Assembly: GCF_001894925.1 (NCBI RefSeq)
Contig: NZ_BCXD01000009.1
Span: 1 to 64,000 of the forward strand
Length of the DNA stretch: 64,000 nucleotides
Reading direction: 5' to 3'
Origin: Rhodococcus rhodnii NBRC 100604
Lineage (GTDB): Bacteria > Actinomycetota > Actinomycetes > Mycobacteriales > Mycobacteriaceae
Positions 1 to 64,000 of this stretch are shown in pieces. The position numbers and the translations under genes were made by a program. The notes below the pieces were generated by a model. It did not search any database and was not told the DNA's origin. It saw nothing but the letters and a program-made list of their open reading frames with translations. Position 1 is the first letter of the stretch, and every line of letters begins with the position of its first letter.

Positions 1-615
1 AGTTATGCGCAAGCGCACCCCGATCGTGTGCTCGGTCTCGTGCTCTGGGCGGTGTCCACCACCAGTCGAAGCGAAATCGACTGGATCACCGAAGGAATGG
101 GACACATCTTCCCGGAGGCATGGGATCGATTCGCATCTTACGCAGAGCGAGCGGACATCGGGTACCGACGTGGCATCGATCGGCTCGTCGAGGCCTACGC
201 CGATCTGGCGGCATCGCCGGATCCCATGATTCGTGACGCCGCCTCACACGAGTGGGCGTTGTGGGAGGACACCCATGTCTCGCTCGGTCGGGGATCCCTT
301 GCCAGGGACCCGCGTTGGAACGACGATCGCTTCCGAATCGCCTTCGTGCGGCTGACGACGCACTATTGGTCGCACGATGGGTTTTGCACTCCACCGCTTC
401 TCGACGGTATGGAACGGATGCGCGCTATCCCAGGCTTCCTCGTTCACGGTCGCCGCGACATTTCCTCGCCGTTGGACACCGCCTGGCGTCTGCACGGGGC
501 ATGGCCTTCGTCGACGCTCATGGTGGATGAGACGGGCGGCCACGGCACAGGTGAGGTCCCCGAGTATCGCCGCGCAGCTCATGCGGCGCTGCTCGACACT
601 GCCGCCGGACGCTGA
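1..615 (+). CDS. Alpha/beta hydrolase, proline iminopeptidase-like (C-terminal part)
   Basis: The reading frame is open from the first base, so the gene starts before the window and the nucleophile half is missing. The first visible residues (SYAQAHPDRVLGLVLW) match the strand-helix that follows the nucleophile elbow in proline iminopeptidases. The cap domain follows (DWITEGMGHIFPEAWDRF). The catalytic Asp should be the D of HGRRD near nt 457, and the His is encoded at 541-543 (GGHG). Family members release N-terminal proline from peptides in the cytosol. GGHG instead of the commoner AGHS is a small deviation, so substrate is uncertain. It is convergent with the sigma gene, 13 nt away. Confidence 0.8.
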   Translation, partial: SYAQAHPDRVLGLVLWAVSTTSRSEIDWITEGMGHIFPEAWDRFASYAERADIGYRRGIDRLVEAYADLAASPDPMIRDAASHEWALWEDTHVSLGRGSLARDPRWNDDRFRIAFVRLTTHYWSHDGFCTPPLLDGMERMRAIPGFLVHGRRDISSPLDTAWRLHGAWPSSTLMVDETGGHGTGEVPEYRRAAHAALLDTAAGR

Positions 616-628
616 GATCCCGGGTCTC

Positions 629-1768
629 TCAGAGCATCTGTCGTACCCGGGCTGCTTCACGGATGAGGTGATCGCGTTCGGCTTCGCTCGTGGCGGCATC
701 GGCCCCCGCCGCGTACAGATCCGCCGCCTGCTTGAGCTCTCCCACCCGCTCCAGCAGGTAGGCGCGCGCGGCGTCGTAGCGCGGAAGATCTGCAGAAACG
801 GCGTCCAGTGCGGCGAGCCCCGCGCGAGCGCCGTCGGCTTCTCCCACCGCGACAGCGCGGTTGAGCTGCACCACAGGGCTCTTGGTGAGACGCAGCAGTT
901 CGTCGTACCACTCGACGATCTGCGCCCAGTCGGTCTCGGCGGCGGTGGGCGCATCGGCGTGCAGCGCAGCGATCGCCGCCTGTGCCTGGTATTCGCCGAG
1001 TCGATCGCGGGCCAATGCCCTCTGCAGGATCGTCACGCCCTCGGCGATGAGCTCTGTGTCCCAACGATTTCGATCCTGACGAGAGAGCGGAACCAGCCTT
1101 CCGCTCGCATCCTCACGAGACGCACGGCGGGCGTGGTGGAGCAGCATCAGCGCCAGCAGTCCGGATGCCTCGGGGTCGTTCGCGGCCGCGGCGAGTTGCC
1201 GTGTCAGCCGGATCGCCTCGGCCGCGAGATCGACGCCCCCGCCGTAGCCTTCGTTGAACACCAGATACAGCACCCGCAGCACAGTGGCCGGATCGCCGGG
1301 CGTGTCGAGGCGCACCCCCGTGAGGCTCCGCTTGGCGCGGCTGATCCGTTGCGCCATCGTGGTTTCGGGGACGAGGTGTGCCGCGGCGATCTGACGCGTC
1401 GTCAGGCCTCCCACGGCTCGCAGCGTCAACGCGGTCGCAGCGGCCGGTGAGAGCGACGGGTGCGCACACAGGAAGTACAGCCACAGCGAGTCGTCCGCCG
1501 CGGGCACGGGACCACTGTGGGGTTCGCCCTCGACGACGAGTTCGCGTCCTCGCCGGGCCCCATCGGCCCGGACGGCGTCGACGAAGCGCCGCCACGCGAC
1601 CGTCACGAGCCATGCCTTCTCGTCACGCGGCGGGTCGTCCGGCCAGGTGTCGAGTGCGCGAATCAGCGCTTCCTGCACGGCGTCCTCGGCCGACGCGAAA
1701 TCCGCTCCGCGCCGGACGAGGACTCCGATGACGGCCGGGACGAGTCGCCGCAGGCTCTCGACGTTCAC
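629..1768 (-). CDS. ECF RNA polymerase sigma factor, ECF42 type with long C-terminal extension
   Basis: 379 aa from a GTG start (VNVESLRRL) that overlaps the upstream YCII stop as GTGA. Region sigma2 covers roughly residues 5-75 (DFASAEDAVQEALIRALDTW). Region sigma4 lies at about 110-160 with the helix-turn-helix TTRQIAAAHLVPETTMAQRI. About 200 further residues form a helical, TPR-like C-terminal extension (DUF6596 type). This architecture next to a DGPF/YCII protein is the hallmark of the ECF42 group, in which no anti-sigma factor is present and the C-terminal extension is needed for activity. Target promoters cannot be inferred here. Confidence 0.92.
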   Translation of the reverse strand: MNVESLRRLVPAVIGVLVRRGADFASAEDAVQEALIRALDTWPDDPPRDEKAWLVTVAWRRFVDAVRADGARRGRELVVEGEPHSGPVPAADDSLWLYFLCAHPSLSPAAATALTLRAVGGLTTRQIAAAHLVPETTMAQRISRAKRSLTGVRLDTPGDPATVLRVLYLVFNEGYGGGVDLAAEAIRLTRQLAAAANDPEASGLLALMLLHHARRASREDASGRLVPLSRQDRNRWDTELIAEGVTILQRALARDRLGEYQAQAAIAALHADAPTAAETDWAQIVEWYDELLRLTKSPVVQLNRAVAVGEADGARAGLAALDAVSADLPRYDAARAYLLERVGELKQAADLYAAGADAATSEAERDHLIREAARVRQML

Positions 1769-2169
1769 TCGGTGACGGTGGGCGGTTCGCCGAGCAGCGG
1801 TCTGAGTTCGAGCCATTCCCGGACCGGCTTGCCGCCGGCGCCGGGAGCTTCGGAGAGCTCCGCTGCGAGTTCGAGTGCTCGTTCGTAGGTGTCGACGTCG
1901 ATCAGCATCCAGCCGGCGACGAGGTCCTTCGTCTCGGGAAACGGGCCGTCGGTGACCGGCGGGCGGCCGGGGCCGTCGGAGCGAACGAAGGTCCCACTCG
2001 GCGACAGGGCGCGACTGTCGACGTACTCGCCGCTCTCCTCGAGCCGCGCCGCGAAGTCGTTCATGTACCGGACATGCGCCGTGACCTCGTCGGGTTCCCA
2101 TCGATCCATCGGGATGTCGTTGACGGACGCGGGCGCGCCGCGATAGTGCTTGAGCAGCAGATACTTCAT
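1765..2169 (-). CDS. YCII-related (DGPF) protein, partner of the ECF42 sigma factor
   Basis: 134 aa. The start MKYLLLKHYRG is preceded by a good ribosome site (GAGGAGA). The protein carries the diagnostic DGPF motif (VTDGPFPETKDLVAGW) of the YCII/DGPF family, small alpha/beta barrels whose biochemical role in ECF42 loci is unresolved. It comes first in a two-gene operon and its stop codon overlaps the sigma factor start, so the two are translationally coupled. Length is normal for the family. Confidence 0.9.
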   Translation of the reverse strand: MKYLLLKHYRGAPASVNDIPMDRWEPDEVTAHVRYMNDFAARLEESGEYVDSRALSPSGTFVRSDGPGRPPVTDGPFPETKDLVAGWMLIDVDTYERALELAAELSEAPGAGGKPVREWLELRPLLGEPPTVTE

Positions 2170-2355
2170 CGTCTTCTCCTCGGCTCTGGTGACGCCCATT
2201 CTGGACGCCTCGGCGCCGGGTCCGCCGCGCTTCCGCCGCGGCGTCTCCCGGCATCTCTGGGACGGAACCGCTCGACGGTTCTCGACATCGGACTCGCCGC
2301 GCACCCGCATCGGTGCCGTGGACCGCAGCCGAGCACCGCGAATCGAGGAGTATCG

Positions 2356-2700
2356 ATGGCCGCGACACCCACCCTCGCCGAGGATCTGCTGCTGCTTCTG
2401 TTCGATCCACGCTCCGGCACGATCGCGGGGGAGGGAACGCTGTTCTACACGCTCGGCGGCGCGATCCTCGCCGAGTTGGCTCGGAGCGGCAAGGTTACCG
2501 TCGAGGGGCGACGTGTCGCGACGGCGGACACGACGCCACCCGCAGATCCGTTCCTGGCCGAACAATGGGAGCGGATCGGCGCTCGCCCGCGGTCGGTGCA
2601 GACGGTGATCGCAGAGGTCGGCCCCCGGTTGCGGGCGCCCGTCCTCGACCGCCTCGTGGAGCGAGGCGACATCCGGCTGACGGCGATCAGCCGCGGGTGA
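2356..2700 (+). CDS. GPP34 (GOLPH3-like) phosphoprotein, short form
   Basis: 114 aa from an ATG with SD GAGGAG six bases upstream. The N-terminus LAEDLLLLLFDPRSG, the segment LGGAILAELARSGKV and the helix LRAPVLDRLVERGDIR match the GPP34 family. Bacterial members are usually about 200-230 aa, so roughly the C-terminal half appears to be missing. The frame ends inside the convergent oxidoreductase gene (14-bp overlap), which suggests a truncated gene rather than a short natural variant. In eukaryotes GOLPH3 binds phosphoinositides; the bacterial role is unknown. Confidence 0.65.
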   Translation: MAATPTLAEDLLLLLFDPRSGTIAGEGTLFYTLGGAILAELARSGKVTVEGRRVATADTTPPADPFLAEQWERIGARPRSVQTVIAEVGPRLRAPVLDRLVERGDIRLTAISRG

Positions 2701-3685
2701 CGACGACCTTCCCTTGCACGCCCCCGGCCGTGAGCGCGGCGAGTGCGTCCGGAGTGCGTTCGAATGCGAACGAGGCGCCGACGACGGGACGGATGGCGCC
2801 CGACTCGATCAGCCGGGAGACCTCCGAGAGTTGTGCGCCGTCCGCGCGCATGAAGAGGAATCGGTAGTCGACGTCGCGCTTGCGTGCCTGTCGCCGCACC
2901 TTCGCGCTCATCGCAGAGATCGCCAGCCGCAGAAAAGGATTCATGCCCTGATCTTTCGCGAACTCGGGCGTCGGTGGCCCGACGAGGCCGACGACGGTGC
3001 CGCCCGGCGCGAGCACACGCAGCGACCGTTCGAGATTCTCGCCGCCGACGGTGTCGAGCACGACGTCGTAGTCGTGGAGCAGTTCGGCGAAGTCTTCGGT
3101 GCGGTGGTCGACCACGGTGATGCCGGGCACCAGCGAGTGCAGCAGATCGGCGTCGCCGGCGGTGGCCGTCGTCGCGACCTGTGCGCCGAGGTGTGCTGCG
3201 AGCTGGACGGCGCAGGTTCCGAAACCGCCCGCGCCGGCGTGGATCAGCACGCGATTTCCCGGTTGCACACGAGCGATCTCGACGAGAGCCTGCCACGAGG
3301 TCAGCCCGACGAGCGCGAGCGAGGCGGCTTCGGCGAACGTGACCGACGACGGCGTGTGTGCCAGATCGCGATGGTCGACCGCGATGCGCTCGGCGAAGGT
3401 GCCGACGCGATGGTCCCGGACCCGCGAGAACACGGCGTCCCCGACGGCGAATCCGGTGGCCTCGGGGCCGACGGCCGTCACGACGCCCGCGAGGTCGTGG
3501 CCGAGAGCGAACGGCGGCCGGTACGGGAGGATCTGCTTGAAACGGCCTTCCATGACCTTGACGTCGAGCGGATTGACGCTCGCGGCACGGATGTCGACCA
3601 GCACGTCGCGTGCTCCGACGGTGGGCTCGGGCACGTCGGCTTCGTGCAGGTCGCCGCCGTATCGGTCGATGACGAAGGCCTTCAC
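2687..3685 (-). CDS. NADP-dependent MDR-family oxidoreductase (quinone oxidoreductase-like)
   Basis: 332 aa, starting MKAFVIDRYGG. It has the GroES-like N-terminal fold (about 1-125) and a Rossmann domain whose nucleotide loop is HAGAGGFG near residue 150. The cysteine ligands of zinc alcohol dehydrogenases are absent, so it belongs to the zinc-independent MDR branch that reduces quinones or enones with NADPH. It is divergent from the TetR gene, and the shared 116-bp intergenic region holds an 18-bp perfect palindrome, so the TetR protein probably represses it. Its 3' end overlaps the convergent GPP34 gene. Confidence 0.9.
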   Translation of the reverse strand: MKAFVIDRYGGDLHEADVPEPTVGARDVLVDIRAASVNPLDVKVMEGRFKQILPYRPPFALGHDLAGVVTAVGPEATGFAVGDAVFSRVRDHRVGTFAERIAVDHRDLAHTPSSVTFAEAASLALVGLTSWQALVEIARVQPGNRVLIHAGAGGFGTCAVQLAAHLGAQVATTATAGDADLLHSLVPGITVVDHRTEDFAELLHDYDVVLDTVGGENLERSLRVLAPGGTVVGLVGPPTPEFAKDQGMNPFLRLAISAMSAKVRRQARKRDVDYRFLFMRADGAQLSEVSRLIESGAIRPVVGASFAFERTPDALAALTAGGVQGKVVVTRG

Positions 3686-3773
3686 GGGTGTCCTCTCGAC
3701 GCGAACGGTGCTGTCGGAATCATTGTCGCTGCCGCGGCGGTGAGGCTCCCGGGTTTCGGCGAGCCTGGCACAT

Positions 3774-3791
3774 GTACAACGATCGTTGTAC
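3774..3791. promoter_or_regulatory. 18-bp perfect palindromic operator
   Basis: GTACAACGATCGTTGTAC is a perfect inverted repeat between the divergent oxidoreductase (start at 3685) and the TetR gene (start at 3802). It ends 10 bp before the TetR ATG. Size, symmetry and position are those of a TetR-family autoregulatory operator that could control both directions. Confidence 0.8.
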
Positions 3792-3801
3792 GGTGGCGGC
3801 C

Positions 3802-4329
3802 ATGTCCACGACGAGAACCGGCATCGTGTCGAGCGCCGAGCAGGTGTTCGACCGTCACGGGTTCGCGGCGACGGGGATGGACCGGCTCACCGAGGCCGCA
3901 GGCGTCTCCACGCGAACCCTGTACAAGCACGTCGGGAGCAAGACGGGTCTCGTCGCCGCCGTTCTGGAGGCGCGGGCGATCCGGTTCGCCGAACGCGTCG
4001 AGGGCGTGAGCAGCGTCGACGGCCTGTTCGCCGCCCTCGCCGAGTGGACCGCCGCCGAAGGCGCGCGGGGCTGCCTGTTCCTGCGTGCCCAGGGCGAGAC
4101 CGGCGGTGAGACGCCCGAGGTCTCGGCCGTCGTCGACGGCTACCGGCGGCGACTGCGCGACGCGATCGCGCGGTTCGTCGCCACCGAGATCGGCCGCACC
4201 GACGATGCCCTCGCCGATCAGATCCTCGTGCTCTTCGAGGGCGCGACGTCGGCAGCCTCCTACCTCGGCACCGACGCGATCGACGCTGCGCGCCACGCGG
4301 CCGCCACCGTGGTGCGGGCCGAGCGCTGA
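3802..4329 (+). CDS. TetR family transcriptional regulator
   Basis: 175 aa, starting MSTTRTGIVSSAEQVF. The N-terminal DNA-binding domain reads FAATGMDRLTEAAGVSTRTLYKHVGSK, a typical TetR helix-turn-helix ending in the LYKHVGSK signature. The C-terminal ligand domain has no recognisable ligand family. It is probably autorepressed through the palindrome at 3774-3791. A quinone reductase follows 41 bp downstream on the same strand and an MDR oxidoreductase is divergent. This suggests a regulon for electrophile or quinone stress, which is an inference. Confidence 0.92.
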   Translation: MSTTRTGIVSSAEQVFDRHGFAATGMDRLTEAAGVSTRTLYKHVGSKTGLVAAVLEARAIRFAERVEGVSSVDGLFAALAEWTAAEGARGCLFLRAQGETGGETPEVSAVVDGYRRRLRDAIARFVATEIGRTDDALADQILVLFEGATSAASYLGTDAIDAARHAAATVVRAER

Positions 4330-4370
4330 GCTCGGCCACGCCACTCGAACGAACGGAGGAATCACCGAGA

Positions 4371-5033
4371 ATGCATGTGCTGACAGTGTTTTCCCACCCG
4401 ATCCCCGGCAGCTACCCCGCAGCAGTTCGGGACGCCTTCCACGAACCGATCCGCGCCGCCGGGCACACCGTCGACGTCCTCGACCTGCATGCCGAAGGCT
4501 TCGATCCGCGCTTCACCGAAGCCGATCACGCCCACTTCTGGGGAGGCCCGATACCGGACGGCATCGCCGAGATGCACCGCCGCGTCGAGGCCGCGGACCG
4601 TCTCGCGTTCGTCTTCCCCGTCTACTGGTGGGGGATGCCGGCGACCATGAAGGGCTGGATCGAGCGCGTCTTCACGGGCGGCTGGGCCTACCAGTACGGC
4701 ACGGGCGTCGGGGATCGCGGAAAGGAACCGCTGAACGCGCTGCTGCCGAGCATTCCGACCGCCCTCCTCGGGGTCGGCGGTTCCAAGGAGCCGACCTACT
4801 CCAAGTACGGGTACGACGACGCGATGCGCACCCAGATCGACGTCGGCACGTTCGCGTATTGCGGCATCGACGACGTCGAGAGCCACCTGATCTTCGATGT
4901 CGAGGGCGACCACAACGCGCCGAACCGCGACGACGGACTGCGACACGCGCGCGAGATCGGTGCGGCGTTCGTGTCGCCCGATCGCGTCCCACGCCGCACG
5001 AAATCGGAGCACCTGGCGCGCCGCTCGTCCTGA
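4371..5033 (+). CDS. NAD(P)H:quinone oxidoreductase, flavodoxin-fold
   Basis: 220 aa, starting MHVLTVFSHPIPGSY with SD GGAGGA. The segments VFPVYWWGMPATMKGWIERV and GGWAYQYG match the NQO1/MdaB/KefF-type FMN/FAD-dependent NAD(P)H dehydrogenases, which do two-electron reduction of quinones in the cytosol. It lies just downstream of the TetR gene and is probably co-transcribed with it. Confidence 0.9.
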   Translation: MHVLTVFSHPIPGSYPAAVRDAFHEPIRAAGHTVDVLDLHAEGFDPRFTEADHAHFWGGPIPDGIAEMHRRVEAADRLAFVFPVYWWGMPATMKGWIERVFTGGWAYQYGTGVGDRGKEPLNALLPSIPTALLGVGGSKEPTYSKYGYDDAMRTQIDVGTFAYCGIDDVESHLIFDVEGDHNAPNRDDGLRHAREIGAAFVSPDRVPRRTKSEHLARRSS

Positions 5034-5076
5034 CCCGGCGGCGGGTGCCAGAATGCGCTGCGGGGGAGGTGGCGAC

Positions 5077-5613
5077 GTGACGATCGTCTGGATCAACGGC
5101 CCGTTCGGCGCAGGGAAGACGACGGTGGCGCGGATCGTGCATGCGTCGGTCCCGGGCAGCGTGATCGTGGACCCGGAGCTGCTGGGCGGGTTTCTTCGCG
5201 ACGTCCTGCAGGGCTCGAAGCCGGTGCACGACTTCCAGGACTGGCCCGCATGGCGGCGGCTCGTCGCCGGCGCGCTCGACGCCGTGGCCGGGGAGACGGA
5301 CGCGCCGATCATCGTGCCGCAGACTGTGTCGTCGCGGGAGTACTGGCACGAGATCGTCGAGAATCTGAACGGCGATCGTCCGGTGCTGCCGATCGTGCTG
5401 CGGCTCACGAAGAACGTGCACGAACGGCGGGTCCTCGCCGATCGCGACGAGCCCGGCGCGGCGCGCTGGCGCCTGGCGAAGTTCGGTCGGTTCGTGCAGC
5501 AGTCGTGGATCGGCGACGAGTTCGAGCCGCTCGACTGCGACGACGCGGCCCCGGACGACATCGCGCGAATCATCCTGTCACGCCTGGAATCTGCTCAGCC
5601 GCGGTCGCGGTAG
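5077..5613 (+). CDS. P-loop ATPase, TmrB-like
   Basis: 178 aa from GTG with SD GGGAGGT. The N-terminus MTIVWINGPFGAGKTT holds the Walker A loop, and the pattern WINGPFGAGKT resembles TmrB (tunicamycin resistance) and related small nucleoside-kinase-like ATPases. No known substrate can be assigned. The end overlaps the convergent SnoaL-like gene by 19 bp. An upstream ATG in the same frame (MRCGGGGD) is rejected because the SD sits directly before the GTG. Confidence 0.82.
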   Translation: MTIVWINGPFGAGKTTVARIVHASVPGSVIVDPELLGGFLRDVLQGSKPVHDFQDWPAWRRLVAGALDAVAGETDAPIIVPQTVSSREYWHEIVENLNGDRPVLPIVLRLTKNVHERRVLADRDEPGAARWRLAKFGRFVQQSWIGDEFEPLDCDDAAPDDIARIILSRLESAQPRSR

Positions 5614-6116
5614 GAGTAGAAGCCCGGCGTGTGATCGACCCGCAAGCGGGTGAGGTTGCGGTAGCCGATGAGCCAGCGGCCGTCCACACGCCGGTACTCC
5701 TCGTGATAGTGGCCCCAGCCGTGCAGGGTCTGTTCGATCTCGCCGTCGGTCCACCACAGGTGGTCCTCCATCGCCCAGATGCCCGACGCGGTCGTCTCGG
5801 ACGTGAAGGTGATCTCGGGGCTGTGGCCGTGGTGCGCGGACGTGACGTGGACCGGGCCGTCGAGAAACGTCCTGATCGCGGTCGTCAGTGCATCGGTGCC
5901 GACGACCGCGCCCGGACGTTCCGCGGGCGGAAGGTGGCTGTGATCCTCGCCTGAGAAGTCGAACGTCTCGCTCACGACGTCCTCGGTGTGGAGTTCGGGA
6001 TAGCGATGCCACTGCTTGGTGTCCATGGCCCGCAGGCGCGCCGCGAACAGCGCTTCGATCTCGATGCGCCACGCGAGTTGTTCGGCCACGGGTACGGAGG
6101 CGAGAAACACGGTCAC
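5595..6116 (-). CDS. SnoaL-like / NTF2-fold protein
   Basis: 173 aa from GTG, with SD AGGAGG upstream. The sequence (LFAARLRAMDTKQWHRYPELHTEDV, SPEITFTSETTASGIWAMED, GWGHYHEEYRRVDGRWLIGY) fits the NTF2-like cone fold of SnoaL_4 proteins, which act as small polyketide or steroid cyclases/isomerases or as structural proteins. No substrate can be predicted. Confidence 0.8.
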   Translation of the reverse strand: MTVFLASVPVAEQLAWRIEIEALFAARLRAMDTKQWHRYPELHTEDVVSETFDFSGEDHSHLPPAERPGAVVGTDALTTAIRTFLDGPVHVTSAHHGHSPEITFTSETTASGIWAMEDHLWWTDGEIEQTLHGWGHYHEEYRRVDGRWLIGYRNLTRLRVDHTPGFYSYRDRG

Positions 6117-6206
6117 GAACGTCCTCCTGTCGGATGGGTCGCCTCAGGATGGGTGCTCGTTCAGCGCTGCGGGTCTCGGAGGTCCACTGGGTGAGAGCGC
6201 AGGACG

Positions 6207-6224
6207 GCCGACCGGCCGGTCGGC
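6207..6224. promoter_or_regulatory. 18-bp perfect palindrome upstream of the CobW gene
   Basis: GCCGACCGGCCGGTCGGC is a perfect inverted repeat located 49 bp before the CobW start codon and between two divergent genes. It could be an operator. Its all-GC content makes chance more likely than for the AT-containing palindrome at 3774. Confidence 0.4.
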
Positions 6225-6272
6225 AGGGGTCGGTACGATGAGCGCCCTGACGTGAGCGAGAGGAGGTCCGCC

Positions 6273-7316
6273 GTGGCCGGACGCAGTGTCCCGGTGGTGA
6301 TCCTCGCGGGCTTCCTCGGCGCGGGAAAGACGTCGATGCTCAACCATCTGCTGCGACGCAATCGCGGCGTGCGGATCGGTGTCGTCGTCAACGACTTCGG
6401 CGCGATCAACATCGATTCGATGATGGTGGCGGGCCAGGTCGACTCGATGGTGTCGCTGAGCAACGGCTGTCTGTGTTGCGCCGTCGACACCGAGGACATG
6501 GACGGGATGCTCGACCGGCTCGTGCGGCCCGATTCCGATCTCGACGTCGTGGTGATCGAGGCGAGCGGACTCGCGGAGCCGCACAACATGATCCGGCTCG
6601 TGCGGGCGAGCGAGAATCCTCGCGTCGCCTACGGCGGTACGGTCCTCGTCGTCGACGCCGCGGCCTTCGGGGACACGCTCGCCCAGCATCCCGAGATCGG
6701 CCGGCATGTCGGTCTCGCCGATCTCGTCGTCCTCAACAAGACGGATCTCGTCTCCGACGAGGTCGTGCTCGACATCCGGGAACTGCTCCGCGAGTTCAAC
6801 TCTCGCGCCCCGGTGGTTCCGGTGTCGGAGGGCAGGCTCGACGCCGCGCTGCTGTTCGACGCTCAGCGGCCCACCGAACCGTCGCCAGGCGAACAGCTCA
6901 CGCTCGACCGCCTTCTCGCCGAGGCAGACGATGCCGACGAGAGTCACGGTGCACATCACCATCTCCACGAGGGCTACACGGCGCTGGAGTTCACGTCCGA
7001 CGCCCCGTTGAATCCGCGTGCGCTGGTGTCCCTCCTCGAGGACCGGCCCGAAGGCGTCTACCGCGCCAAGGGATTCGTGCATTTCGCGGTGCCGGGGCAG
7101 ACGCGCAAGTTCGAGGTGCAGACGGTCGGTCCGCACATCCGGTTCGTGTCACGGCGCTGGGACGCCGGCGAGGAGCGCAGGACGCAACTCGTCGTCATCG
7201 GCGTCGGAGTGGACGAGCACGACGTCCTCACGCGCCTGCGTGGCTGCGTCGTGGGAGACGAGCCCGCCGACGAGAACGCGATGCTGGGCGTCCACCGCTA
7301 CACCGTCGCGATGTAG
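6273..7316 (+). CDS. CobW/COG0523 family GTP-binding metallochaperone
   Basis: 347 aa. GTG at 6273 is chosen because AGGAGGT lies five bases before it; a GTG at 6252 lacks an SD. Walker A is GFLGAGKT, the metal-binding motif GCLCC follows at about residue 68, and the GTP-specificity motif is LNKTD. A His-rich loop (HGAHHHLHEG) precedes the CobW_C domain. COG0523 GTPases deliver zinc or other metals to target enzymes. No vitamin B12 genes are nearby, so a zinc-type chaperone is likelier than cobalamin synthesis; the metal is not proven. Confidence 0.9.
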   Translation: MAGRSVPVVILAGFLGAGKTSMLNHLLRRNRGVRIGVVVNDFGAINIDSMMVAGQVDSMVSLSNGCLCCAVDTEDMDGMLDRLVRPDSDLDVVVIEASGLAEPHNMIRLVRASENPRVAYGGTVLVVDAAAFGDTLAQHPEIGRHVGLADLVVLNKTDLVSDEVVLDIRELLREFNSRAPVVPVSEGRLDAALLFDAQRPTEPSPGEQLTLDRLLAEADDADESHGAHHHLHEGYTALEFTSDAPLNPRALVSLLEDRPEGVYRAKGFVHFAVPGQTRKFEVQTVGPHIRFVSRRWDAGEERRTQLVVIGVGVDEHDVLTRLRGCVVGDEPADENAMLGVHRYTVAM

Positions 7317-7334
7317 CGGCGGACGCCGCGAGTA

Positions 7335-8807
7335 TCAGCCCTGACGACCGCGGCGCGCGGGGGCGCCGGTGCGACGGCCACCGCCCGAGCGACCGGCGCG
7401 ACGTGCGTCGGCCGAGCCGCCGGTGCGCGACGCGCCGCCGCGATGTCCGCCGTTCTCGCCCCGCCGGCCTTCGCTGCGGCCCGCTTCGCTCCGGCCACGT
7501 CCACGAGCACCCTCGCTGCGGGTCCCGCGGCCGCGGTTCGCACCACCGTCGGTCCGGCGCGCGCCGCGTCCCGACCCCGCCGGGGCGCGGCGTCCTGCCT
7601 CCGCGGGCTCCGGCACGGCGACCGGAGTGACACGGGGGGCCGTCTCACCGACGAGGTCGAGAACGTGCGTCGAACGGGCGTTGCTGTCGACCGGCTTCGC
7701 GGTGATCGAGGCCTTGCGCATGAGCACGGCCAGATCGCGACGCTGCTCGGGCAGCACGACGGTGACGACGTCGCCCGCACTTCCCGCGCGCGCCGTACGG
7801 CCCGAACGATGCAGGTACGCCTTGTGTTCGGCGGGCGGATCGACGTGGACGACGAGTTCGACGTCGTCGACGTGCACGCCGCGCGCCGCGACGTCCGTCG
7901 CCACGAGCACCCGGGCGTCGCCGCTCGAGAACGCCGCGAGATTCCGGTCACGGGCGTTCTGCGACAGATTGCCGTGCAGATCGACCGACGGGATTCCCGC
8001 CGCAGTGAGCTGCTTCGCGAGCCGCTTGGCGTGATGCTTGGTGCGCATGAACAGGATTCGGCGGCCCGTGCCGGACGCGAGCACCTCGATGAGCTGCTTC
8101 TTCGAGTCCGCACCGTCGACGGCGAAGATGTGGTGCGTCATCGCGGCCACCGGCGAGTGCGCGCCGTCGACCGAATGCGGGACGGGATCGGTGAGGAAGC
8201 GCTTGACGAGCTTGTCGACGCCACCGTCGAGGGTCGCCGAGAACAGCAGACGCTGCGTCGACGGGGGAGTGGCCGCGAGGATGCGGGTCACACCGGGCAG
8301 GAAGCCGAGATCGGCCATGTGATCGGCCTCGTCGAGGACCGACACCTCGACACCGCCGAGGTCGACGTACTGCTGGCGCATGAGGTCCTCGAGCCGGCCG
8401 GGGCAGGCGACGACGATGTCGACGCCCTTGGCGAGTGCGGCGGTCTGACGGTTCTGCGACACGCCACCGAAGATCGTCGTGATGCTGAGGTTCTCGGCGG
8501 CGGCGATGGGCTCGAGCGCCGCGGTGATCTGTGTCGCGAGCTCGCGGGTCGGCGACAGGACGAGAGCGCGCGGACGGCCTGCCCGGAGCCGGCGCGAGGG
8601 TGTCTCGGCGAGCCGCTGCACGAGCGGGATCGAGAACGCGAGCGTCTTGCCGCTGCCGGTGCGGCCACGGCCGAGGACGTCACGGCCCTGCAGCGAATCG
8701 GGGAGGGTGTCGCGCTGGATCGGGAAGGGTGCGGTGATGCCCGCGTTGGTGAGTGCGGTGGAGATGGCGGGACGTACGCCGAGATCGGCGAACGAGGGTG
8801 ACGACAC
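7335..8807 (-). CDS. DEAD-box RNA helicase with Arg/Gly-rich tail
   Basis: 490 aa from GTG (VSSPSFADLG). It has the Q motif (PFPIQRDTLP), Walker A GRTGSGKT, PTREL, VLDEADHMAD, SATLDGG, and motif VI HRSGRTARAG. After the helicase core (about residue 365) the tail is rich in Arg, Gly and Ala (repeated RGR, RSEG and GGRR), typical of RNA-binding tails that add affinity without specificity. Probable roles are ribosome assembly or RNA turnover, especially in the cold. It is convergent with the CobW gene (18 bp apart). Confidence 0.95.
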   Translation of the reverse strand: MSSPSFADLGVRPAISTALTNAGITAPFPIQRDTLPDSLQGRDVLGRGRTGSGKTLAFSIPLVQRLAETPSRRLRAGRPRALVLSPTRELATQITAALEPIAAAENLSITTIFGGVSQNRQTAALAKGVDIVVACPGRLEDLMRQQYVDLGGVEVSVLDEADHMADLGFLPGVTRILAATPPSTQRLLFSATLDGGVDKLVKRFLTDPVPHSVDGAHSPVAAMTHHIFAVDGADSKKQLIEVLASGTGRRILFMRTKHHAKRLAKQLTAAGIPSVDLHGNLSQNARDRNLAAFSSGDARVLVATDVAARGVHVDDVELVVHVDPPAEHKAYLHRSGRTARAGSAGDVVTVVLPEQRRDLAVLMRKASITAKPVDSNARSTHVLDLVGETAPRVTPVAVPEPAEAGRRAPAGSGRGARRTDGGANRGRGTRSEGARGRGRSEAGRSEGRRGENGGHRGGASRTGGSADARRAGRSGGGRRTGAPARRGRQG

Positions 8808-8968
8808 GGTGAAGCCTTTCGGTGGCACGGGGCGACGACGTGCGCTGCGCACGCGGTCCGGACGTGGTGGTCGCCGTAAGAGGTGCGCTTGATGCCCGAG
8901 AAGGCCGATGCGATCTACGACGCGCGGCGGCGCGAACGCCGACCGACCGTGCGAGTCTACCCGCTCCG

Positions 8969-9397
8969 TCAGAGTCCTACCCACTCGGATACGCCCGTAG
9001 CGAAATGCTGGCGCTTCCAGATGGGGACGTCGTGCTTGATGCGCTCGACGAGTTCCGAGCACGCCACGAACGCTTCGCGCCGGTGAGCGGCGGCGACGGC
9101 GACAACGATCGCGAGGTCGCCGATCGCGAGATCACCGACGCGGTGGACCGCGGCGACGGGCAGTCCCGACGCCGCCGAGACGTCGTCGCAGCACGCGGCG
9201 AGGAAGCGCTCGGCGTCCGGATGCGACGAGTACTCGAGTGCTCGGACGTCCCGGCCGTCGTCGTGATCGCGTACGACGCCCGTGAACGTCACGACGGCAC
9301 CGAAATGCGCTCCGGCGACGGCGGAATCGACCCATGCGGGATCGAGGGGTTCGGACGAGATGCGGGCGAGACGGGTGTCGGGTGCGGCGTCGGTCAT
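8969..9397 (-). CDS. moaE: Molybdopterin synthase catalytic subunit
   Basis: 142 aa, starting MTDAAPDTRLARISSEPLD with SD GGAGGAG. Conserved features include VTFTGVVRDHDDG, YSSHPDAERF, HRVGDLAIGD and the C-terminal KHDVPIWKRQHF. MoaE with MoaD inserts two sulfurs into cyclic pyranopterin monophosphate. The start overlaps the moaC-moaB stop by ATGA, making moeA, moaC-moaB and moaE one coupled operon. Confidence 0.95.
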   Translation of the reverse strand: MTDAAPDTRLARISSEPLDPAWVDSAVAGAHFGAVVTFTGVVRDHDDGRDVRALEYSSHPDAERFLAACCDDVSAASGLPVAAVHRVGDLAIGDLAIVVAVAAAHRREAFVACSELVERIKHDVPIWKRQHFATGVSEWVGL

Positions 9398-10380
9398 GCG
9401 TGCGCTCCTCCTCCTGCGATCTGCGCGACGACGTGGTCGAGGATGGGATCGAGTACCGCGAGGCCGTCCTTCACGCCACCGGGCGACCCGGGGAGATTGA
9501 CGACGAACGTGCCCGCCGCGACGCCGGCGACACCGCGGCTGAGCACGGCGTGCGGCGTGGCGTGGGTGCCGCGCTCGCGGACGGCGTCGGCGACACCGAT
9601 CATCTCGCGGTCGAGCACCGCGCGTGTCGCTTCGGGAGTCGCGTCGGTCGGGGAGACGCCGGTGCCGCCCGTCGTGACGAGGACGGCGGGACGGGTCGAC
9701 AGCGCGTCCCGCAACCCGGCGGCGATGTCGGCGTCGGCGTAGACGAGCGGGCCGCGCACGTCGTAACCGCGTTCGGCGAGCCACGCGGCGATCCGGGGGC
9801 CGGTCGTGTCCTCGCGGGTGCCGCACGCCGAGCCGGTAGACGCGACGAGCACCGCGGCGGTGTTCGGGACTGCGCCCGTATCCGCCTCGTCGGACCGGCC
9901 CGACCGGGTCCAGTGCCCGCGCTTGCCGCCCGTCTTCTCCAGGAGCCGGACGTCGGTGAGGCTCGCGGCGGGATCCACGGCCTTGACCATGTCGTGCAGC
10001 GTGAGTCCCGCGACGGCGACGGCGGTGAGCGCCTCCATCTCGACGCCCGTCGCGCCTCGCGTCTTCGCTGTCGCCTCGATCGTGATGGCGTCGCCGTCGA
10101 GTCCGAAGGACACCTTCACCGACGACAGCGGCACCTGGTGGCACAGCGGGATCAGTTCGGACGTCTTCTTCGCCGCCGAGATTCCCGCGATGCGCGCGGT
10201 GGCGAGCACGTCGGCCTTGGGCATGTCGTCGGCACGCACGAGCGCGATCACCTCGGCGGTCGTGACGAGCCGGCCCGCCGCGAGCGCGACGCGATCGGTT
10301 TCCGGCTTCGCGCCGACGTCGACCATGCGTGCACGGCCCTCGCCGTCGAGATGAGTGAGGCTTCCGGGCAGGTCGGTCAC
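9394..10380 (-). CDS. Bifunctional MoaC-MoaB/Mog molybdenum cofactor protein
   Basis: 328 aa from GTG, whose GTGA overlaps the moeA stop. Residues 1 to about 155 are a complete MoaC (LIPLCHQVPLSSVKVSF, TGVEMEALTAVAVAGLTLHD, and the end VRLLEKTGGKRGHW), which forms cyclic pyranopterin monophosphate with MoaA. After a short linker (SGRSDEADTGAV), residues about 170-328 are a MoaB/MogA adenylyltransferase domain (VLVTTGGTGVSPTDATPEAT, NLPGSPGGVKDGL). No stop or start separates the two, so this is a true gene fusion. Similar fusions are annotated in other actinomycetes. Confidence 0.93.
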   Translation of the reverse strand: MTDLPGSLTHLDGEGRARMVDVGAKPETDRVALAAGRLVTTAEVIALVRADDMPKADVLATARIAGISAAKKTSELIPLCHQVPLSSVKVSFGLDGDAITIEATAKTRGATGVEMEALTAVAVAGLTLHDMVKAVDPAASLTDVRLLEKTGGKRGHWTRSGRSDEADTGAVPNTAAVLVASTGSACGTREDTTGPRIAAWLAERGYDVRGPLVYADADIAAGLRDALSTRPAVLVTTGGTGVSPTDATPEATRAVLDREMIGVADAVRERGTHATPHAVLSRGVAGVAAGTFVVNLPGSPGGVKDGLAVLDPILDHVVAQIAGGGAHA

Positions 10381-11615
10381 GAGGACTCCTGACGTGTCGG
10401 GGACGGGACGGCCGGCGAGAGGGGGAGGACGGTGACGGACTCGCCCGCCGCGAGTTCGGTGGTGTCGGCGGGAACGTCGATGAGGACGTCCGCCCACGCC
10501 ATCGCGGCGACGAGATGCGAGCTCGGCCCCGCGACCGTCTCGACGCGCCCGCCGCTCCAGCGGCCGCGCAGGAACTGCCGTTTGCCCGCGGGGGACCGCA
10601 GCGCGACGGCCAGCAGCGCGTGTCGCGGGTCGATCGGGGGGAGTCCCGCCGCCGCGCGCAGAACGGGCCGCGCGAACACGTCGAAGGACACGAGCGTGCT
10701 CACCGGGTTGCCGGGAAAGTTGAGGACGGGGACGCCGTCGATCATCCCGCTGCCCTGCGGACCACCGGGCTGCATCGCGACGTGCCCGAACCACGATCCG
10801 CGCGGCGCGAGCGAGTCCTTGACGACCTCGAAATCGCCCATCGAGACGCCGCCCGACGTGAGAACCAGATCCGCCGACCGGGTCGCTTCGGCGAGCAGGG
10901 CCGCGAACTCGGCCGGTTCGTCGCTGCTGCGGGTCTGCAGCACCACCTCGCCGCCGTTCGCGAGGACGCTCGCGGCGAGTGCGGTGCCGTTCGAGTCGTA
11001 GATCTCGCCGGGCCCGAGCGTGGTGCCGGCGGGGACGAGTTCGGCACCCGTCGTGAGCACCGCGACGCGTGGCCGCCGCAGCACCGCGACGGTGCTCAGC
11101 CCGACCGCCGCGAGCAGGGCGACGTGACGCGGCTCCAGCAGCGTGCCCGCGGGCAGGAGCACCGTTCCGGCCGTGACGTCGCTGCCCCGTTCGCGGACGA
11201 ACTCGCCCTCGGCGCGTCCGCGCAGGATCTCGACGGCGTCGCCCGCGCGATGCGTGTCCTCGACCGGGATCACGGCGTCGGCGCCGTCGGGCAGCACGCC
11301 ACCCGTCATGATCCGGATCGCGGTGCCCGGAGCCAGCGACAGCGGAGCGCCCGGCCCGGCGGGCACGACGTCCGTGCTCGGCAGCGTCACGGGGGCGTCC
11401 GCCACCGACGCCGCGGTCACGGCGTAACCGTCCATCTGCGAGTTGCGGAACGGCGGCAGGTCGATCGAGGCGACGACGTCGGTGGCCGTCGCGCGCCCGA
11501 GCGCGGCAGTGAGCCGTACGTCGTCGTGGCCGAGCTCGGTGAGCCCCGCCAGCAGTTCCGTCACGTGTTCGGCGTGCTCGGCGACGGTCCGCCGCTCGTC
11601 GTGCTGTGCGCTCAC
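10377..11615 (-). CDS. moeA: Molybdopterin molybdenumtransferase
   Basis: 412 aa from GTG with SD GAAGGAC. Signature segments include LPPFRNSQMDGYAV, IMTGGVLPDGADAVI, VLTTGAELV, GEIYDSNG, LTSGGVSMGD and NFPGNPVSTLVSFD. MoeA inserts molybdate into adenylylated molybdopterin. It heads the minus-strand operon and is divergent from moaA, with a 122-bp shared intergenic region. An upstream in-frame extension is rejected because it lacks an SD and homology. Confidence 0.95.
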   Translation of the reverse strand: MSAQHDERRTVAEHAEHVTELLAGLTELGHDDVRLTAALGRATATDVVASIDLPPFRNSQMDGYAVTAASVADAPVTLPSTDVVPAGPGAPLSLAPGTAIRIMTGGVLPDGADAVIPVEDTHRAGDAVEILRGRAEGEFVRERGSDVTAGTVLLPAGTLLEPRHVALLAAVGLSTVAVLRRPRVAVLTTGAELVPAGTTLGPGEIYDSNGTALAASVLANGGEVVLQTRSSDEPAEFAALLAEATRSADLVLTSGGVSMGDFEVVKDSLAPRGSWFGHVAMQPGGPQGSGMIDGVPVLNFPGNPVSTLVSFDVFARPVLRAAAGLPPIDPRHALLAVALRSPAGKRQFLRGRWSGGRVETVAGPSSHLVAAMAWADVLIDVPADTTELAAGESVTVLPLSPAVPSPTRQESS

Positions 11616-11737
11616 GTCGTCCTTCGGTGTCGAGTGTCTGCCGTGCCACCCGATCCTAGAGCGACGGGGCCGCCTGTACTCGCGACGGCGAGCGCCCGGG
11701 CCTGCATACTGGGACGCATGAAGGAGCGAGTCCCACG

Positions 11738-12793
11738 GTGACGTCGGTATCACTCGGAGTGCCCGCCGTGCGCGCTGCGGCGTCCCTGGACGGGCGGCCC
11801 GACACCCCCGAACTGGTCGACCGGTTCGGGCGGATCGCGCGCGATCTGCGGGTGTCGATCACCGAGAAGTGCTCGCTGCGCTGCACGTACTGCATGCCCG
11901 AGGAGGGCCTGCCGCCGATCCCCGCGCAGAATCTCCTGGACGCCGACGAGATCGTGCGGCTCGTGCGTATCGCCGTCCATGAACTGGGAGTTCGCGAGGT
12001 CCGGTTCACCGGCGGCGAGCCGCTCATGCGGGCGGATCTCGAGCGCATTCTCGCCGGCTGCGTCCGTGAGGTCCCCGGCATTCCGCTCGCGATGACGACG
12101 AACGCCGTCGGCCTCGAGCATCGGGCGCAGCGGCTCGCGGAGGCGGGGCTCACCCGCGTCAACGTCTCGCTCGACTCGATCGATCGCGAACACTTCGCGC
12201 GGCTGACCCGTCGCGATCGGCTGCCGTCCGTGCTCGCGGGCATTCGCGCGGCGGCCGAGGCCGGGCTCGCCCCCCTCAAGGTCAACGCCGTCCTCATGCC
12301 GGAGACGGTCGCGGGCGCGGCCGATCTGCTCGAATGGTGCGTCGCGGAGGGCGCGCAGTTGCGGTTCATCGAGGAGATGCCGCTCGACGCCGATCACGAG
12401 TGGGCGCGCGCGAACATGGTCACCGCCGAGCAGCTTCTCGGTGTGCTGGGCGCCCGCTTCGATCTCACGGAGGCGGGCCGGGAGGATCCGTCGGCGCCCG
12501 CCGAGACGTGGCTCGTCGACGGCGGTCCCGCGACGGTCGGGATCATCGCGTCCGTGACGCGCTCGTTCTGCTCCGACTGCGATCGCACGCGGCTCACCGC
12601 GGAGGGCACCGTGCGGTCGTGCCTGTTCAGCGACAGCGAAGTGGACCTGCGCGCCGCGCTTCGCGGTGGCGCGACCGATCACGACCTCGCGCAGCTGTGG
12701 CGCGGAGCGATGTGGAACAAGTGGGCCGGACACGGCATCGACGCGGCGGACTTCACTCCGCCCGAACGCAGCATGGGAGCGATCGGTGGCTGA
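11738..12793 (+). CDS. moaA: GTP 3',8-cyclase
   Basis: 351 aa from GTG, with GAAGGAG upstream. The radical-SAM cluster motif CSLRCTYC (CxxxCxxC) is present, the second 4Fe-4S cluster lies in [11 protein letters not shown]...RSCLF, and the protein ends in the Gly-Gly tail (AIGG) that activates MoaA. It converts GTP to 3',8-cyclo-7,8-dihydro-GTP in the first step of molybdopterin synthesis. The moaD start lies inside its last codons. Confidence 0.96.
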
Positions 12794-13043
12794 CACGACT
12801 GCAGTGCAGGTGCGGTACTTCGCCGCCGCGTCGGACGCCGCGGGCTGCGTCAAGGAGACGCTCGATCTGCCCGCCGGCGCGAGTCTCGCAGACCTCGAGT
12901 CCGTGATCGTCGAGCGCCACGGCGACCGGATGCGACGCGTCCTGTCCGTCGCGGCGTTCCTCGTCGAGGACGACCTCACCCGCGACCGGACGGTACTCGC
13001 CGGGCCCGCCGTCGACGTCCTGCCGCCGTTCGCCGGCGGCTGA
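12786..13043 (+). CDS. moaD: Molybdopterin synthase sulfur carrier subunit (MoaD/ThiS fold)
   Basis: 85 aa from GTG, overlapping moaA by 8 bp. The beginning [20 protein letters not shown] and the segment [14 protein letters not shown] are typical of the ubiquitin-like MoaD fold. The C-terminus PPFAGG ends in the double glycine that is adenylated and thiocarboxylated. It is the partner of moaE across the divergent locus. Confidence 0.93.
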
Positions 13044-13049
13044 GCCGCC

Positions 13050-14465
13050 TCAGCGCGCGAGGTATCGCAACGCCGACTCCGCGGCGTTGAATCCGCACAT
13101 GCCGTGGGTGCCCGCGCCCGGCGGTGTCGAGGCCGAGCACAGATAGGCGCCGGGCACACCGAGTGAATACGGGTCGAGTGCGAGCCGTGGCCGCACGAGC
13201 GTCCGGAGTCCGGCCGTCGCACCACCGACGATGTCGCCTCCGACGAGAGCGGGGTTCTCGCGTTCGAGTTCGGCGGGAGCCGTCGTCCGGACCGCCAGAA
13301 CGCGCTCGCGGAATCCGGGGGCGAAGCGTTCGATCTGTGCCGTGACGGCCTCGGTGGCGTCACCGTCGTAGCCCGTCGGCACGTGGGCGTACGCGTAGAG
13401 GGGATGGGCGTCGCCGTGCGACCGGGTCGGGTCGGCCACGTACTGCTGCCCGACGAGTACGAAGGGACGCTCCGGCATCACCCCGCGTGCGGTACTGCGC
13501 AGCGTTCCCGCGATCTCCGCGAACGTCCCGCCGAGGTGCACCGTCCCCGCGCGCGCGAGGTCGCGGTCCGTCCAGGGGACGCCCGAGGCGACGGCGTAGT
13601 CCACCCGGAAGGCCGCGGGGCCGGGCCGCCACGCGCGCATCGCCCGTGCGATCCGGCGGGGCAGCGCGTCGCCGTAGATCTCCGCCGCGGCGGTTGGTGC
13701 GGTGTCGAGCAGAACGACATCGGCAGGCGGCAGTTCGCGACGGTCGCGAATCCTGCGCCCCGTCTCGATCCGTCCGCCCGCGGCGCGCAACTCCGCCACG
13801 AGCGCCGCGACGAGCGCACCGGACCCGCCCTCGGCTACAGGCCAGCCGTGGCGGTGGCCGGCGGCGGCGATCGCGAGCCCCGCCGCACCCGACGCGAGCG
13901 CCGTCGTCGGAGCGAAGCCGTGGGCCGCGAGGCCGCCGAACAGTCCGCGAGCACGCTCGGTGCGCAACACCGTCGCGGTGACGGCCGCGGGGGTGAGAGC
14001 GCGAATCCCGAACCGGGCCAACGACACCGGATGCCGGGGAACGTGGAGGACCGGCCGCAGGATCTCGGGCGCGAGCCGGTCGAGGTCGGCCGCCGCGGGG
14101 CCCACGAGACGACGCCAGCGGCTCCCGTCGGGGCCGAGTCCCCGTGCGGTCGCCGCGATCGAGCGATACAGCAACGCGGGCGGTGCGTCGTCGAAGGGAT
14201 GCGCGCAGTCGACCTCGGCGGTGCGCCACCGAAGTCCGTGACGGGCGAGATCGAGCGTGCGCAGAAACGGTGACGCCGTCGCGAGCGGATGCATCGCCGA
14301 GCAGTGATCGTGGACGAGCCCGGGGAGCGTCGCCTCGGTGGAGCGCGCACCGCCGCCGATCGTCTCGGCGGCCTCGAGCACCGTCACGGCGACGCCGCTG
14401 CGCGCGAGATGCACCGCGGCAGCGAGCCCGTTGGGGCCACTGCCGACGACGACCGCGGTGCTCAC
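13050..14465 (-). CDS. FAD-dependent oxidoreductase, phytoene-desaturase/CrtI-like
   Basis: 471 aa. The FAD-binding dinucleotide motif is VVVGSGPNGLAAAV at the N-terminus, followed by GGGARSTEATLPG. The C-terminal GAGTHGMCGFNAAESAL motif is typical of the carotenoid desaturase/retinol saturase group of flavin amine-oxidase folds. Stand-alone actinomycete members are widespread and uncharacterised. No carotenoid genes are adjacent, so a carotenoid substrate should not be assumed. It is convergent with moaD, 6 bp apart. Confidence 0.88.
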   Translation of the reverse strand: MSTAVVVGSGPNGLAAAVHLARSGVAVTVLEAAETIGGGARSTEATLPGLVHDHCSAMHPLATASPFLRTLDLARHGLRWRTAEVDCAHPFDDAPPALLYRSIAATARGLGPDGSRWRRLVGPAAADLDRLAPEILRPVLHVPRHPVSLARFGIRALTPAAVTATVLRTERARGLFGGLAAHGFAPTTALASGAAGLAIAAAGHRHGWPVAEGGSGALVAALVAELRAAGGRIETGRRIRDRRELPPADVVLLDTAPTAAAEIYGDALPRRIARAMRAWRPGPAAFRVDYAVASGVPWTDRDLARAGTVHLGGTFAEIAGTLRSTARGVMPERPFVLVGQQYVADPTRSHGDAHPLYAYAHVPTGYDGDATEAVTAQIERFAPGFRERVLAVRTTAPAELERENPALVGGDIVGGATAGLRTLVRPRLALDPYSLGVPGAYLCSASTPPGAGTHGMCGFNAAESALRYLAR

Positions 14466-14489
14466 GTCGGTCGCGTCACCGTGTGCACC

Positions 14490-15332
14490 TCACTCGCGCC
14501 ACCACGTGTCGAGCGGCGCAGCGGGGACGGTGCGCTTGTGCCGCGTCGCGCGGAACATGCCCTCGATCTTCTCCGCCACCTCCGGCTCGACGTCCGCGCC
14601 TTCGAGATAGTCGTCGATCTCCTCGTAGCGCACGCCGAGTGCTTCTTCGTCGGGCAGCGCGGGACGGCCGTCCTCGAGATCGGCCGTGGGCACCTTCTTC
14701 CACGTGCTCTCCGGTGCGCCGAGTTCGCGCAGTAGCGCGGCACCCTGACGTTTCGTGAGGCCCGTGAGCGGGGTGAGGTCGACGCCGCCGTCGCCGTACT
14801 TGGTGAAGAACCCGGTGACGGCCTCGGCGGCATGATCGGTGCCGACGACGAGAAAGCCCAGCTGTCCGGCGATCGCGTATTGCAGCACCATCCGCTCGCG
14901 CGCCTTGATGTTGCCGCGCACGAAGTCGCGCAGCCGGCCGGTGTGGCCGAAGACGTCCTCGAGCGCCCTCGCTGCTTCGGCGGCCGTCGCGTCGGCACCG
15001 GGCGCGACGTCCACGACGATCGAGCGGTCGGGCTCGATGAACGACAGCGCGACCTGCGCGTCGTCCTCGTCCGACTGCGACCCGTAGGGCAGCCGGACCC
15101 CGAGGAACGACGCCTCGCCTCCCTCTTGCCGGAGCGAGTCGACGGCGAGCTGGCACAGCCGGCCCGCGAGCGTCGAGTCCTGGCCGCCGCTGATGCCGAG
15201 GACGAGCCCCTTCGCACCGGTCGTGCGCAGGTACTCCTTGAGGAATCGCACGCGATCCTGGATCTCCTCGGCGGGGTCGATGGACGCCTTCACCGCCAGT
15301 TCGTCGATGATCTCGGCACGCAGAGTCGTCAT
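14490..15332 (-). CDS. nadE: NH3-dependent NAD+ synthetase
   Basis: 280 aa. The PP-loop ATP-binding motif is [12 protein letters not shown]. Other family segments are [44 protein letters not shown] and [10 protein letters not shown]. The length fits the short ammonia-dependent NadE without a glutaminase domain. It amidates deamido-NAD to NAD+. It lies 24 bp upstream of the FAD oxidoreductase on the same strand and may be co-transcribed. Confidence 0.96.
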
Positions 15333-15385
15333 GATCCCGACTCTAGCGAGCGAGATCGCGCGCCGCAGAAGGTACGTTCGGCGCC

Positions 15386-15940
15386 ATGACGCGACGCGAT
15401 GTGCTGGTGGTGAGTGCGACAGCCGCCGAGGCCGCCCACGTTCCGGACGGCTACGACGTCCTCGTCACGGGCATCGGCAAGGTCGCGTCGGCGAGTGCCG
15501 TCGCCGCCGCCCTCGCGTCGCGAGACACCCCACCCGAGTGGGTCGTCAACATCGGCACCGTGGGCGCGCTGCACGCGCACCACTCCGGCATGTTCGTGCC
15601 GTCGCGTGTGCTCAACCACGACATCAGCGCGGACGTCCTGCGCTCGATGGGATACGACGCGCAGGACACGCTCGACGTCGCCGGCGGCGACGGCTCGGTG
15701 CTCGCGACCGGTGACGTGTTCGTGTCGGAGGCCGCGGTGCGCGACGAACTCGCGCGTCGCGCGGATCTCGTCGACATGGAGGGATTCGCGATCGCGTGGG
15801 CGTGTGCGCGGGCGAGTGTTCCGTGCCGGCTCGTCAAGCACGTCAGCGACGGCGCCGACGAATCGGCGCTCTCGTGGGCGCAGGTGGTCGATGCGAGCGC
15901 GGGCGAACTCGCGCGGTGGCTCACCGGTCGGTTCGGCTAG
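15386..15940 (+). CDS. Nucleoside phosphorylase/nucleosidase (MTA/SAH nucleosidase-like)
   Basis: 184 aa, starting [19 protein letters not shown]. The fold segments [27 protein letters not shown] and [11 protein letters not shown] match the MtnN/phosphorylase superfamily; the E of DMEGFA binds ribose in this family. It is shorter than typical MtnN (about 230 aa), so substrate (methylthioadenosine, adenosylhomocysteine or other) is left open. Its stop overlaps the convergent META gene by 4 bp. Confidence 0.85.
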
Positions 15941-16719
15941 AGCGGCCACGCCCGGAGTTCGAAGCCGAGGCCGCGATCGTTGACCCAGTGCGCGCTGGTG
16001 CCCTCCACCGTCACGGTGACGTGACCGGCGAGGGCATCGAGGACGGCGCGCTCGAGTTCGGCGAGTTCGGGCGGGCACGGCTCGTCCGTGGTGATGGCGT
16101 CGCCGACGACCATGCCCGTGTCGCCGATCTCGGCGTCGGCCCGGAGCCGGTGACATCCCGTACTCCCGGTGACGGTCCCGTCCGTCGAGACCGTGATCTC
16201 GGGTGGCGACGTCTCGAGGGCGACCGATCTCGTCACGGCGTCGGGCGACGTGAGCGCGGTGACGATCCAGCGGGTGCCGGTGACGGAGCGGTCCGGCTCG
16301 GGCGGTGGCTCGGCGAGATGGACGGCGGTGCCCGGGGCGGTGAGGGTGAGCGTGTCGCCGGTCAGCGACCACGACGGCTGCGCGTCGAAGAGGGCCGTCA
16401 GCCAGTGATCGGCATCGGCCCGCTCGCCCTGGCACGCCATCATCGTCATCGCGAACGGGCGGGTGGCGAGGCGCCCTTCGGAGAAGTCGACGGGCGCGGA
16501 GCCACGGTTGCAGCCCGCGTCGGCGGCGAGCCTGCCGTCGTCGCCGAAGGTGAGCGTCAGCGGCCCGCCGCCCGGAATCGGGTCGCCGTCCACCGCGGTG
16601 GACACGAAGGTCCGACCCGTCGGGTCGGGCGGGCTCGCGTCGCTGTTGGCGACGCACGCGGTCACCGTGCCGGCGACGACGAGCGTCGACAGCACGAAGG
16701 CGATACGCAGCGGGCGCAT
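15937..16719 (-). CDS. META-domain lipoprotein
   Basis: 260 aa. A signal peptide with lipobox VTAC (Cys 22) precedes the mature protein. Two META-type units follow: about 34-120 (GRTFVSTAVDGDPI, DDGRLAADAGCN) and 140-225 (GTRWIVTALTS, TDGTVTGSTGCHRL). META domains occur in heat-shock HslJ and surface proteins; the function here is unknown, with location on the outer face of the membrane. It lies 53 bp downstream of the TetR gene on the same strand. Confidence 0.82.
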   Translation of the reverse strand: MRPLRIAFVLSTLVVAGTVTACVANSDASPPDPTGRTFVSTAVDGDPIPGGGPLTLTFGDDGRLAADAGCNRGSAPVDFSEGRLATRPFAMTMMACQGERADADHWLTALFDAQPSWSLTGDTLTLTAPGTAVHLAEPPPEPDRSVTGTRWIVTALTSPDAVTRSVALETSPPEITVSTDGTVTGSTGCHRLRADAEIGDTGMVVGDAITTDEPCPPELAELERAVLDALAGHVTVTVEGTSAHWVNDRGLGFELRAWPL

Positions 16720-16772
16720 GGAGCCGAAGGTAAGCCGCGAACGCGGCGAACAGGGCGGGTCGCACCCAATCG

Positions 16773-17417
16773 TTACTGCTCGTTTGCAGCGTCGATGCCC
16801 ACGGTGGTGCGCGGTTCCGGGGAGCCGGCGACGCGCTGCACCAGGTCCGCCCAGCCCTGTGCGATGCGGTCGAGCGGGATCCCGCGTTCGCGCAGTTGGT
16901 GCATGACGAGCGCGGCGTCGAGCGGCGCGAGCAGGGATTCGGCGAGCAGGTGCAGGTCGCCGCGGACGCCCGCGGAGGCGAGCAGCATGCGTACGTGGGT
17001 CAGGGCGACGAAGCGGGCGGGAACGGCGAACCGGTCGGTGGGCGACTCGTCGGCTTCGAGGACCACCTCGCCCTGGACGTCGATGACGGCGAGGCGCGCG
17101 CGGCCGAACGCGACGAGGCGGTCGAGGGGCGGGGCCCCGGGGCCGAGCGGCGGCGGCCCGGTGAGGAACGCTTCCTGGAGGTCTGTCTCCGTCTGATCGA
17201 GGAGGGCGCGCATGAGCCCGGCGCGATTGCCGAAGCGGCGAAAGACTGTGCCTTTGCCCACACCTGCGCGGGCGGCGACGGCGTCCATCGTCACGGCACA
17301 CGCACCGAGTTCGGTGACGAGCGCGGCGGCGGCGTCCAGCAACAGCCTGCGGTTTCGTGCGGCATCGCCTCGTTCGCGCGGTGCTGGAGCGCCGAGGGAG
17401 ATGTTGTCGAGAGACAC
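16773..17417 (-). CDS. TetR family transcriptional regulator
   Basis: 214 aa. The N-terminal helix-turn-helix reads CAVTMDAVAARAGVGKGTVFRRFGNR, a canonical TetR signature. The C-terminal half has no recognised ligand family. It is divergent from the FMN reductase gene across a 97-bp gap and probably regulates it. The proposed FMN-reductase promoter (17448-17476) lies in that gap, where a bound TetR dimer would block it. Confidence 0.92.
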   Translation of the reverse strand: MSLDNISLGAPAPRERGDAARNRRLLLDAAAALVTELGACAVTMDAVAARAGVGKGTVFRRFGNRAGLMRALLDQTETDLQEAFLTGPPPLGPGAPPLDRLVAFGRARLAVIDVQGEVVLEADESPTDRFAVPARFVALTHVRMLLASAGVRGDLHLLAESLLAPLDAALVMHQLRERGIPLDRIAQGWADLVQRVAGSPEPRTTVGIDAANEQ

Positions 17418-17447
17418 GCCGACATCTTACCGCGTCGGACGTACATG

Positions 17448-17476
17448 TGGACCACAGTCCGGTTCGGGACTACATT
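17448..17476 (+). promoter_or_regulatory. Candidate sigma70 promoter for the FMN reductase
   Basis: TGGACC and TACATT lie 17 bp apart, each matching four of six positions of the -35/-10 consensus. They are 39 bp upstream of the ATG. The partial inverted repeat GTCCGGTTCGGGAC in the spacer could be the TetR site. Confidence 0.45.
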
Positions 17477-17514
17477 CGCGGTGCACAGCTCGACTATCGA
17501 AGGACTCGTCACAC

Positions 17515-18078
17515 ATGGCCAACAACATCCTCGTTCTCGTGGGCAGCCTCCGCACCGAGTCGATCAACCGCAAGCTCGCGGAGATCGCCGGCGCAACGCA
17601 CCTCGAGGACGCCGACCTCACGATCCACGAGGGTCTCGCGGACCTGCCGTTCTACAACGAAGACCTCGACGTCGAGGGCGCCGACCTTCCGGCCGTGCGC
17701 GCGCTGCGTGCCGCCGGCGGCGAGGCCGACGGCTTCCTGCTCGTGACGCCCGAGTACAACGGCACCATCCCGGCCGTGCTCAAGAACGCCATCGACTGGC
17801 TCTCGCGGCCCTACGGCGCGGGCGCGATCAAGGACAAGCCGGTCGCGATCATCAGTTCGTCGATCAGCCCCAACGCCGCGAAGTGGGCGCACGACGACAC
17901 CGTCAAGGCCGTCGGCATCGCGGGTGGCAAGGTCGTCGAGGACGCGAGCTTGTCGATCGGCGAGACGATGGGCAAGTTCGCCGAGACCCACCCGCGTGAC
18001 GACGCTCAGGTCGTCGGTGAGGTCGAGGCGGTCGTGCGCAGCCTCGTCGAGGCGACGGGTCAGCTCGCCACCGTCTGA
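17515..18078 (+). CDS. NADPH-dependent FMN reductase / azoreductase-type flavoprotein
   Basis: 187 aa, ATG with SD AAGGA. The FMN phosphate loop is VGSLRTESINRKLAE, and the second signature is TPEYNGTIPAVLKNAIDWLSRP. Both are diagnostic of the NADPH_red/ArsH/YieF-like flavodoxin-fold family, which reduces quinones, azo compounds, chromate or free flavin. The divergent TetR gene suggests inducible expression. A strong terminator hairpin follows. Confidence 0.92.
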   Translation: MANNILVLVGSLRTESINRKLAEIAGATHLEDADLTIHEGLADLPFYNEDLDVEGADLPAVRALRAAGGEADGFLLVTPEYNGTIPAVLKNAIDWLSRPYGAGAIKDKPVAIISSSISPNAAKWAHDDTVKAVGIAGGKVVEDASLSIGETMGKFAETHPRDDAQVVGEVEAVVRSLVEATGQLATV

Positions 18079-18093
18079 CCCGCAGCTCTCCTC

Positions 18094-18126
18094 GACGCCG
18101 CCGGTGCACAGTGCACCGGCGGCGTC
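18094..18126 (+). terminator. Strong hairpin terminator after the FMN reductase
   Basis: A perfect 15-bp GC-rich stem (GACGCCGCCGGTGCA) with a 3-nt loop starts 16 bp after the stop codon. The following tail (GTCGTGTT) is only weakly T-rich, as is common in actinomycetes. Confidence 0.8.
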
Positions 18127-18343
18127 GTCGTGTTCGGGGGCGGGGTGGCCGTGGTGACGGGCGCGGACGACGGAATCTCACGGCTCGATCGGGCGTTGAA
18201 GAGGTACCGTTCGACGGCTCTGGCAACCCACTGGTTACTTCCGGGTCCGCGACACGCCGACGGGCTGCGACACGCCACGAATCGGTGAGCCCGCGCACAG
18301 GCCTCGACCTGGGGTTCGTGGCGTTCTCGCAGGACTCCGGGTG

Positions 18344-18355
18344 GTGAAATTTCAC
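18344..18355. promoter_or_regulatory. 12-bp palindrome in the nrd control region
   Basis: GTGAAATTTCAC is a perfect, AT-centred inverted repeat just upstream of the NrdR-like boxes. It is a possible binding site for an unidentified regulator. Confidence 0.4.
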
Positions 18356-18365
18356 GATTGTCGTT

Positions 18366-18412
18366 CACAACATCATGGGTTTCGGTAAAAGCGTCGGCCA
18401 CTAGGTGTAGTG
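18366..18412. promoter_or_regulatory. Pair of candidate NrdR boxes
   Basis: CACAACATCATGGG (18366-18379) and CACTAGGTGTAGTG (18399-18412) each match about 11 of 14 positions of the NrdR-box pattern CACWATATCTWGTG recalled for actinobacteria. They start 33 bp apart, about three helical turns, as expected for paired NrdR sites. NrdR represses ribonucleotide reductase operons when dATP is plentiful. The spacing is slightly off the usual 31-32 bp. Confidence 0.5.
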
Positions 18413-18572
18413 TCTGGGACACCGACAGACCACAAGGGCTTCGACGGACACCGAACGGCGAGGCCGAGGCGGCGGGCCAGCGAAAACCGGCCGATCGGGG
18501 CGCCGAGCACAGCACTCGGAGCAGACAGCACAGAGTTCGTCAGCTGCGTCAGGCAGGGGAGAGAGGCACACC

Positions 18573-18806
18573 ATGAGCATCACCGTCTACACCAAGCCCG
18601 CGTGCGTCCAGTGCAATGCCACCTACAAGGCCCTCGACAAGGCCGGCATCGAGTACACCTCCATCGACATCTCGCAGGACGACGAGGCCCGTGACTACGT
18701 CATGGCGCTCGGGTACCTGCAGGCGCCCGTCGTCGTCGCCGGTGACGATCACTGGTCGGGCTTCCGTCCCGATCGCATCAAGGCGCTCACGGTCGCCGCT
18801 GCCTGA
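18573..18806 (+). CDS. nrdH: Glutaredoxin-like redoxin NrdH
   Basis: 77 aa, starting MSITVYTKPACVQC with the redox pair C11-V-Q-C14 and the C-terminal WSGFRPDRI segment that distinguishes NrdH from glutaredoxins. It takes electrons from thioredoxin reductase and reduces the class Ib ribonucleotide reductase NrdE. SD is GGGGAGAGAGG. It is the first gene of the nrdHIEF operon. Confidence 0.97.
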   Translation: MSITVYTKPACVQCNATYKALDKAGIEYTSIDISQDDEARDYVMALGYLQAPVVVAGDDHWSGFRPDRIKALTVAAA

Positions 18807-18900
18807 ACGGCAGGCGAGCCCACTCGAGCGGGCGACCGGCCCGGTACGGCGGCGGCGGAGGAGCTTGGGGAAGACCCTCCGAGACGCACGGACCGACTCC

Positions 18901-18950
18901 CGCGGTGACACCGGACAAGCAACCCCGCGCGGTGACACCGGACAAGCAAC
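18901..18950 (+). repeat. Two direct 23-bp repeats between nrdH and nrdI
   Basis: An identical 23-bp sequence beginning CGCGGTGACACCGGACAAGC occurs at 18901-18923 and 18928-18950, a period of 27 bp. It lies in the 171-bp nrdH-nrdI gap, which is otherwise non-coding. Confidence 0.85.
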
Positions 18951-18977
18951 ACAGAGCAGGAAACCTGGTGAGAGCCG

Positions 18978-19412
18978 ATGACCTCGCTGGTGTATTTCTC
19001 CAGCACGTCGGAGAACACACACCGATTCGTCCAGAAGCTCGGAGTGCCTGCCACGCGGATTCCACTGCGTGATCGCGAGGGCACGTTCGAAGTGCACGAA
19101 CCGTACGTCCTGATCGTCCCCACCTACGGGGGCGGCTGGACGATCACGGGCCGCGACACCCACTACGTGCCCAAGCAGGTCATCCGATTTCTCAACAACG
19201 AGCACAACCGTTCGCTGATCCGCGGTGTCATCGCGGGCGGCAACACCAACTTCGCCGAATCTTTCGGGATGGCAGGCGACATCATCTCCCAGAAGTGCAA
19301 GGTCCCCTACCTGTACCGCTTCGAACTCATGGGCACCCCTGAGGACGTCGAGCGGGTCCGGGAGGGGCTGGCGCGACATCGAATCCCGCGACCGCGACAT
19401 CCAGACCCGTGA
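18978..19412 (+). CDS. nrdI: Flavodoxin-like NrdI
   Basis: 144 aa. It starts [20 protein letters not shown] with the FMN-phosphate loop [10 protein letters not shown], followed by IVPTYGGG and [12 protein letters not shown]. NrdI supplies the oxidant (superoxide) that assembles the Mn(III)2-tyrosyl radical cofactor in NrdF. It sits between nrdH and nrdE with a 12-bp gap to nrdE. Confidence 0.97.
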
Positions 19413-19424
19413 TCAGGAGCAGCA

Positions 19425-21590
19425 ATGGCACCGACCATCACCGACACCGAGGTGAAGACCTCTCGTATCGACGTGAACGAGGGCCTGGACTATCACGCCC
19501 TCAACGCGATGCTGAACCTGTACGGGCCGAACGGTGAGATCCAGTTCGACAAGGACGTCGCGGCGGCGCGTCAGTACTTCCTGCAGCACGTCAACCAGAA
19601 CACGGTGTTCTTCCACAACCTGGACGAGAAGCTCGACTACCTCGTCGAGGAGAACTACTACGAGCCCGAGGTTCTCGAGCAGTACTCGCGCAGCTTCGTC
19701 AAGTCGCTGATCGATCACGCGTACTCGAAGAAGTTCCGGTTCCCGACGTTCCTCGGCGCCTTCAAGTACTACACGTCCTACACGCTCAAGACGTTCGACG
19801 GAAAGCGCTACCTCGAGCGGTTCGAGGATCGCGTGTGCATGGTGGCGCTCACCCTCGCCGCCGGCGACGAGGTGCTCGCGACGAAGCTCGTCGACGAGAT
19901 CATCTCGGGCCGTTTCCAGCCTGCGACACCGACCTTCCTCAACTCGGGCAAGAAGCAGCGCGGCGAGCCCGTGTCGTGCTTCCTGCTGCGCATCGAGGAC
20001 AACATGGAGTCGATCGGCCGCGCCATCAACTCCGCGCTCCAGCTGTCCAAGCGCGGCGGCGGAGTCGCGTTGCTGCTGAGCAACATTCGTGAGCACGGCG
20101 CGCCCATCAAGCGCATCGAGAACCAGAGTTCGGGCGTCATCCCGATCATGAAGCTGCTCGAGGACTCGTTCTCGTACGCCAACCAGCTCGGCGCGCGGCA
20201 GGGCGCGGGTGCGGTGTATCTGCACGCGCACCACCCCGACATCTACCGCTTCCTCGACACCAAGCGCGAGAACGCGGACGAGAAGATTCGCATCAAGACG
20301 CTCTCGCTCGGCGTCGTGATCCCGGACATCACGTTCGAGCTCGCGAAGAAGAACGAGGACATGTACCTGTTCTCGCCGTACGACGTCGAGCGTATCTACG
20401 GGGTTCCGTTCGCCGACATCAACGTCACCGAGAAGTACCATGAGATGGTCGACGACAAGCGGATCCGCAAGTCGAAGATCAAGGCGCGCGAGTTCTTTCA
20501 GACGCTCGCCGAGCTGCAGTTCGAGTCGGGCTACCCGTACATCATGTTCGAGGACACCGTGAACCGCGCGAATCCCATCGCGGGCAAGGTGACTCACTCG
20601 AACCTGTGCTCGGAGATCCTGCAGGTGTCGACGCCGTCGGAGTTCAACGACGACCTCACCTACAGCAAGATCGGCAAGGACATCTCGTGCAACCTGGGTT
20701 CGATGAACATCGCGAAGGCGATGGACTCCGATGATTTCGGTCAGGCCGTCGAGGTCGCGATCCGTGCACTGACCGCCGTCGCGGACCAGACGTCCATCGA
20801 CTCCGTTCCGTCGATCCGCAAGGCCAACGACGAGGGCCATGCCATCGGACTCGGGCAGATGAATCTGCACGGCTACCTCGCTCGCGAGCGTGTTCACTAC
20901 GGCTCCGACGAGGGTGTCGACTTCACGAACATCTACTTCTACACCGTTGTGTTCCATGCGATCCGGGCGTCGAACGCGATCGCGAAGGAACGCGGCACGT
21001 ACTTCGCGGGCTTCCCCGACTCGAAGTACGCGTCGGGTGAGTACTTCGACAAGTACACCGATCAGGTGTGGGAGCCGAAGACGGAGAAGGTGCGGCAGCT
21101 GTTCGCCGACGCCGGCATCGACATCCCCACGCAGGACGACTGGCGTGAGCTGAAGGCGTCGGTGCAGGAGTACGGGATCTACAACCAGAACCTGCAGGCC
21201 GTCCCGCCGACCGGGTCGATCTCCTACATCAACAACTCCACCAGCTCCATCCACCCGGTGGCGTCGAAGATCGAGATCCGCAAGGAAGGCAAGATCGGTC
21301 GCGTCTACTACCCGGCGCCTTATCTGACGAACGACAACCTGGAGTACTACCAGGACGCGTATGAGATCGGGTACGAGAAGATCATCGACACCTACGCGGC
21401 GGCGACGCAGCACGTCGATCAGGGGCTGTCGCTGACGCTGTTCTTCAAGGACACCGTGACGACCCGCGATCTCAACAAGGCCCAGATCTACGCGTGGCGC
21501 AAGGGAATCAAGACGCTGTACTACATCCGCCTGCGCCAGATGGCGCTCGAGGGGACCGAGGTGGAAAATTGCGTTTCGTGCATGTTGTGA
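19425..21590 (+). CDS. nrdE: Class Ib ribonucleoside-diphosphate reductase large subunit
   Basis: 721 aa, full length for NrdE. Active-site cysteines lie in GEPVSCFLL and in HSNLCSEI (the thiyl-radical strand); NLGSMNIA and [14 protein letters not shown] are family signatures. The C-terminal redox pair is in ENCVSCML, which NrdH reduces. There is no N-terminal ATP-cone, as expected for class Ib. It reduces ribonucleoside diphosphates for DNA synthesis. Confidence 0.98.
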
Positions 21591-21623
21591 CATCAGGCGC
21601 ACCTACCACCGAACAATCCGTGA

Positions 21624-22643
<1,020 letters not shown>

Positions 22644-22679
22644 CACCCTGCTGCCGCTGCAACTCGTAGTGCTGACGGG

Positions 22680-22715
22680 AGGCCCGGATCCGCGAGCAAC
22701 CGCAGATTCGGGCCT
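22680..22715 (+). terminator. Rho-independent-type terminator after nrdF
   Basis: AGGCCCGGAT pairs with ATTCGGGCCT (one G-T pair) around a 16-nt loop, followed by TTTCGTG. It starts 37 bp after the nrdF stop. Confidence 0.75.
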
Positions 22716-22776
22716 TTCGTGTCCGCTGTATTCGGCCGCGCGACAAGGCGGCTCGACGAGCAGAGAGTGAGTCTCG

Positions 22777-23268
22777 ATGACGATCCGGCACGCTACCGAG
22801 GCCGATGCCGAGGCGCTCGCGACGATTTTGAATGCGATCATCGAGGAAGGCGGCAAGACCGCGATCGACGGGCCGCTGAGCCCACAAGAGTTGGCGGAGT
22901 GGTTCATGTCCGGTCCACACTGCGTCACCTGCATGGTTGCGGTCGACGAGAACGGGCATGCGCTCGGGTTCCAGACGACCGAGCGGTTTCACGACGACCT
23001 GCCCTCCGCAACCGCAGACATCGGAACCTTCATCGCGAAGGGTGCGCGAGGCTCCCGAATCGGGAAGCAATTGGCGGATGCCACTTTCGCCGCCGCGCGA
23101 CAGGCAGGGCTCGACGCATTGCGTGCGGTGATTCGACGAGAGAACAAAGGAGCAGTCGCCTTCTACCGTGCGCTCGGATTCCAGGGGCATGTGCCGCGCG
23201 AAGGCGCAGTCGTTCTGGTGCGCACCTTGGAGTTGGAAGGCCGGTCGTCTGGGGCGTTTACGGTGTGA
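22777..23268 (+). CDS. GNAT family N-acetyltransferase
   Basis: 163 aa, starting MTIRHATEADAEALATILN. The acetyl-CoA loop is GARGSRIGKQLADA, and the C-terminal AVAFYRALGFQ is the usual GNAT beta-bulge motif. It resembles phosphinothricin-acetyltransferase-like enzymes, but the substrate is unknown. It lies alone between the nrd terminator and the convergent accessory array. Confidence 0.88.
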   Translation: MTIRHATEADAEALATILNAIIEEGGKTAIDGPLSPQELAEWFMSGPHCVTCMVAVDENGHALGFQTTERFHDDLPSATADIGTFIAKGARGSRIGKQLADATFAAARQAGLDALRAVIRRENKGAVAFYRALGFQGHVPREGAVVLVRTLELEGRSSGAFTV

Positions 23269-23297
23269 TCGAGGGCTTCGGTGATTCATCGGGCGGG

Positions 23298-23870
23298 TCA
23301 GCGCTTGCCGGTCCAGAACCCAACGGGAATCGGTAACTGAGGCATCGCGGTCGCCGGAGCGAACGACACCGCCAGACCGCCGTACGGGAGCACCTCAGCA
23401 CTCACGAAGAGGAGTCCGCGTTCGTTCGCCAGACGTGCGATCGCCACGATCGGGAGGGCCGCGAACGTGCGGTTCACGAATTCGAGGCGCGTTCGTCCGC
23501 TGTCGAACTGCTCCATGACGTGGAGCCGTAGTTCGTCGTCCAACCGGAGTTCGCGGCCGGTGTTCGGCGGTGCGAGTACCCGGGCGAACGCGTGATACGA
23601 CGGTCCGCCGACTGCGAAGTGGTTCGCAGCGAACACGTATCCGTAGGAAGCAGCTATCTGCGCCATGACGGTCGGGTCGAGCCCGGTGCGGAGGATGGGT
23701 ACGAAAGCCCAGTCTTCGCCGTCGAACCGACGGGCGAACCGCGCAGCCTTGTCCTCGTGCGATAGGAATCGCCCGCGCAGGGCCGAGATCGCCACTGCAC
23801 CCAGGGCGGCCAGAGCGACGAACGCGACCAGCGACAGGACGAACGGTGACCACGTGGCGTCTTCAGGCAC
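23298..23870 (-). CDS. Membrane protein with two copies of the array domain (type C)
   Basis: 190 aa from GTG. An N-terminal membrane span (about 10-32, FVLSLVAFVALAALGAVAI) is followed by a basic stretch. Then come two successive copies of the roughly 50-residue domain seen in the upstream A and B proteins: about 49-100 (RFDGEDWAF, MAQIAASYGYVFAANH) and 121-172 (QFDSGRTRL, IARLANERGLLFVSAE). This looks like a fused or duplicated derivative of the array members. It is the last gene of the array. I do not recognise the family. Confidence 0.7.
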   Translation of the reverse strand: MPEDATWSPFVLSLVAFVALAALGAVAISALRGRFLSHEDKAARFARRFDGEDWAFVPILRTGLDPTVMAQIAASYGYVFAANHFAVGGPSYHAFARVLAPPNTGRELRLDDELRLHVMEQFDSGRTRLEFVNRTFAALPIVAIARLANERGLLFVSAEVLPYGGLAVSFAPATAMPQLPIPVGFWTGKR

Positions 23871-23894
23871 CGGGCACCTGCCGATCAGGAGTTG

Positions 23895-24350
23895 TCATCG
23901 CAGCTGAGTCGGGTATGCGGACCACCGGTGACGCAGTGTGGGAAGTCGAGGCGAGGGAGGCGAGGGAAGCATCTGGAACGCCACTTTGACGCTTCCGAAG
24001 GTGTAGCCCGTCTCGCCGATGTAGTAGTAGCCGAAGCTGTTGGCGATGGCGTTCATCTCGGCAACGCTGATCGTGTAGTTGCGCGGATCCACGGTGACTA
24101 TCGAACGGCCGTTGAACAGTTCGCTGATGCGGCTCTTCTGGATGTCAGTGGGGGCGGCTGTCTTACGCCGATACCACACCTTCAGTCGGTGGTGGACCGG
24201 AAAGAGGCCGAGCGCCGCGAAGCCGAGAATCAGCAGAACCCAGAAAGCGAACTGAATTGCAGTGTTGGCCGGCGCCGAATCAGCCGCATTGGCGAGGACG
24301 GTCACGAAATCGGAATGCCACGGTCTTCCTAGCGAATCGCGTTGCATCAT
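23895..24350 (-). CDS. Type B array protein: one membrane span plus array domain (B5)
   Basis: 151 aa from the ATG that overlaps the A5 stop (ATGA). It has a short N-terminus and a membrane span at about 31-52 (FAFWVLLILGFAALGLF). A basic stop-transfer segment (HHRLKVWYRRK) predicts a cytosolic C-terminus. The array domain is at about 77-130 (LFNGRSIVTVDPRNYTISV, MNAIANSFGYYYIGETG), with a Pro-rich tail (LPSPPSPRLP). A farther upstream in-frame start would overlap A5 by 70 bp and is not preferred. Function unknown. Confidence 0.72.
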   Translation of the reverse strand: MMQRDSLGRPWHSDFVTVLANAADSAPANTAIQFAFWVLLILGFAALGLFPVHHRLKVWYRRKTAAPTDIQKSRISELFNGRSIVTVDPRNYTISVAEMNAIANSFGYYYIGETGYTFGSVKVAFQMLPSPPSPRLPTLRHRWSAYPTQLR

Positions 24351-24610
24351 CGGTCGAGTGTGGTCTTTCGAAAATAGAAGTTTCCGGTCCTTTGGTATTT
24401 CCCGCGCATACCCCATGCGAACGCGTATCCCTTTGTCGCGGCGATCAACGCCAGTTCGTGAGGAGGAAGCGATTCCGAGTATATTTCGACGAGGTCATCA
24501 CCGTTGAATCTTGCTGCGATGCGCGAACGATAAGCGGCAAATGTTCCCGGATTGCTTTGCTCGTGTGGTAGATACAAGAGGACTCCTAGAACAGTGTTTC
24601 GAGATCCCAT
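24347..24610 (-). CDS. Type A array protein: small soluble array domain (A5)
   Basis: 87 aa if started at MGSRNTVLG; an internal TTG preceded by GGAG (giving YLPHEQSN...) is an alternative start. The array domain reads RFNGDDLVEIYSESLPPHEL then IAATKGYAFAWGMRGKY and NFYFRK. No membrane span. Its stop overlaps the B5 start. It is the most divergent A copy (GKYQ replaces RSGRY). The DNA here is unusually AT-rich for the window (28 G/C in 24541-24600). Confidence 0.65.
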   Translation of the reverse strand: MGSRNTVLGVLLYLPHEQSNPGTFAAYRSRIAARFNGDDLVEIYSESLPPHELALIAATKGYAFAWGMRGKYQRTGNFYFRKTTLDR

Positions 24611-24651
24611 ACGTGACCGTGCTACTAGGTCAACCCGGTCCGGAATCGACC

Positions 24652-25069
24652 TTAGAAGCGTTTAGTATGGAGGATGAACTGCACGCTTTCCGAATCCATT
24701 GTTGGAATTCTCGGTGGAGGAGGTGAGGGCATTCGTTCGGACCCGACACGGGTCGCTCCACGTCGATTTCCGCGCTCACCGATGTAGTAGAACCCATTCC
24801 TGTTTGCGACGCAATTAATCGTATATATCGGAACGGTGAAGTTGCGCGGATCTACGACAACGATATTGCTCTGTCCGAAACAATTTGTCCAGATTATTGA
24901 GCTGGCTCGCCTCGGAGCCCGCGCGCAGGCGGCGAGTTGCGATTTTGAGGCGATGGATGGGATTGCTTACCGCGATGGTGCACAGGGCGAGGCCGAGCAG
25001 CGCGAAGCCCAGTACCTCGAGAAAGCTCGCTGACTCGCCGGCGGACCCGGCTGCGAACATGGCGGTCAT
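24652..25069 (-). pseudogene. Frameshifted type B array gene (B4)
   Basis: The ATG overlaps the A4 stop, and the first 64 or so residues follow B2 closely (membrane span, then NPIHRLKIATRRLRAG). At about 24877 the frame breaks after LDKLF. Skipping one base restores the domain: GQSNIVVVDPRNFTVPIYT, CVANRNGFYYIGERGNRRG, then MPSPPPRIPTMD, ending in TAA at 24652. As read, translation stops at 24815. It is either a real indel in a decaying copy or, less likely, a sequencing error. Confidence 0.75.
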
Positions 25070-25299
25070 CGGTGAGCCTCCGGGCGCTGGTAGAGGAGTC
25101 GGAAGCACCAGAAATCGGACGTACCATAGCGGCCAGACCGTTTTCCGCGTGCAAACTCGTATCCATGCAATCTCGCGACCCGGGCGACCTCAGCGGCGTC
25201 CAGTCTCGGGTCGGGGAGCAGCAAAACCTCGTCGCGTCCGTCGAAAAGCAATTCGGGGCAAGGTCGAACGGGAACGGTACCGAAACTCCGATCGGTCAT
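25066..25299 (-). CDS. Type A array protein (A4)
   Basis: 77 aa, starting MTDRSFGTVP, with SD AAGGA seven bases upstream. The array domain is LLFDGRDEVLLLPDPRL, then VARLHGYEFARGKRSGRYG and FWCFRLLY. It is very similar to A2 (shared FDGRDEV, HGYEF, RGKRSGRYG and FRLLY). The B copies beside A4 and A2 also match each other best, so the A2-B2 and A4-B4 modules look like a recent segmental duplication. No membrane span; cytosolic. Function unknown. Confidence 0.72.
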   Translation of the reverse strand: MTDRSFGTVPVRPCPELLFDGRDEVLLLPDPRLDAAEVARVARLHGYEFARGKRSGRYGTSDFWCFRLLYQRPEAHR

Positions 25300-25324
25300 T
25301 CGCCATCCTTATGTGCGAGCTTGA

Positions 25325-25765
25325 TTAGGCATCAAGCGGGCGCCATCGGCTGGGGGCGGCAGGTATTCGTAGCGGGGGAGGCCCGGACAGTCGTTGGAAA
25401 GCCACCTGGGTGCTCCCGACGATGTTGCCTCTCTCGCCGATGTAATAGTGGCCGTGCGAGTTAGCGATGGCGTTCATACAGGCGACGGAGATCGTGTAGA
25501 ATCGCGGATCGATGACGACGACATCCTTACCGTGAAATTTTGCGTCGATCCGGCGGATCTGTTCGTCCTCTCCGGCGGCGCGTCTACGGCCCCACCAGCA
25601 GATGATTCGGTGATCGAGGCGAAAAGCGATCTGGAAAGCGAGGAGCGTCGACGCTGCGAACCCGACGATTACGACTGTGACTGCAGCCGCCCCACTGCCC
25701 TGGCGGGCTTCCGACGCCAACGTGACGACAGCGGGATCCAGGAGTATGTGCATGTGTCGGTTCAT
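25325..25765 (-). CDS. Type B array protein (B3)
   Basis: 146 aa, starting MNRHMHILLDPAVV two bases after the A3 stop. The membrane span (about 28-50, AVTVVIVGFAASTLLAFQIAF) is followed by a basic segment (WWGRRRAAG). The array domain is at about 70-125 (KFHGKDVVVIDPRFYTISVA, AIANSHGHYYIGERG, STQVAFQRL), with tail GPPPLRIP. The longer reading frame upstream overlaps A3 and is rejected. It looks intact although its A partner is broken. Confidence 0.72.
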   Translation of the reverse strand: MNRHMHILLDPAVVTLASEARQGSGAAAVTVVIVGFAASTLLAFQIAFRLDHRIICWWGRRRAAGEDEQIRRIDAKFHGKDVVVIDPRFYTISVACMNAIANSHGHYYIGERGNIVGSTQVAFQRLSGPPPLRIPAAPSRWRPLDA

Positions 25766-25767
25766 TC

Positions 25768-25981
25768 TCAATCGGCTGGGAACAGTCGGCGGAAATAGTA
25801 GGTACTGACGTCGAGTCCGTTGCTGCCCCGTCTCGTCCCGTAGGCGAACACGTATCCACACTCATAGGCGACACGTGCGAGCACCTCGGGGTGGATATGG
25901 TGCGAGGCTCCGAACTCGACCAGGGCGCTGCCGTCGAACCAGTGCGCGTAGGGCGGGAGGTGCTCGGGGCGGGTGGTTCAT
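25768..25981 (-). pseudogene. Frameshifted type A array gene (A3)
   Basis: A consensus SD (AGGAGG) lies just before ATG at 25981, but the ATG frame is not the A frame. One base later the A protein is read cleanly: TTRPEHLPPYAHWFDGSALV, then VAYECGYVFAYGTRRG and STYYFRRLFPAD, stop at 25768. No start codon exists in that frame after the TGA at 25978-25980, which is the stop of the preceding small frame. A one-base indel right after the ATG explains it. Confidence 0.7.
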
Positions 25982-26208
25982 CGTCTGCCCTCCTGGACAA
26001 TCGGATCACCGACATCAAGGCGATCGATGATCGCAAATGCGAGTGCTATCAGGTTTTCCATATCCTGTTTGCGTTGCATTCCGAAATCCATGGACAGCAA
26101 TTGTGGCGGCGTTGTCGATCGGTACCACCGCCCGATCGGATCCCCAACCGCCGAGTGAAGATTCCCGCAGACGGAATCTCGCGAGCCGTGGTCGGGCGCG
26201 ACCAGCAC
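25978..26208 (-). CDS. Uncertain small ORF upstream of A3
   Basis: 76 codons from a GTG without SD. The C-terminal part (MENLIALAFAIIDRLDVGDP) could be a real short protein starting at an internal ATG. It does not show the array domain. Its TGA overlaps the A3 ATG (ATGA) and is also in frame with the A3 domain, so X and A3 may once have been one frame. It may instead be the remnant of a lost B gene. Low confidence that it is expressed. Confidence 0.3.
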   Translation of the reverse strand: MLVAPDHGSRDSVCGNLHSAVGDPIGRWYRSTTPPQLLSMDFGMQRKQDMENLIALAFAIIDRLDVGDPIVQEGRR

Positions 26209-26283
26209 GTCAGAGGTTTTTCACGCGGAGGTGGCGCTGAGACTCTCGTCCAAGTCACCTGTTGACCAGAGAGCAGAGGGGAC

Positions 26284-26721
26284 TCATCTGGGCCGAATTC
26301 CTTCGCGTAATCTTCGAACTGCTCGCCAAGAAGGCGTGTCCATGTTGGGGATTCGCGGCGGTGGCGGAGTTGTCCTACGGTTGAAGAATACGCGTGTTGC
26401 ACCGGCGGAGTTTCCCCTTTCGCCAGCATAGAAGTAGCCATGTTGATTCGCGATCTGGTTCATTTCATAAATCCGAATCGTGTAGTTCCTAGGGTCTATC
26501 GCGACTACGCGATCCTCCCCGAACCTCGAGTCGATTCGTTTGAACTGATGCCCACGATTCCCCGCGCGCAGGCGGCGTGTGGCAATCTTGAGTCGATGAA
26601 CCGGGTGGCTGAGCAATACTCCGGTGGCGATCATAGTTGCTATAGTGACCGCCAGGACGGATAGTAATGTTGCGAAATCGCTAGACCCGCTGGCAGCCGA
26701 AACGGTGCCGTGGTCCGTCAT
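26284..26721 (-). CDS. Type B array protein (B2)
   Basis: 145 aa from an ATG overlapping the A2 stop (ATGA). The membrane span is at about 17-38 (LLSVLAVTIATMIATGVLL). The basic segment HRLKIATRRLRAG is nearly the same as in B4. The array domain reads RFGEDRVVAIDPRNYTIRIY, then QIANQHGYFYAGERG and RVFFNRRT, with Pro-rich tail TPPPPRIPNMD and a basic C-terminus. Predicted cytosolic domain, single-pass. Function unknown. Confidence 0.72.
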   Translation of the reverse strand: MTDHGTVSAASGSSDFATLLSVLAVTIATMIATGVLLSHPVHRLKIATRRLRAGNRGHQFKRIDSRFGEDRVVAIDPRNYTIRIYEMNQIANQHGYFYAGERGNSAGATRVFFNRRTTPPPPRIPNMDTPSWRAVRRLREGIRPR

Positions 26722-26960
26722 GTGATTATCCCCGTTGCAGGGTACAAGAGCCGAAACAGCCAGTATTCGGCCTGCCCGTAACGCCCTGATCGCTTACCTC
26801 GAGAGAATTCGTAGCCGTGCCGACGCGCCGTATCGGCGACTTCGGCGGGAGAAAGCCTCGGATCTGCGATCAGAGCGACCTCGTCACGGCCATCGAAGAA
26901 GAGTTCGTAATGGTAGATCCCGGTCGGATCCGAATACGGCCAAGGTCGGGGTGTGGTCAT
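26718..26960 (-). CDS. Type A array protein (A2)
   Basis: 80 aa, starting MTTPRPWPYSDPTG. The upstream in-frame extension is rejected because the short start matches the other A proteins. Array domain: FFDGRDEVALIADPRLSP, then ARRHGYEFSRGKRSGRYG and YWLFRLLYP. No membrane span. The stop overlaps B2. Spacing to the preceding B1 stop is 60 nt, the first gap in an otherwise overlapping gene chain, and may hold an internal promoter. Confidence 0.72.
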   Translation of the reverse strand: MTTPRPWPYSDPTGIYHYELFFDGRDEVALIADPRLSPAEVADTARRHGYEFSRGKRSGRYGQAEYWLFRLLYPATGIIT

Positions 26961-27020
26961 ATATGAGCTTCTCTGGGAGGATGCGGCAGTGTTGTGGCTG
27001 CCGAACAAGTCGGAAAGTCG

Positions 27021-27428
27021 CTATTCCATCGGCTTCCATCGATTCGTAGTGGATGGGAGGCGGATGGGCGGCGGTCCAGGCAGCTTCTGAAACGCAACTT
27101 CGGTGCTCACGCCGAGGTGACCGTTCTCGCCGATATAGTAGTATCCGTACCCGTTCGCGATCGCGTTCATCCTGGACACGGCGATAGTCGTGCGGCGGGG
27201 GTCGGCAGTGACGATCGGTCGTCCGTCGAACTTGGAGTGAAACCGTTCCTCGGCTGTGCTGTAGGAAACAGGCCGTCTGTGGGTTCGCCATCGAATTACT
27301 CGAGCTCGGTTCCGGGGGTTTCTCGCCACGACGAGAAGTGAGATCGCCGCGATTGTTCCGAGTGCGACGAAAATTCCCGAAGGTGACCCGCCGGAGGCGG
27401 CCGCGAGGATGATTGTTTCGGTTCTCAT
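27021..27428 (-). CDS. Type B array protein (B1)
   Basis: 135 aa from an ATG overlapping the A1 stop (ATGA). The membrane span (about 15-37, GIFVALGTIAAISLLVV) is followed by a basic segment (RNRARVIRWRTHRRP). Array domain: KFDGRPIVTADPRRTTIAV, MNAIANGYGYYYIGENGH, STEVAFQKL, with tail PGPPPIRLPS. It is the copy nearest the ESX genes. Confidence 0.74.
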   Translation of the reverse strand: MRTETIILAAASGGSPSGIFVALGTIAAISLLVVARNPRNRARVIRWRTHRRPVSYSTAEERFHSKFDGRPIVTADPRRTTIAVSRMNAIANGYGYYYIGENGHLGVSTEVAFQKLPGPPPIRLPSTTNRWKPME

Positions 27429-27625
27429 TGGTTCGTGAACAGGTTCCGGAAGTAGTACAGCGTGATGTCGGAGAATTGGCCGTGGCGCTGGCCCCACGCG
27501 AACACGTAGCCGTGCTGATACGCGACTTCTGCGAGCTCCTGCGGTGAAGAATAGAGCCCTGGGGTGGCGATCACAATGTCGCGCCCATCGAAAAGTCCTG
27601 AATCGGAAGAGCGGACGTGTGTCAT
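27425..27625 (-). CDS. Type A array protein (A1), coupled to the ESX locus
   Basis: 66 aa, starting MTHVRSSDSG at an ATG that overlaps the stop of the 217-aa gene (ATGA). Array domain: LFDGRDIVIATPGLYSSPQE, then VAYQHGYVFAWGQRHGQF and YYFRNLF. It is the smallest copy and essentially only the domain. The overlap chain 29836 to 27021 (WXG100-like, T7SS protein, 217-aa protein, A1, B1) indicates a single translationally coupled unit, linking the array to type VII secretion. Confidence 0.74.
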   Translation of the reverse strand: MTHVRSSDSGLFDGRDIVIATPGLYSSPQELAEVAYQHGYVFAWGQRHGQFSDITLYYFRNLFTNQ

Positions 27626-28275
27626 CGTGAACCCGCGCTTTCTGGTGATTCGCTCTCGGTCGATTGTGGATCCCACCGGATCGAGGAGATCATCTGTAGT
27701 GCGTACTTCAGAAAGGTCGGCCAATGTTCTCGCGATGAACTGCCGACGCTGGCGACGAGAATCTCCTGGCAGACTAGGGATGGAATCAGGGCTTGCAGCG
27801 TGTCTGTCGTGATTGGATCGGGCGCTGCGACTTCTTTTCGGACTCCCGATGCAGCGTCGGGGGCCGCGATCCGTCCGGAGCGGAGCACGAGAACGGTCGG
27901 GCCGCACGGGAGGTCGCGATACTGAACCACCGCGGCGGGATTGCTCTTCATGAGAGAAGAGCCGATTGCCTGTGCCATCTCGCTCGCCGATTCTTCGGAG
28001 TCCTCGACATCCAGTCTGCGATGGCCCAGACTCGTGCGGGCGATAGTGAAGCACGCGTAGTGCTCGGGCTCCAGCTCCGGGATGACGAGTTGGCCTGCAA
28101 AGAAGACTCCCGACTCGTGAAGCTTTTCGGATAGCCCGAGTATCGCCTCGCTCACATGCCCTGAGGTGAAGCCTGCCAAGCTCGCGATCAGCGAGGCATC
28201 GGCATGCCGTTGTTCGCTGTCACCGGTTACAGGTAGAGGAATGAAGCCAGAAGGGACCGATAGTGCCAGGGTCAT
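27622..28275 (-). CDS. Unknown protein of the ESX-linked operon
   Basis: 217 aa, starting MTLALSVPSGFIPLPVTG, with an ATGA overlap with the T7SS gene upstream and with A1 downstream. It appears soluble, with helix-rich parts (SEAILGLSEKLHESGVFFAG) and an alpha/beta pattern (VVQYRDLPCGPTVLVLRSG). The C-terminal segment LKYALQMISSIRWDP could be a docking helix. No signal peptide or known motif. From its place it may be a chaperone, immunity or accessory factor for the secreted protein; this is conjecture. Confidence 0.6.
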   Translation of the reverse strand: MTLALSVPSGFIPLPVTGDSEQRHADASLIASLAGFTSGHVSEAILGLSEKLHESGVFFAGQLVIPELEPEHYACFTIARTSLGHRRLDVEDSEESASEMAQAIGSSLMKSNPAAVVQYRDLPCGPTVLVLRSGRIAAPDAASGVRKEVAAPDPITTDTLQALIPSLVCQEILVASVGSSSREHWPTFLKYALQMISSIRWDPQSTESESPESAGSR

Positions 28276-29495
28276 CGGTCTCCCCGAACCACGTTGATGA
28301 CCGGGCCGACGATCGGCCCAGTCAATGCTGTTGTTGCGAGCTCCGAGGGAGTCTCGGGGACGAGATACTCGCCGATGTCGTCGACGATGGTCGTGGCTCC
28401 CTCCACGCCGAAGGCCTTCATTCCAACCGGTGTGGCGAGTGACGCGGATGCACTCATCTTCGTGAGATCGGTTCCCACAGCAATGAGATTGTCAGCTTGC
28501 GCGAGAAGTGCACCGCTCTCGGCGAATTTGCCGGCACTGTGTGCCAAGTTGCCTGCTGCGGTCGCAGACTCGGCGTAGAGCCCGATGATCTTTCCGGCCC
28601 CGCCGGTGGCAACACCGAACGCATCCATCCCAATCGCTGTCCACGTCACGTTCTCGGAGCCTGCGCTCATCGCCACAGCGTGACCAGCGAGAGCTGCAAC
28701 GCCGAGCGCCAATGACGCTGTTCCGAGTGCGCCGCTGAGTGGAGGAAAAGCGAGCGTGAGCGCAGAAGCCGTACCCAAGACGGTGCTGAGGGTCGACAGC
28801 GTGTTCGAGATCTCGTTGATCAGATCGGCGTTTTCCTTGATGAACTCCCAGATCTCGAGATGGAAGTCGATGATTCCGTCGAGCAGAGCCTTGTGCGCGT
28901 CGATGATCTTGTCGAGCAGGCTCTGTTCAGGTGCTTCGTCGGCGGCTTGTCGGAGTAGCCGCGCGGTGAGATCCGCGAGTTCTTCGTGCCGGGCAAAAAG
29001 CATCTTCGCGCGGTCGAGGAGTGCTTCGAGTTCGTCCCTGGCCTTGGCGAGTTGGGCGACAGCGGCATCGAGACGCGCCTGTGCGGCGGCGAGCGAGGCG
29101 GCGTCGTCGTAGGTGCGACCGGCTTCGTTCAGACCCGGATTCGACTGCGCTGCCTCGAGATTGCGCCGCGCGATCGCCGCTTCGGCCTCGAGTCGGTCTG
29201 CATCACGCTGCATCGAGACAAGATCGTCTCGCCACACGCCGAGGGCGTCCGACGCCCGCCGCATCGCGGTGCCCGCAGTGTCCAGATAGGAGGGGAGTTC
29301 GCCGATCTTGCTGCGGAAGGCGTCCGCCGCTTGCCCACGCCAGATCCCGTCGGAGTACCCGACGCGGATGAGGGCTTCCTTGGCCGACAACAGGCGCGCA
29401 GCGACGGCGCCCATCTCGTCGGACAGGGACGCGACCCTGGACGGATTGCCGGGGGACGGGTCGAAGCCGAGTGCCGGAAATGCGGGCCGAGTCAT
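28272..29495 (-). CDS. Putative type VII (ESX) secreted WxG protein
   Basis: 407 aa. The N-terminal 100 residues form a helical hairpin with the WxG motif in IWRGQAADAFRSKIGELPSYL. A long coiled-coil stretch follows (about 85-175; many A/E/R heptads, LDAAVAQLAKARDELEALLD). A hydrophobic Gly/Ala-rich centre comes next (about 225-300, LSTVLGTASALTLAFPPLSG). The C-terminus is short (EYLVPETPSELATT...). This resembles actinomycete T7SS-signal proteins and LXG-like effectors, but no toxin catalytic motif is visible. It starts one base into the stop of the WXG100-like gene. Confidence 0.75.
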   Translation of the reverse strand: MTRPAFPALGFDPSPGNPSRVASLSDEMGAVAARLLSAKEALIRVGYSDGIWRGQAADAFRSKIGELPSYLDTAGTAMRRASDALGVWRDDLVSMQRDADRLEAEAAIARRNLEAAQSNPGLNEAGRTYDDAASLAAAQARLDAAVAQLAKARDELEALLDRAKMLFARHEELADLTARLLRQAADEAPEQSLLDKIIDAHKALLDGIIDFHLEIWEFIKENADLINEISNTLSTLSTVLGTASALTLAFPPLSGALGTASLALGVAALAGHAVAMSAGSENVTWTAIGMDAFGVATGGAGKIIGLYAESATAAGNLAHSAGKFAESGALLAQADNLIAVGTDLTKMSASASLATPVGMKAFGVEGATTIVDDIGEYLVPETPSELATTALTGPIVGPVINVVRGDR

Positions 29496-29836
29496 CAGAG
29501 GTTGAGGCTCGAGCCAGCGGCGGGAACGTCGGGGATCGCGCTGCCGACCGCCGTGATCGAATCCGCGGTGGCCTGCTCCTGTGCGACGTAGAGGTCACGT
29601 GTGGTCCGCAATCCGTCGGCCATCGATGCCGTGGACTTCGCGATCTGCTCGATCCCGTACTGCCACTTGTCGCGAAACTTTCCGGCGGCGGCGTCCAGGC
29701 CGACGTTGCCCAGATCGCCGCTGTTCGTGTCCGCGAGACGATCGTTCGCCGCCTTCATGTCATCCGCTGCGGAGTCGAGCGTGTCGATGAGTACACCGAA
29801 CGCTGCGACATCCAGATAGAGATCTTCCCCCGGCAC
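29495..29836 (-). CDS. WXG100-like (ESX) small secreted protein
   Basis: 113 aa from GTG with a purine-rich SD (AGGGGGG). It is all-helical with a central turn: helix 1 VAAFGVLIDTLDSAADDMKAA, the W of DKWQYG near the turn, helix 2 with the secretion-type motif YxxxE (YVAQE). These are hallmarks of EsxA/B and LXG-partner proteins exported as dimers by type VII secretion. TGATG overlap with the larger WxG gene suggests the two form the secreted pair. No ESX core (EccC etc.) is in the window. Confidence 0.75.
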   Translation of the reverse strand: MPGEDLYLDVAAFGVLIDTLDSAADDMKAANDRLADTNSGDLGNVGLDAAAGKFRDKWQYGIEQIAKSTASMADGLRTTRDLYVAQEQATADSITAVGSAIPDVPAAGSSLNL

Positions 29837-29907
29837 TGGCCCCCCTAGCGATTTTCGATCCCGATCAGGTTAACCGATAGGTGACCGCGAACCTCGGACG
29901 GCTCGGT

Positions 29908-30381
29908 TCACCGCCGGAACCATGCCCGTTCGTCGCCGGCGAGCGCCTTCTCGATGCGGAGCCGCGACGAGTCGGCGAGCTTGCGAGGCAATGCATCCGG
30001 TTCGAACCACCGAACGTCCATGTTCTCTTCGTCGGCGACGTGAGGCTCGCCGGACGTCCAGCGCGCCAGGAAGCACAGATCGAGGTACTGCGTCACGTCG
30101 CCGTTCGGGTAGTGGATCGGGGGAGTGACGTCGACACTCGTGAGCCGGTCGATCTCGACCTCGATGCCGGTCTCCTCCGCGATCTCGCGGCGAACGGCGT
30201 CGCCCGGCTCCTCGCCGGGCTCGAGAATGCCGCTCACGACGGCCCATTCGAGATTGTCGACGCGCCGCGCCAACAGGATCCGGCCGCCGTCGTCGACGAC
30301 GACGGCGGAGACGCCGGACAGCCAGAGCGGCTCGTGGCCGATGTGCGATCGCAATTCCTTGACGAAGTCGGGTACGGCCAC
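29908..30381 (-). CDS. NUDIX hydrolase
   Basis: 157 aa, starting MAVPDFVKELRSHIG. The Nudix box is complete (GILEPGEEPGDAVRREIAEETGI, G-x5-E-x7-REUxEExGU). It hydrolyses nucleoside diphosphates linked to another moiety; the exact substrate is unknown. It follows the binding-protein gene by 3 bp on the same strand, and the accessory ESX locus begins 71 bp downstream. Confidence 0.92.
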   Translation of the reverse strand: MAVPDFVKELRSHIGHEPLWLSGVSAVVVDDGGRILLARRVDNLEWAVVSGILEPGEEPGDAVRREIAEETGIEVEIDRLTSVDVTPPIHYPNGDVTQYLDLCFLARWTSGEPHVADEENMDVRWFEPDALPRKLADSSRLRIEKALAGDERAWFRR

Positions 30382-30384
30382 GGC

Positions 30385-31446
30385 TCAGCTCGCGTATCCG
30401 TTGAGGGTGTTCTGCAGATCGGTCAACATCGCGCGGGCCGCGACGAGTCCGCCGCCGGTCCACACCGACGTCTCTACGGCGAACACACGATTGTCGACGG
30501 CGGCCTCGAGTTTCTCCCAGTCCTCGCCCGTCATGACGGACTCGGCGTGCTCCTTGCTCGCGTCGTCCATGATCGCGTAGACGATGTCGCCCTCGGCGGC
30601 CGCGACGTCCGACGTGATGTCGTGGGTGACGGCGTCCTCGAGCCGCTGCTGCGTGGGACGACGCACCCCGACGTCGGCCAGCACCTGGCCGGCGAAGCTC
30701 GCCGGGCCTTCGACGACGAGGGTGTCGCCAGCGAAGTTCACCACGGATGCCTCGGTCTGCGATGCGACGAGCGCTTCGCCGGTCCCGCGTGCCTCGTTCT
30801 CGTACGCCTCGATCGCGGCGTCGGCCGCGGCCGTGCGTCCGAGCGCGGCAGCGGCGAGCCGGAACCGGTCCTTCCACTGCACGGAGTCTTCGCCGATCGC
30901 GACGGCGGGCGCCTCGGTGCCGAGCGCGGTGACGGCCTCGGGAGCGGAACCGATGACGACGTCGGGTGCCGCCTCCTCGACGAGTGCCGGATCGGCAGTG
31001 CCGACGCCGACCGACGGGATCTCGGCGATTCCCGTCCCGAGATAGGCGGGTTGCGCGACGGGGCCGTCGGTGGTGACGGCTCCCACGACGCTCTCCCACA
31101 GCCCGAGTGCGCACACGGCGTCCATCGCGGCCGGGTCGAGCACGACGATCCGCGCGGGATCGTCCGGAACGTCGGTGGTGCCGGCCGCGTGCTCGACGGG
31201 ATGGACGCCGCCACCCGGCCGGTCGGCGGGCACGGGGTCGGGGCACGCGGTGGCGGTGTCGCGTTCGATTCCGACGACGGCGGCACCGGCGATGCTCGTC
31301 GTCGTCCGCACGATGGAGTCGGCCGGATCGTCCGCGGGTGCCGAACAACCGCCCACTGCGAGCACACCGAGCGCGAGCGCGGCGACGGCCGGCGTCGCTC
31401 GTGAGCGGGACAGGTCTCGTGGACGGAACACGGGACGCAGAGTCAT
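30385..31446 (-). CDS. Periplasmic-type iron/heme substrate-binding lipoprotein (FecB-like)
   Basis: 353 aa. A signal peptide ends in lipobox VGGC, so it is anchored outside the membrane. The class III binding-protein fold is seen in PARIVVLDPAAMDAVCALGL, VGVGTADPALVEEAAPDVVI, and the C-terminal TGGGLVAARAMLTDLQNTL. FecB/FepB/BtuF-type proteins bind ferric siderophores, heme or cobalamin; no permease is adjacent. In mycobacteria fecB occupies the same place next to ctaD. Confidence 0.88.
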   Translation of the reverse strand: MTLRPVFRPRDLSRSRATPAVAALALGVLAVGGCSAPADDPADSIVRTTTSIAGAAVVGIERDTATACPDPVPADRPGGGVHPVEHAAGTTDVPDDPARIVVLDPAAMDAVCALGLWESVVGAVTTDGPVAQPAYLGTGIAEIPSVGVGTADPALVEEAAPDVVIGSAPEAVTALGTEAPAVAIGEDSVQWKDRFRLAAAALGRTAAADAAIEAYENEARGTGEALVASQTEASVVNFAGDTLVVEGPASFAGQVLADVGVRRPTQQRLEDAVTHDITSDVAAAEGDIVYAIMDDASKEHAESVMTGEDWEKLEAAVDNRVFAVETSVWTGGGLVAARAMLTDLQNTLNGYAS

Positions 31447-31483
31447 GTGCGACGGCCTTCTCTTCGACGGACCCTCGTGAGTG

Positions 31484-31521
31484 GAGCGGACGTGGGTCGA
31501 GCGGACGTGGATCGAGCGGAC
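31484..31521. repeat. 15-bp tandem repeat, about 2.5 copies
   Basis: GAGCGGACGTGG recurs at 31484 and 31499, with a partial copy at 31514. It lies 38 bp upstream of the binding-protein start. Confidence 0.7.
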
Positions 31522-31565
31522 TCAGCCTAGCCGCCGCCCAGCGCACACCCCGATTCTGCCGCTGC

Positions 31566-31581
31566 GGTGATGCGCATCACA
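31566..31581. promoter_or_regulatory. Candidate CRP/GlxR binding site
   Basis: GGTGATGCGCATCACA matches TGTGA-N6-TCACA with one mismatch and contains a perfect 14-bp palindrome. cAMP-dependent GlxR controls terminal-oxidase genes including ctaD in Corynebacterium, which fits the position here. Confidence 0.6.
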
Positions 31582-31804
31582 TCTTTGCATTCGACGCGCC
31601 CTGTGCGAGTGCCGATTACGGGACGAAGTGCCCGGGAACGGTGCAGGTGAGAGCGAGGGTCCAGCGGTTGCGCGAGGGCCGAGTACGACACAGGGTAGGA
31701 CCGAGTCGTCGGCCCCGATTCGGACGGTCTACGATTCCGGAGAGCGCAAGCCAGAGAAGACCGTCTTCCCCCTGGTCGGGGTGGACGCGCATTCAGGAGG
31801 ATCA

Positions 31805-34928
<3,124 letters not shown>

Positions 34929-34941
34929 CGGGGTGGCTCCG

Positions 34942-35682
34942 ATGAGTTTCGAGGATCTGCACGCGGTTCTGGCCCGCGGTTACGGGGACCGTCCCGACCC
35001 GGCCGATCGCGATCGCGTTCTCGCGATGCCGATGGTGCTCCACCTCCCCAAGATCGACCCGCCCGCGCGCAGTGCGGTGCTCGCAGCTGCTGCGCAGTCG
35101 GTCCTCGGAGTGTGCTTCGACCCACGGGTCGACGTCGACGCGGAATCGGGGGAGCCGGGCCCGTGGCGCGCGAACTATCTCGCCTGGACGTCGGCGCGCA
35201 TCCGCAAGGTCGCGCGGCGCGCTCGCGGTGCGCAGTGGCTCGCTGCACAGGACGTGCCGGGCGTGACGGTGGATGTCGACGGCGCGCTGGCGAGGGCATT
35301 CGTGCCGGGACCGGTCGGTGAGCTCGATCCCCGAATCCGGAAACTCCAGATCGGTGGCACCGAGCTGGAGCACGACGAGCCCGGCCCACCCGATCCGGAA
35401 CTCCCCGTGCTGTGGGTGGATTCGCGTCTGGACATGACGGTCGGCAAGGCGGCGGCCCAGGTCGGGCACGCCGCGATGATCCTCGCGGGCGCGATGAGCG
35501 CGCCGGATGCGCTGGCGTGGGCGGAGCGGGGCTTCGCGTGTTCGGTGCGTGACGCCGACGCACAGCAGTGGGAGGCGGTGCGCGCGCGCATGAACTCCGG
35601 TGAGGCCGTAGGCGTGCGCGACGCGGGGTTCACCGAGGTCGCGCCCGGATCGACGACGGTGATCGCCACACCCCGACCGTGA
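34942..35682 (+). CDS. Pth2-type peptidyl-tRNA hydrolase-like protein with N-terminal extension
   Basis: 246 aa. The C-terminal 110 residues carry the Pth2 signature (LWVDSRLDMTVGKAAAQVGH, then AAMILAG and the C-terminal VAPGSTTVIA). The first 130 residues (LPKIDPPARSAVLAAAAQSV, and an Arg-rich ARIRKVARRARG) are an extension not found in the 120-aa archaeal enzymes. Pth2 releases peptides from tRNA; bacterial homologues are poorly studied. It lies 13 bp after serB and is probably co-transcribed. Confidence 0.8.
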   Translation: MSFEDLHAVLARGYGDRPDPADRDRVLAMPMVLHLPKIDPPARSAVLAAAAQSVLGVCFDPRVDVDAESGEPGPWRANYLAWTSARIRKVARRARGAQWLAAQDVPGVTVDVDGALARAFVPGPVGELDPRIRKLQIGGTELEHDEPGPPDPELPVLWVDSRLDMTVGKAAAQVGHAAMILAGAMSAPDALAWAERGFACSVRDADAQQWEAVRARMNSGEAVGVRDAGFTEVAPGSTTVIATPRP

Positions 35683-35741
35683 GGCCGCTCCGATCCATCC
35701 CTTGCTTCGCCGCAACGGCGGGGGTGTCGAGTGGCGGAGGA

Positions 35742-37367
35742 TCAGAGTGGAGCGCTGATCGGCGCTTCGGGTGCCTCGGTGATCGCGGTCGAGCCGGTGC
35801 GCAGGTACTCGGTAATCGCGGTGTCGACGACGGTGTTGCCGCCCTGGATCGCCGTGCCGTGATCGCCACCGCCGACGGTCACGAGATGGGCGCTCATCTG
35901 CTCCGCGAGCCGCACGCCGCCGTCGTACGGGGTCTGCGGGTCGCGCAGGCTCTGCAGTACGAGCGGCGCATCGTCGAGCGCGGCGCCGGTGAGCGGTGGC
36001 AACGCGGTGACCGGCGGTGCACCCGCGCACCAGACACCGGACGAGTACGTGTAGCCGATCATGTCGAACAGATCGCCCTGCAGGAACGTCGAGAACAGCC
36101 AGCCGGGAAGGCGATCCGGCCGCGGCGCGACGATGTTCTCGTTGCAGAGGATCAGCGACTGCATCGTCTGTGCCTGGGCCACCGCATCGAGTTCGGCCTC
36201 GCTCATGTCCGCCGGTGAGGCTCCTTCGGGGAGTTCGCCGTCGCGGACCGCCCGCGCGAGCGTCGGCCAGTTGTTGCGGCCGGGGAGCAGCTGGCGGGTG
36301 AGGGCGTAGACGCTCGACGACAGCTGAATGTGTTCCGGGTTCGCGAGCATGCGCACGAACGCCTCGAACCGGACGCGCGCGGGGCCGGTGAGATCGACAC
36401 CGGCGCGGTAGGCGTCGGCGACGGCCTCGAGACCCGGGGGGACGTCGCCGATCTGCGCGGGCGGCGGCGCGATCGTCGGATTTCCGCCGGCCTCCTCGAC
36501 GATGCGATCGGACCACCGCTGATAGACGGCCAGGGGCGTCGTGCCGAGACCGTAGACGTCGTCGTGCGCGGCGATCCAGTCCATGAGGTCGTAGAAGCGG
36601 CCCTTGTAGCCGTCGTTCTGATGCCACAGCACGTCGTTCCACAGCCAATTCTGGTCGGCGGCGGAGTCCAGGACCATCCGGCCGGTGTGCTGCGGGAAGA
36701 GTGTGGCGTAGGTCGAGCCGAGGATCGTGCCGTACGAGAGCCCGTACACGTCGATCGTGTCCTCGCCGAGAGCCTGGCGAACGACGTCCCAGTCGCGCGC
36801 GGTGTTCTCGGTGGTCAGGTGGGACGTCGAGCCGGGTGCGCTCGCCTCGCACGCAGCGCGCGTCGCGCCGCCGCCGAAGCCGACCGCCGTCGCGAGCGCC
36901 AGTTCGTCGCCTGCGGCGCAGTCGAGTGGACCGGCATGCGGGAGGCCGCGTGGCTGCACGCCGACGACGTCCCACTCGGACCGGACCTCGCTCGGAAGTG
37001 CCTGCGCGATCATGGCGTTCGAGCCGATCGCGTCACCACCCGGGCCGCCGGGGTTCGTGAACAGCACGCCCCTGCGCGCGCCGGGATCGGTCGCCGCGTG
37101 GCGTGTCACCATGACGTCGATCGTTCCGGCGTCGGGATTCGCGTAGTCACGGGGAACGGGAACGCTCGTGCACGAGGAGGTCGCCGGATCGATCTCGTAC
37201 TCGGCGGGGCACGGTGCCCAGGACAGCTCGGGTACCGGTGCGGCAGAGGCAGCGGGGGCCACGGCGACGGCCGTGGCGGAGAGCAGGGCACCGACGAGAA
37301 CCGCCGCCGCAGGTCGTCGTGACAGGGGCAGAGTGCGGGGAGGGGCACTGGAGCGGTTGTCGTGCAT
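35742..37367 (-). CDS. Secreted alpha/beta-hydrolase, tripeptidyl aminopeptidase-like
   Basis: 541 aa. An N-terminal signal peptide (RRPAAAVLVGALLSATAVAV, cleaved after ASA) precedes the peptidase. Oxyanion segment FTNPGGPGGDA, nucleophile elbow YGLSYGT, catalytic Asp in SLRDPQTPYDGG and His in GGGDHGTAI are all present. A C-terminal TAP-like domain is included. The family (Streptomyces tripeptidyl aminopeptidase, mycobacterial CaeA/Hip1-like) cleaves peptides or ester bonds at the cell envelope. Convergent with the Pth2-like gene. Confidence 0.92.
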   Translation of the reverse strand: MHDNRSSAPPRTLPLSRRPAAAVLVGALLSATAVAVAPAASAAPVPELSWAPCPAEYEIDPATSSCTSVPVPRDYANPDAGTIDVMVTRHAATDPGARRGVLFTNPGGPGGDAIGSNAMIAQALPSEVRSEWDVVGVQPRGLPHAGPLDCAAGDELALATAVGFGGGATRAACEASAPGSTSHLTTENTARDWDVVRQALGEDTIDVYGLSYGTILGSTYATLFPQHTGRMVLDSAADQNWLWNDVLWHQNDGYKGRFYDLMDWIAAHDDVYGLGTTPLAVYQRWSDRIVEEAGGNPTIAPPPAQIGDVPPGLEAVADAYRAGVDLTGPARVRFEAFVRMLANPEHIQLSSSVYALTRQLLPGRNNWPTLARAVRDGELPEGASPADMSEAELDAVAQAQTMQSLILCNENIVAPRPDRLPGWLFSTFLQGDLFDMIGYTYSSGVWCAGAPPVTALPPLTGAALDDAPLVLQSLRDPQTPYDGGVRLAEQMSAHLVTVGGGDHGTAIQGGNTVVDTAITEYLRTGSTAITEAPEAPISAPL

Positions 37368-37412
37368 GAGGATTCGTGATCCCTTCGCGTCGCCTCGCCG
37401 TACGGGTCCGGA

Positions 37413-39602
37413 TCACCCTAACGGACGAGGCGCGTTTCGGGGCGGACGGCCCACGACGCGCAGCACCAGGAGTGTCGGTCCGTCGAGGTGGATCACGCTC
37501 CCCGCGGGAAGCGCATCACGGGAGGTGGGCACGCCGTCGGCCGTCGAGGAGTCGAACTCCGGGACCAGCGTGCCGTCGAACCACTCGGGCCGTCCGGTGC
37601 GCACCTCGGCCGCGGGACCCGCGTGTGCGACGACGAGCCTGCTGTCGTCGTCGGATGCCGCGCGAGGCGCCGCACACTCGATCCAGCTCTGCACGGTCAC
37701 GGCACCCGGAGAGTGCCACGACGCGTCGGTCATCTCGACGCCGTCGCGGTCGAACCACACCAGGTCGGGACGCGCGTCCGGTGCGGCGCGGCCGGAGAAG
37801 AACTCCGGTTGACGCAGCGCGGGGGAGACGCGGCGCAACGCGAGTGCGCGCGTGACGAAGTCGAGAAGGCCGTCGTCGGCGGCCTCCCAGTCGAGCGGCC
37901 ACGCATCCGCGACGGGTGTCTCCTCGGGGACGCAGTACGTGTTGTTGTTGCCGCCCGTCGAGGCGCCGAACTCGTCGCCCGCACGCAGCATCGGCGTTCC
38001 CGTCGAGAAGACGAGCGTCGCGAGCAGCGCCCGGACGTGCCGGCCGCGTGCGCGGACGACCGCGGGATCGGAGGTCGGGCCTTCGACTCCGTGGTTCACC
38101 GAGTGATTGTGATCCGTCCCGTCGCGGCTGTTCTCACCGTTCGCCTCGTTGTGCTTGCGGGTGTAGGAGACGAGATCGGTGGCCGAGAAGCCGTCGTGTG
38201 CCGTCACGAAGTTGATCGACGCCCAGGGGCGACGGCGGCCACCCCACGGTTCGAGCGGTCCGCCGAGATGGCCGACCCGTCGAGGATGGCCGAAGATGTC
38301 TTCGGAACCGGCGACGCGCGAGGCGAACTCGCCGACGACCTGCTCGCCGTTCCAGAACCTGCGCACGGTGTCGCGGTAGCGGTCGTTCCACTCGCTCCAC
38401 GCCGGCTCGAACGCGCCGAGCCCGTAACCGGTCCCGGTGGCGTCCCACGGTTCGGCGATCAGCTTGCACTGTGCCAGAACGGGATCCGTCGTGATCGCGG
38501 TGAGCAGGGCGCCGCGCGGATCGACGCTCGCGCCGCCACGCCGGGCGAGGGCCGTCGCGAGATCGAAACGGAAGCCGTCGACACCCATGACGGTGGCCCA
38601 GTACCGCAGGCTGTCGGTGATCATGCGCACGGCCACGGGCGAACTCGCGTCGATCGTGTTGCCGCACCCGGTGAGATCGACGTCGGCGCCGTCGGCGTCG
38701 AGCAGGTAGTAGCCGCGGCAGTCGAGGCCGCGCCAGCTCAGCGAGATGCCGTCGGTGCGTTCCTCGCACGTGTGGTTGTAGACGACGTCGAGGATCACCT
38801 CGATGCCCGCGCGGTGGAGCGCGGCGACCATCGCCCTGAACTCGCCGATCTCCTCGCCGGGACGCACCGCGTAGCCGGGGTGCGGTGCGAAGAAGCCGGC
38901 GGTCGAGTAACCCCAGTGGTTGCGCATCCCGCGACGGTGGACCGATTCCTCGGTCACGATCGCGTGCACCGGCATCAGTTCCACGGCGGTGACGCCGAGC
39001 CCCACGAGGTACTCGATCACGGCCGGGTGCGCGAGTCCGAGGTACGTTCCGCGCACTTCGCGGGGAATGTCGGTGCGGCGTGCGGTGAACGAGCCGACGT
39101 GGAGCTCGTAGATCACCGTCTCCTCCCACGGAGTTCGCGGGTGGGTCGTCTCGGCGGGTGTATCGGGCTCGGCGACGACCGACAGCGGCGTGTGCCCCCA
39201 CGAATTCACGTCGCTGCGTTCGCCGAACGGATCGGTCCCCGCGTACGCGCGCAGCGCCGCCCGGTCGCCGATCCGTCCCGTGACGCGCCGGCCCCACGGA
39301 TCGAGGAGCACCTTGGCGGGCGCGATCCGGACGCCGCGCCGCGGCTCCCACGGGCCGTGTGCGCGGTAGCCGTAGTGCCGTCCGGGACGTACGCCCTCGA
39401 CGACGCCGTGCCACACGCCGTACGTCTGCTCTGTCAGTGCGACGCGCTCCTCGCGTCCGTCGTCACCGAGCAGGCGGACGTCGACGGCATCGGCGTCGGG
39501 CGCGTGGACGGCGAACCGTGTCGCGCCGCCGCCGGCTACTCGCGAGTAGGTCGACCCGAGCGGAAACGGCGAGCTCGGCTCGGGTGTGCTGCGTACGGCC
39601 AC
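37413..39602 (-). CDS. glgX: Glycogen debranching enzyme (isoamylase-type)
   Basis: 729 aa from GTG with AGGA upstream; the same frame is open further upstream but no homology continues there. CBM48 lies at the N-terminus (GATRFAVHAPDADAVDVRLL), followed by the GH13 barrel. Catalytic regions: ILDVVYNHT, DGFRFDLA (nucleophile Asp), LIAEPWD (acid Glu) and FVTAHDGF. GlgX removes alpha-1,6 branches from limit dextrins during glycogen use. It is divergent from the ABC ATPase with a 51-bp gap. Confidence 0.96.
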   Translation of the reverse strand: MAVRSTPEPSSPFPLGSTYSRVAGGGATRFAVHAPDADAVDVRLLGDDGREERVALTEQTYGVWHGVVEGVRPGRHYGYRAHGPWEPRRGVRIAPAKVLLDPWGRRVTGRIGDRAALRAYAGTDPFGERSDVNSWGHTPLSVVAEPDTPAETTHPRTPWEETVIYELHVGSFTARRTDIPREVRGTYLGLAHPAVIEYLVGLGVTAVELMPVHAIVTEESVHRRGMRNHWGYSTAGFFAPHPGYAVRPGEEIGEFRAMVAALHRAGIEVILDVVYNHTCEERTDGISLSWRGLDCRGYYLLDADGADVDLTGCGNTIDASSPVAVRMITDSLRYWATVMGVDGFRFDLATALARRGGASVDPRGALLTAITTDPVLAQCKLIAEPWDATGTGYGLGAFEPAWSEWNDRYRDTVRRFWNGEQVVGEFASRVAGSEDIFGHPRRVGHLGGPLEPWGGRRRPWASINFVTAHDGFSATDLVSYTRKHNEANGENSRDGTDHNHSVNHGVEGPTSDPAVVRARGRHVRALLATLVFSTGTPMLRAGDEFGASTGGNNNTYCVPEETPVADAWPLDWEAADDGLLDFVTRALALRRVSPALRQPEFFSGRAAPDARPDLVWFDRDGVEMTDASWHSPGAVTVQSWIECAAPRAASDDDSRLVVAHAGPAAEVRTGRPEWFDGTLVPEFDSSTADGVPTSRDALPAGSVIHLDGPTLLVLRVVGRPPRNAPRPLG

Positions 39603-39653
39603 GGCTACCGATCCTGGTGCAACGGCGCCGGGAATGTGAGAGAAGATGGGGTC

Positions 39654-40475
39654 GTGGCGCAACCAGATCCCGATCTCCTCATCGAATTCGACGACGTCCT
39701 GCTCCGCCGTGGCGGCAACACTCTCGTCGGCCCGGTCTCCTGGAAAGTGGAGCTCGACGAGAAGTGGGTGATCCTCGGCCCGAACGGTGCGGGCAAGACC
39801 TCGCTGCTGCGGATCGCCGCTGCCGAGGTCCATCCGACCTCGGGCACCGCGCATCTGCTCGCCGAGACGCTGGGCCGTGTCGACGTCAACGAACTGCGCC
39901 CGCGCATCGGGCTGTCGTCGTCGGCGCTCGCGTCGCGGGTGCCCGCCGACGAGCGGGTCAGCGACCTCGTCGTCTCGGCCGGCTACGCGGTCCTGGGCCG
40001 GTGGCGCGAACGCTACGACGACCTCGACACCGAGCGTGCGATCGAGATGCTCGAGAGCCTCGGCGCCGAGCACCTGGCGGAGCGCACCTTCGGCACGCTG
40101 TCCGAGGGCGAGCGCAAGCGTGTGCTCATCGCCCGTGCGCTCATGACCGACCCCGAACTGCTGCTGCTCGACGAACCCGCCGCGGGCCTCGATCTGGGCG
40201 GGCGCGAGGACCTCGTGGCACGGCTGACCGATCTCGCCGCCGACCCCGATTCGCCCGCGACGGTTCTCGTGACGCACCACGTCGAGGAGATCCCGCCGGG
40301 CTTCACCCACGCGATGCTGCTCGGCGACGGCGCCGTCGTCGCGCAGGGACTGCTCGACGACGTCGTCACCGCAGAGAATCTCAGCACGACGTTCCAGCAG
40401 GAGATCCTGCTCGATCGCGCGGACGACCGCTTCTTCGCGCGCCGCGCCCGCACGCCGGGACGGCACCGCCGCTGA
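39654..40475 (+). CDS. ABC transporter ATP-binding protein
   Basis: 273 aa from GTG. Walker A GPNGAGKTSLL, signature TLSEGERKR, Walker B LLLLDEPAAGLD and switch His in VTHHVEEIP are complete. The C-terminal region (FQQEILLDRADDRFFARRAR) resembles soluble ModF/Rv3041c-like ATPases without an adjacent permease. The substrate, if it is a transporter at all, is unknown. The same gene stands between serB2 and the NUDIX gene in mycobacteria. Confidence 0.92.
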   Translation: MAQPDPDLLIEFDDVLLRRGGNTLVGPVSWKVELDEKWVILGPNGAGKTSLLRIAAAEVHPTSGTAHLLAETLGRVDVNELRPRIGLSSSALASRVPADERVSDLVVSAGYAVLGRWRERYDDLDTERAIEMLESLGAEHLAERTFGTLSEGERKRVLIARALMTDPELLLLDEPAAGLDLGGREDLVARLTDLAADPDSPATVLVTHHVEEIPPGFTHAMLLGDGAVVAQGLLDDVVTAENLSTTFQQEILLDRADDRFFARRARTPGRHRR

Positions 40476-40519
40476 CGGTCGAGTGATCTGGGTCTCGTCG
40501 GCGGGTGTAGGTTTCGCGC

Positions 40520-41305
40520 ATGAGCCCGGTCAAGGATGCGTCGACGGTCGTGCTGCTTCGTGACGGGGACGGCGGGCCCGAGGTCTTCCTGCTCCGCCGG
40601 GCCGCCGGGATGGAGTTCGCCGGCGGGATGACGGTGTTCCCGGGTGGGGGTGTCGACGCCACCGACGCGGAGGCCGACATCGCGTGGGTGGGCCCGGACG
40701 TCTCGTGGTGGGCGCGGCGATACGGGGTCGACGAACCGCGTGCGCAGGCGCTGGTCTGCGCGGCGGTTCGCGAGACCTTCGAGGAGTGCGGCGTACTGCT
40801 GGCGGGGCACACCGAGTCGAGCACCGTCGACGACACCCGGCCCTTCGCGGACGATCGGCGCGCGCTCGAGCGCCGTGAGCTGTCGTTCGCGCAGTTTCTG
40901 ACGCGGCACGATCTCGTTCTTCGTTCCGACCTGCTGCGGCCCTGGGCGAACTGGATCACGCCCGTCGGCGAGCGTCGCCGCTACGACACGCGGTTCTTCG
41001 TCGCGGCCGTTCCCGAAGGGCAGATCGCGGACGGGGAGACGAGCGAGGCGGACGACGTCCGCTGGTCGACAGCGGGCGACGCGCTCGAGACCTGGCGCGC
41101 GGGGGAGACGGTGCTGCTGCCCCCGACGTGGCGACAGCTGCGCGATCTCACCGAATTCGGTGCCGTCGAGGACGTGCTTGCGCAGGATCGGGCCGTCGAG
41201 CCGATCATGCCGACGCTCGTCGGCGAGCCCGGCGCGATCCGCGTCGACTTCCCCGACCAGGACGAGTACTACTCCGCCGTCACGCACCCGTGGGCGGCTC
41301 GCTGA
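40520..41305 (+). CDS. NUDIX hydrolase with insertion in the Nudix box (NUDT7/19-like)
   Basis: 261 aa, starting MSPVKDASTVVLLRDG. The first half of the box is FAGGMTVFPGGGVD; an insertion of about 50 residues (WVGPDVSWWARRYGVDEPRA) precedes the second half RETFEECGVLL. This split box is typical of acyl-CoA-type NUDIX hydrolases, so CoA esters are possible substrates. That would suit the next gene, an enoyl-CoA hydratase 65 bp downstream. Confidence 0.88.
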   Translation: MSPVKDASTVVLLRDGDGGPEVFLLRRAAGMEFAGGMTVFPGGGVDATDAEADIAWVGPDVSWWARRYGVDEPRAQALVCAAVRETFEECGVLLAGHTESSTVDDTRPFADDRRALERRELSFAQFLTRHDLVLRSDLLRPWANWITPVGERRRYDTRFFVAAVPEGQIADGETSEADDVRWSTAGDALETWRAGETVLLPPTWRQLRDLTEFGAVEDVLAQDRAVEPIMPTLVGEPGAIRVDFPDQDEYYSAVTHPWAAR

Positions 41306-41370
41306 AGGCGTGGCCCGGCCGCGGTGACTCGGGGCACAGTCGCGACGCCGCGCACGCTAACGTAGCGCGC

Positions 41371-42150
41371 ATGGCTGAATTCGTGACTCTCGAGGTCGAA
41401 GACGGTATCGGCACGATCCGGCTCGCGCGGCCGCCCATGAACGCGCTGAACCGGCAGGTGCAGGAGGAGCTGCGGGCCGCGTCGCGCGCGGCGACGGTGG
41501 ACGCAGCGGTGAAGGCCGTGATCGTGTACGGCGGTGAGAAGGTGTTCGCGGCGGGCGCCGACATCAAGGAGATGTCGGAGATGTCGTTCGCCGAGATGAG
41601 TGCCGTCGCCGGGGACCTGCAGTCCGCGCTGGGCGCGGTCTCCGAGATCCCGAAGCCCACCGTCGCGGCCATCACGGGTTACGCGCTCGGTGGCGGACTC
41701 GAGGTCGCGCTCTCGGCCGACTACCGCATCGCCGGCGACAACGCGAAGCTCGGCGTCCCCGAGACGCTGCTGGGGCTGATCCCCGGCGGCGGCGGAACGC
41801 AGCGGCTGGCCCGCCTGATCGGCCCGTCGAAGGCGAAGGACATGGTCTTCACGGGCCGCCACGTCCGTGCCGACGAGGCGCTCGCGATCGGCCTCGTCGA
41901 CAAGGTCGTGGCTCCCGACGACGTCTACGAGGCGGCGCGTGCCTGGGCCGGCCAGTTCACCGGTGCGGCGTCGCGCGCCCTCGCCGCCGCGAAGGCGTCG
42001 ATCGATCAGGGCCTCGACGTGGACCTCACGACCGGCCTGCGCATCGAGGTCGCGCAGTTCGCGTCGCTCTTCGCGACCAAGGACCGCGAGATCGGTATCG
42101 CGTCGTTCATCGAGAACGGTCCCGGTAAGGCCGAATTCGTCGGCGAATGA
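41371..42150 (+). CDS. Enoyl-CoA hydratase
   Basis: 259 aa, starting MAEFVTLEVEDGIGTIRL. The oxyanion-hole segments VFAAGADIKEM and ALGGGLEVALSADYRIA and the catalytic Glu in PETLLGLIPGGGGTQRL fit crotonases that hydrate trans-2-enoyl-CoA in beta-oxidation. It corresponds in position to mycobacterial echA17. The exact chain length is unknown. Confidence 0.94.
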   Translation: MAEFVTLEVEDGIGTIRLARPPMNALNRQVQEELRAASRAATVDAAVKAVIVYGGEKVFAAGADIKEMSEMSFAEMSAVAGDLQSALGAVSEIPKPTVAAITGYALGGGLEVALSADYRIAGDNAKLGVPETLLGLIPGGGGTQRLARLIGPSKAKDMVFTGRHVRADEALAIGLVDKVVAPDDVYEAARAWAGQFTGAASRALAAAKASIDQGLDVDLTTGLRIEVAQFASLFATKDREIGIASFIENGPGKAEFVGE

Positions 42151-42223
42151 GCAGGCCCGGCGCCTCGGCAGCGACGTCACCGGTCCGTTCACCCACCGGC
42201 TACCCATGAGTAGGATCGCCTCC

Positions 42224-43192
42224 ATGACAGCAAGCCCGAACGACCCGGCACCACGTCCGCACGCCACTGCCGACGAAGTCGAAGCCGCACGTCAGGACAC
42301 CAAGCTCGCCCAGGTCCTCTACCACGACTGGGAAGCGGAGACCTACGACGACAAGTGGTCGATCTCCTACGACGAGCGATGCATCGACTACGCACGGGGA
42401 CGTTTCGACGCCGCCGCGGGCGAGCAGGACCTGCCGTACGAGCGTGCCCTCGAGCTCGGCTGCGGTACCGGGTTCTTCCTGCTCAACCTCATGCAGTCGG
42501 GTGTCGCGGCGAAGGGCTCGGTCACCGATCTCTCGCCGGGCATGGTGAAGGTCGCGCTGCGCAACGCCGAGAACCTCGGCCTCGACGTCGACGGGCGCGT
42601 CGCGGACGCCGAGACGATCCCGTACGAGGACGACACCTTCGACCTCGTCGTCGGGCACGCGGTGCTCCACCACATCCCGGACGTCGAACAGTCGATGCGC
42701 GAGGTGCTGCGGGTGCTCAAGCCCGGTGGACGGTTCGTGTTCGCCGGTGAGCCGTCGACGATCGGCGACTTCTACGCGCGGTGGCTCGGGCGTGCGACGT
42801 GGGAGACGACGACCCGGATCACGCGGCTGCCCGCCCTCGCGAGCTGGCGCCGTCCGCAGGAGGAGCTCGACGAGTCCTCGCGTGCCGCGGCGCTCGAGGC
42901 GGTCGTCGACATCCACACGTTCGATCCGAGCGAACTCGAGCACATCGCCAAGGCCGCCGGTGCCGTCGACGTGCACGCCGAGACGGAGGAATTCGCGGCG
43001 GCCTTCCTCGGCTGGCCGGTGCGGACCTTCGAGGCCGCGGTTCCGCCCGAGAAGCTCGGCTGGAACTGGGCGAAGTTCGCCTTCGGCGGCTGGAAGGCGC
43101 TGACCTGGCTCGACGAGACCGTGCTCAAGCACGTCGTGCCGCGCAGCTTCTTCTACAACGTGATGATCACGGGCACCAAGCCCGCGAACTGA
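42224..43192 (+). CDS. Class I SAM-dependent methyltransferase
   Basis: 322 aa. ATG at 42224 (MTASPNDPAP) is preferred over an ATG five codons upstream because AGGA lies nine bases before it. Motif I is ALELGCGTGFFLLNLM, motif II region AETIPYEDDTFDLVVGHAVL, motif III LRVLKPGGRFVFAGE. The acceptor is unknown; C-terminal hydrophobic helices (WNWAKFAFGGWKALTWL) hint at a lipid or polyprenyl substrate. It is the equivalent of mycobacterial Rv3038c by position. Confidence 0.9.
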   Translation: MTASPNDPAPRPHATADEVEAARQDTKLAQVLYHDWEAETYDDKWSISYDERCIDYARGRFDAAAGEQDLPYERALELGCGTGFFLLNLMQSGVAAKGSVTDLSPGMVKVALRNAENLGLDVDGRVADAETIPYEDDTFDLVVGHAVLHHIPDVEQSMREVLRVLKPGGRFVFAGEPSTIGDFYARWLGRATWETTTRITRLPALASWRRPQEELDESSRAAALEAVVDIHTFDPSELEHIAKAAGAVDVHAETEEFAAAFLGWPVRTFEAAVPPEKLGWNWAKFAFGGWKALTWLDETVLKHVVPRSFFYNVMITGTKPAN

Positions 43193-43203
43193 CGCACCTC
43201 GTC

Positions 43204-44400
43204 GTGGGTTATTCGTTCACCGACGACGATCTGGTCGTGCTGACCTCGCCGGAGGGTCGTGACGCTCTCCGGCGGGTGTCGGACCGGCCGCTCACGCGGC
43301 AGACGCTGCTCGCCGACACCGCATGGGCGCGTGGCGAGTTCGGTGCTCGTGCCGGCGCACTGATCGAGACGGTACTGGCGCGCCGTCGTGCCTCGGGAAA
43401 GCTCGACGGTGCGGCGGAGTGGCTCGTCACCGACGACGCCGTGCAGCAGGCGACCGCGACTCCCGTCGCGGCGCGGCGCGCGCGGCGCATCGGGGCGCGG
43501 CCCGTGCACGACGTCACGTGCTCGATCGGAAGCGAGATCGCGCAGCTCGTGCAGGTGTCGCCGCTCGTCGTCGGCAGTGATCTCGATCCGGTCAGGGCCG
43601 CGATGGCCCGCCACAACGTGCCCGGCGCCGCGGTGCTGCGGGCCGACGCGCTGCGTCCCGCGACCCGGGACGTCGCGGTCGTCGCCGATCCCGGGCGGCG
43701 TGCCGGAGGACGGCGCAAGCACGATCCCGCCGCACTCGATCCGCCGCTACCGGCCCTGCTCGACGTCTACGGCGGACGCGATCTCGTCGTCAAATGTGCT
43801 CCCGGACTGGACTTCTCGTCACTGGACTTCGCGGGCGAGATCGAGGTCGTCTCGCTCGACGGCGGTGTGCGCGAAGCGTGCCTGTGGTCTGCCGGGTTCG
43901 CCGAACCCGGCGTCACGCGCCGGGCGAGCGTGCTGCGCACCGTCTCCGGGGGAGGCGTTGACGCCAGTGGCGTTCACACCGAGGAGATCACCGACGCCGA
44001 ACCCGACGACGTTCCGGACGGCGAACCGGGGGAGTGGATCGTCGATCCCGACGGCGCGATCGTGCGCGCGGGTCTCGTCCGGCACTGGGCCGCCCGGCAC
44101 GGGCTGTGGCAACTCGATCCGCGCATCGCCTATCTCACCGGTGACGCGGTGCCCGCCGGGGTGCGCGGATTCCGGATTCTCGACCGGGTGAAGTTCTCGG
44201 ACAAGGAATTACGTCGTGCGCTCGCGCGGCACGACGCCGGTGCCGTCGAGATCCTCGTGCGCGGAGTCGACGTCGACCCGGATGCGCTGCGGGTGCGGAT
44301 GAAGACGAACGGCGCGACGCCGCGCTCGGTCGTCGTGACCCGGCTGGGCCGCAATGCCGTGGCGTTCGTGTGCGAGCACGGCGTCGTGGCGGCTCCGTAG
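43204..44400 (+). CDS. Methyltransferase-fold protein with THUMP-like C-terminal domain
   Basis: 398 aa from GTG (no strong SD, start uncertain), 11 bp after the previous gene. A SAM-binding core is visible in DVTCSIGSEIAQLV and VVGSDLDPVRAAMARHNVPG; ADPGRRAGGRR replaces the usual NPPY motif. The last 100 residues resemble a THUMP-like RNA-binding domain (VEILVRGVDVDPDALRVRM). In mycobacteria Rv3037c occupies this place. The acceptor is not clear; rRNA or tRNA guanine, or a sugar, are both possible. Confidence 0.78.
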   Translation: MGYSFTDDDLVVLTSPEGRDALRRVSDRPLTRQTLLADTAWARGEFGARAGALIETVLARRRASGKLDGAAEWLVTDDAVQQATATPVAARRARRIGARPVHDVTCSIGSEIAQLVQVSPLVVGSDLDPVRAAMARHNVPGAAVLRADALRPATRDVAVVADPGRRAGGRRKHDPAALDPPLPALLDVYGGRDLVVKCAPGLDFSSLDFAGEIEVVSLDGGVREACLWSAGFAEPGVTRRASVLRTVSGGGVDASGVHTEEITDAEPDDVPDGEPGEWIVDPDGAIVRAGLVRHWAARHGLWQLDPRIAYLTGDAVPAGVRGFRILDRVKFSDKELRRALARHDAGAVEILVRGVDVDPDALRVRMKTNGATPRSVVVTRLGRNAVAFVCEHGVVAAP

Positions 44401-44415
44401 ACCGCGTCACAAGGG

Positions 44416-45756
44416 TCAGTCGATGGGGGAGCCGAAGACAAACACCTCGCCGATCGCGGTCGTCGTCACGATCTCGCCGTCCGGGCCTACGGCAGTACCG
44501 ACCGAGAAGCCGCGACCACCGGGAAGTGCTGCGGTGCTACGGGTCTCGCCGCTCGCGGTGTCGAACGTCAGCAGGGCCAGGCCGTCCTCGTCGCCCGACT
44601 CGGTGTCGCGAACGACGGTGTGCCCGACACCGCCGGACGACTGGGCAGGAACGCCCAGATGCACCACATCGTCACGGCGCCAGAGTTCCTCGGCGTCGTC
44701 ACCGGCGTCGCGCAGGCCCACCAGGGCGCCCGACTCGCCGCCGGCGACGACGATCGTGCCGTCGTCCGCGACCGAGGGTGAGCCGGCGGGAACATAGCCG
44801 ACGTCGTGCAGCCAGCGCGCCGTGCCGTCCTCCGCCGAGAGCGCCCACAGCGTGCCCTCCCGATCGTGGACGTAGATCGTCTCGCCGTCGGCGGAGAGCA
44901 CCGGAGCCGACGCGGGACCGCTCGGCAGCGCGCCGCTGTCCCATTCCTGCACGAGCGACGGCGTATCGCCACCGGAATAGCGCAGCCCGACGAGGATCGG
45001 CGCGGGTGCGCTAGGAGTGAACACCGACACGACGACCCGGCCGCTCGCTCCGTCGACCGCGGGAGCGAGCGCGACGGGGCACGCGTCGGTGCCGAGGAAG
45101 CACGCCTCGAGGTTCTCGCCCGGTGGCGGCGTCGCCGCCGGGCCGCCCGTGGGCTGCGGCAGCAGCGAGAGCGGCGGCGTCACGGCGAAACCGGTCTGCG
45201 TGTCGAGCACCTGCACCTGGCCGCGATGCGTGACGACGAGGACGTTGCCGTCGCCGGTGAACTGCGCGGGCAACGGCGTGCCGTCGACGAGAGTGCGCCA
45301 CCGGGTCTGGCCGTGTTCGGTGAACGAGACGAGGGTCCCGCCGTCGCCGACGTAGGCGTTCGCGACGCCGTCGAGCAGCGGCGCGGAGTCGGCGACCGAC
45401 GGCGCGAGCCGTGTGCACCACCGCTTGCGCTCGCTCGTGATCTGGAACGAGAACATGTTGCAGCCGGTCTCGGTGGCGGCCGTCTGATAGATCTGCCCGT
45501 TGGGTGCGACGGTCGGCGGCCGGGACGCGGTGCCGCCGAGCGGGCGTGACCAGTCGAACGCGGGATCGGCGGCGGCCTCGCGGGTGGTGGACGCACTGTT
45601 GCGGCCGTCCGCGTACACACCCTGCCAGCCGCCCTCGGCGTAGACGTCGTGGTGGGTGTCGCCGGAACCGCCGCACGCCGCGAGCAGCAGCGCCGACATC
45701 GTCACCGCGAGGATCGACGACCGTCGTGTGGACGCCGATCGCAGGGCGCGTCGCAT
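44416..45756 (-). CDS. PQQ-like beta-propeller lipoprotein
   Basis: 446 aa. The signal peptide ends in lipobox LAAC, so the protein is membrane-anchored outside. Repeated blades with the PQQ/WD-like pattern follow (GTLVSFTEHGQTRW, GQVQVLDTQTGF, GTLWALSAEDGTARWLHDVG, GEVFVFGSP). No enzyme residues for PQQ catalysis are evident. Such propellers are scaffolds, as in BamB. It lies where Rv3035 lies in mycobacteria, beside the glucan genes. Confidence 0.88.
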   Translation of the reverse strand: MRRALRSASTRRSSILAVTMSALLLAACGGSGDTHHDVYAEGGWQGVYADGRNSASTTREAAADPAFDWSRPLGGTASRPPTVAPNGQIYQTAATETGCNMFSFQITSERKRWCTRLAPSVADSAPLLDGVANAYVGDGGTLVSFTEHGQTRWRTLVDGTPLPAQFTGDGNVLVVTHRGQVQVLDTQTGFAVTPPLSLLPQPTGGPAATPPPGENLEACFLGTDACPVALAPAVDGASGRVVVSVFTPSAPAPILVGLRYSGGDTPSLVQEWDSGALPSGPASAPVLSADGETIYVHDREGTLWALSAEDGTARWLHDVGYVPAGSPSVADDGTIVVAGGESGALVGLRDAGDDAEELWRRDDVVHLGVPAQSSGGVGHTVVRDTESGDEDGLALLTFDTASGETRSTAALPGGRGFSVGTAVGPDGEIVTTTAIGEVFVFGSPID

Positions 45757-45775
45757 CGAATCCGTCCTCCGTGTG

Positions 45776-45823
45776 CTCGTGTCCTGGTGGCCCCGTGTTC
45801 CGGTGGGCTCGTGTCCCGGTGAC
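45776..45823. repeat. Imperfect 16-bp repeat, three copies
   Basis: CTCGTGTCCTGGTGG, CCCGTGTTCCGGTGGG and CTCGTGTCCCGGTGAC follow each other upstream of the propeller gene start. They look like slippage-derived repeats in the promoter region. Confidence 0.5.
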
Positions 45824-45902
45824 CCGAGGCAACAGACTATCCCTGTGCGAGGTCACAGGGCCGTGACGGGTCCGGGCGCGCAGGTCCGTACCCTGAACGG
45901 CT

Positions 45903-46646
45903 ATGACGAGCATGTGGGGCGCACCGCTGAGCAGCCGCTGGAAGGGATCGCGGCTGCGCGACCGTGACCAGGCCCGCTTCCTCACCCTCGCCTCGCTGAA
46001 ATGGGTTCTGCGCAACAAGGCGTACACGCCGTGGTACCTCGTGCGCTACGTCCGGCTCGCGCGATTCAAGCTCGCGAATCCGCACGTCGTCCTGCGGGGA
46101 ATGGTGTTTCTCGGCAGGCGCGTCGAGATCCACGCGACGCCGGAGCTGTCGCGGCTCGAGATCGGCCGGTGGGTGCACATCGGCGACGGCAACGCGATCC
46201 GGTGCCACGAGGGTTCGCTGCGCATCGGCGACAAGGTCGTCTTCGGCAAGGACAACGTCGTCAACACGTATCTCGACATCGAGATCGGCGCGTCGACGCT
46301 CGTCGCGGACTGGTGCTACATCTGCGATTTCGATCATCGGACGGAGGACGTCACGATGCCGATCAAGGATCAGGGAATCGTGAAGTCGCCCGTGCGGATC
46401 GGTCCGGACACGTGGATCGCCGCGAAGGTCACGGTGCTGCGCGGTACGCGTGTCGGACGTGGCTGCGTCCTCGGCGCCCACGCCGTGGTCAAGGGCGAGA
46501 TTCCGGACTACTCGATCGCGGTGGGCTCGCCCGCGAAGGCCGTCCGGAACCGCAAGCAGGACTGGGAGGCCGGCGCAGCGCAGCGGGCCGAGTACATCGC
46601 GGCGCTCGAGGACATCGCCCGCAAGAAGGCGTCGGGGAGCAGCTGA
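45903..46646 (+). CDS. Acyltransferase of the left-handed beta-helix (hexapeptide) family
   Basis: 247 aa, starting MTSMWGAPLSSRWKG. The hexapeptide repeats (LEIGRWVHIGDGNAIRCHEG, LRIGDKVVFGKDNVVN, VRIGPDTWIAAKVTVLRGTR, VGRGCVLGAHAVV) and the terminal SIAVGSPAKAVRN identify a trimeric LbH acyltransferase that transfers acetyl or succinyl from CoA. It stands beside the glucan genes, as Rv3034c does, so acylation of a polysaccharide is plausible but unproven. Confidence 0.9.
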   Translation: MTSMWGAPLSSRWKGSRLRDRDQARFLTLASLKWVLRNKAYTPWYLVRYVRLARFKLANPHVVLRGMVFLGRRVEIHATPELSRLEIGRWVHIGDGNAIRCHEGSLRIGDKVVFGKDNVVNTYLDIEIGASTLVADWCYICDFDHRTEDVTMPIKDQGIVKSPVRIGPDTWIAAKVTVLRGTRVGRGCVLGAHAVVKGEIPDYSIAVGSPAKAVRNRKQDWEAGAAQRAEYIAALEDIARKKASGSS

Positions 46647-46656
46647 GCCCCCGCGC

Positions 46657-47901
46657 TCACCGCTCCGGCAGGGGCCGCTGCACGATGACGGGACGCCCGA
46701 CCGGATGGCGGACCCGCCGCTTCGCTCCGGCGTAGACGGTCGCGGTCCGTTCCGCGACGCCGCCCCACCCGAAGTCCACCGTGAGCCGTTCCCGCGCGAC
46801 CCGTGAGCGCCGCGCTGCGGCGGCGGGATCGTCGAGCGTCTCGCGCACCGCGGACGTTAGTCCCGCGACGTCGCCGGGACGGAACGACAGGCCCGTGACG
46901 TCGTCCACCACCGCTTCGCCGAGGCCGCCCGCGGTGGACGCGACGAGCGGCGTCCCTGCCGCTGCCGCTTCGAGGGCGATGATGCCGAACGGTTCGTATC
47001 GGCTGGGCAGCACGATCGCGTCGGCGGCGTGCAGCCAGCCCAGCAGGTCGTCGTGGTCGAGGTTGCCGACGAAGTGCACCGCTCGCGCGACCCGGTGTGT
47101 GCGGGCGGCCTCCTGCAGCGCCGTGAACTGGGTTCCGGCGCCGGCGATCGTGAGCGTGGTGCCGGGATGCGAGCGACGGATGCGCGGCAGCGCGGCGATC
47201 GCGTCGTGCACACCCTTCTCGTACTCGAGCCGCCCCACGAACAGCAGCCGTGGCGGGCCCACCCGCGGCGCGCGGTCGCGGTACGGCCACGCCGTGAGGT
47301 CGATTCCGTTGCGGATCACCGTGATCGGGGCGAGGTCCGGTCCGAACAAGCGGGCGACCTCGTCCTCCATCGACGCCGAGCACGTCACGAGGGCGTCGGA
47401 GTCGTTGGCGAGCCACCACTCGATGGAATGGACCTGGCGGTTGACGCGGCCCGACACCCAGCCGCTGTGACGCCCGGCCTCGGTCGCGTGGATCGTCGAC
47501 ACGAGCGGAACGTCGAAGTGCTCGGCGAGCGCGATCGCGGGGTGTGCGACGAGCCAGTCGTGGGCGTGTACGACGTCGGGTGTCCAGCCGTTCCCGACGC
47601 CGGGACGCGCGAGGGCGAGTCCACCGCGGACCATCGCGTGTCCCATCGCGAGCGTCCACGCGAGCATGTCCTCGCCGAACACGAAATGTGCGGGGTCCTC
47701 GGCTACCTGGACGACGAGCACGCCGTCCTCGACGCGACTCGCCGTCGGGTGGGTCGCGGCGTCGGTTCCCGTCGGCTGCCGGGAGAGCACGACGACCTCG
47801 TGTCCGGCGGCGGCGAGCTCCGTCGCGAGATGGTGGACGTGCCGCCCCAGGCCGCCGACGACGACCGGGGGGTACTCCCACGAGACGATGAGGATGCGCA
47901 T
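46657..47901 (-). CDS. GT4-type glycosyltransferase (alpha-1,4-glucan, Rv3032-like)
   Basis: 414 aa from the ATG that overlaps the GH57 stop (TGATG). GT-B fold: N-terminal WEYPPVVVGGLGRHVHHLA typical of glycogen-synthase-like enzymes, VVHAHDWLVAHPA, and the C-terminal nucleotide-sugar site LFVGRLEYEKGVHDAI with the E-x7-E motif SRYEPFGIIALEA. Mycobacterial Rv3032 elongates the glucan of methylglucose lipopolysaccharides using NDP-glucose; the order here is the same. Confidence 0.92.
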   Translation of the reverse strand: MRILIVSWEYPPVVVGGLGRHVHHLATELAAAGHEVVVLSRQPTGTDAATHPTASRVEDGVLVVQVAEDPAHFVFGEDMLAWTLAMGHAMVRGGLALARPGVGNGWTPDVVHAHDWLVAHPAIALAEHFDVPLVSTIHATEAGRHSGWVSGRVNRQVHSIEWWLANDSDALVTCSASMEDEVARLFGPDLAPITVIRNGIDLTAWPYRDRAPRVGPPRLLFVGRLEYEKGVHDAIAALPRIRRSHPGTTLTIAGAGTQFTALQEAARTHRVARAVHFVGNLDHDDLLGWLHAADAIVLPSRYEPFGIIALEAAAAGTPLVASTAGGLGEAVVDDVTGLSFRPGDVAGLTSAVRETLDDPAAAARRSRVARERLTVDFGWGGVAERTATVYAGAKRRVRHPVGRPVIVQRPLPER

Positions 47902-49454
47902 CACAGATCACCGCTTCCGCGTGAGCCGAGCCGGCGGGCGTCGAGGCCCGGGAAGAGTCCGTCCGCGAGATGCCATCCGGCGGCGAGGCGTTCGGCCTGG
48001 CTCCGCTTGCCGCGGGCGAGGGCGTCCGCGATCTCACGTGTCGCGTGGGCGTGCTTGTGCGCGCGGTCCCGCGCGTATCCGGCAGCCGAGTCCTTGCTGA
48101 CCATGAACGCCCAGTCGCTCGAGACGGTGAGGAGCGCCTCGCGCAGGATCTGATCCGCGACGCGGTCGCGAAGGCGCGAGTGTCCGTGCGCCGCCGCAGA
48201 ATCGAAGGCTTTGTCGACGGAATCGAGTGCGGTGGAGACGACCTCGGAGTTCAGCGTCACGAGGTCGGCGACCTGATCGCCCGCCCACACGCGCCAGTCC
48301 TTGCCCGAGCCCCACGACGAATCCTCGAGATCGACGGGGGCGCCGACGTATCCGTCGTCGCGTGCCTGCGCGAGGGTGCCGATCCGCACGCCGGCGTCGC
48401 CGAGTGCGCGCAGCACCTGCCCGAGCCACTGCGGCCCCTCGTGCCACCAGTGCCCGAACAGTTCGGTGTCGAACGCCGCGACGACGAGTGCCGGCCGGCC
48501 GAGCCGCTCCGATTCGTCCCGAAGCCGGGCGCGGACCGTCTCGACGAAGTCGTCGACGTGGCGTCCGAGGGCGCGTTCGGCGAGCAGCGGGTCGTACGGC
48601 GCCTTCGCGTCGGAGGCGATGTGGCGCCCCGTGACTCGCGCGGGCTTGAGCCCGGTGCCGTGGTCGTAGGTGTGGAAGTCGCGGTACGCGGCGTGGCCGG
48701 GATAGCCCGACTTCGGCGACCACACCCGATAACTCACGGGCAGGTCGCGGCCGAAGGCGACGACACCCGACTCGCGCACGGGTCGTCCCAGAGCCGAATC
48801 GCCGTGCAGTGCAGGGCCGTCCACCATGAAGTGCTCGACGCCGCTGCGTGCGTACAGGTTCTCGAGGCCGGGGGTGTAGCCGCACTCGGGCGCCCAGATT
48901 CCGCGCGGTGCGCTGCCCCAGCGCTGCCGGGCGTCGGCGAGTCCCTCGGTGAGCGAGAACTCGCGCAGCCGCGGGTGCAGCAACGGCTGGAAGGGATGGG
49001 CCAGCGGCCCGCCGAGCAGTTCGACGGTGCGGGCGTCCACGAGTTCGCGGATGGGCGGCGACGCGCCGTGACGCCAGCGGGTCTCGAACGTCTCGAGCGC
49101 GCGGGCCGCGCCGCGATGCTCCCGCGCGCCGAGGTCGCCCAGCGCGGGATCGGCCGCGGCCTCGTGCGCCCGGAGTTGCCAGTCGCCGAGCCAGTGGTGC
49201 ATGCCGTCGAGCGCGTACGGGTCGTCGAGCTGCGCGGCGAGCACCGGCGTGATCCCGAGGGTCAGCAGGTTCTCCCGGCCCTCGTCGGCCAGCTCGCGCA
49301 GGACGTCGAACACCGGCAGATACGAACTCGCCCACGACTGGTACAGCCATTCCTCGCCGACGGGCCACCTGCCGTGGTGCGGCAGCCACGGCAGATGCGA
49401 ATGCAGAACCAGGCAGAACATGCCCGGTTCGGCGGTCGCGCGCTGCGTCGTCAC
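47901..49454 (-). CDS. GH57 1,4-alpha-glucan branching enzyme
   Basis: 517 aa from GTG overlapping the methyltransferase stop (GTGA). GH57 motifs: FCLVLHSHLPWLPH (motif 1), GIWAPECGY with nucleophile Glu, and AAFDTELFGHWWHEG with the acid Asp. A C-terminal helical DUF1957 domain is included. It adds alpha-1,6 branches to the glucan made by the neighbouring glycosyltransferase. Rv3031 in mycobacteria is the counterpart. Confidence 0.94.
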   Translation of the reverse strand: MTTQRATAEPGMFCLVLHSHLPWLPHHGRWPVGEEWLYQSWASSYLPVFDVLRELADEGRENLLTLGITPVLAAQLDDPYALDGMHHWLGDWQLRAHEAAADPALGDLGAREHRGAARALETFETRWRHGASPPIRELVDARTVELLGGPLAHPFQPLLHPRLREFSLTEGLADARQRWGSAPRGIWAPECGYTPGLENLYARSGVEHFMVDGPALHGDSALGRPVRESGVVAFGRDLPVSYRVWSPKSGYPGHAAYRDFHTYDHGTGLKPARVTGRHIASDAKAPYDPLLAERALGRHVDDFVETVRARLRDESERLGRPALVVAAFDTELFGHWWHEGPQWLGQVLRALGDAGVRIGTLAQARDDGYVGAPVDLEDSSWGSGKDWRVWAGDQVADLVTLNSEVVSTALDSVDKAFDSAAAHGHSRLRDRVADQILREALLTVSSDWAFMVSKDSAAGYARDRAHKHAHATREIADALARGKRSQAERLAAGWHLADGLFPGLDARRLGSRGSGDL

Positions 49455-50317
49455 TCGGCGGTGTCCTTCACCGCGATCGCGACGAGGTCGAGGCTCGTGT
49501 CGATGTGCTCGTCGTGCAGCGTGAAATCGGAGGTCGTGACGCCCGCGACGTCGGCGCACAACTGCTCGGGCCACGGCTCGCCCGCGAGCGCACGCTCGAT
49601 CTGCGCGTCGATGAACGAACCGCCGTACGTGGCGTCGAGCTCGGCCAGCCGGGCTCCGTGATGCACGCCGAGCATGCGTTCGACGCGAAAACCGGCCTCC
49701 GTCAACAGCTCCGCGAGCTCGCGGGCATCGAGTTCGCGGGTGTGGAAGGGGTTGAGCGGGATGTCGCGGCCCGGGGAGAAGGTGATGCGGTTCGGTGTGC
49801 TCACGAGCAGTTCGCCGCCGTCGCGCAGGACGCGGTGGCACTCGCGCAGGAACTGCGCCTGGTCCCAGAGGTGTTCGATCACCTGGAAGTTGACGACGGT
49901 GTCGATCGACTCGTCGTCCATCGGCAGCGCGGCGAGATTGCCGTGCACCATCGACACGCGCGGGTAGCGGCGGCGGATGTGGTCGACCGCGCTCTCGTCG
50001 TAGTCCACCCCGACGACCTCGGCGGCGTGATTCGCGATCATGTCGGCGCCGTAGCCCTCACCGGGGCCGGCTTCCAGCACGACCCGGCCGGCGCAGCGCG
50101 TCGCCAGGACCTCGTAGACCACCTCGTGGCGGCGGAACCAGTAGTTCTCCTCCGGAATGCCCGGAACCGTCCGCTCTCCGGTCAGTGGGAGCGTCCCGGT
50201 CGACGGGAGAGCGTCCGTCGACCGGAGAGCGTCCGGGGCCACGGCGGATTCGGCGAGTGAGTCGTCCACCGCTGCGAGGGTAGTGCCCTGGGCTTCTGCG
50301 ATCGAGTGTCGGTCCAC
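49451..50317 (-). CDS. SAM-dependent methyltransferase of the methylglucose polysaccharide cluster
   Basis: 288 aa from GTG. After a variable, repeat-like N-terminus (S/T/P/A-rich, about 1-45, with the repeating phrase LRSTDALPSTGTLPLTGER), the methyltransferase core follows: EAGPGEGYGADMIA (motif I), VVGVDYDESAV, VVNFQVIEHLWDQAQF and LRDGGELLVSTPN. Rv3030, its positional equivalent, is implicated in 6-O-methylation of glucose in methylglucose lipopolysaccharides. It heads the operon and is divergent from etfB. Confidence 0.9.
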   Translation of the reverse strand: MDRHSIAEAQGTTLAAVDDSLAESAVAPDALRSTDALPSTGTLPLTGERTVPGIPEENYWFRRHEVVYEVLATRCAGRVVLEAGPGEGYGADMIANHAAEVVGVDYDESAVDHIRRRYPRVSMVHGNLAALPMDDESIDTVVNFQVIEHLWDQAQFLRECHRVLRDGGELLVSTPNRITFSPGRDIPLNPFHTRELDARELAELLTEAGFRVERMLGVHHGARLAELDATYGGSFIDAQIERALAGEPWPEQLCADVAGVTTSDFTLHDEHIDTSLDLVAIAVKDTAE

Positions 50318-50371
50318 GAGTGACCGTCCTTCCCCGTTGCCGGTGCCGGTTTCGTATGGTCGAGGGGCTTG

Positions 50372-50404
50372 CCACGCAAGTTACTCATCGGTAACTTGGC
50401 GTGG
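50372..50404. promoter_or_regulatory. Long inverted repeat in the etfB/methyltransferase divergent promoter
   Basis: CCACGCAAGTTAC and GTAACTTGGCGTGG are inverted around TCATCG, with one bulged base. The inner part AAGTTAC-N6-GTAACTT resembles TetR-type operators. It is 52 bp upstream of the etfB ATG, with a TAATCT -10-like element just after it. Confidence 0.65.
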
Positions 50405-50455
50405 GGTAATCTAACGCACAACCCGGAAATCCACACAGGAGGTCGACGAAGACCC

Positions 50456-51256
50456 ATGACGAACATCGTTGTGTTGATCAAGCAGGTCCCCGACACGTGG
50501 TCCGAGCGCAAGCTCTCGGACGGCGACTTCACGCTCGACCGTGAGGCCGCCGATGCCGTGCTCGACGAGATCAACGAGCGCGCCGTCGAAGAGGCGCTGC
50601 TGATCAAGGAGGCTCAGGGCGGCGAGGTCATCGTGCTGAGCGCCGGTCCCGATCGCGCCACCGACGCCATCCGCAAGGCGCTGTCGATGGGTGCCGACAA
50701 GGCCGTGCACGTCAACGATCCGGCGCTGCACGGGTCCGACGCGATCCAGACCGGCTGGACGCTCGCCGCGGCCCTCGGCCAGATCACCTTCGACAACGGC
50801 GAGCCGGCCGAGGTCATCATCGCGGGCAACGAGGCGACCGACGGTCGCGTCGGCGCCGTCCCGGCGATCATCGCCGAGTACCTCGGTATCCCGCAGCTCA
50901 CGCACATACGCAAGCTGACGATCGCCGACGGCAAGGCCTCGGGCGAGCGCGAGACCGACGAGGGCGTCTTCGGCCTCGAGGCTCCGCTGCCGGTCATCGT
51001 CTCGGTCAACGAGAAGATCAACGAGCCGCGCTTCCCGTCCTTCAAGGGCATCATGGCCGCGAAGAAGAAGGAAGTCACCACCTACACGCTCGCGGATCTG
51101 GGCGTCGACCCCGACACCGTGGGCGTCGCGAACGCGGGCACCACCGTCACCGCCTCCACCCCGAAGCCTCCGCGTACTGCCGGCGAGCGGATCACCGACG
51201 AGGGCGAGGGCGGCACCAAGGTCGCCGAGTACCTCGTCGCGCAGAAGATCATCTGA
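50456..51256 (+). CDS. etfB: Electron transfer flavoprotein beta subunit
   Basis: 266 aa, starting MTNIVVLIKQVPDTWSERKL. The AMP-binding beta-subunit signature is VSVNEKINEPRFPSFKGIMAAKKK, read here as the segment ending at residue 206 or so; GNEATDGRVGAVPAIIAEYL is also typical. With EtfA it carries electrons from acyl-CoA dehydrogenases to the membrane ETF dehydrogenase. AGGAGGT lies 12 bases before the ATG, a little far. Confidence 0.97.
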   Translation: MTNIVVLIKQVPDTWSERKLSDGDFTLDREAADAVLDEINERAVEEALLIKEAQGGEVIVLSAGPDRATDAIRKALSMGADKAVHVNDPALHGSDAIQTGWTLAAALGQITFDNGEPAEVIIAGNEATDGRVGAVPAIIAEYLGIPQLTHIRKLTIADGKASGERETDEGVFGLEAPLPVIVSVNEKINEPRFPSFKGIMAAKKKEVTTYTLADLGVDPDTVGVANAGTTVTASTPKPPRTAGERITDEGEGGTKVAEYLVAQKII

Positions 51257-51307
51257 TCGCACCGCACCCAGCACACCAGCAGAACCTTTCAGAGGAGATT
51301 TTCAGCA

Positions 51308-52267
51308 ATGGCAGAAGTACTCGTGCTCGTCGAGCAGCAAGAGGGTGCGCTCAAGAAGGTCACCACGGAGCTGCTCACCGCCGCCCGCGCACTGGGTGAG
51401 CCGTCGGCCGTCGTCGTCGACGCCCCCGGCACCACCGACGCGATCGCCGACGCGCTCGCCGCGGCCGGCGCCGAGAAGATCTACGTCGCGGAGTCCGACG
51501 CCGCCAACGGCTTCCTCGTGACGCCCAAGGTCGACGTCCTCGCGGGCCTCGTCGAGTCGGTTTCGCCGGCCGCCGTCGTCACCGCCGCGGGCTTCGAGGG
51601 CAAAGAGGTCTCGGGACGTCTCGCGGCGCGCATCGGCTCGGGCCTGCTCTCCGACGTCGTCGAGATCAAGTCCGACGGCTCGGCCGTCCACTCGATCTTC
51701 GGTGGCGCGTTCACCGTCGACGCCAAGGCCAACGGCGACGTGCCGGTCCTCTCGGTTCGTCCCGGTGCCGTCGAGGCGCAGCCGCAGGCCGGTGCCGGCG
51801 AGAAGGTCACCGTCGAGGTCCCCGCGCAGGACGAGGGCGTCACCGTGGTGACCTCCGCCGATCCGATCGTCGGCGGCGACCGCCCGGAGCTCACCGAGGC
51901 GACGATCGTCGTCTCCGGTGGCCGCGGCGTCGGTTCCGAGGAGAAGTTCCACGAGGTCGTCGAGCCGCTGGCCGACGCTCTCGGTGCGGCCGTCGGTGCC
52001 TCGCGCGCCGCCGTCGACTCGGGCTACTACCCGGGCCAGTTCCAGGTCGGTCAGACGGGCAAGACCGTCTCGCCGCAGCTGTACGTCGCGCTCGGCATCT
52101 CCGGAGCCATCCAGCACCGCGCCGGAATGCAGACCTCGAAGACGATCGTCGCCGTCAACAAGGACGAAGAGGCACCGATCTTCGAGATCGCCGACCTCGG
52201 CATCGTGGGCGACCTGTTCAACGTCGCGCCGCAGCTGACGGAAGCCGTCAAGAAGCACAAGGGCTGA
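51308..52267 (+). CDS. etfA: Electron transfer flavoprotein alpha subunit
   Basis: 319 aa, with SD AGAGGAGA. The FAD-binding C-terminal domain shows [47 protein letters not shown] and GAIQHRAGM, all canonical. It pairs with EtfB, 51 bp upstream. A terminator follows 17 bp after the stop. Confidence 0.97.
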
Positions 52268-52284
52268 CACCCCACCCGCCGATC

Positions 52285-52314
52285 GGGCCCCGCTCTCGCA
52301 CGAGAGCGGGGCCC
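52285..52314 (+). terminator. Hairpin terminator after etfA
   Basis: GGGCCCCGCTCTCG and its exact complement are separated by CA, so the loop forms by opening one or two base pairs. The tail is GTTCGCGTGG. Confidence 0.8.
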
Positions 52315-52403
52315 GTTCGCGTGGTGCAACGTTCACGTCGTCCACCTCGACGCGTCACCGCACCGACGCCGCACGGCCTTCCCGGCGCACTACATCTGTG
52401 GGC

Positions 52404-53210
52404 ATGGCCACAGCACTCGCACGCGCGGCCACGTCCGCGCGGCCCGCGCTCTACTCCCTGACCATCTCCACCGACCGCCGCGACCGCGTCGCCGTGCAGC
52501 GGCTCCGCCACCGCGTCTTCTCCGCCGAACCCGGGTTCCGGCTTCCCGACGACGCCGCGAGCCGCGACGGCCGCGACGCCGACCGGTTCGACGACCACTG
52601 CGATCACCTGCTCGTCCGGTACGAGCCGACCGGTGAGGTCGTGGGGTGCTATCGGATGCTGCCGCCCGACGCCGCCGAGCGCGCCGGGGGGTACTACAGC
52701 GCGAACGAGTTCGATCTCACGGGACTCGCGCCCCATCGCAATCGAATCGTCGAGATGGGGCGTGCCTGCGTCGCCGCCGAGCACCGCACGGGCTCCGTCG
52801 TCGCGCTCATGTGGAGCGGAATCCTCGGTTATCTCGAACTGACCCGCCACGACGTCGTCATGGGCTGTGTGTCGGTGCCGATGGAGCGGCCGGGAACCGA
52901 CCGCGGCGGCGACGTGCGCGGGGTCCGCGATCTCGTCCGCAGTCGCCACGCGTACGAGCCGGGCGTGGTGACGCCGCGCCGGCGTGTCGTCGTCGGGGGC
53001 CGGACGCTCGACGAGATCGCACCGCCGCCGCGCACCGCCGTTCCGCCGCTCATGCGCGGATATCTCCGGATCGGCGCGCGGGTGTGCGGTGAGCCGTCGT
53101 TCGACCCCGAATTCGACGTCGCGGACTTCGTGACGGTACTCGCGCTCGCGGACGCCGACCGGCGCTACCTGGAGCGGCTCCGGGGCGCCGCGGACGCGGT
53201 GCGGTCGTGA
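52404..53210 (+). CDS. GNAT-type lipid N-acyltransferase (OlsB/hemolysin-like)
   Basis: 268 aa from ATG at 52404 (a GTG two codons upstream is possible). Family segments: [76 protein letters not shown]. These match the ornithine-acyl-ACP acyltransferase/hemolysin family, which N-acylates an amino acid as the first step of amino-lipid synthesis. The next gene, a PlsC acyltransferase overlapping by GTGA, would perform the second acylation (OlsB-OlsA-like pair). Confidence 0.88.
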
Positions 53211-54058
53211 CCGAGCACGCCTGGGCGCCGGCGAGTCCCTGCGGACTCGGGTGCATTCCGCGGGAGCGGCCCGCGACCGGGGTGCGCGCCGTCCGCCGCA
53301 CCGCCGCGGGAGCGGCGCTCCTCGCCGCGGGACCGTTCGCCCTGCGGCGGGGAGGCGGCCCGGCGGGGGAGACGCAGCGGCGCGCCGCACGCGCGCTCCT
53401 GCGGGCACTCGGTGTCCGGCTCGCGCTGTCGGGCGAGCCCGCGGCCGTCACCGGCGGTGCGCTCGTCGTCGCGCATCACACGTCGTGGCTCGACGTCGTG
53501 GCGCTCGCCGCCGTCGTCCCGGCGGACTTCGTCGCCCGCGCCGACCTCGTGAGCTGGCCGGTGCTCGGTGCGCTCGCCCGCGCGGTCGACGTCGTGCCGG
53601 TCGATCGGGCCCGGCTGCGGTCGCTGCCCCATGCGGTCGACCGGGTGCGCGACCGGCTCGCCCAGGGGCGCACCGTCGTCGTCTTCCCCGAGGGAACGAC
53701 GTGGTGCGGCCGCGCGCACGGGCGGCTCCGCCCCGCGTTCTTCCAGGCAGCGGTCGAGGCGGACGTTCCCGTCGTCCCGCTCCGGTTGCACTATCGCCGG
53801 GACGACGGGCCGACGACGCTCGCCGCTTTCGTCGGCGAGGACTCGATCGGCTCGTCGGTGCTGCGGATCGCGGGTGCCCGCGAGCTCACGGCGGTCGTCG
53901 AGACCAGGCCGGCGCTGTATCCGGCGCGGACCGGAGCAGGCGGGCGCCGCGATCTCGCCGCCGCTGCCGAACGTGCCCTGCTCGACGCCCGGTCCCCGGC
54001 CGACGTCGGTGGCCTCGCGGGCCCGGCTCGCACGAGCGAAGAGGTCACCGCGGTCTGA
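53207..54058 (+). CDS. PlsC-family O-acyltransferase (OlsA-like)
   Basis: 283 aa from GTG overlapping the previous stop. The catalytic HX4D motif is in [12 protein letters not shown], and the substrate motif [10 protein letters not shown] is intact. An N-terminal hydrophobic helix ([17 protein letters not shown]) may anchor it to the membrane. It transfers acyl chains to lyso-lipids; together with the preceding acyltransferase an ornithine-lipid-type product is plausible. Confidence 0.9.
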
Positions 54059-54075
54059 GTTATCCTGGTCGGGTC

Positions 54076-55275
54076 ATGTCGTTCGCACGCACCACCGCGT
54101 CACCCGTGTACCTGGACCACGCCGCCACCACTCCGATGCTGGATGCCGCCGTCCGGGCGATGACGGCGACCCTGACGACGACGGGCAACGCCTCGTCGCT
54201 GCACGGATCGGGCCGCGCAGCACGCCGCCGCATCGAGGAGGCACGCGAGTCCGTCGCCGCCGATCTGGGGGCGCGGCCGTCCGAGGTCGTGTTCACCTCC
54301 GGGGGAACCGAGAGCGACAATCTCGCGATCAAGGGAATCTATTGGGCGCGCCGCGGTGCCGATCCGCACCGCACCCGGCTCGTCGTGAGCGCGGTCGAGC
54401 ACCACGCCGTCCTCGACGCCGTGGAATGGCTCGAACGGCACGAGAACGCCGTCGTCACCTGGATTCCGGTCGACGCCGACGGCCGAGTGACGCCGGGCGC
54501 GCTGCGCGAGGCGATCGGTGACGGCGCCGATGTGGCGCTCGTCTCCGTCATGTGGGCGAACAACGAGGTCGGCACGATCATGCCGATCCGTGAACTCGCC
54601 TCGGTCGCAGCCGAGTTCGACATCCCCGTCCACACCGACGCCGTGCAGGCCGTCGGCCATCTCGACGTGGACTTCGCGGCGAGCGGCGTCGCGGCGCTGA
54701 GCCTCGCCGCACACAAGTTCGGTGGCCCGCAGGGCGTCGGAGCCCTCGTGATCGGGCGGACCGTCGGCTGCGAACCGCAGTTGCACGGCGGCGGTCACGA
54801 ACGCGACCTGCGCTCGGGCACCCACGACGTCGCCGGAATCGTCGGAGCCGCGGCGGCACTGCGCGCGGTGTGCTCCGATCCGAGCCGCGACGGCGTGCGC
54901 GCGCTGCGAGACCTGCTGCTCGACGAGGTCCTCCGGATCGACCCCGACGCGATCGTCAACGGCCCGACCGGGTCGTCGCGCCTCCCGAACAACGCGCACG
55001 TGACGTTCCCAGGGTGCGACGGCGACTCGCTGCTCATGCTGCTCGACGCCGCGGGTATCGAATGCTCGACCGGGTCGGCGTGCACGGCGGGCGTCGCGCG
55101 GCCGAGCCACGTCCTCACGGCCATGGGCATGGACCCCGGACTCGCGCGAGGATCGCTGCGATTCACGTTGGGACACACCACGACCGAAGCAGACGTGCGG
55201 GCACTCGCGGAGGCGTTGCCCGACGTACTCGAACGCGCGCGTGCGGCCGGACGCGCCGTCGCACGCGCGATCTGA
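54076..55275 (+). CDS. Cysteine desulfurase (IscS/NifS type)
   Basis: 399 aa, starting [23 protein letters not shown] chemistry: [37 protein letters not shown], the PLP lysine in [13 protein letters not shown], and the catalytic Cys in [15 protein letters not shown]. It provides persulfide sulfur, most likely to MnmA encoded next. It matches Rv3025c in mycobacteria. Confidence 0.95.
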
Positions 55276-55280
55276 ACCAT

Positions 55281-55318
55281 CCGCACCACACGACCCGAGC
55301 CGCACCACACGACCCGAG
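55281..55318 (+). repeat. Perfect 19-bp tandem repeat, two copies
   Basis: CCGCACCACACGACCCGAG occurs twice with no spacing between the desulfurase stop and mnmA. Likely a replication-slippage product. Confidence 0.9.
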
Positions 55319-55349
55319 ACACGGCGCACCGCCGAGGAGAGAAGCACCC

Positions 55350-56444
55350 ATGCGAGTACTGGCAGCGATGAGCGGCGGCGTCGACTCCGCCGTCGCCGCG
55401 GCGCGCGCCGTGGCCGCGGGACACGACGTCGTGGGGGTGCATCTCGCGCTGTCCACCGATCCCGGCACGCTCCGGACCGGCGCGCGGGGCTGTTGCTCGA
55501 AAGAGGATGCGGGCGACGCGCGGCGGGCGGCCGACATGCTCGGTATCCCGTTCTACGTGTGGGATTTCGCCGATCGCTTCAAGGAAGACGTCATCGACGA
55601 CTTCGTCGCCGCGTACGCGGCGGGCGAGACGCCGAACCCGTGCCTGCGCTGCAACGAGAAGATCAAGTTCGCCGCGCTCGCCGATCGCGCACTCGCGCTG
55701 GGCTTCGACGCCGTCGCCACCGGCCACTACGCGCGGCTGCAGAACGGCGAGTTGCGCCGCGCGGTCGACGCCGACAAGGACCAGTCGTACGTCCTCGCCG
55801 TCCTGACGGCGGAGCAGCTCGCGCACGCGATGTTCCCCGTCGGCGACACCCCGAAGGACGAGATCCGCGCCGAGGCCGCCGAGCGCGGGCTCGCCGTCGC
55901 GAACAAGCCCGACAGCCACGACATCTGCTTCATCCCGTCCGGTGACACCCGCGCCTTCCTCGGCGCGAAGATCGGCGTGCGGCCCGGCGCCGTCGTCGAT
56001 TCGTCGTCGGGTGAGGTGCTCGCGCAGCACGACGGCGTGCACGGCTTCACGATCGGCCAGCGCAAGGGGCTCGGCGTCGCGGGGCCCGCCGCGGACGGCA
56101 AGCCGCGTTACGTCACCGCGATCGAACCCGACACCGGGACGGTCCGCGTCGGCTCGGCACAGGATCTCGAGGTGGACGCGATCGACGCCACCCGACCGAT
56201 CTGGACGTCGGGAACGGCGCCGACCGGGCCCGTCGAGTGCGTCGTGCAGGTGCGTGCGCACGGTGGCACGGCGCCCGCCGTCGCCGAGCCCGTCGGCGAC
56301 GGCATCCGGATCGCACTGCGCGAGCCGCTCACCGGTGTCGCAAAGGGACAGGCGGTCGTGATGTACCGGCCGGACGCCGACCAGGGGGACCTCGTGCTCG
56401 GCAGCGGCACGATCGCCGGCACGTCCGCGCGCGTCGCCTCGTGA
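55350..56444 (+). CDS. mnmA: tRNA-specific 2-thiouridylase
   Basis: 364 aa, with SD GAGGAGA. PP-loop [14 protein letters not shown], then [16 protein letters not shown] (first catalytic Cys) and [14 protein letters not shown] (second Cys, persulfide carrier), and [11 protein letters not shown]. It installs the 2-thio group at U34 of Lys, Glu and Gln tRNAs, using sulfur from the desulfurase upstream. Confidence 0.97.
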
Positions 56445-57463
56445 CGCCGCTCGTCGCGGGGCACGCGACCGGAATCGGCTCGTGGCCGGGCACCGATCCG
56501 CGGGAGGCGGCGGCGACCGTCGTCGGCGAACTGCCCGGGCTCCCGCACCTCGTCGAGCTGCCGGGCCGTGGTCTCGGTGCCGACACGATCGGCCGCGCGG
56601 CCGCTCTGCTCACCGACTTCCCCATCGACACCTCCACCACCGGATACCGCACCGGTGCACGGCGATCGGTGATCGCGCGCCGCGCCGCAGGTCTGCTGTC
56701 GGCCGATCTCGACGCGCTCGAGGAGGCGTGGGAGATCGCAGGCAAGGGGCCCGGTGGCGCCGTCAAGGTGCAGGCGCCCGGTCCGTGGACGCTCGCGGCG
56801 TCGCTCGAACTCGCCGGGGGAGCGCGCCTGCTGCTCGACCGCGGAGCGGTGCGCGATCTCGCGGATTCGCTCGGCGACGGGCTCGCCTCGCACGCCGCCG
56901 ACGTGTCGCGCCGGTGTGGTGGTGCGCGCGTCGTCGTCCAGCTGGACGAACCGCTGCTCACCGACGTGCGTGCCGGACGGCTCACGGGCCGCAGCCGACT
57001 CGAGTCGATTCCCGCCGTCGCCACTCCCGTCGCGGTCGAGACACTCGATCGTGTCGTCGCCGCGTCGGCCGCCGACGTGATCCTGCATGCGTGCTCGGCG
57101 GAGGTTCCTACGGACATCGCGCACGAGAGTCGCGTCGCCGCACTGGCATTCGACCTCGAGTCCGTGCGAACGGCGAGCCTCGACGGTCTGGGAACGCTCC
57201 TCGACGGTGGCACCGAACTGCTCGTGGGCGCGGTGCCCACGACCGATCCGCAGCGGCCGCTCGGGGTCGATGACGTGCTGCGCGATCTCGGCAGGCTCGC
57301 GCACCGGCTGCAGTTCGCGCCCGAGGTCTTCGCTGCCCGCGTCGGTCTCGCGCCGGCGTGTGGACTCGCGGGTGCATCGCCGCAGTGGGCGCGGCGTGCG
57401 CTCACCACGGTCCGCGACGCCGCGCGGGCGATGGCGGACGATCCGTCGCTGCTGACTCGCTGA
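56441..57463 (+). CDS. MetE C-terminal-like protein (B12-independent methionine synthase family)
   Basis: 340 aa from GTG overlapping the mnmA stop. The (beta/alpha)8 barrel of the UROD/MetE superfamily is seen in [62 protein letters not shown] and [14 protein letters not shown]. The Asp-Glu-Pro and Cys positions fit the zinc/homocysteine site. It is half the size of full MetE and so lacks the N-terminal barrel. The methyl donor is unknown. Rv3015c is the mycobacterial counterpart. Confidence 0.88.
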
Positions 57464-57480
57464 CTCGCTGACTCGCTGAC
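57452..57480 (+). repeat. 8-bp tandem repeat over a stop codon
   Basis: CTGACTCG is repeated about 3.6 times across the end of the metE-like gene; the stop TGA (57461-57463) lies in the second unit. Confidence 0.85.
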
Positions 57481-57565
57481 CGCGTCTGCTTCCTCACCGA
57501 TCCGCCTTTTCTCCCGATGAGGCCGTACGACCGGGGCCAGAGGCCTCTTCAGTAGGTTTCACATG

Positions 57566-57581
57566 TCTAGTACCTACTAGA
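57566..57581. promoter_or_regulatory. Operator overlapping the MFS promoter
   Basis: TCTAGTACCTACTAGA has two perfect 7-bp inverted arms. It lies in the spacer between TTCACA (57558-57563) and ATATAT (57581-57586), a likely -35/-10 pair with 17-bp spacing, so a bound repressor would block transcription. Confidence 0.65.
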
Positions 57582-57584
57582 TAT

Positions 57585-58919
57585 ATGGAACCTACGAATG
57601 ATCTAGCGATAGTTGCGGCCGGCGTGGTGTCTGCCCCGCCGAGCCGATGGACGCTGCCGGTGGTTCTCGTCGCGCAGTTCGTCACTCCGTTGTCGATCGC
57701 GGGTACCGCCATCGCGCTTCCGGCGATCTCGGCGGATCTCGGGTCGCAGCCGGCCGCGCTGCAGTGGGTGGTCAACGGCTTCAACGTCGCGTTCGCGCTG
57801 AGCACCCTGATCTGGGGACCGATCGGTGATCGGATCGGCCATCGCGCGACCTTCACCGTGGGGGCGGCGGCATTCGCGGCGGGAAGCGCGGTGAGCGCGT
57901 CGGCACCGTCTCTGGTGATTCTCGACGGGGCCCGTGTCCTCGCGGGTGTCGGTGCCGCAGCGATCCTCACCGGTGCGAGTTCGTTGCTGTCGAACGCCTT
58001 CGACGGTGCCGCACGGGCGAAGGGCTTCGCGCTCTTCGGCACGGTCAACGGGCTGGGGCTCGCGCTCGGGCCGACCGTCTCGGGCGTGCTCGTGGCGGCC
58101 ATCGGGTGGCGCGGCGGATTCGCCGTGCAGGCAGTGCTTCTCGCGCTCGCGGTGCTCGGTTCGCGTGCGCTGCCCCGCACGGTGGTCGCACCCGGGATCC
58201 GCGACGCGGTGCGGACCGCCTCGCGTGGCTCGCTGCTCCGCAACCGTGAGTTCGTCGCGATGTGTCTCGTGCCGATGGCCGGTTCGGCCGGTTTCGTCAC
58301 CCTCCTGACGTACCTGCCGTCGGCGTTCGGCGGGATCAAAGGACTGTCGGCGGGCGCTGCCGGTCCGCTCATGCTGGTGATGACGGTCCCGGTTCTCGTG
58401 GCACCGACGATCGTCGCGGCACTGGTCGGCTCGGTGTCTCGCGTCACCGTCGGCTCCGTCGTCCACGTGAGCCTCGTCGCCCTCGTTCTGGGCAGTGGCG
58501 GGATGTTGCTGCTCGCGCCGGACAGGTCGATCGCCTGGGTGATCCTGCCGATGATCCTGTTGGGGTTCGGGTTCGGGCTTCCGATCGGGCTCGTCGACGG
58601 CCACGCTCTCGCTGTGGTGCCACCCGAGCAGACCGGGCGCGCGGCCGGGGTGCTGAACTTCTGCCGGATCGGCAGCGAGGCGGCCTTCGTCGCCGCGTAC
58701 GCATTCGTCCTGTCGAGTGTGGTCGATCACCGGCTCATGGGGACTGCCGCTGCCGAGACCGCTGCGGGCATGCCCGGGCATGCCGACGTCTACGCGGATG
58801 CCTTCGCTGTCACCGTCGGTGGTGTCGTGGCGGTGCTCGTCGTGCTGTCGTTCGCCGTGTTCGTGGTTCGGTCCGGTGAAAGGGTATGGGGGAGAGTGAT
58901 GTCAGGGTCTCGGTGGTGA
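57585..58919 (+). CDS. Major facilitator superfamily transporter (drug/metabolite exporter)
   Basis: 444 aa with 12 predicted spans. The signature between helices 2 and 3 is WGPIGDRIGHRATF, and motif C-like Gly-rich LFGTVNGLGLALGPTVSG marks a DHA-type proton antiporter. The ATG at 57585 lacks an SD and sits within the -10 element, so the true start may be a GTG at 57624 or 57627, just before the conserved PPSRWTLPVVLVAQF. Expression is probably controlled through the operator at 57566-57581. The compound exported is unknown. Confidence 0.88.
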   Translation: MEPTNDLAIVAAGVVSAPPSRWTLPVVLVAQFVTPLSIAGTAIALPAISADLGSQPAALQWVVNGFNVAFALSTLIWGPIGDRIGHRATFTVGAAAFAAGSAVSASAPSLVILDGARVLAGVGAAAILTGASSLLSNAFDGAARAKGFALFGTVNGLGLALGPTVSGVLVAAIGWRGGFAVQAVLLALAVLGSRALPRTVVAPGIRDAVRTASRGSLLRNREFVAMCLVPMAGSAGFVTLLTYLPSAFGGIKGLSAGAAGPLMLVMTVPVLVAPTIVAALVGSVSRVTVGSVVHVSLVALVLGSGGMLLLAPDRSIAWVILPMILLGFGFGLPIGLVDGHALAVVPPEQTGRAAGVLNFCRIGSEAAFVAAYAFVLSSVVDHRLMGTAAAETAAGMPGHADVYADAFAVTVGGVVAVLVVLSFAVFVVRSGERVWGRVMSGSRW

Positions 58920-59037
58920 TCGCTCCCGTCGGTAGCGGGGCGTGCGCGTCGGTGGTGCGTACGATGATCGGCAGTGCATCGTGCAGTGAGCGCGAAGATG
59001 TCGTGCAGTGCCGTGTAGCGGAAGGAACCGTGCCGGA

Positions 59038-59373
59038 ATGGCTGATCAGGACGGTCACCCCGACCGCGACGAATTCGATCTGTCGTCGATCCTGCACGCG
59101 CTCTCGGACGCGAACCGGCGCAGTGTGATCGTCCAGCTCGCCGAGGAGCCGGACGGGACCGAGCAACTCTGCACCGTCTTCGGGCTTCCCTGGGCGCCGT
59201 CGACGCGCACCCATCACTTCCGTGTCCTTCGTGAGGCGGGCCTCGTCCGCCAGCGTGACGTGGGAAACGGCCGGCTCACGAGCCTTCGCCGCTCCGACCT
59301 CGACGCCGTGTTCCCCGGCCTGCTCGACCAGATCGTCGGAGCCGACCGGAAGGGCCGCGCCGACAAGAGTTGA
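59038..59373 (+). CDS. ArsR-family winged-helix transcriptional regulator
   Basis: 111 aa, starting MADQDGHPDRDEFD, with GGAAGGAA 12 bases before. Winged helix: ILHALSDANRRSVIVQLAEE, then STRTHHFRVLREAGLVRQRD and the wing VGNGRLTSLRRSDLD. No metal-binding Cys pair is seen, so a metal sensor role is unlikely. It lies between the exporter and the P450 and may control either one, possibly through the palindrome before the exporter. Confidence 0.88.
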   Translation: MADQDGHPDRDEFDLSSILHALSDANRRSVIVQLAEEPDGTEQLCTVFGLPWAPSTRTHHFRVLREAGLVRQRDVGNGRLTSLRRSDLDAVFPGLLDQIVGADRKGRADKS

Positions 59374-59473
59374 CGCAACTTCGCCGGTGCGACGAACAGG
59401 GAGGATTCGAGCGCGGCGTGTCCAGGAGTCGGCCGGGTGGGTCAGCCCGACCGTCCTGCGGCACACTGGCGGC

Positions 59474-60904
59474 ATGGCGTCCCACAACACTGCGAGTCGG
59501 TCGGGCGGGGACACGTCACCGACCAACTCTGCCACCCATTCGCCCACCATCCCGACTCCTTCATTTCGGTTGCCCCTCCTCGGCGACCTGCTGAGCATCG
59601 ACGTGGCGAAGCCGGTGCAGCGCGAGATGCAGATGGCCCGGAGACTGGGTGGGATCTTCGAGCGCAAGATCATCGCGCATCGCGTGATCGTGGTGTCCGG
59701 AGCGGACCTCGTCGCCGAGGTCAACGACGAGGAGAAGTGGGCGAAGTTCCTCGGGCTGCCCTTGCGCAAGCTCCGTGTCATCGCCGGGGACGGGCTGTTC
59801 ACCGCGTTCAATTCCGAACCCAATTGGGGGCGAGCGCACCGCATCCTGGGTCCGGGGTTCAGTCAGACGTCGATGCGCGGGTATCACGAGTCGATGTGCG
59901 CCGTCGTCGACGAACTGCTCACGAGCTGGGATCACGCGGCCGAATCCGGTGAGTACGTCGACGTGGGGCGATCCATGACCGCCCTCACCTTCGACGTCAT
60001 CGGCCGATGTGGGTTCGGTTACGACTTCGGCAGCTTCACGCGCGACGCCCCGGACCCGTTCGTGGGGGCCATGGGCAGGGCGCTCGAATACGTCAATCGC
60101 TCCTCGAACGACATCCCGCTGCTCCGCACGCTCTTCGGGCGTGCTCGGCGAGCGCAGCACGACGCCGATATCGCGCTGATGCGAGAGACCGTCGCCAGGA
60201 TCGTCGACGAGAGGGAAGCGTCCGGTGACCGACGATCGGACCTGCTCGATCTGATGCTGCACACGGCCGATCCGGACACCGGGGAGCGACTCACGCGCGA
60301 GTCGGTGGTCGACCAGGTGCTCACGTTCCTCGTGGCGGGCAACGAGACGACCTCCGCGACATTGGGTTTCGCGTTGCACTTTCTCAGCAGCCATCCCGAG
60401 ATCGCCGCGGCGGCGCGCGCCGAGGTGCTCGATGTGGCCGGTCCCGACGGCCCGCTGGCGTACGAGCAGATCGGGAAACTCCGCAAGGTCCGGCGAATCG
60501 TCGACGAGACGCTCAGGCTGTGGCCTGCGGCGCCGGGATACTTCCGCAAGGTTCGGGCGGACACGACGCTCGGCGAGCACGCGATGCCCGTCGGATCGTG
60601 GGTGTTCGTCCTTCTTCCGCAGCTGCATCGGGATCCCGCCTGGGGTCCGGACCCCGAGCGTTTCGACCCGGACCGATTCCTCCCTGCAGCGGTCAGGGAG
60701 CGCTCCCCGCACATCTACAAGCCGTGGGGAACCGGGATACGTGCGTGTATCGGCCGCCAGTTCGCGCTCCACGAGGCCGTCCTCGCGTTGGCCTCGATCC
60801 TGCGGCGGTACGAGATCGCGCCGGACCCGGATTACACCCTCGACGTGCACGAAGCCATCACGCTCAAACCTCGCGGACTGCGAGTGCGTCCGACGCGTGT
60901 GTAG
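59474..60904 (+). CDS. Cytochrome P450 (CYP102 heme-domain-like), stand-alone
   Basis: 476 aa. I-helix oxygen-activation motif AGNETTSATLGFAL, K-helix ExxR in VDETLRLWPAAP, meander PERFDPDRF, and heme loop KPWGTGIRACIGRQFALHEA with the axial Cys. The overall pattern is close to the heme domain of fatty-acid hydroxylase BM3, but no reductase domain follows, so separate redox partners are needed. A Trp takes the place of the conserved Phe seven residues before the heme Cys. Substrate likely a fatty acid or other hydrophobic compound (inference). Confidence 0.92.
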   Translation: MASHNTASRSGGDTSPTNSATHSPTIPTPSFRLPLLGDLLSIDVAKPVQREMQMARRLGGIFERKIIAHRVIVVSGADLVAEVNDEEKWAKFLGLPLRKLRVIAGDGLFTAFNSEPNWGRAHRILGPGFSQTSMRGYHESMCAVVDELLTSWDHAAESGEYVDVGRSMTALTFDVIGRCGFGYDFGSFTRDAPDPFVGAMGRALEYVNRSSNDIPLLRTLFGRARRAQHDADIALMRETVARIVDEREASGDRRSDLLDLMLHTADPDTGERLTRESVVDQVLTFLVAGNETTSATLGFALHFLSSHPEIAAAARAEVLDVAGPDGPLAYEQIGKLRKVRRIVDETLRLWPAAPGYFRKVRADTTLGEHAMPVGSWVFVLLPQLHRDPAWGPDPERFDPDRFLPAAVRERSPHIYKPWGTGIRACIGRQFALHEAVLALASILRRYEIAPDPDYTLDVHEAITLKPRGLRVRPTRV

Positions 60905-60961
60905 TAGAGGCGTGCCCCGTCGACAACCTGACGGAGCGACGCGGCGAGCGAGGGGAGCGCA

Positions 60962-62019
60962 ATGGGCGTGCAATTGAACGAGTGGATGCTCGTGGAAACG
61001 CTGTGCCCCGGAGAAATGTCGGTGATCAGCTGCGGCGGTAATCTTCGCGAGTGGGCTTCGGTGCGTCGAAACGTTCAGCCGGCTCGTGACGTCGACGTCG
61101 AATCGATCATCCAGCGGGTACGGGACACTCGTCGCAAGGTCGTCGCAGACGTGACGTCTCGGACCGGTCCGCGTTCGTCATTCCACATCGAAGCGATCCC
61201 GGTTCTCGGCCCGTCCGGTGAGACCCACGGCGTGCAGGTGTGGGTAGGCGAGCCCGATGCTGTGGTTCTCCCGCCCGTATCGTCTCCGGCATCGCCTGGC
61301 ATCTCGAGACGATGTCGATCGCCCAAACGCTCGAAGCATCGATGATGTCCGGAGTCGAACCCGAGGATCATGTCCCGACAAGGACTCCAGCCGAGTACAT
61401 CGCGAAGTCCGTCAAGTTCGACGGGTCCGCTTCGCTGTTCGAGCTCGCTCTCGACCCCGTCCACGGACGCGCATGGGAATCCCCGATGTCGGTGCTGCAC
61501 GCTGACGCGCACATCATGAACTGGCACTGCTGGGGGAAGGGCCGGACCGACAGCGGAAACATCGGCATCCGCTTGCTCTGGCACGATGTCACCGACACTC
61601 GCGCGCCCGAAACTCCGACACTGCACGAGCTCGGAATGCAGCAGAGCCTCAAGGCAAGTGGCGTACACGCAGCAGTGTTCGAGGCTGATCGGGCGATCCT
61701 GGCGATGTGGCTCGCCGAGACGCCGGCATGGGTGCAGTGGCGCAACGTCGCAGGAGCGAACGACGTCGTTCATCCCGACGATGCGCACGTGCTGAGCGAG
61801 GCGCTGAAGTCGTTCCGGAGCGGCGACGTGGTACCGCATGCCGCTGTCGCACGTCTGAGAGGTGTGTGTGACTGGGTTCTCGCCGATCTCCACATCCAGC
61901 CGTATCCGGGTCCGCTGGGAGACAAGCTCGTGCTGGTACACGTGGACGCTGCTGCCCGAGACGACATGCGCGACAACCCATCACCGACGCGTCCAGGTGC
62001 GAGCAGTGGCGACGGCTAG
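60962..62019 (+). pseudogene. Frameshifted GAF/PAS-like signalling protein (DUF5593-type, tentative)
   Basis: ATG at 60962 with SD GAGGGGAG. The first part (MGVQLNEWMLVETLCPGEM, HIEAIPVLGPSGETHGVQVW, VGEPDAVVLPP) runs to about 61272. The second part is in another frame: IVSGIAWHLETMSIAQTLEA, FELALDPVHGRAWESPMSV, IGIRLLWHDVTD, ending at 62019. Restoring one C in the CCC run near 61270 joins them into a protein of about 352 aa. It resembles actinomycete GAF/PAS-like proteins. Either a recent pseudogene or a homopolymer sequencing error. Confidence 0.65.

Positions 62020-64000
<1,981 letters not shown>

Follow-up and report, generated by a model that had tools for sequence, protein, structure and literature searches.

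The window, a stretch of 64,000 nucleotides from Rhodococcus rhodnii NBRC 100604 (contig C9 of genome G000 in our survey, a 4.46 Mb draft assembly of 70 contigs), contains on its minus strand, from position 29836 down to 23298, a run of genes that we name W, T, P217, A1-B1, A2-B2, A3-B3, A4-B4, A5-B5 and C. An earlier note on this DNA, made from the letters alone, had described five A and five B genes alternating on the minus strand, followed by C, and our open reading frame (ORF) calls place all of them where it had put them; its copy number, coordinates and overlaps stand, but it missed the three genes in front of the array. The first of these, W (29495..29836), encodes a small WXG100/EspC-like protein of 113 aa with a YxxxE near the C-terminus, and it overlaps T by TGATG. 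T (28272..29495, 407 aa) has a T7SS secretion-signal domain, a WxG motif and an Ala-rich C-terminal half, and is a candidate secreted effector; P217 (27622..28275, 217 aa) is soluble with a predicted Mog1/PsbP fold, and is a candidate chaperone of T.

ATGA stop/start overlaps join T to P217, P217 to A1, A1 to B1, A2 to B2 and A4 to B4, the A5/B5 junction reads ATGATG, and A3/B3 is a 2-nt gap next to a broken A3, in agreement with the overlaps noted earlier. Since A1 overlaps P217, P217 overlaps T and T overlaps W, the array is the tail of a longer unit, and from its sequence the whole stretch from W to C reads as a single operon. The modules comprise A1 (27425..27625, 66 aa) and B1 (27021..27428, 135 aa, with an N-terminal membrane helix at residues 17-35 and then the domain described below); A2 (26718..26960, 80 aa) and B2 (26284..26721, 145 aa, helix 19-37); the broken A3 (25768..25981) and B3 (25325..25765, 146 aa, helix 26-44); A4 (25066..25299, 77 aa) and the broken B4 (24652..25069); and A5 (24347..24610, 87 aa) and B5 (23895..24350, 151 aa, helix 34-52). 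C (23298..23870, 190 aa) has one membrane helix followed by two domain copies (E 9e-23 and 9e-11), the terminal double-domain variant already recognised. The flanking nrdEF and ctaD genes (19425-22643 and 31628-33559) are 92-98% identical to those of Rhodococcus sp. HNM0569; P217 there is only about 45-47% identical.

A domain shared by A, B and C

An iterated profile search, with a profile that includes the window copies themselves, recovered the 12 copies of a shared domain that had been proposed, two of them within C, at domain E values from 9e-11 to 9e-36. A profile built from nine window proteins alone also matches operon-adjacent genes elsewhere (L063, E 7e-13; L059, E 9e-8), and in a six-frame survey of 64 loci with 13,501 ORFs the listed domain matches sit with the operon, with the exception of one on the opposite strand in L111 (E 3e-3). 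In the prediction for B, a single N-terminal membrane helix is followed by a basic segment and then by a small domain of alpha-beta-alpha-beta-beta order, which the charges flanking the helix would place on the cytoplasmic side. That A is soluble, as first proposed, holds for the intact A proteins of the window, none of which has a helix, but not for two A proteins of L027, which carry a membrane helix. The domain's fold lacks a clear relative, and the A, B and C proteins scanned can be assigned to no Pfam family. NCBIfam, PADLOC and PHROGs likewise offer no family, a weak PADLOC match of B3 being set aside; one of these scans left out A1 and A5, and the others covered A1, B1, B2, B3 and C. 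The view that no named family is involved is thus borne out among the proteins scanned, and none of these fits a known housekeeping family.

Detailed examination of the individual copies confirmed that modules 2 and 4 are close, with domain identities of 70% for A2/A4 and 51% for B2/B4, and that two copies are decayed. The domain frame of A3 (25771-25977) has no start codon, the nearest ATG being out of frame; in B4 the domain and membrane part lie in different frames, and the conserved F of the last strand, judged by eye, is lost as well. As this is a draft assembly in 70 contigs, sequencing error may lie behind these frame breaks, above all that of A3.

Across 14 modules of five genomes, distances among A proteins and among B proteins are correlated (r 0.59), as they are for the window together with HNM0569 (r 0.52, p 0.004); the window's five modules alone give no significant correlation (r 0.28, p 0.22). 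Correlated distances of this kind speak for inheritance as pairs, rather than for binding. In other, related genera, fused proteins carry a type 1 domain first and a type 2 domain second in all eight that were scored, other multi-domain ORFs being left out of the scoring; C has the same tendency, at scores too low for it to be counted. The ATGA coupling, the correlated distances and the ordered fusions support the view that A and B work as a pair.

W, T and P217

ESX substrate pairs are recognised by a WxG on one partner and a YxxxD/E on the other. T scores over the cut-off of PF21725 (E 6.5e-7), which is annotated as a putative T7SS signal domain; 20 of 21 T proteins match it at E 0.01, and WxG is present in each of the 57 T homologues with a complete N-terminus. 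YxxxD/E occurs in the C-terminal region of 57 of 62 W homologues, against a mean of 10.2 in shuffled sequences; the WXG100, EspC (PF10824) and DUF6507 matches of W itself are weak and all under cut-off. Our search for the T7SS machinery, which used EccC alone, found it in the same genome well over the TIGR03925 cut-off (799.6 bits), and none of 14 control genomes exceeded that cut-off. Taken together, WxG, YxxxD/E, PF21725 and EccC give W-T the signature of an ESX substrate pair, and T is probably secreted. In EspC-EspA type ESX substrate pairs, as in W-T, the gene for a larger helical substrate comes after a small WXG-like gene; we know of no P217-like or A/B genes beside them.

No known toxin domain was found by Pfam in 21 T proteins (25 of the 28 matched families being listed). 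Glycine zippers are not enriched in 60 T proteins (102 observed, 115 expected) and none occurs in the window's T; predicted membrane segments number 0-3, with none in 13 of the 60 and one, marginal, in the window's T. Identity of T to its HNM0569 counterpart falls from 83% over the first 190 residues to 68% and then to 51% in the tail, and falls likewise against L025 (56, 51 and 32%) and L026 (55, 53 and 35%), and the T of L028 is shorter at its end. This divergence of the tail may merely come from lack of constraint. In L066 and L118 the T gene is split over two frames.

The AF2 model of P217 (pLDDT 86.5) has a Mog1/PsbP-type fold by its structure matches, with Tsi3 as the top Foldseek match (4luq, E 4.3e-4); this fold is common to non-chaperones, including Tsi3 and LpqN. 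P217 has no Pfam family, and none of 21 P homologues matches DUF1795/DcrB at E 0.1. By a prediction that covered hydrophobic segments alone, 61 of 62 P proteins are without one of membrane length. P copies are not expanded alongside A/B arrays, though P is doubled in L127 and L165. The two P217-type genes of L165 (genome G584) are in tandem, and the 16 kb stretch around them has no detectable W, T or domain gene.

Distribution of the operon and of solitary modules

Within the genus, a B profile matches 6 of 28 genomes and leaves 22 without a match. Four of the six, the source genome included, have the same locus between nrdEF and ctaD: R. marinonascens (L026) and G014 (L025) contain a single A-B module there, and HNM0569 (L024) contains five A and four B genes, against five of each in the source genome. 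HNM0569 has A-B pairs that correspond to modules 1, 3 and 5, with identities of 53-84%. The fifth genome (G018, L027) has a separate array, three modules that lie at the end of a contig among other neighbours, and the sixth (G025, L028) has W, T and P plus only a C-like gene.

Searches with P217 matched 19 of 397 genomes of the order and 5 of 296 genomes of the phylum, the source included in both; in a second family (f14) they matched 81 of 297 genomes. We examined 18 and 40 P loci from these wider searches, and P is present in 62 of the 64 loci surveyed. P217 is nearly always encoded with T, which lies upstream in 61 of the 62 P loci, with W in 58 and both in 58. The domain occurs on the same strand within 9 kb of P in 44 of the 62 and downstream of P in 40; without five Rhodococcus loci that were found via B, the domain is near P in 39 of 57. 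A separate array of seven alternating domain ORFs is present in L073. In four loci (L060, L061, L115 and L116), the domain ORFs are placed upstream of W rather than downstream of P: an ORF of about 290-395 aa is present there in two copies, and each contains the domain three times.

A search of the second family with the domain matched 69 of its 297 genomes, and the best 132 listed matches define 72 loci, 51 of which are within 6 kb of P217, so that the domain does not occur mostly away from T7SS genes. Of the 21 loci unlinked to P, 17 were read: one has W and T, and 16 are without W, T and P. Six of these 16 are two-ORF modules; four were checked gene by gene, their neighbours having no likeness to W, T or P, and two lie in genomes (G543 and G329) without a P match among the matches listed. 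The other solitary loci comprise one with two two-domain ORFs, one with three ORFs, three with a single short ORF and five with one long ORF (488 to 907 aa) containing one to five domain copies, which are perhaps a different branch of the domain. L152, L153, L154 and L162-L164, stretches without W, T or P, contain ORFs 488 to 1008 aa long in which between one and five domain matches were seen, some of them weak.

Conversely, 18 of the 62 P loci are without the domain. In eight of these (L065, L069, L071, L074, L107-L109 and L117), T and P are separated by a gene for a protein of about 205 aa with a single helix, which may be an alternative immunity protein. In three more, P is directly followed by a gene for a two-helix protein; among these three, L145 possibly contains a domain copy that escaped detection. 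In the other seven of the 18 we found no clear replacement. In L062, L113 and L114, where no domain gene was detected, a 120-155 aa protein that presumably resembles YbaB/EbfC is encoded just downstream of P.

A putative effector with proposed paired immunity genes

The operon is a real, recurring type built from unnamed families. The reading we prefer, and hold tentatively at a little under an even chance, is that it encodes a T7SS effector, its chaperone and an expandable set of paired immunity genes. The operon would encode a type VII (ESX-type) secreted effector set, in which W and T, whose bipartite WxG / YxxxD-E signal is observed, would be exported as a helical substrate pair. P217, from its predicted fold, may until export hold the C-terminal half of T, which diverges fast and is partly hydrophobic. 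A and B are paralogous subunits sharing a domain; predicted to be anchored in the cell membrane by B and elsewhere also by A, the pair would protect the producer from T and from neighbours' T variants. Competition with related strains making diverged T would maintain several diverged A-B modules, and unused ones would decay.

The tandem expansion, the solitary copies and the pairing are consistent with an immunity array, and with the T7SS linkage they agree with the conflict role that the earlier note had suggested; the lack of a known toxin domain in 21 T proteins does not. An immunity role of A-B is what we infer from this. Several observations weaken the preferred reading: besides that lack, glycine zippers are not enriched in T and membrane segments are absent from 13 of 60, the domain of B is predicted to be cytoplasmic, opposite to the side on which a secreted toxin would arrive, the fold of P217 also occurs in non-chaperones, 7 of the 18 domain-less P loci have no clear replacement, and the A/B correlation within the window is not significant. 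The weakest link is T, because its toxicity is putative.

The predicted cytoplasmic side of the B domain leaves room for a docking role, in which A and B would be membrane adaptors of secretion that dock W-T-P or keep T in the envelope, with copies for different T variants or conditions and with T no toxin. Their membrane tether, their place in one operon with T and P and the absence of a toxin domain all suit such adaptors; solitary modules at 16 of the 17 unlinked loci read, P loci without the domain and five diverged copies beside one T, which are hard to explain, make us consider this unlikely, if still of some weight. A broader envelope or signalling system, for example a T7SS cell-surface or development function with the domain as a general membrane-tethered sensor or scaffold used also elsewhere, seems to us rather improbable, as copy turnover, decay and expansion at one locus would be unusual for a core envelope function, which would also have to be reconciled with the 22 genomes of the genus without a B match.

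The match to Tsi3, together with the near-constant place of T upstream of P, could instead mean that P217 is the immunity protein, with A and B as hitch-hikers or as orphans that give immunity to other toxins. This has a slim chance: P proteins nearly all lack a membrane-length segment, P is not expanded with the arrays, and P is joined to A1 by an ATGA overlap. A small gene pair might also have been duplicated in tandem neutrally, with no part in any conflict. This would account for two broken copies among ten and for the non-significant correlation in the window, but is very improbable given the counterparts of modules 1, 3 and 5 as pairs in HNM0569 and the separate arrays in L027 and L073.

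The closest parallel in arrangement is EsxX of S. aureus. In the excerpted account this is a T7SS toxin that the soluble pair ExiAB, its constant companion, holds inside; the membrane pair ExiCD, both being needed, neutralises it outside and is also found alone (PMC12744356). As in that excerpt, our operon combines a T7SS substrate, a soluble alpha/beta partner encoded with it and a membrane pair also found away from the toxin gene; P would play the ExiAB part and A-B the ExiCD part. From what the excerpt gives, the EsxX system is a Firmicute T7SSb with an LXG domain and a glycine zipper, unlike T, ExiAB is a heterodimer of DUF5085 proteins, whereas P217 is a single Mog1/PsbP-fold protein, and ExiCD is polytopic and not described there in tandem arrays, whereas A-B is arrayed with one helix in B. 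No part matches these families in sequence, so the likeness is one of arrangement, not membership.

TspA of S. aureus, in the portions available, is a T7SS substrate whose gene has a row of diverged genes for membrane immunity proteins, TsaI, directly behind it (PMC7456083, PMC9484751), and the excerpts on firmicute T7SSb report tandem diverged immunity genes behind the toxin gene and clusters of them in toxin-less strains (PMC9484751, PMC10765036). Our array, whose immunity function is putative, likewise has tandem diverged membrane genes directly downstream of a substrate operon; TsaI is described in those portions as a DUF443 protein with five predicted membrane helices and one gene per unit, whereas the array has a two-gene unit, a single helix in B and no Pfam match to DUF443 or any known family. 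Eag (DUF1795) chaperones serve T6SS effectors in the parts of the accounts available (PMC12881460, PMC7773334), and the available part of PMC7773334 does not mention T7SS; P217 shares their Mog1/PsbP-type fold but has no DUF1795 sequence match and stands beside a T7SS instead of a T6SS substrate. Zhang et al. 2012 predicted actinobacterial WXG-type T7SS polymorphic toxins paired with Imm families; in the excerpted text those toxins carry recognisable toxin domains, whereas T has none, and no locus of the type W-T-P217-A-B appears (PMC3482391).

A more specific proposal, which we regard as possible but doubtful, is a T7SSa contact weapon parallel to staphylococcal EsxX, in which an ESX substrate would be silenced by an Eag-like chaperone and countered by an expandable tandem set of two-subunit membrane modules for immunity, whose domain family would be new and which would also serve as solitary protection genes. 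Our searches, which covered titles and abstract openings of open-licence papers, turned up neither a tandem immunity array for an actinobacterial T7SSa nor a Mog1/PsbP- or Eag-type chaperone for any T7SS. The arrangement resembles that of a bacterial weapon with a series of antidotes behind it, drawn from unnamed protein families. If true, it would provide a concrete, testable antibacterial T7SSa candidate, link an Eag-type fold to type VII export and define a new domain family that marks such loci.
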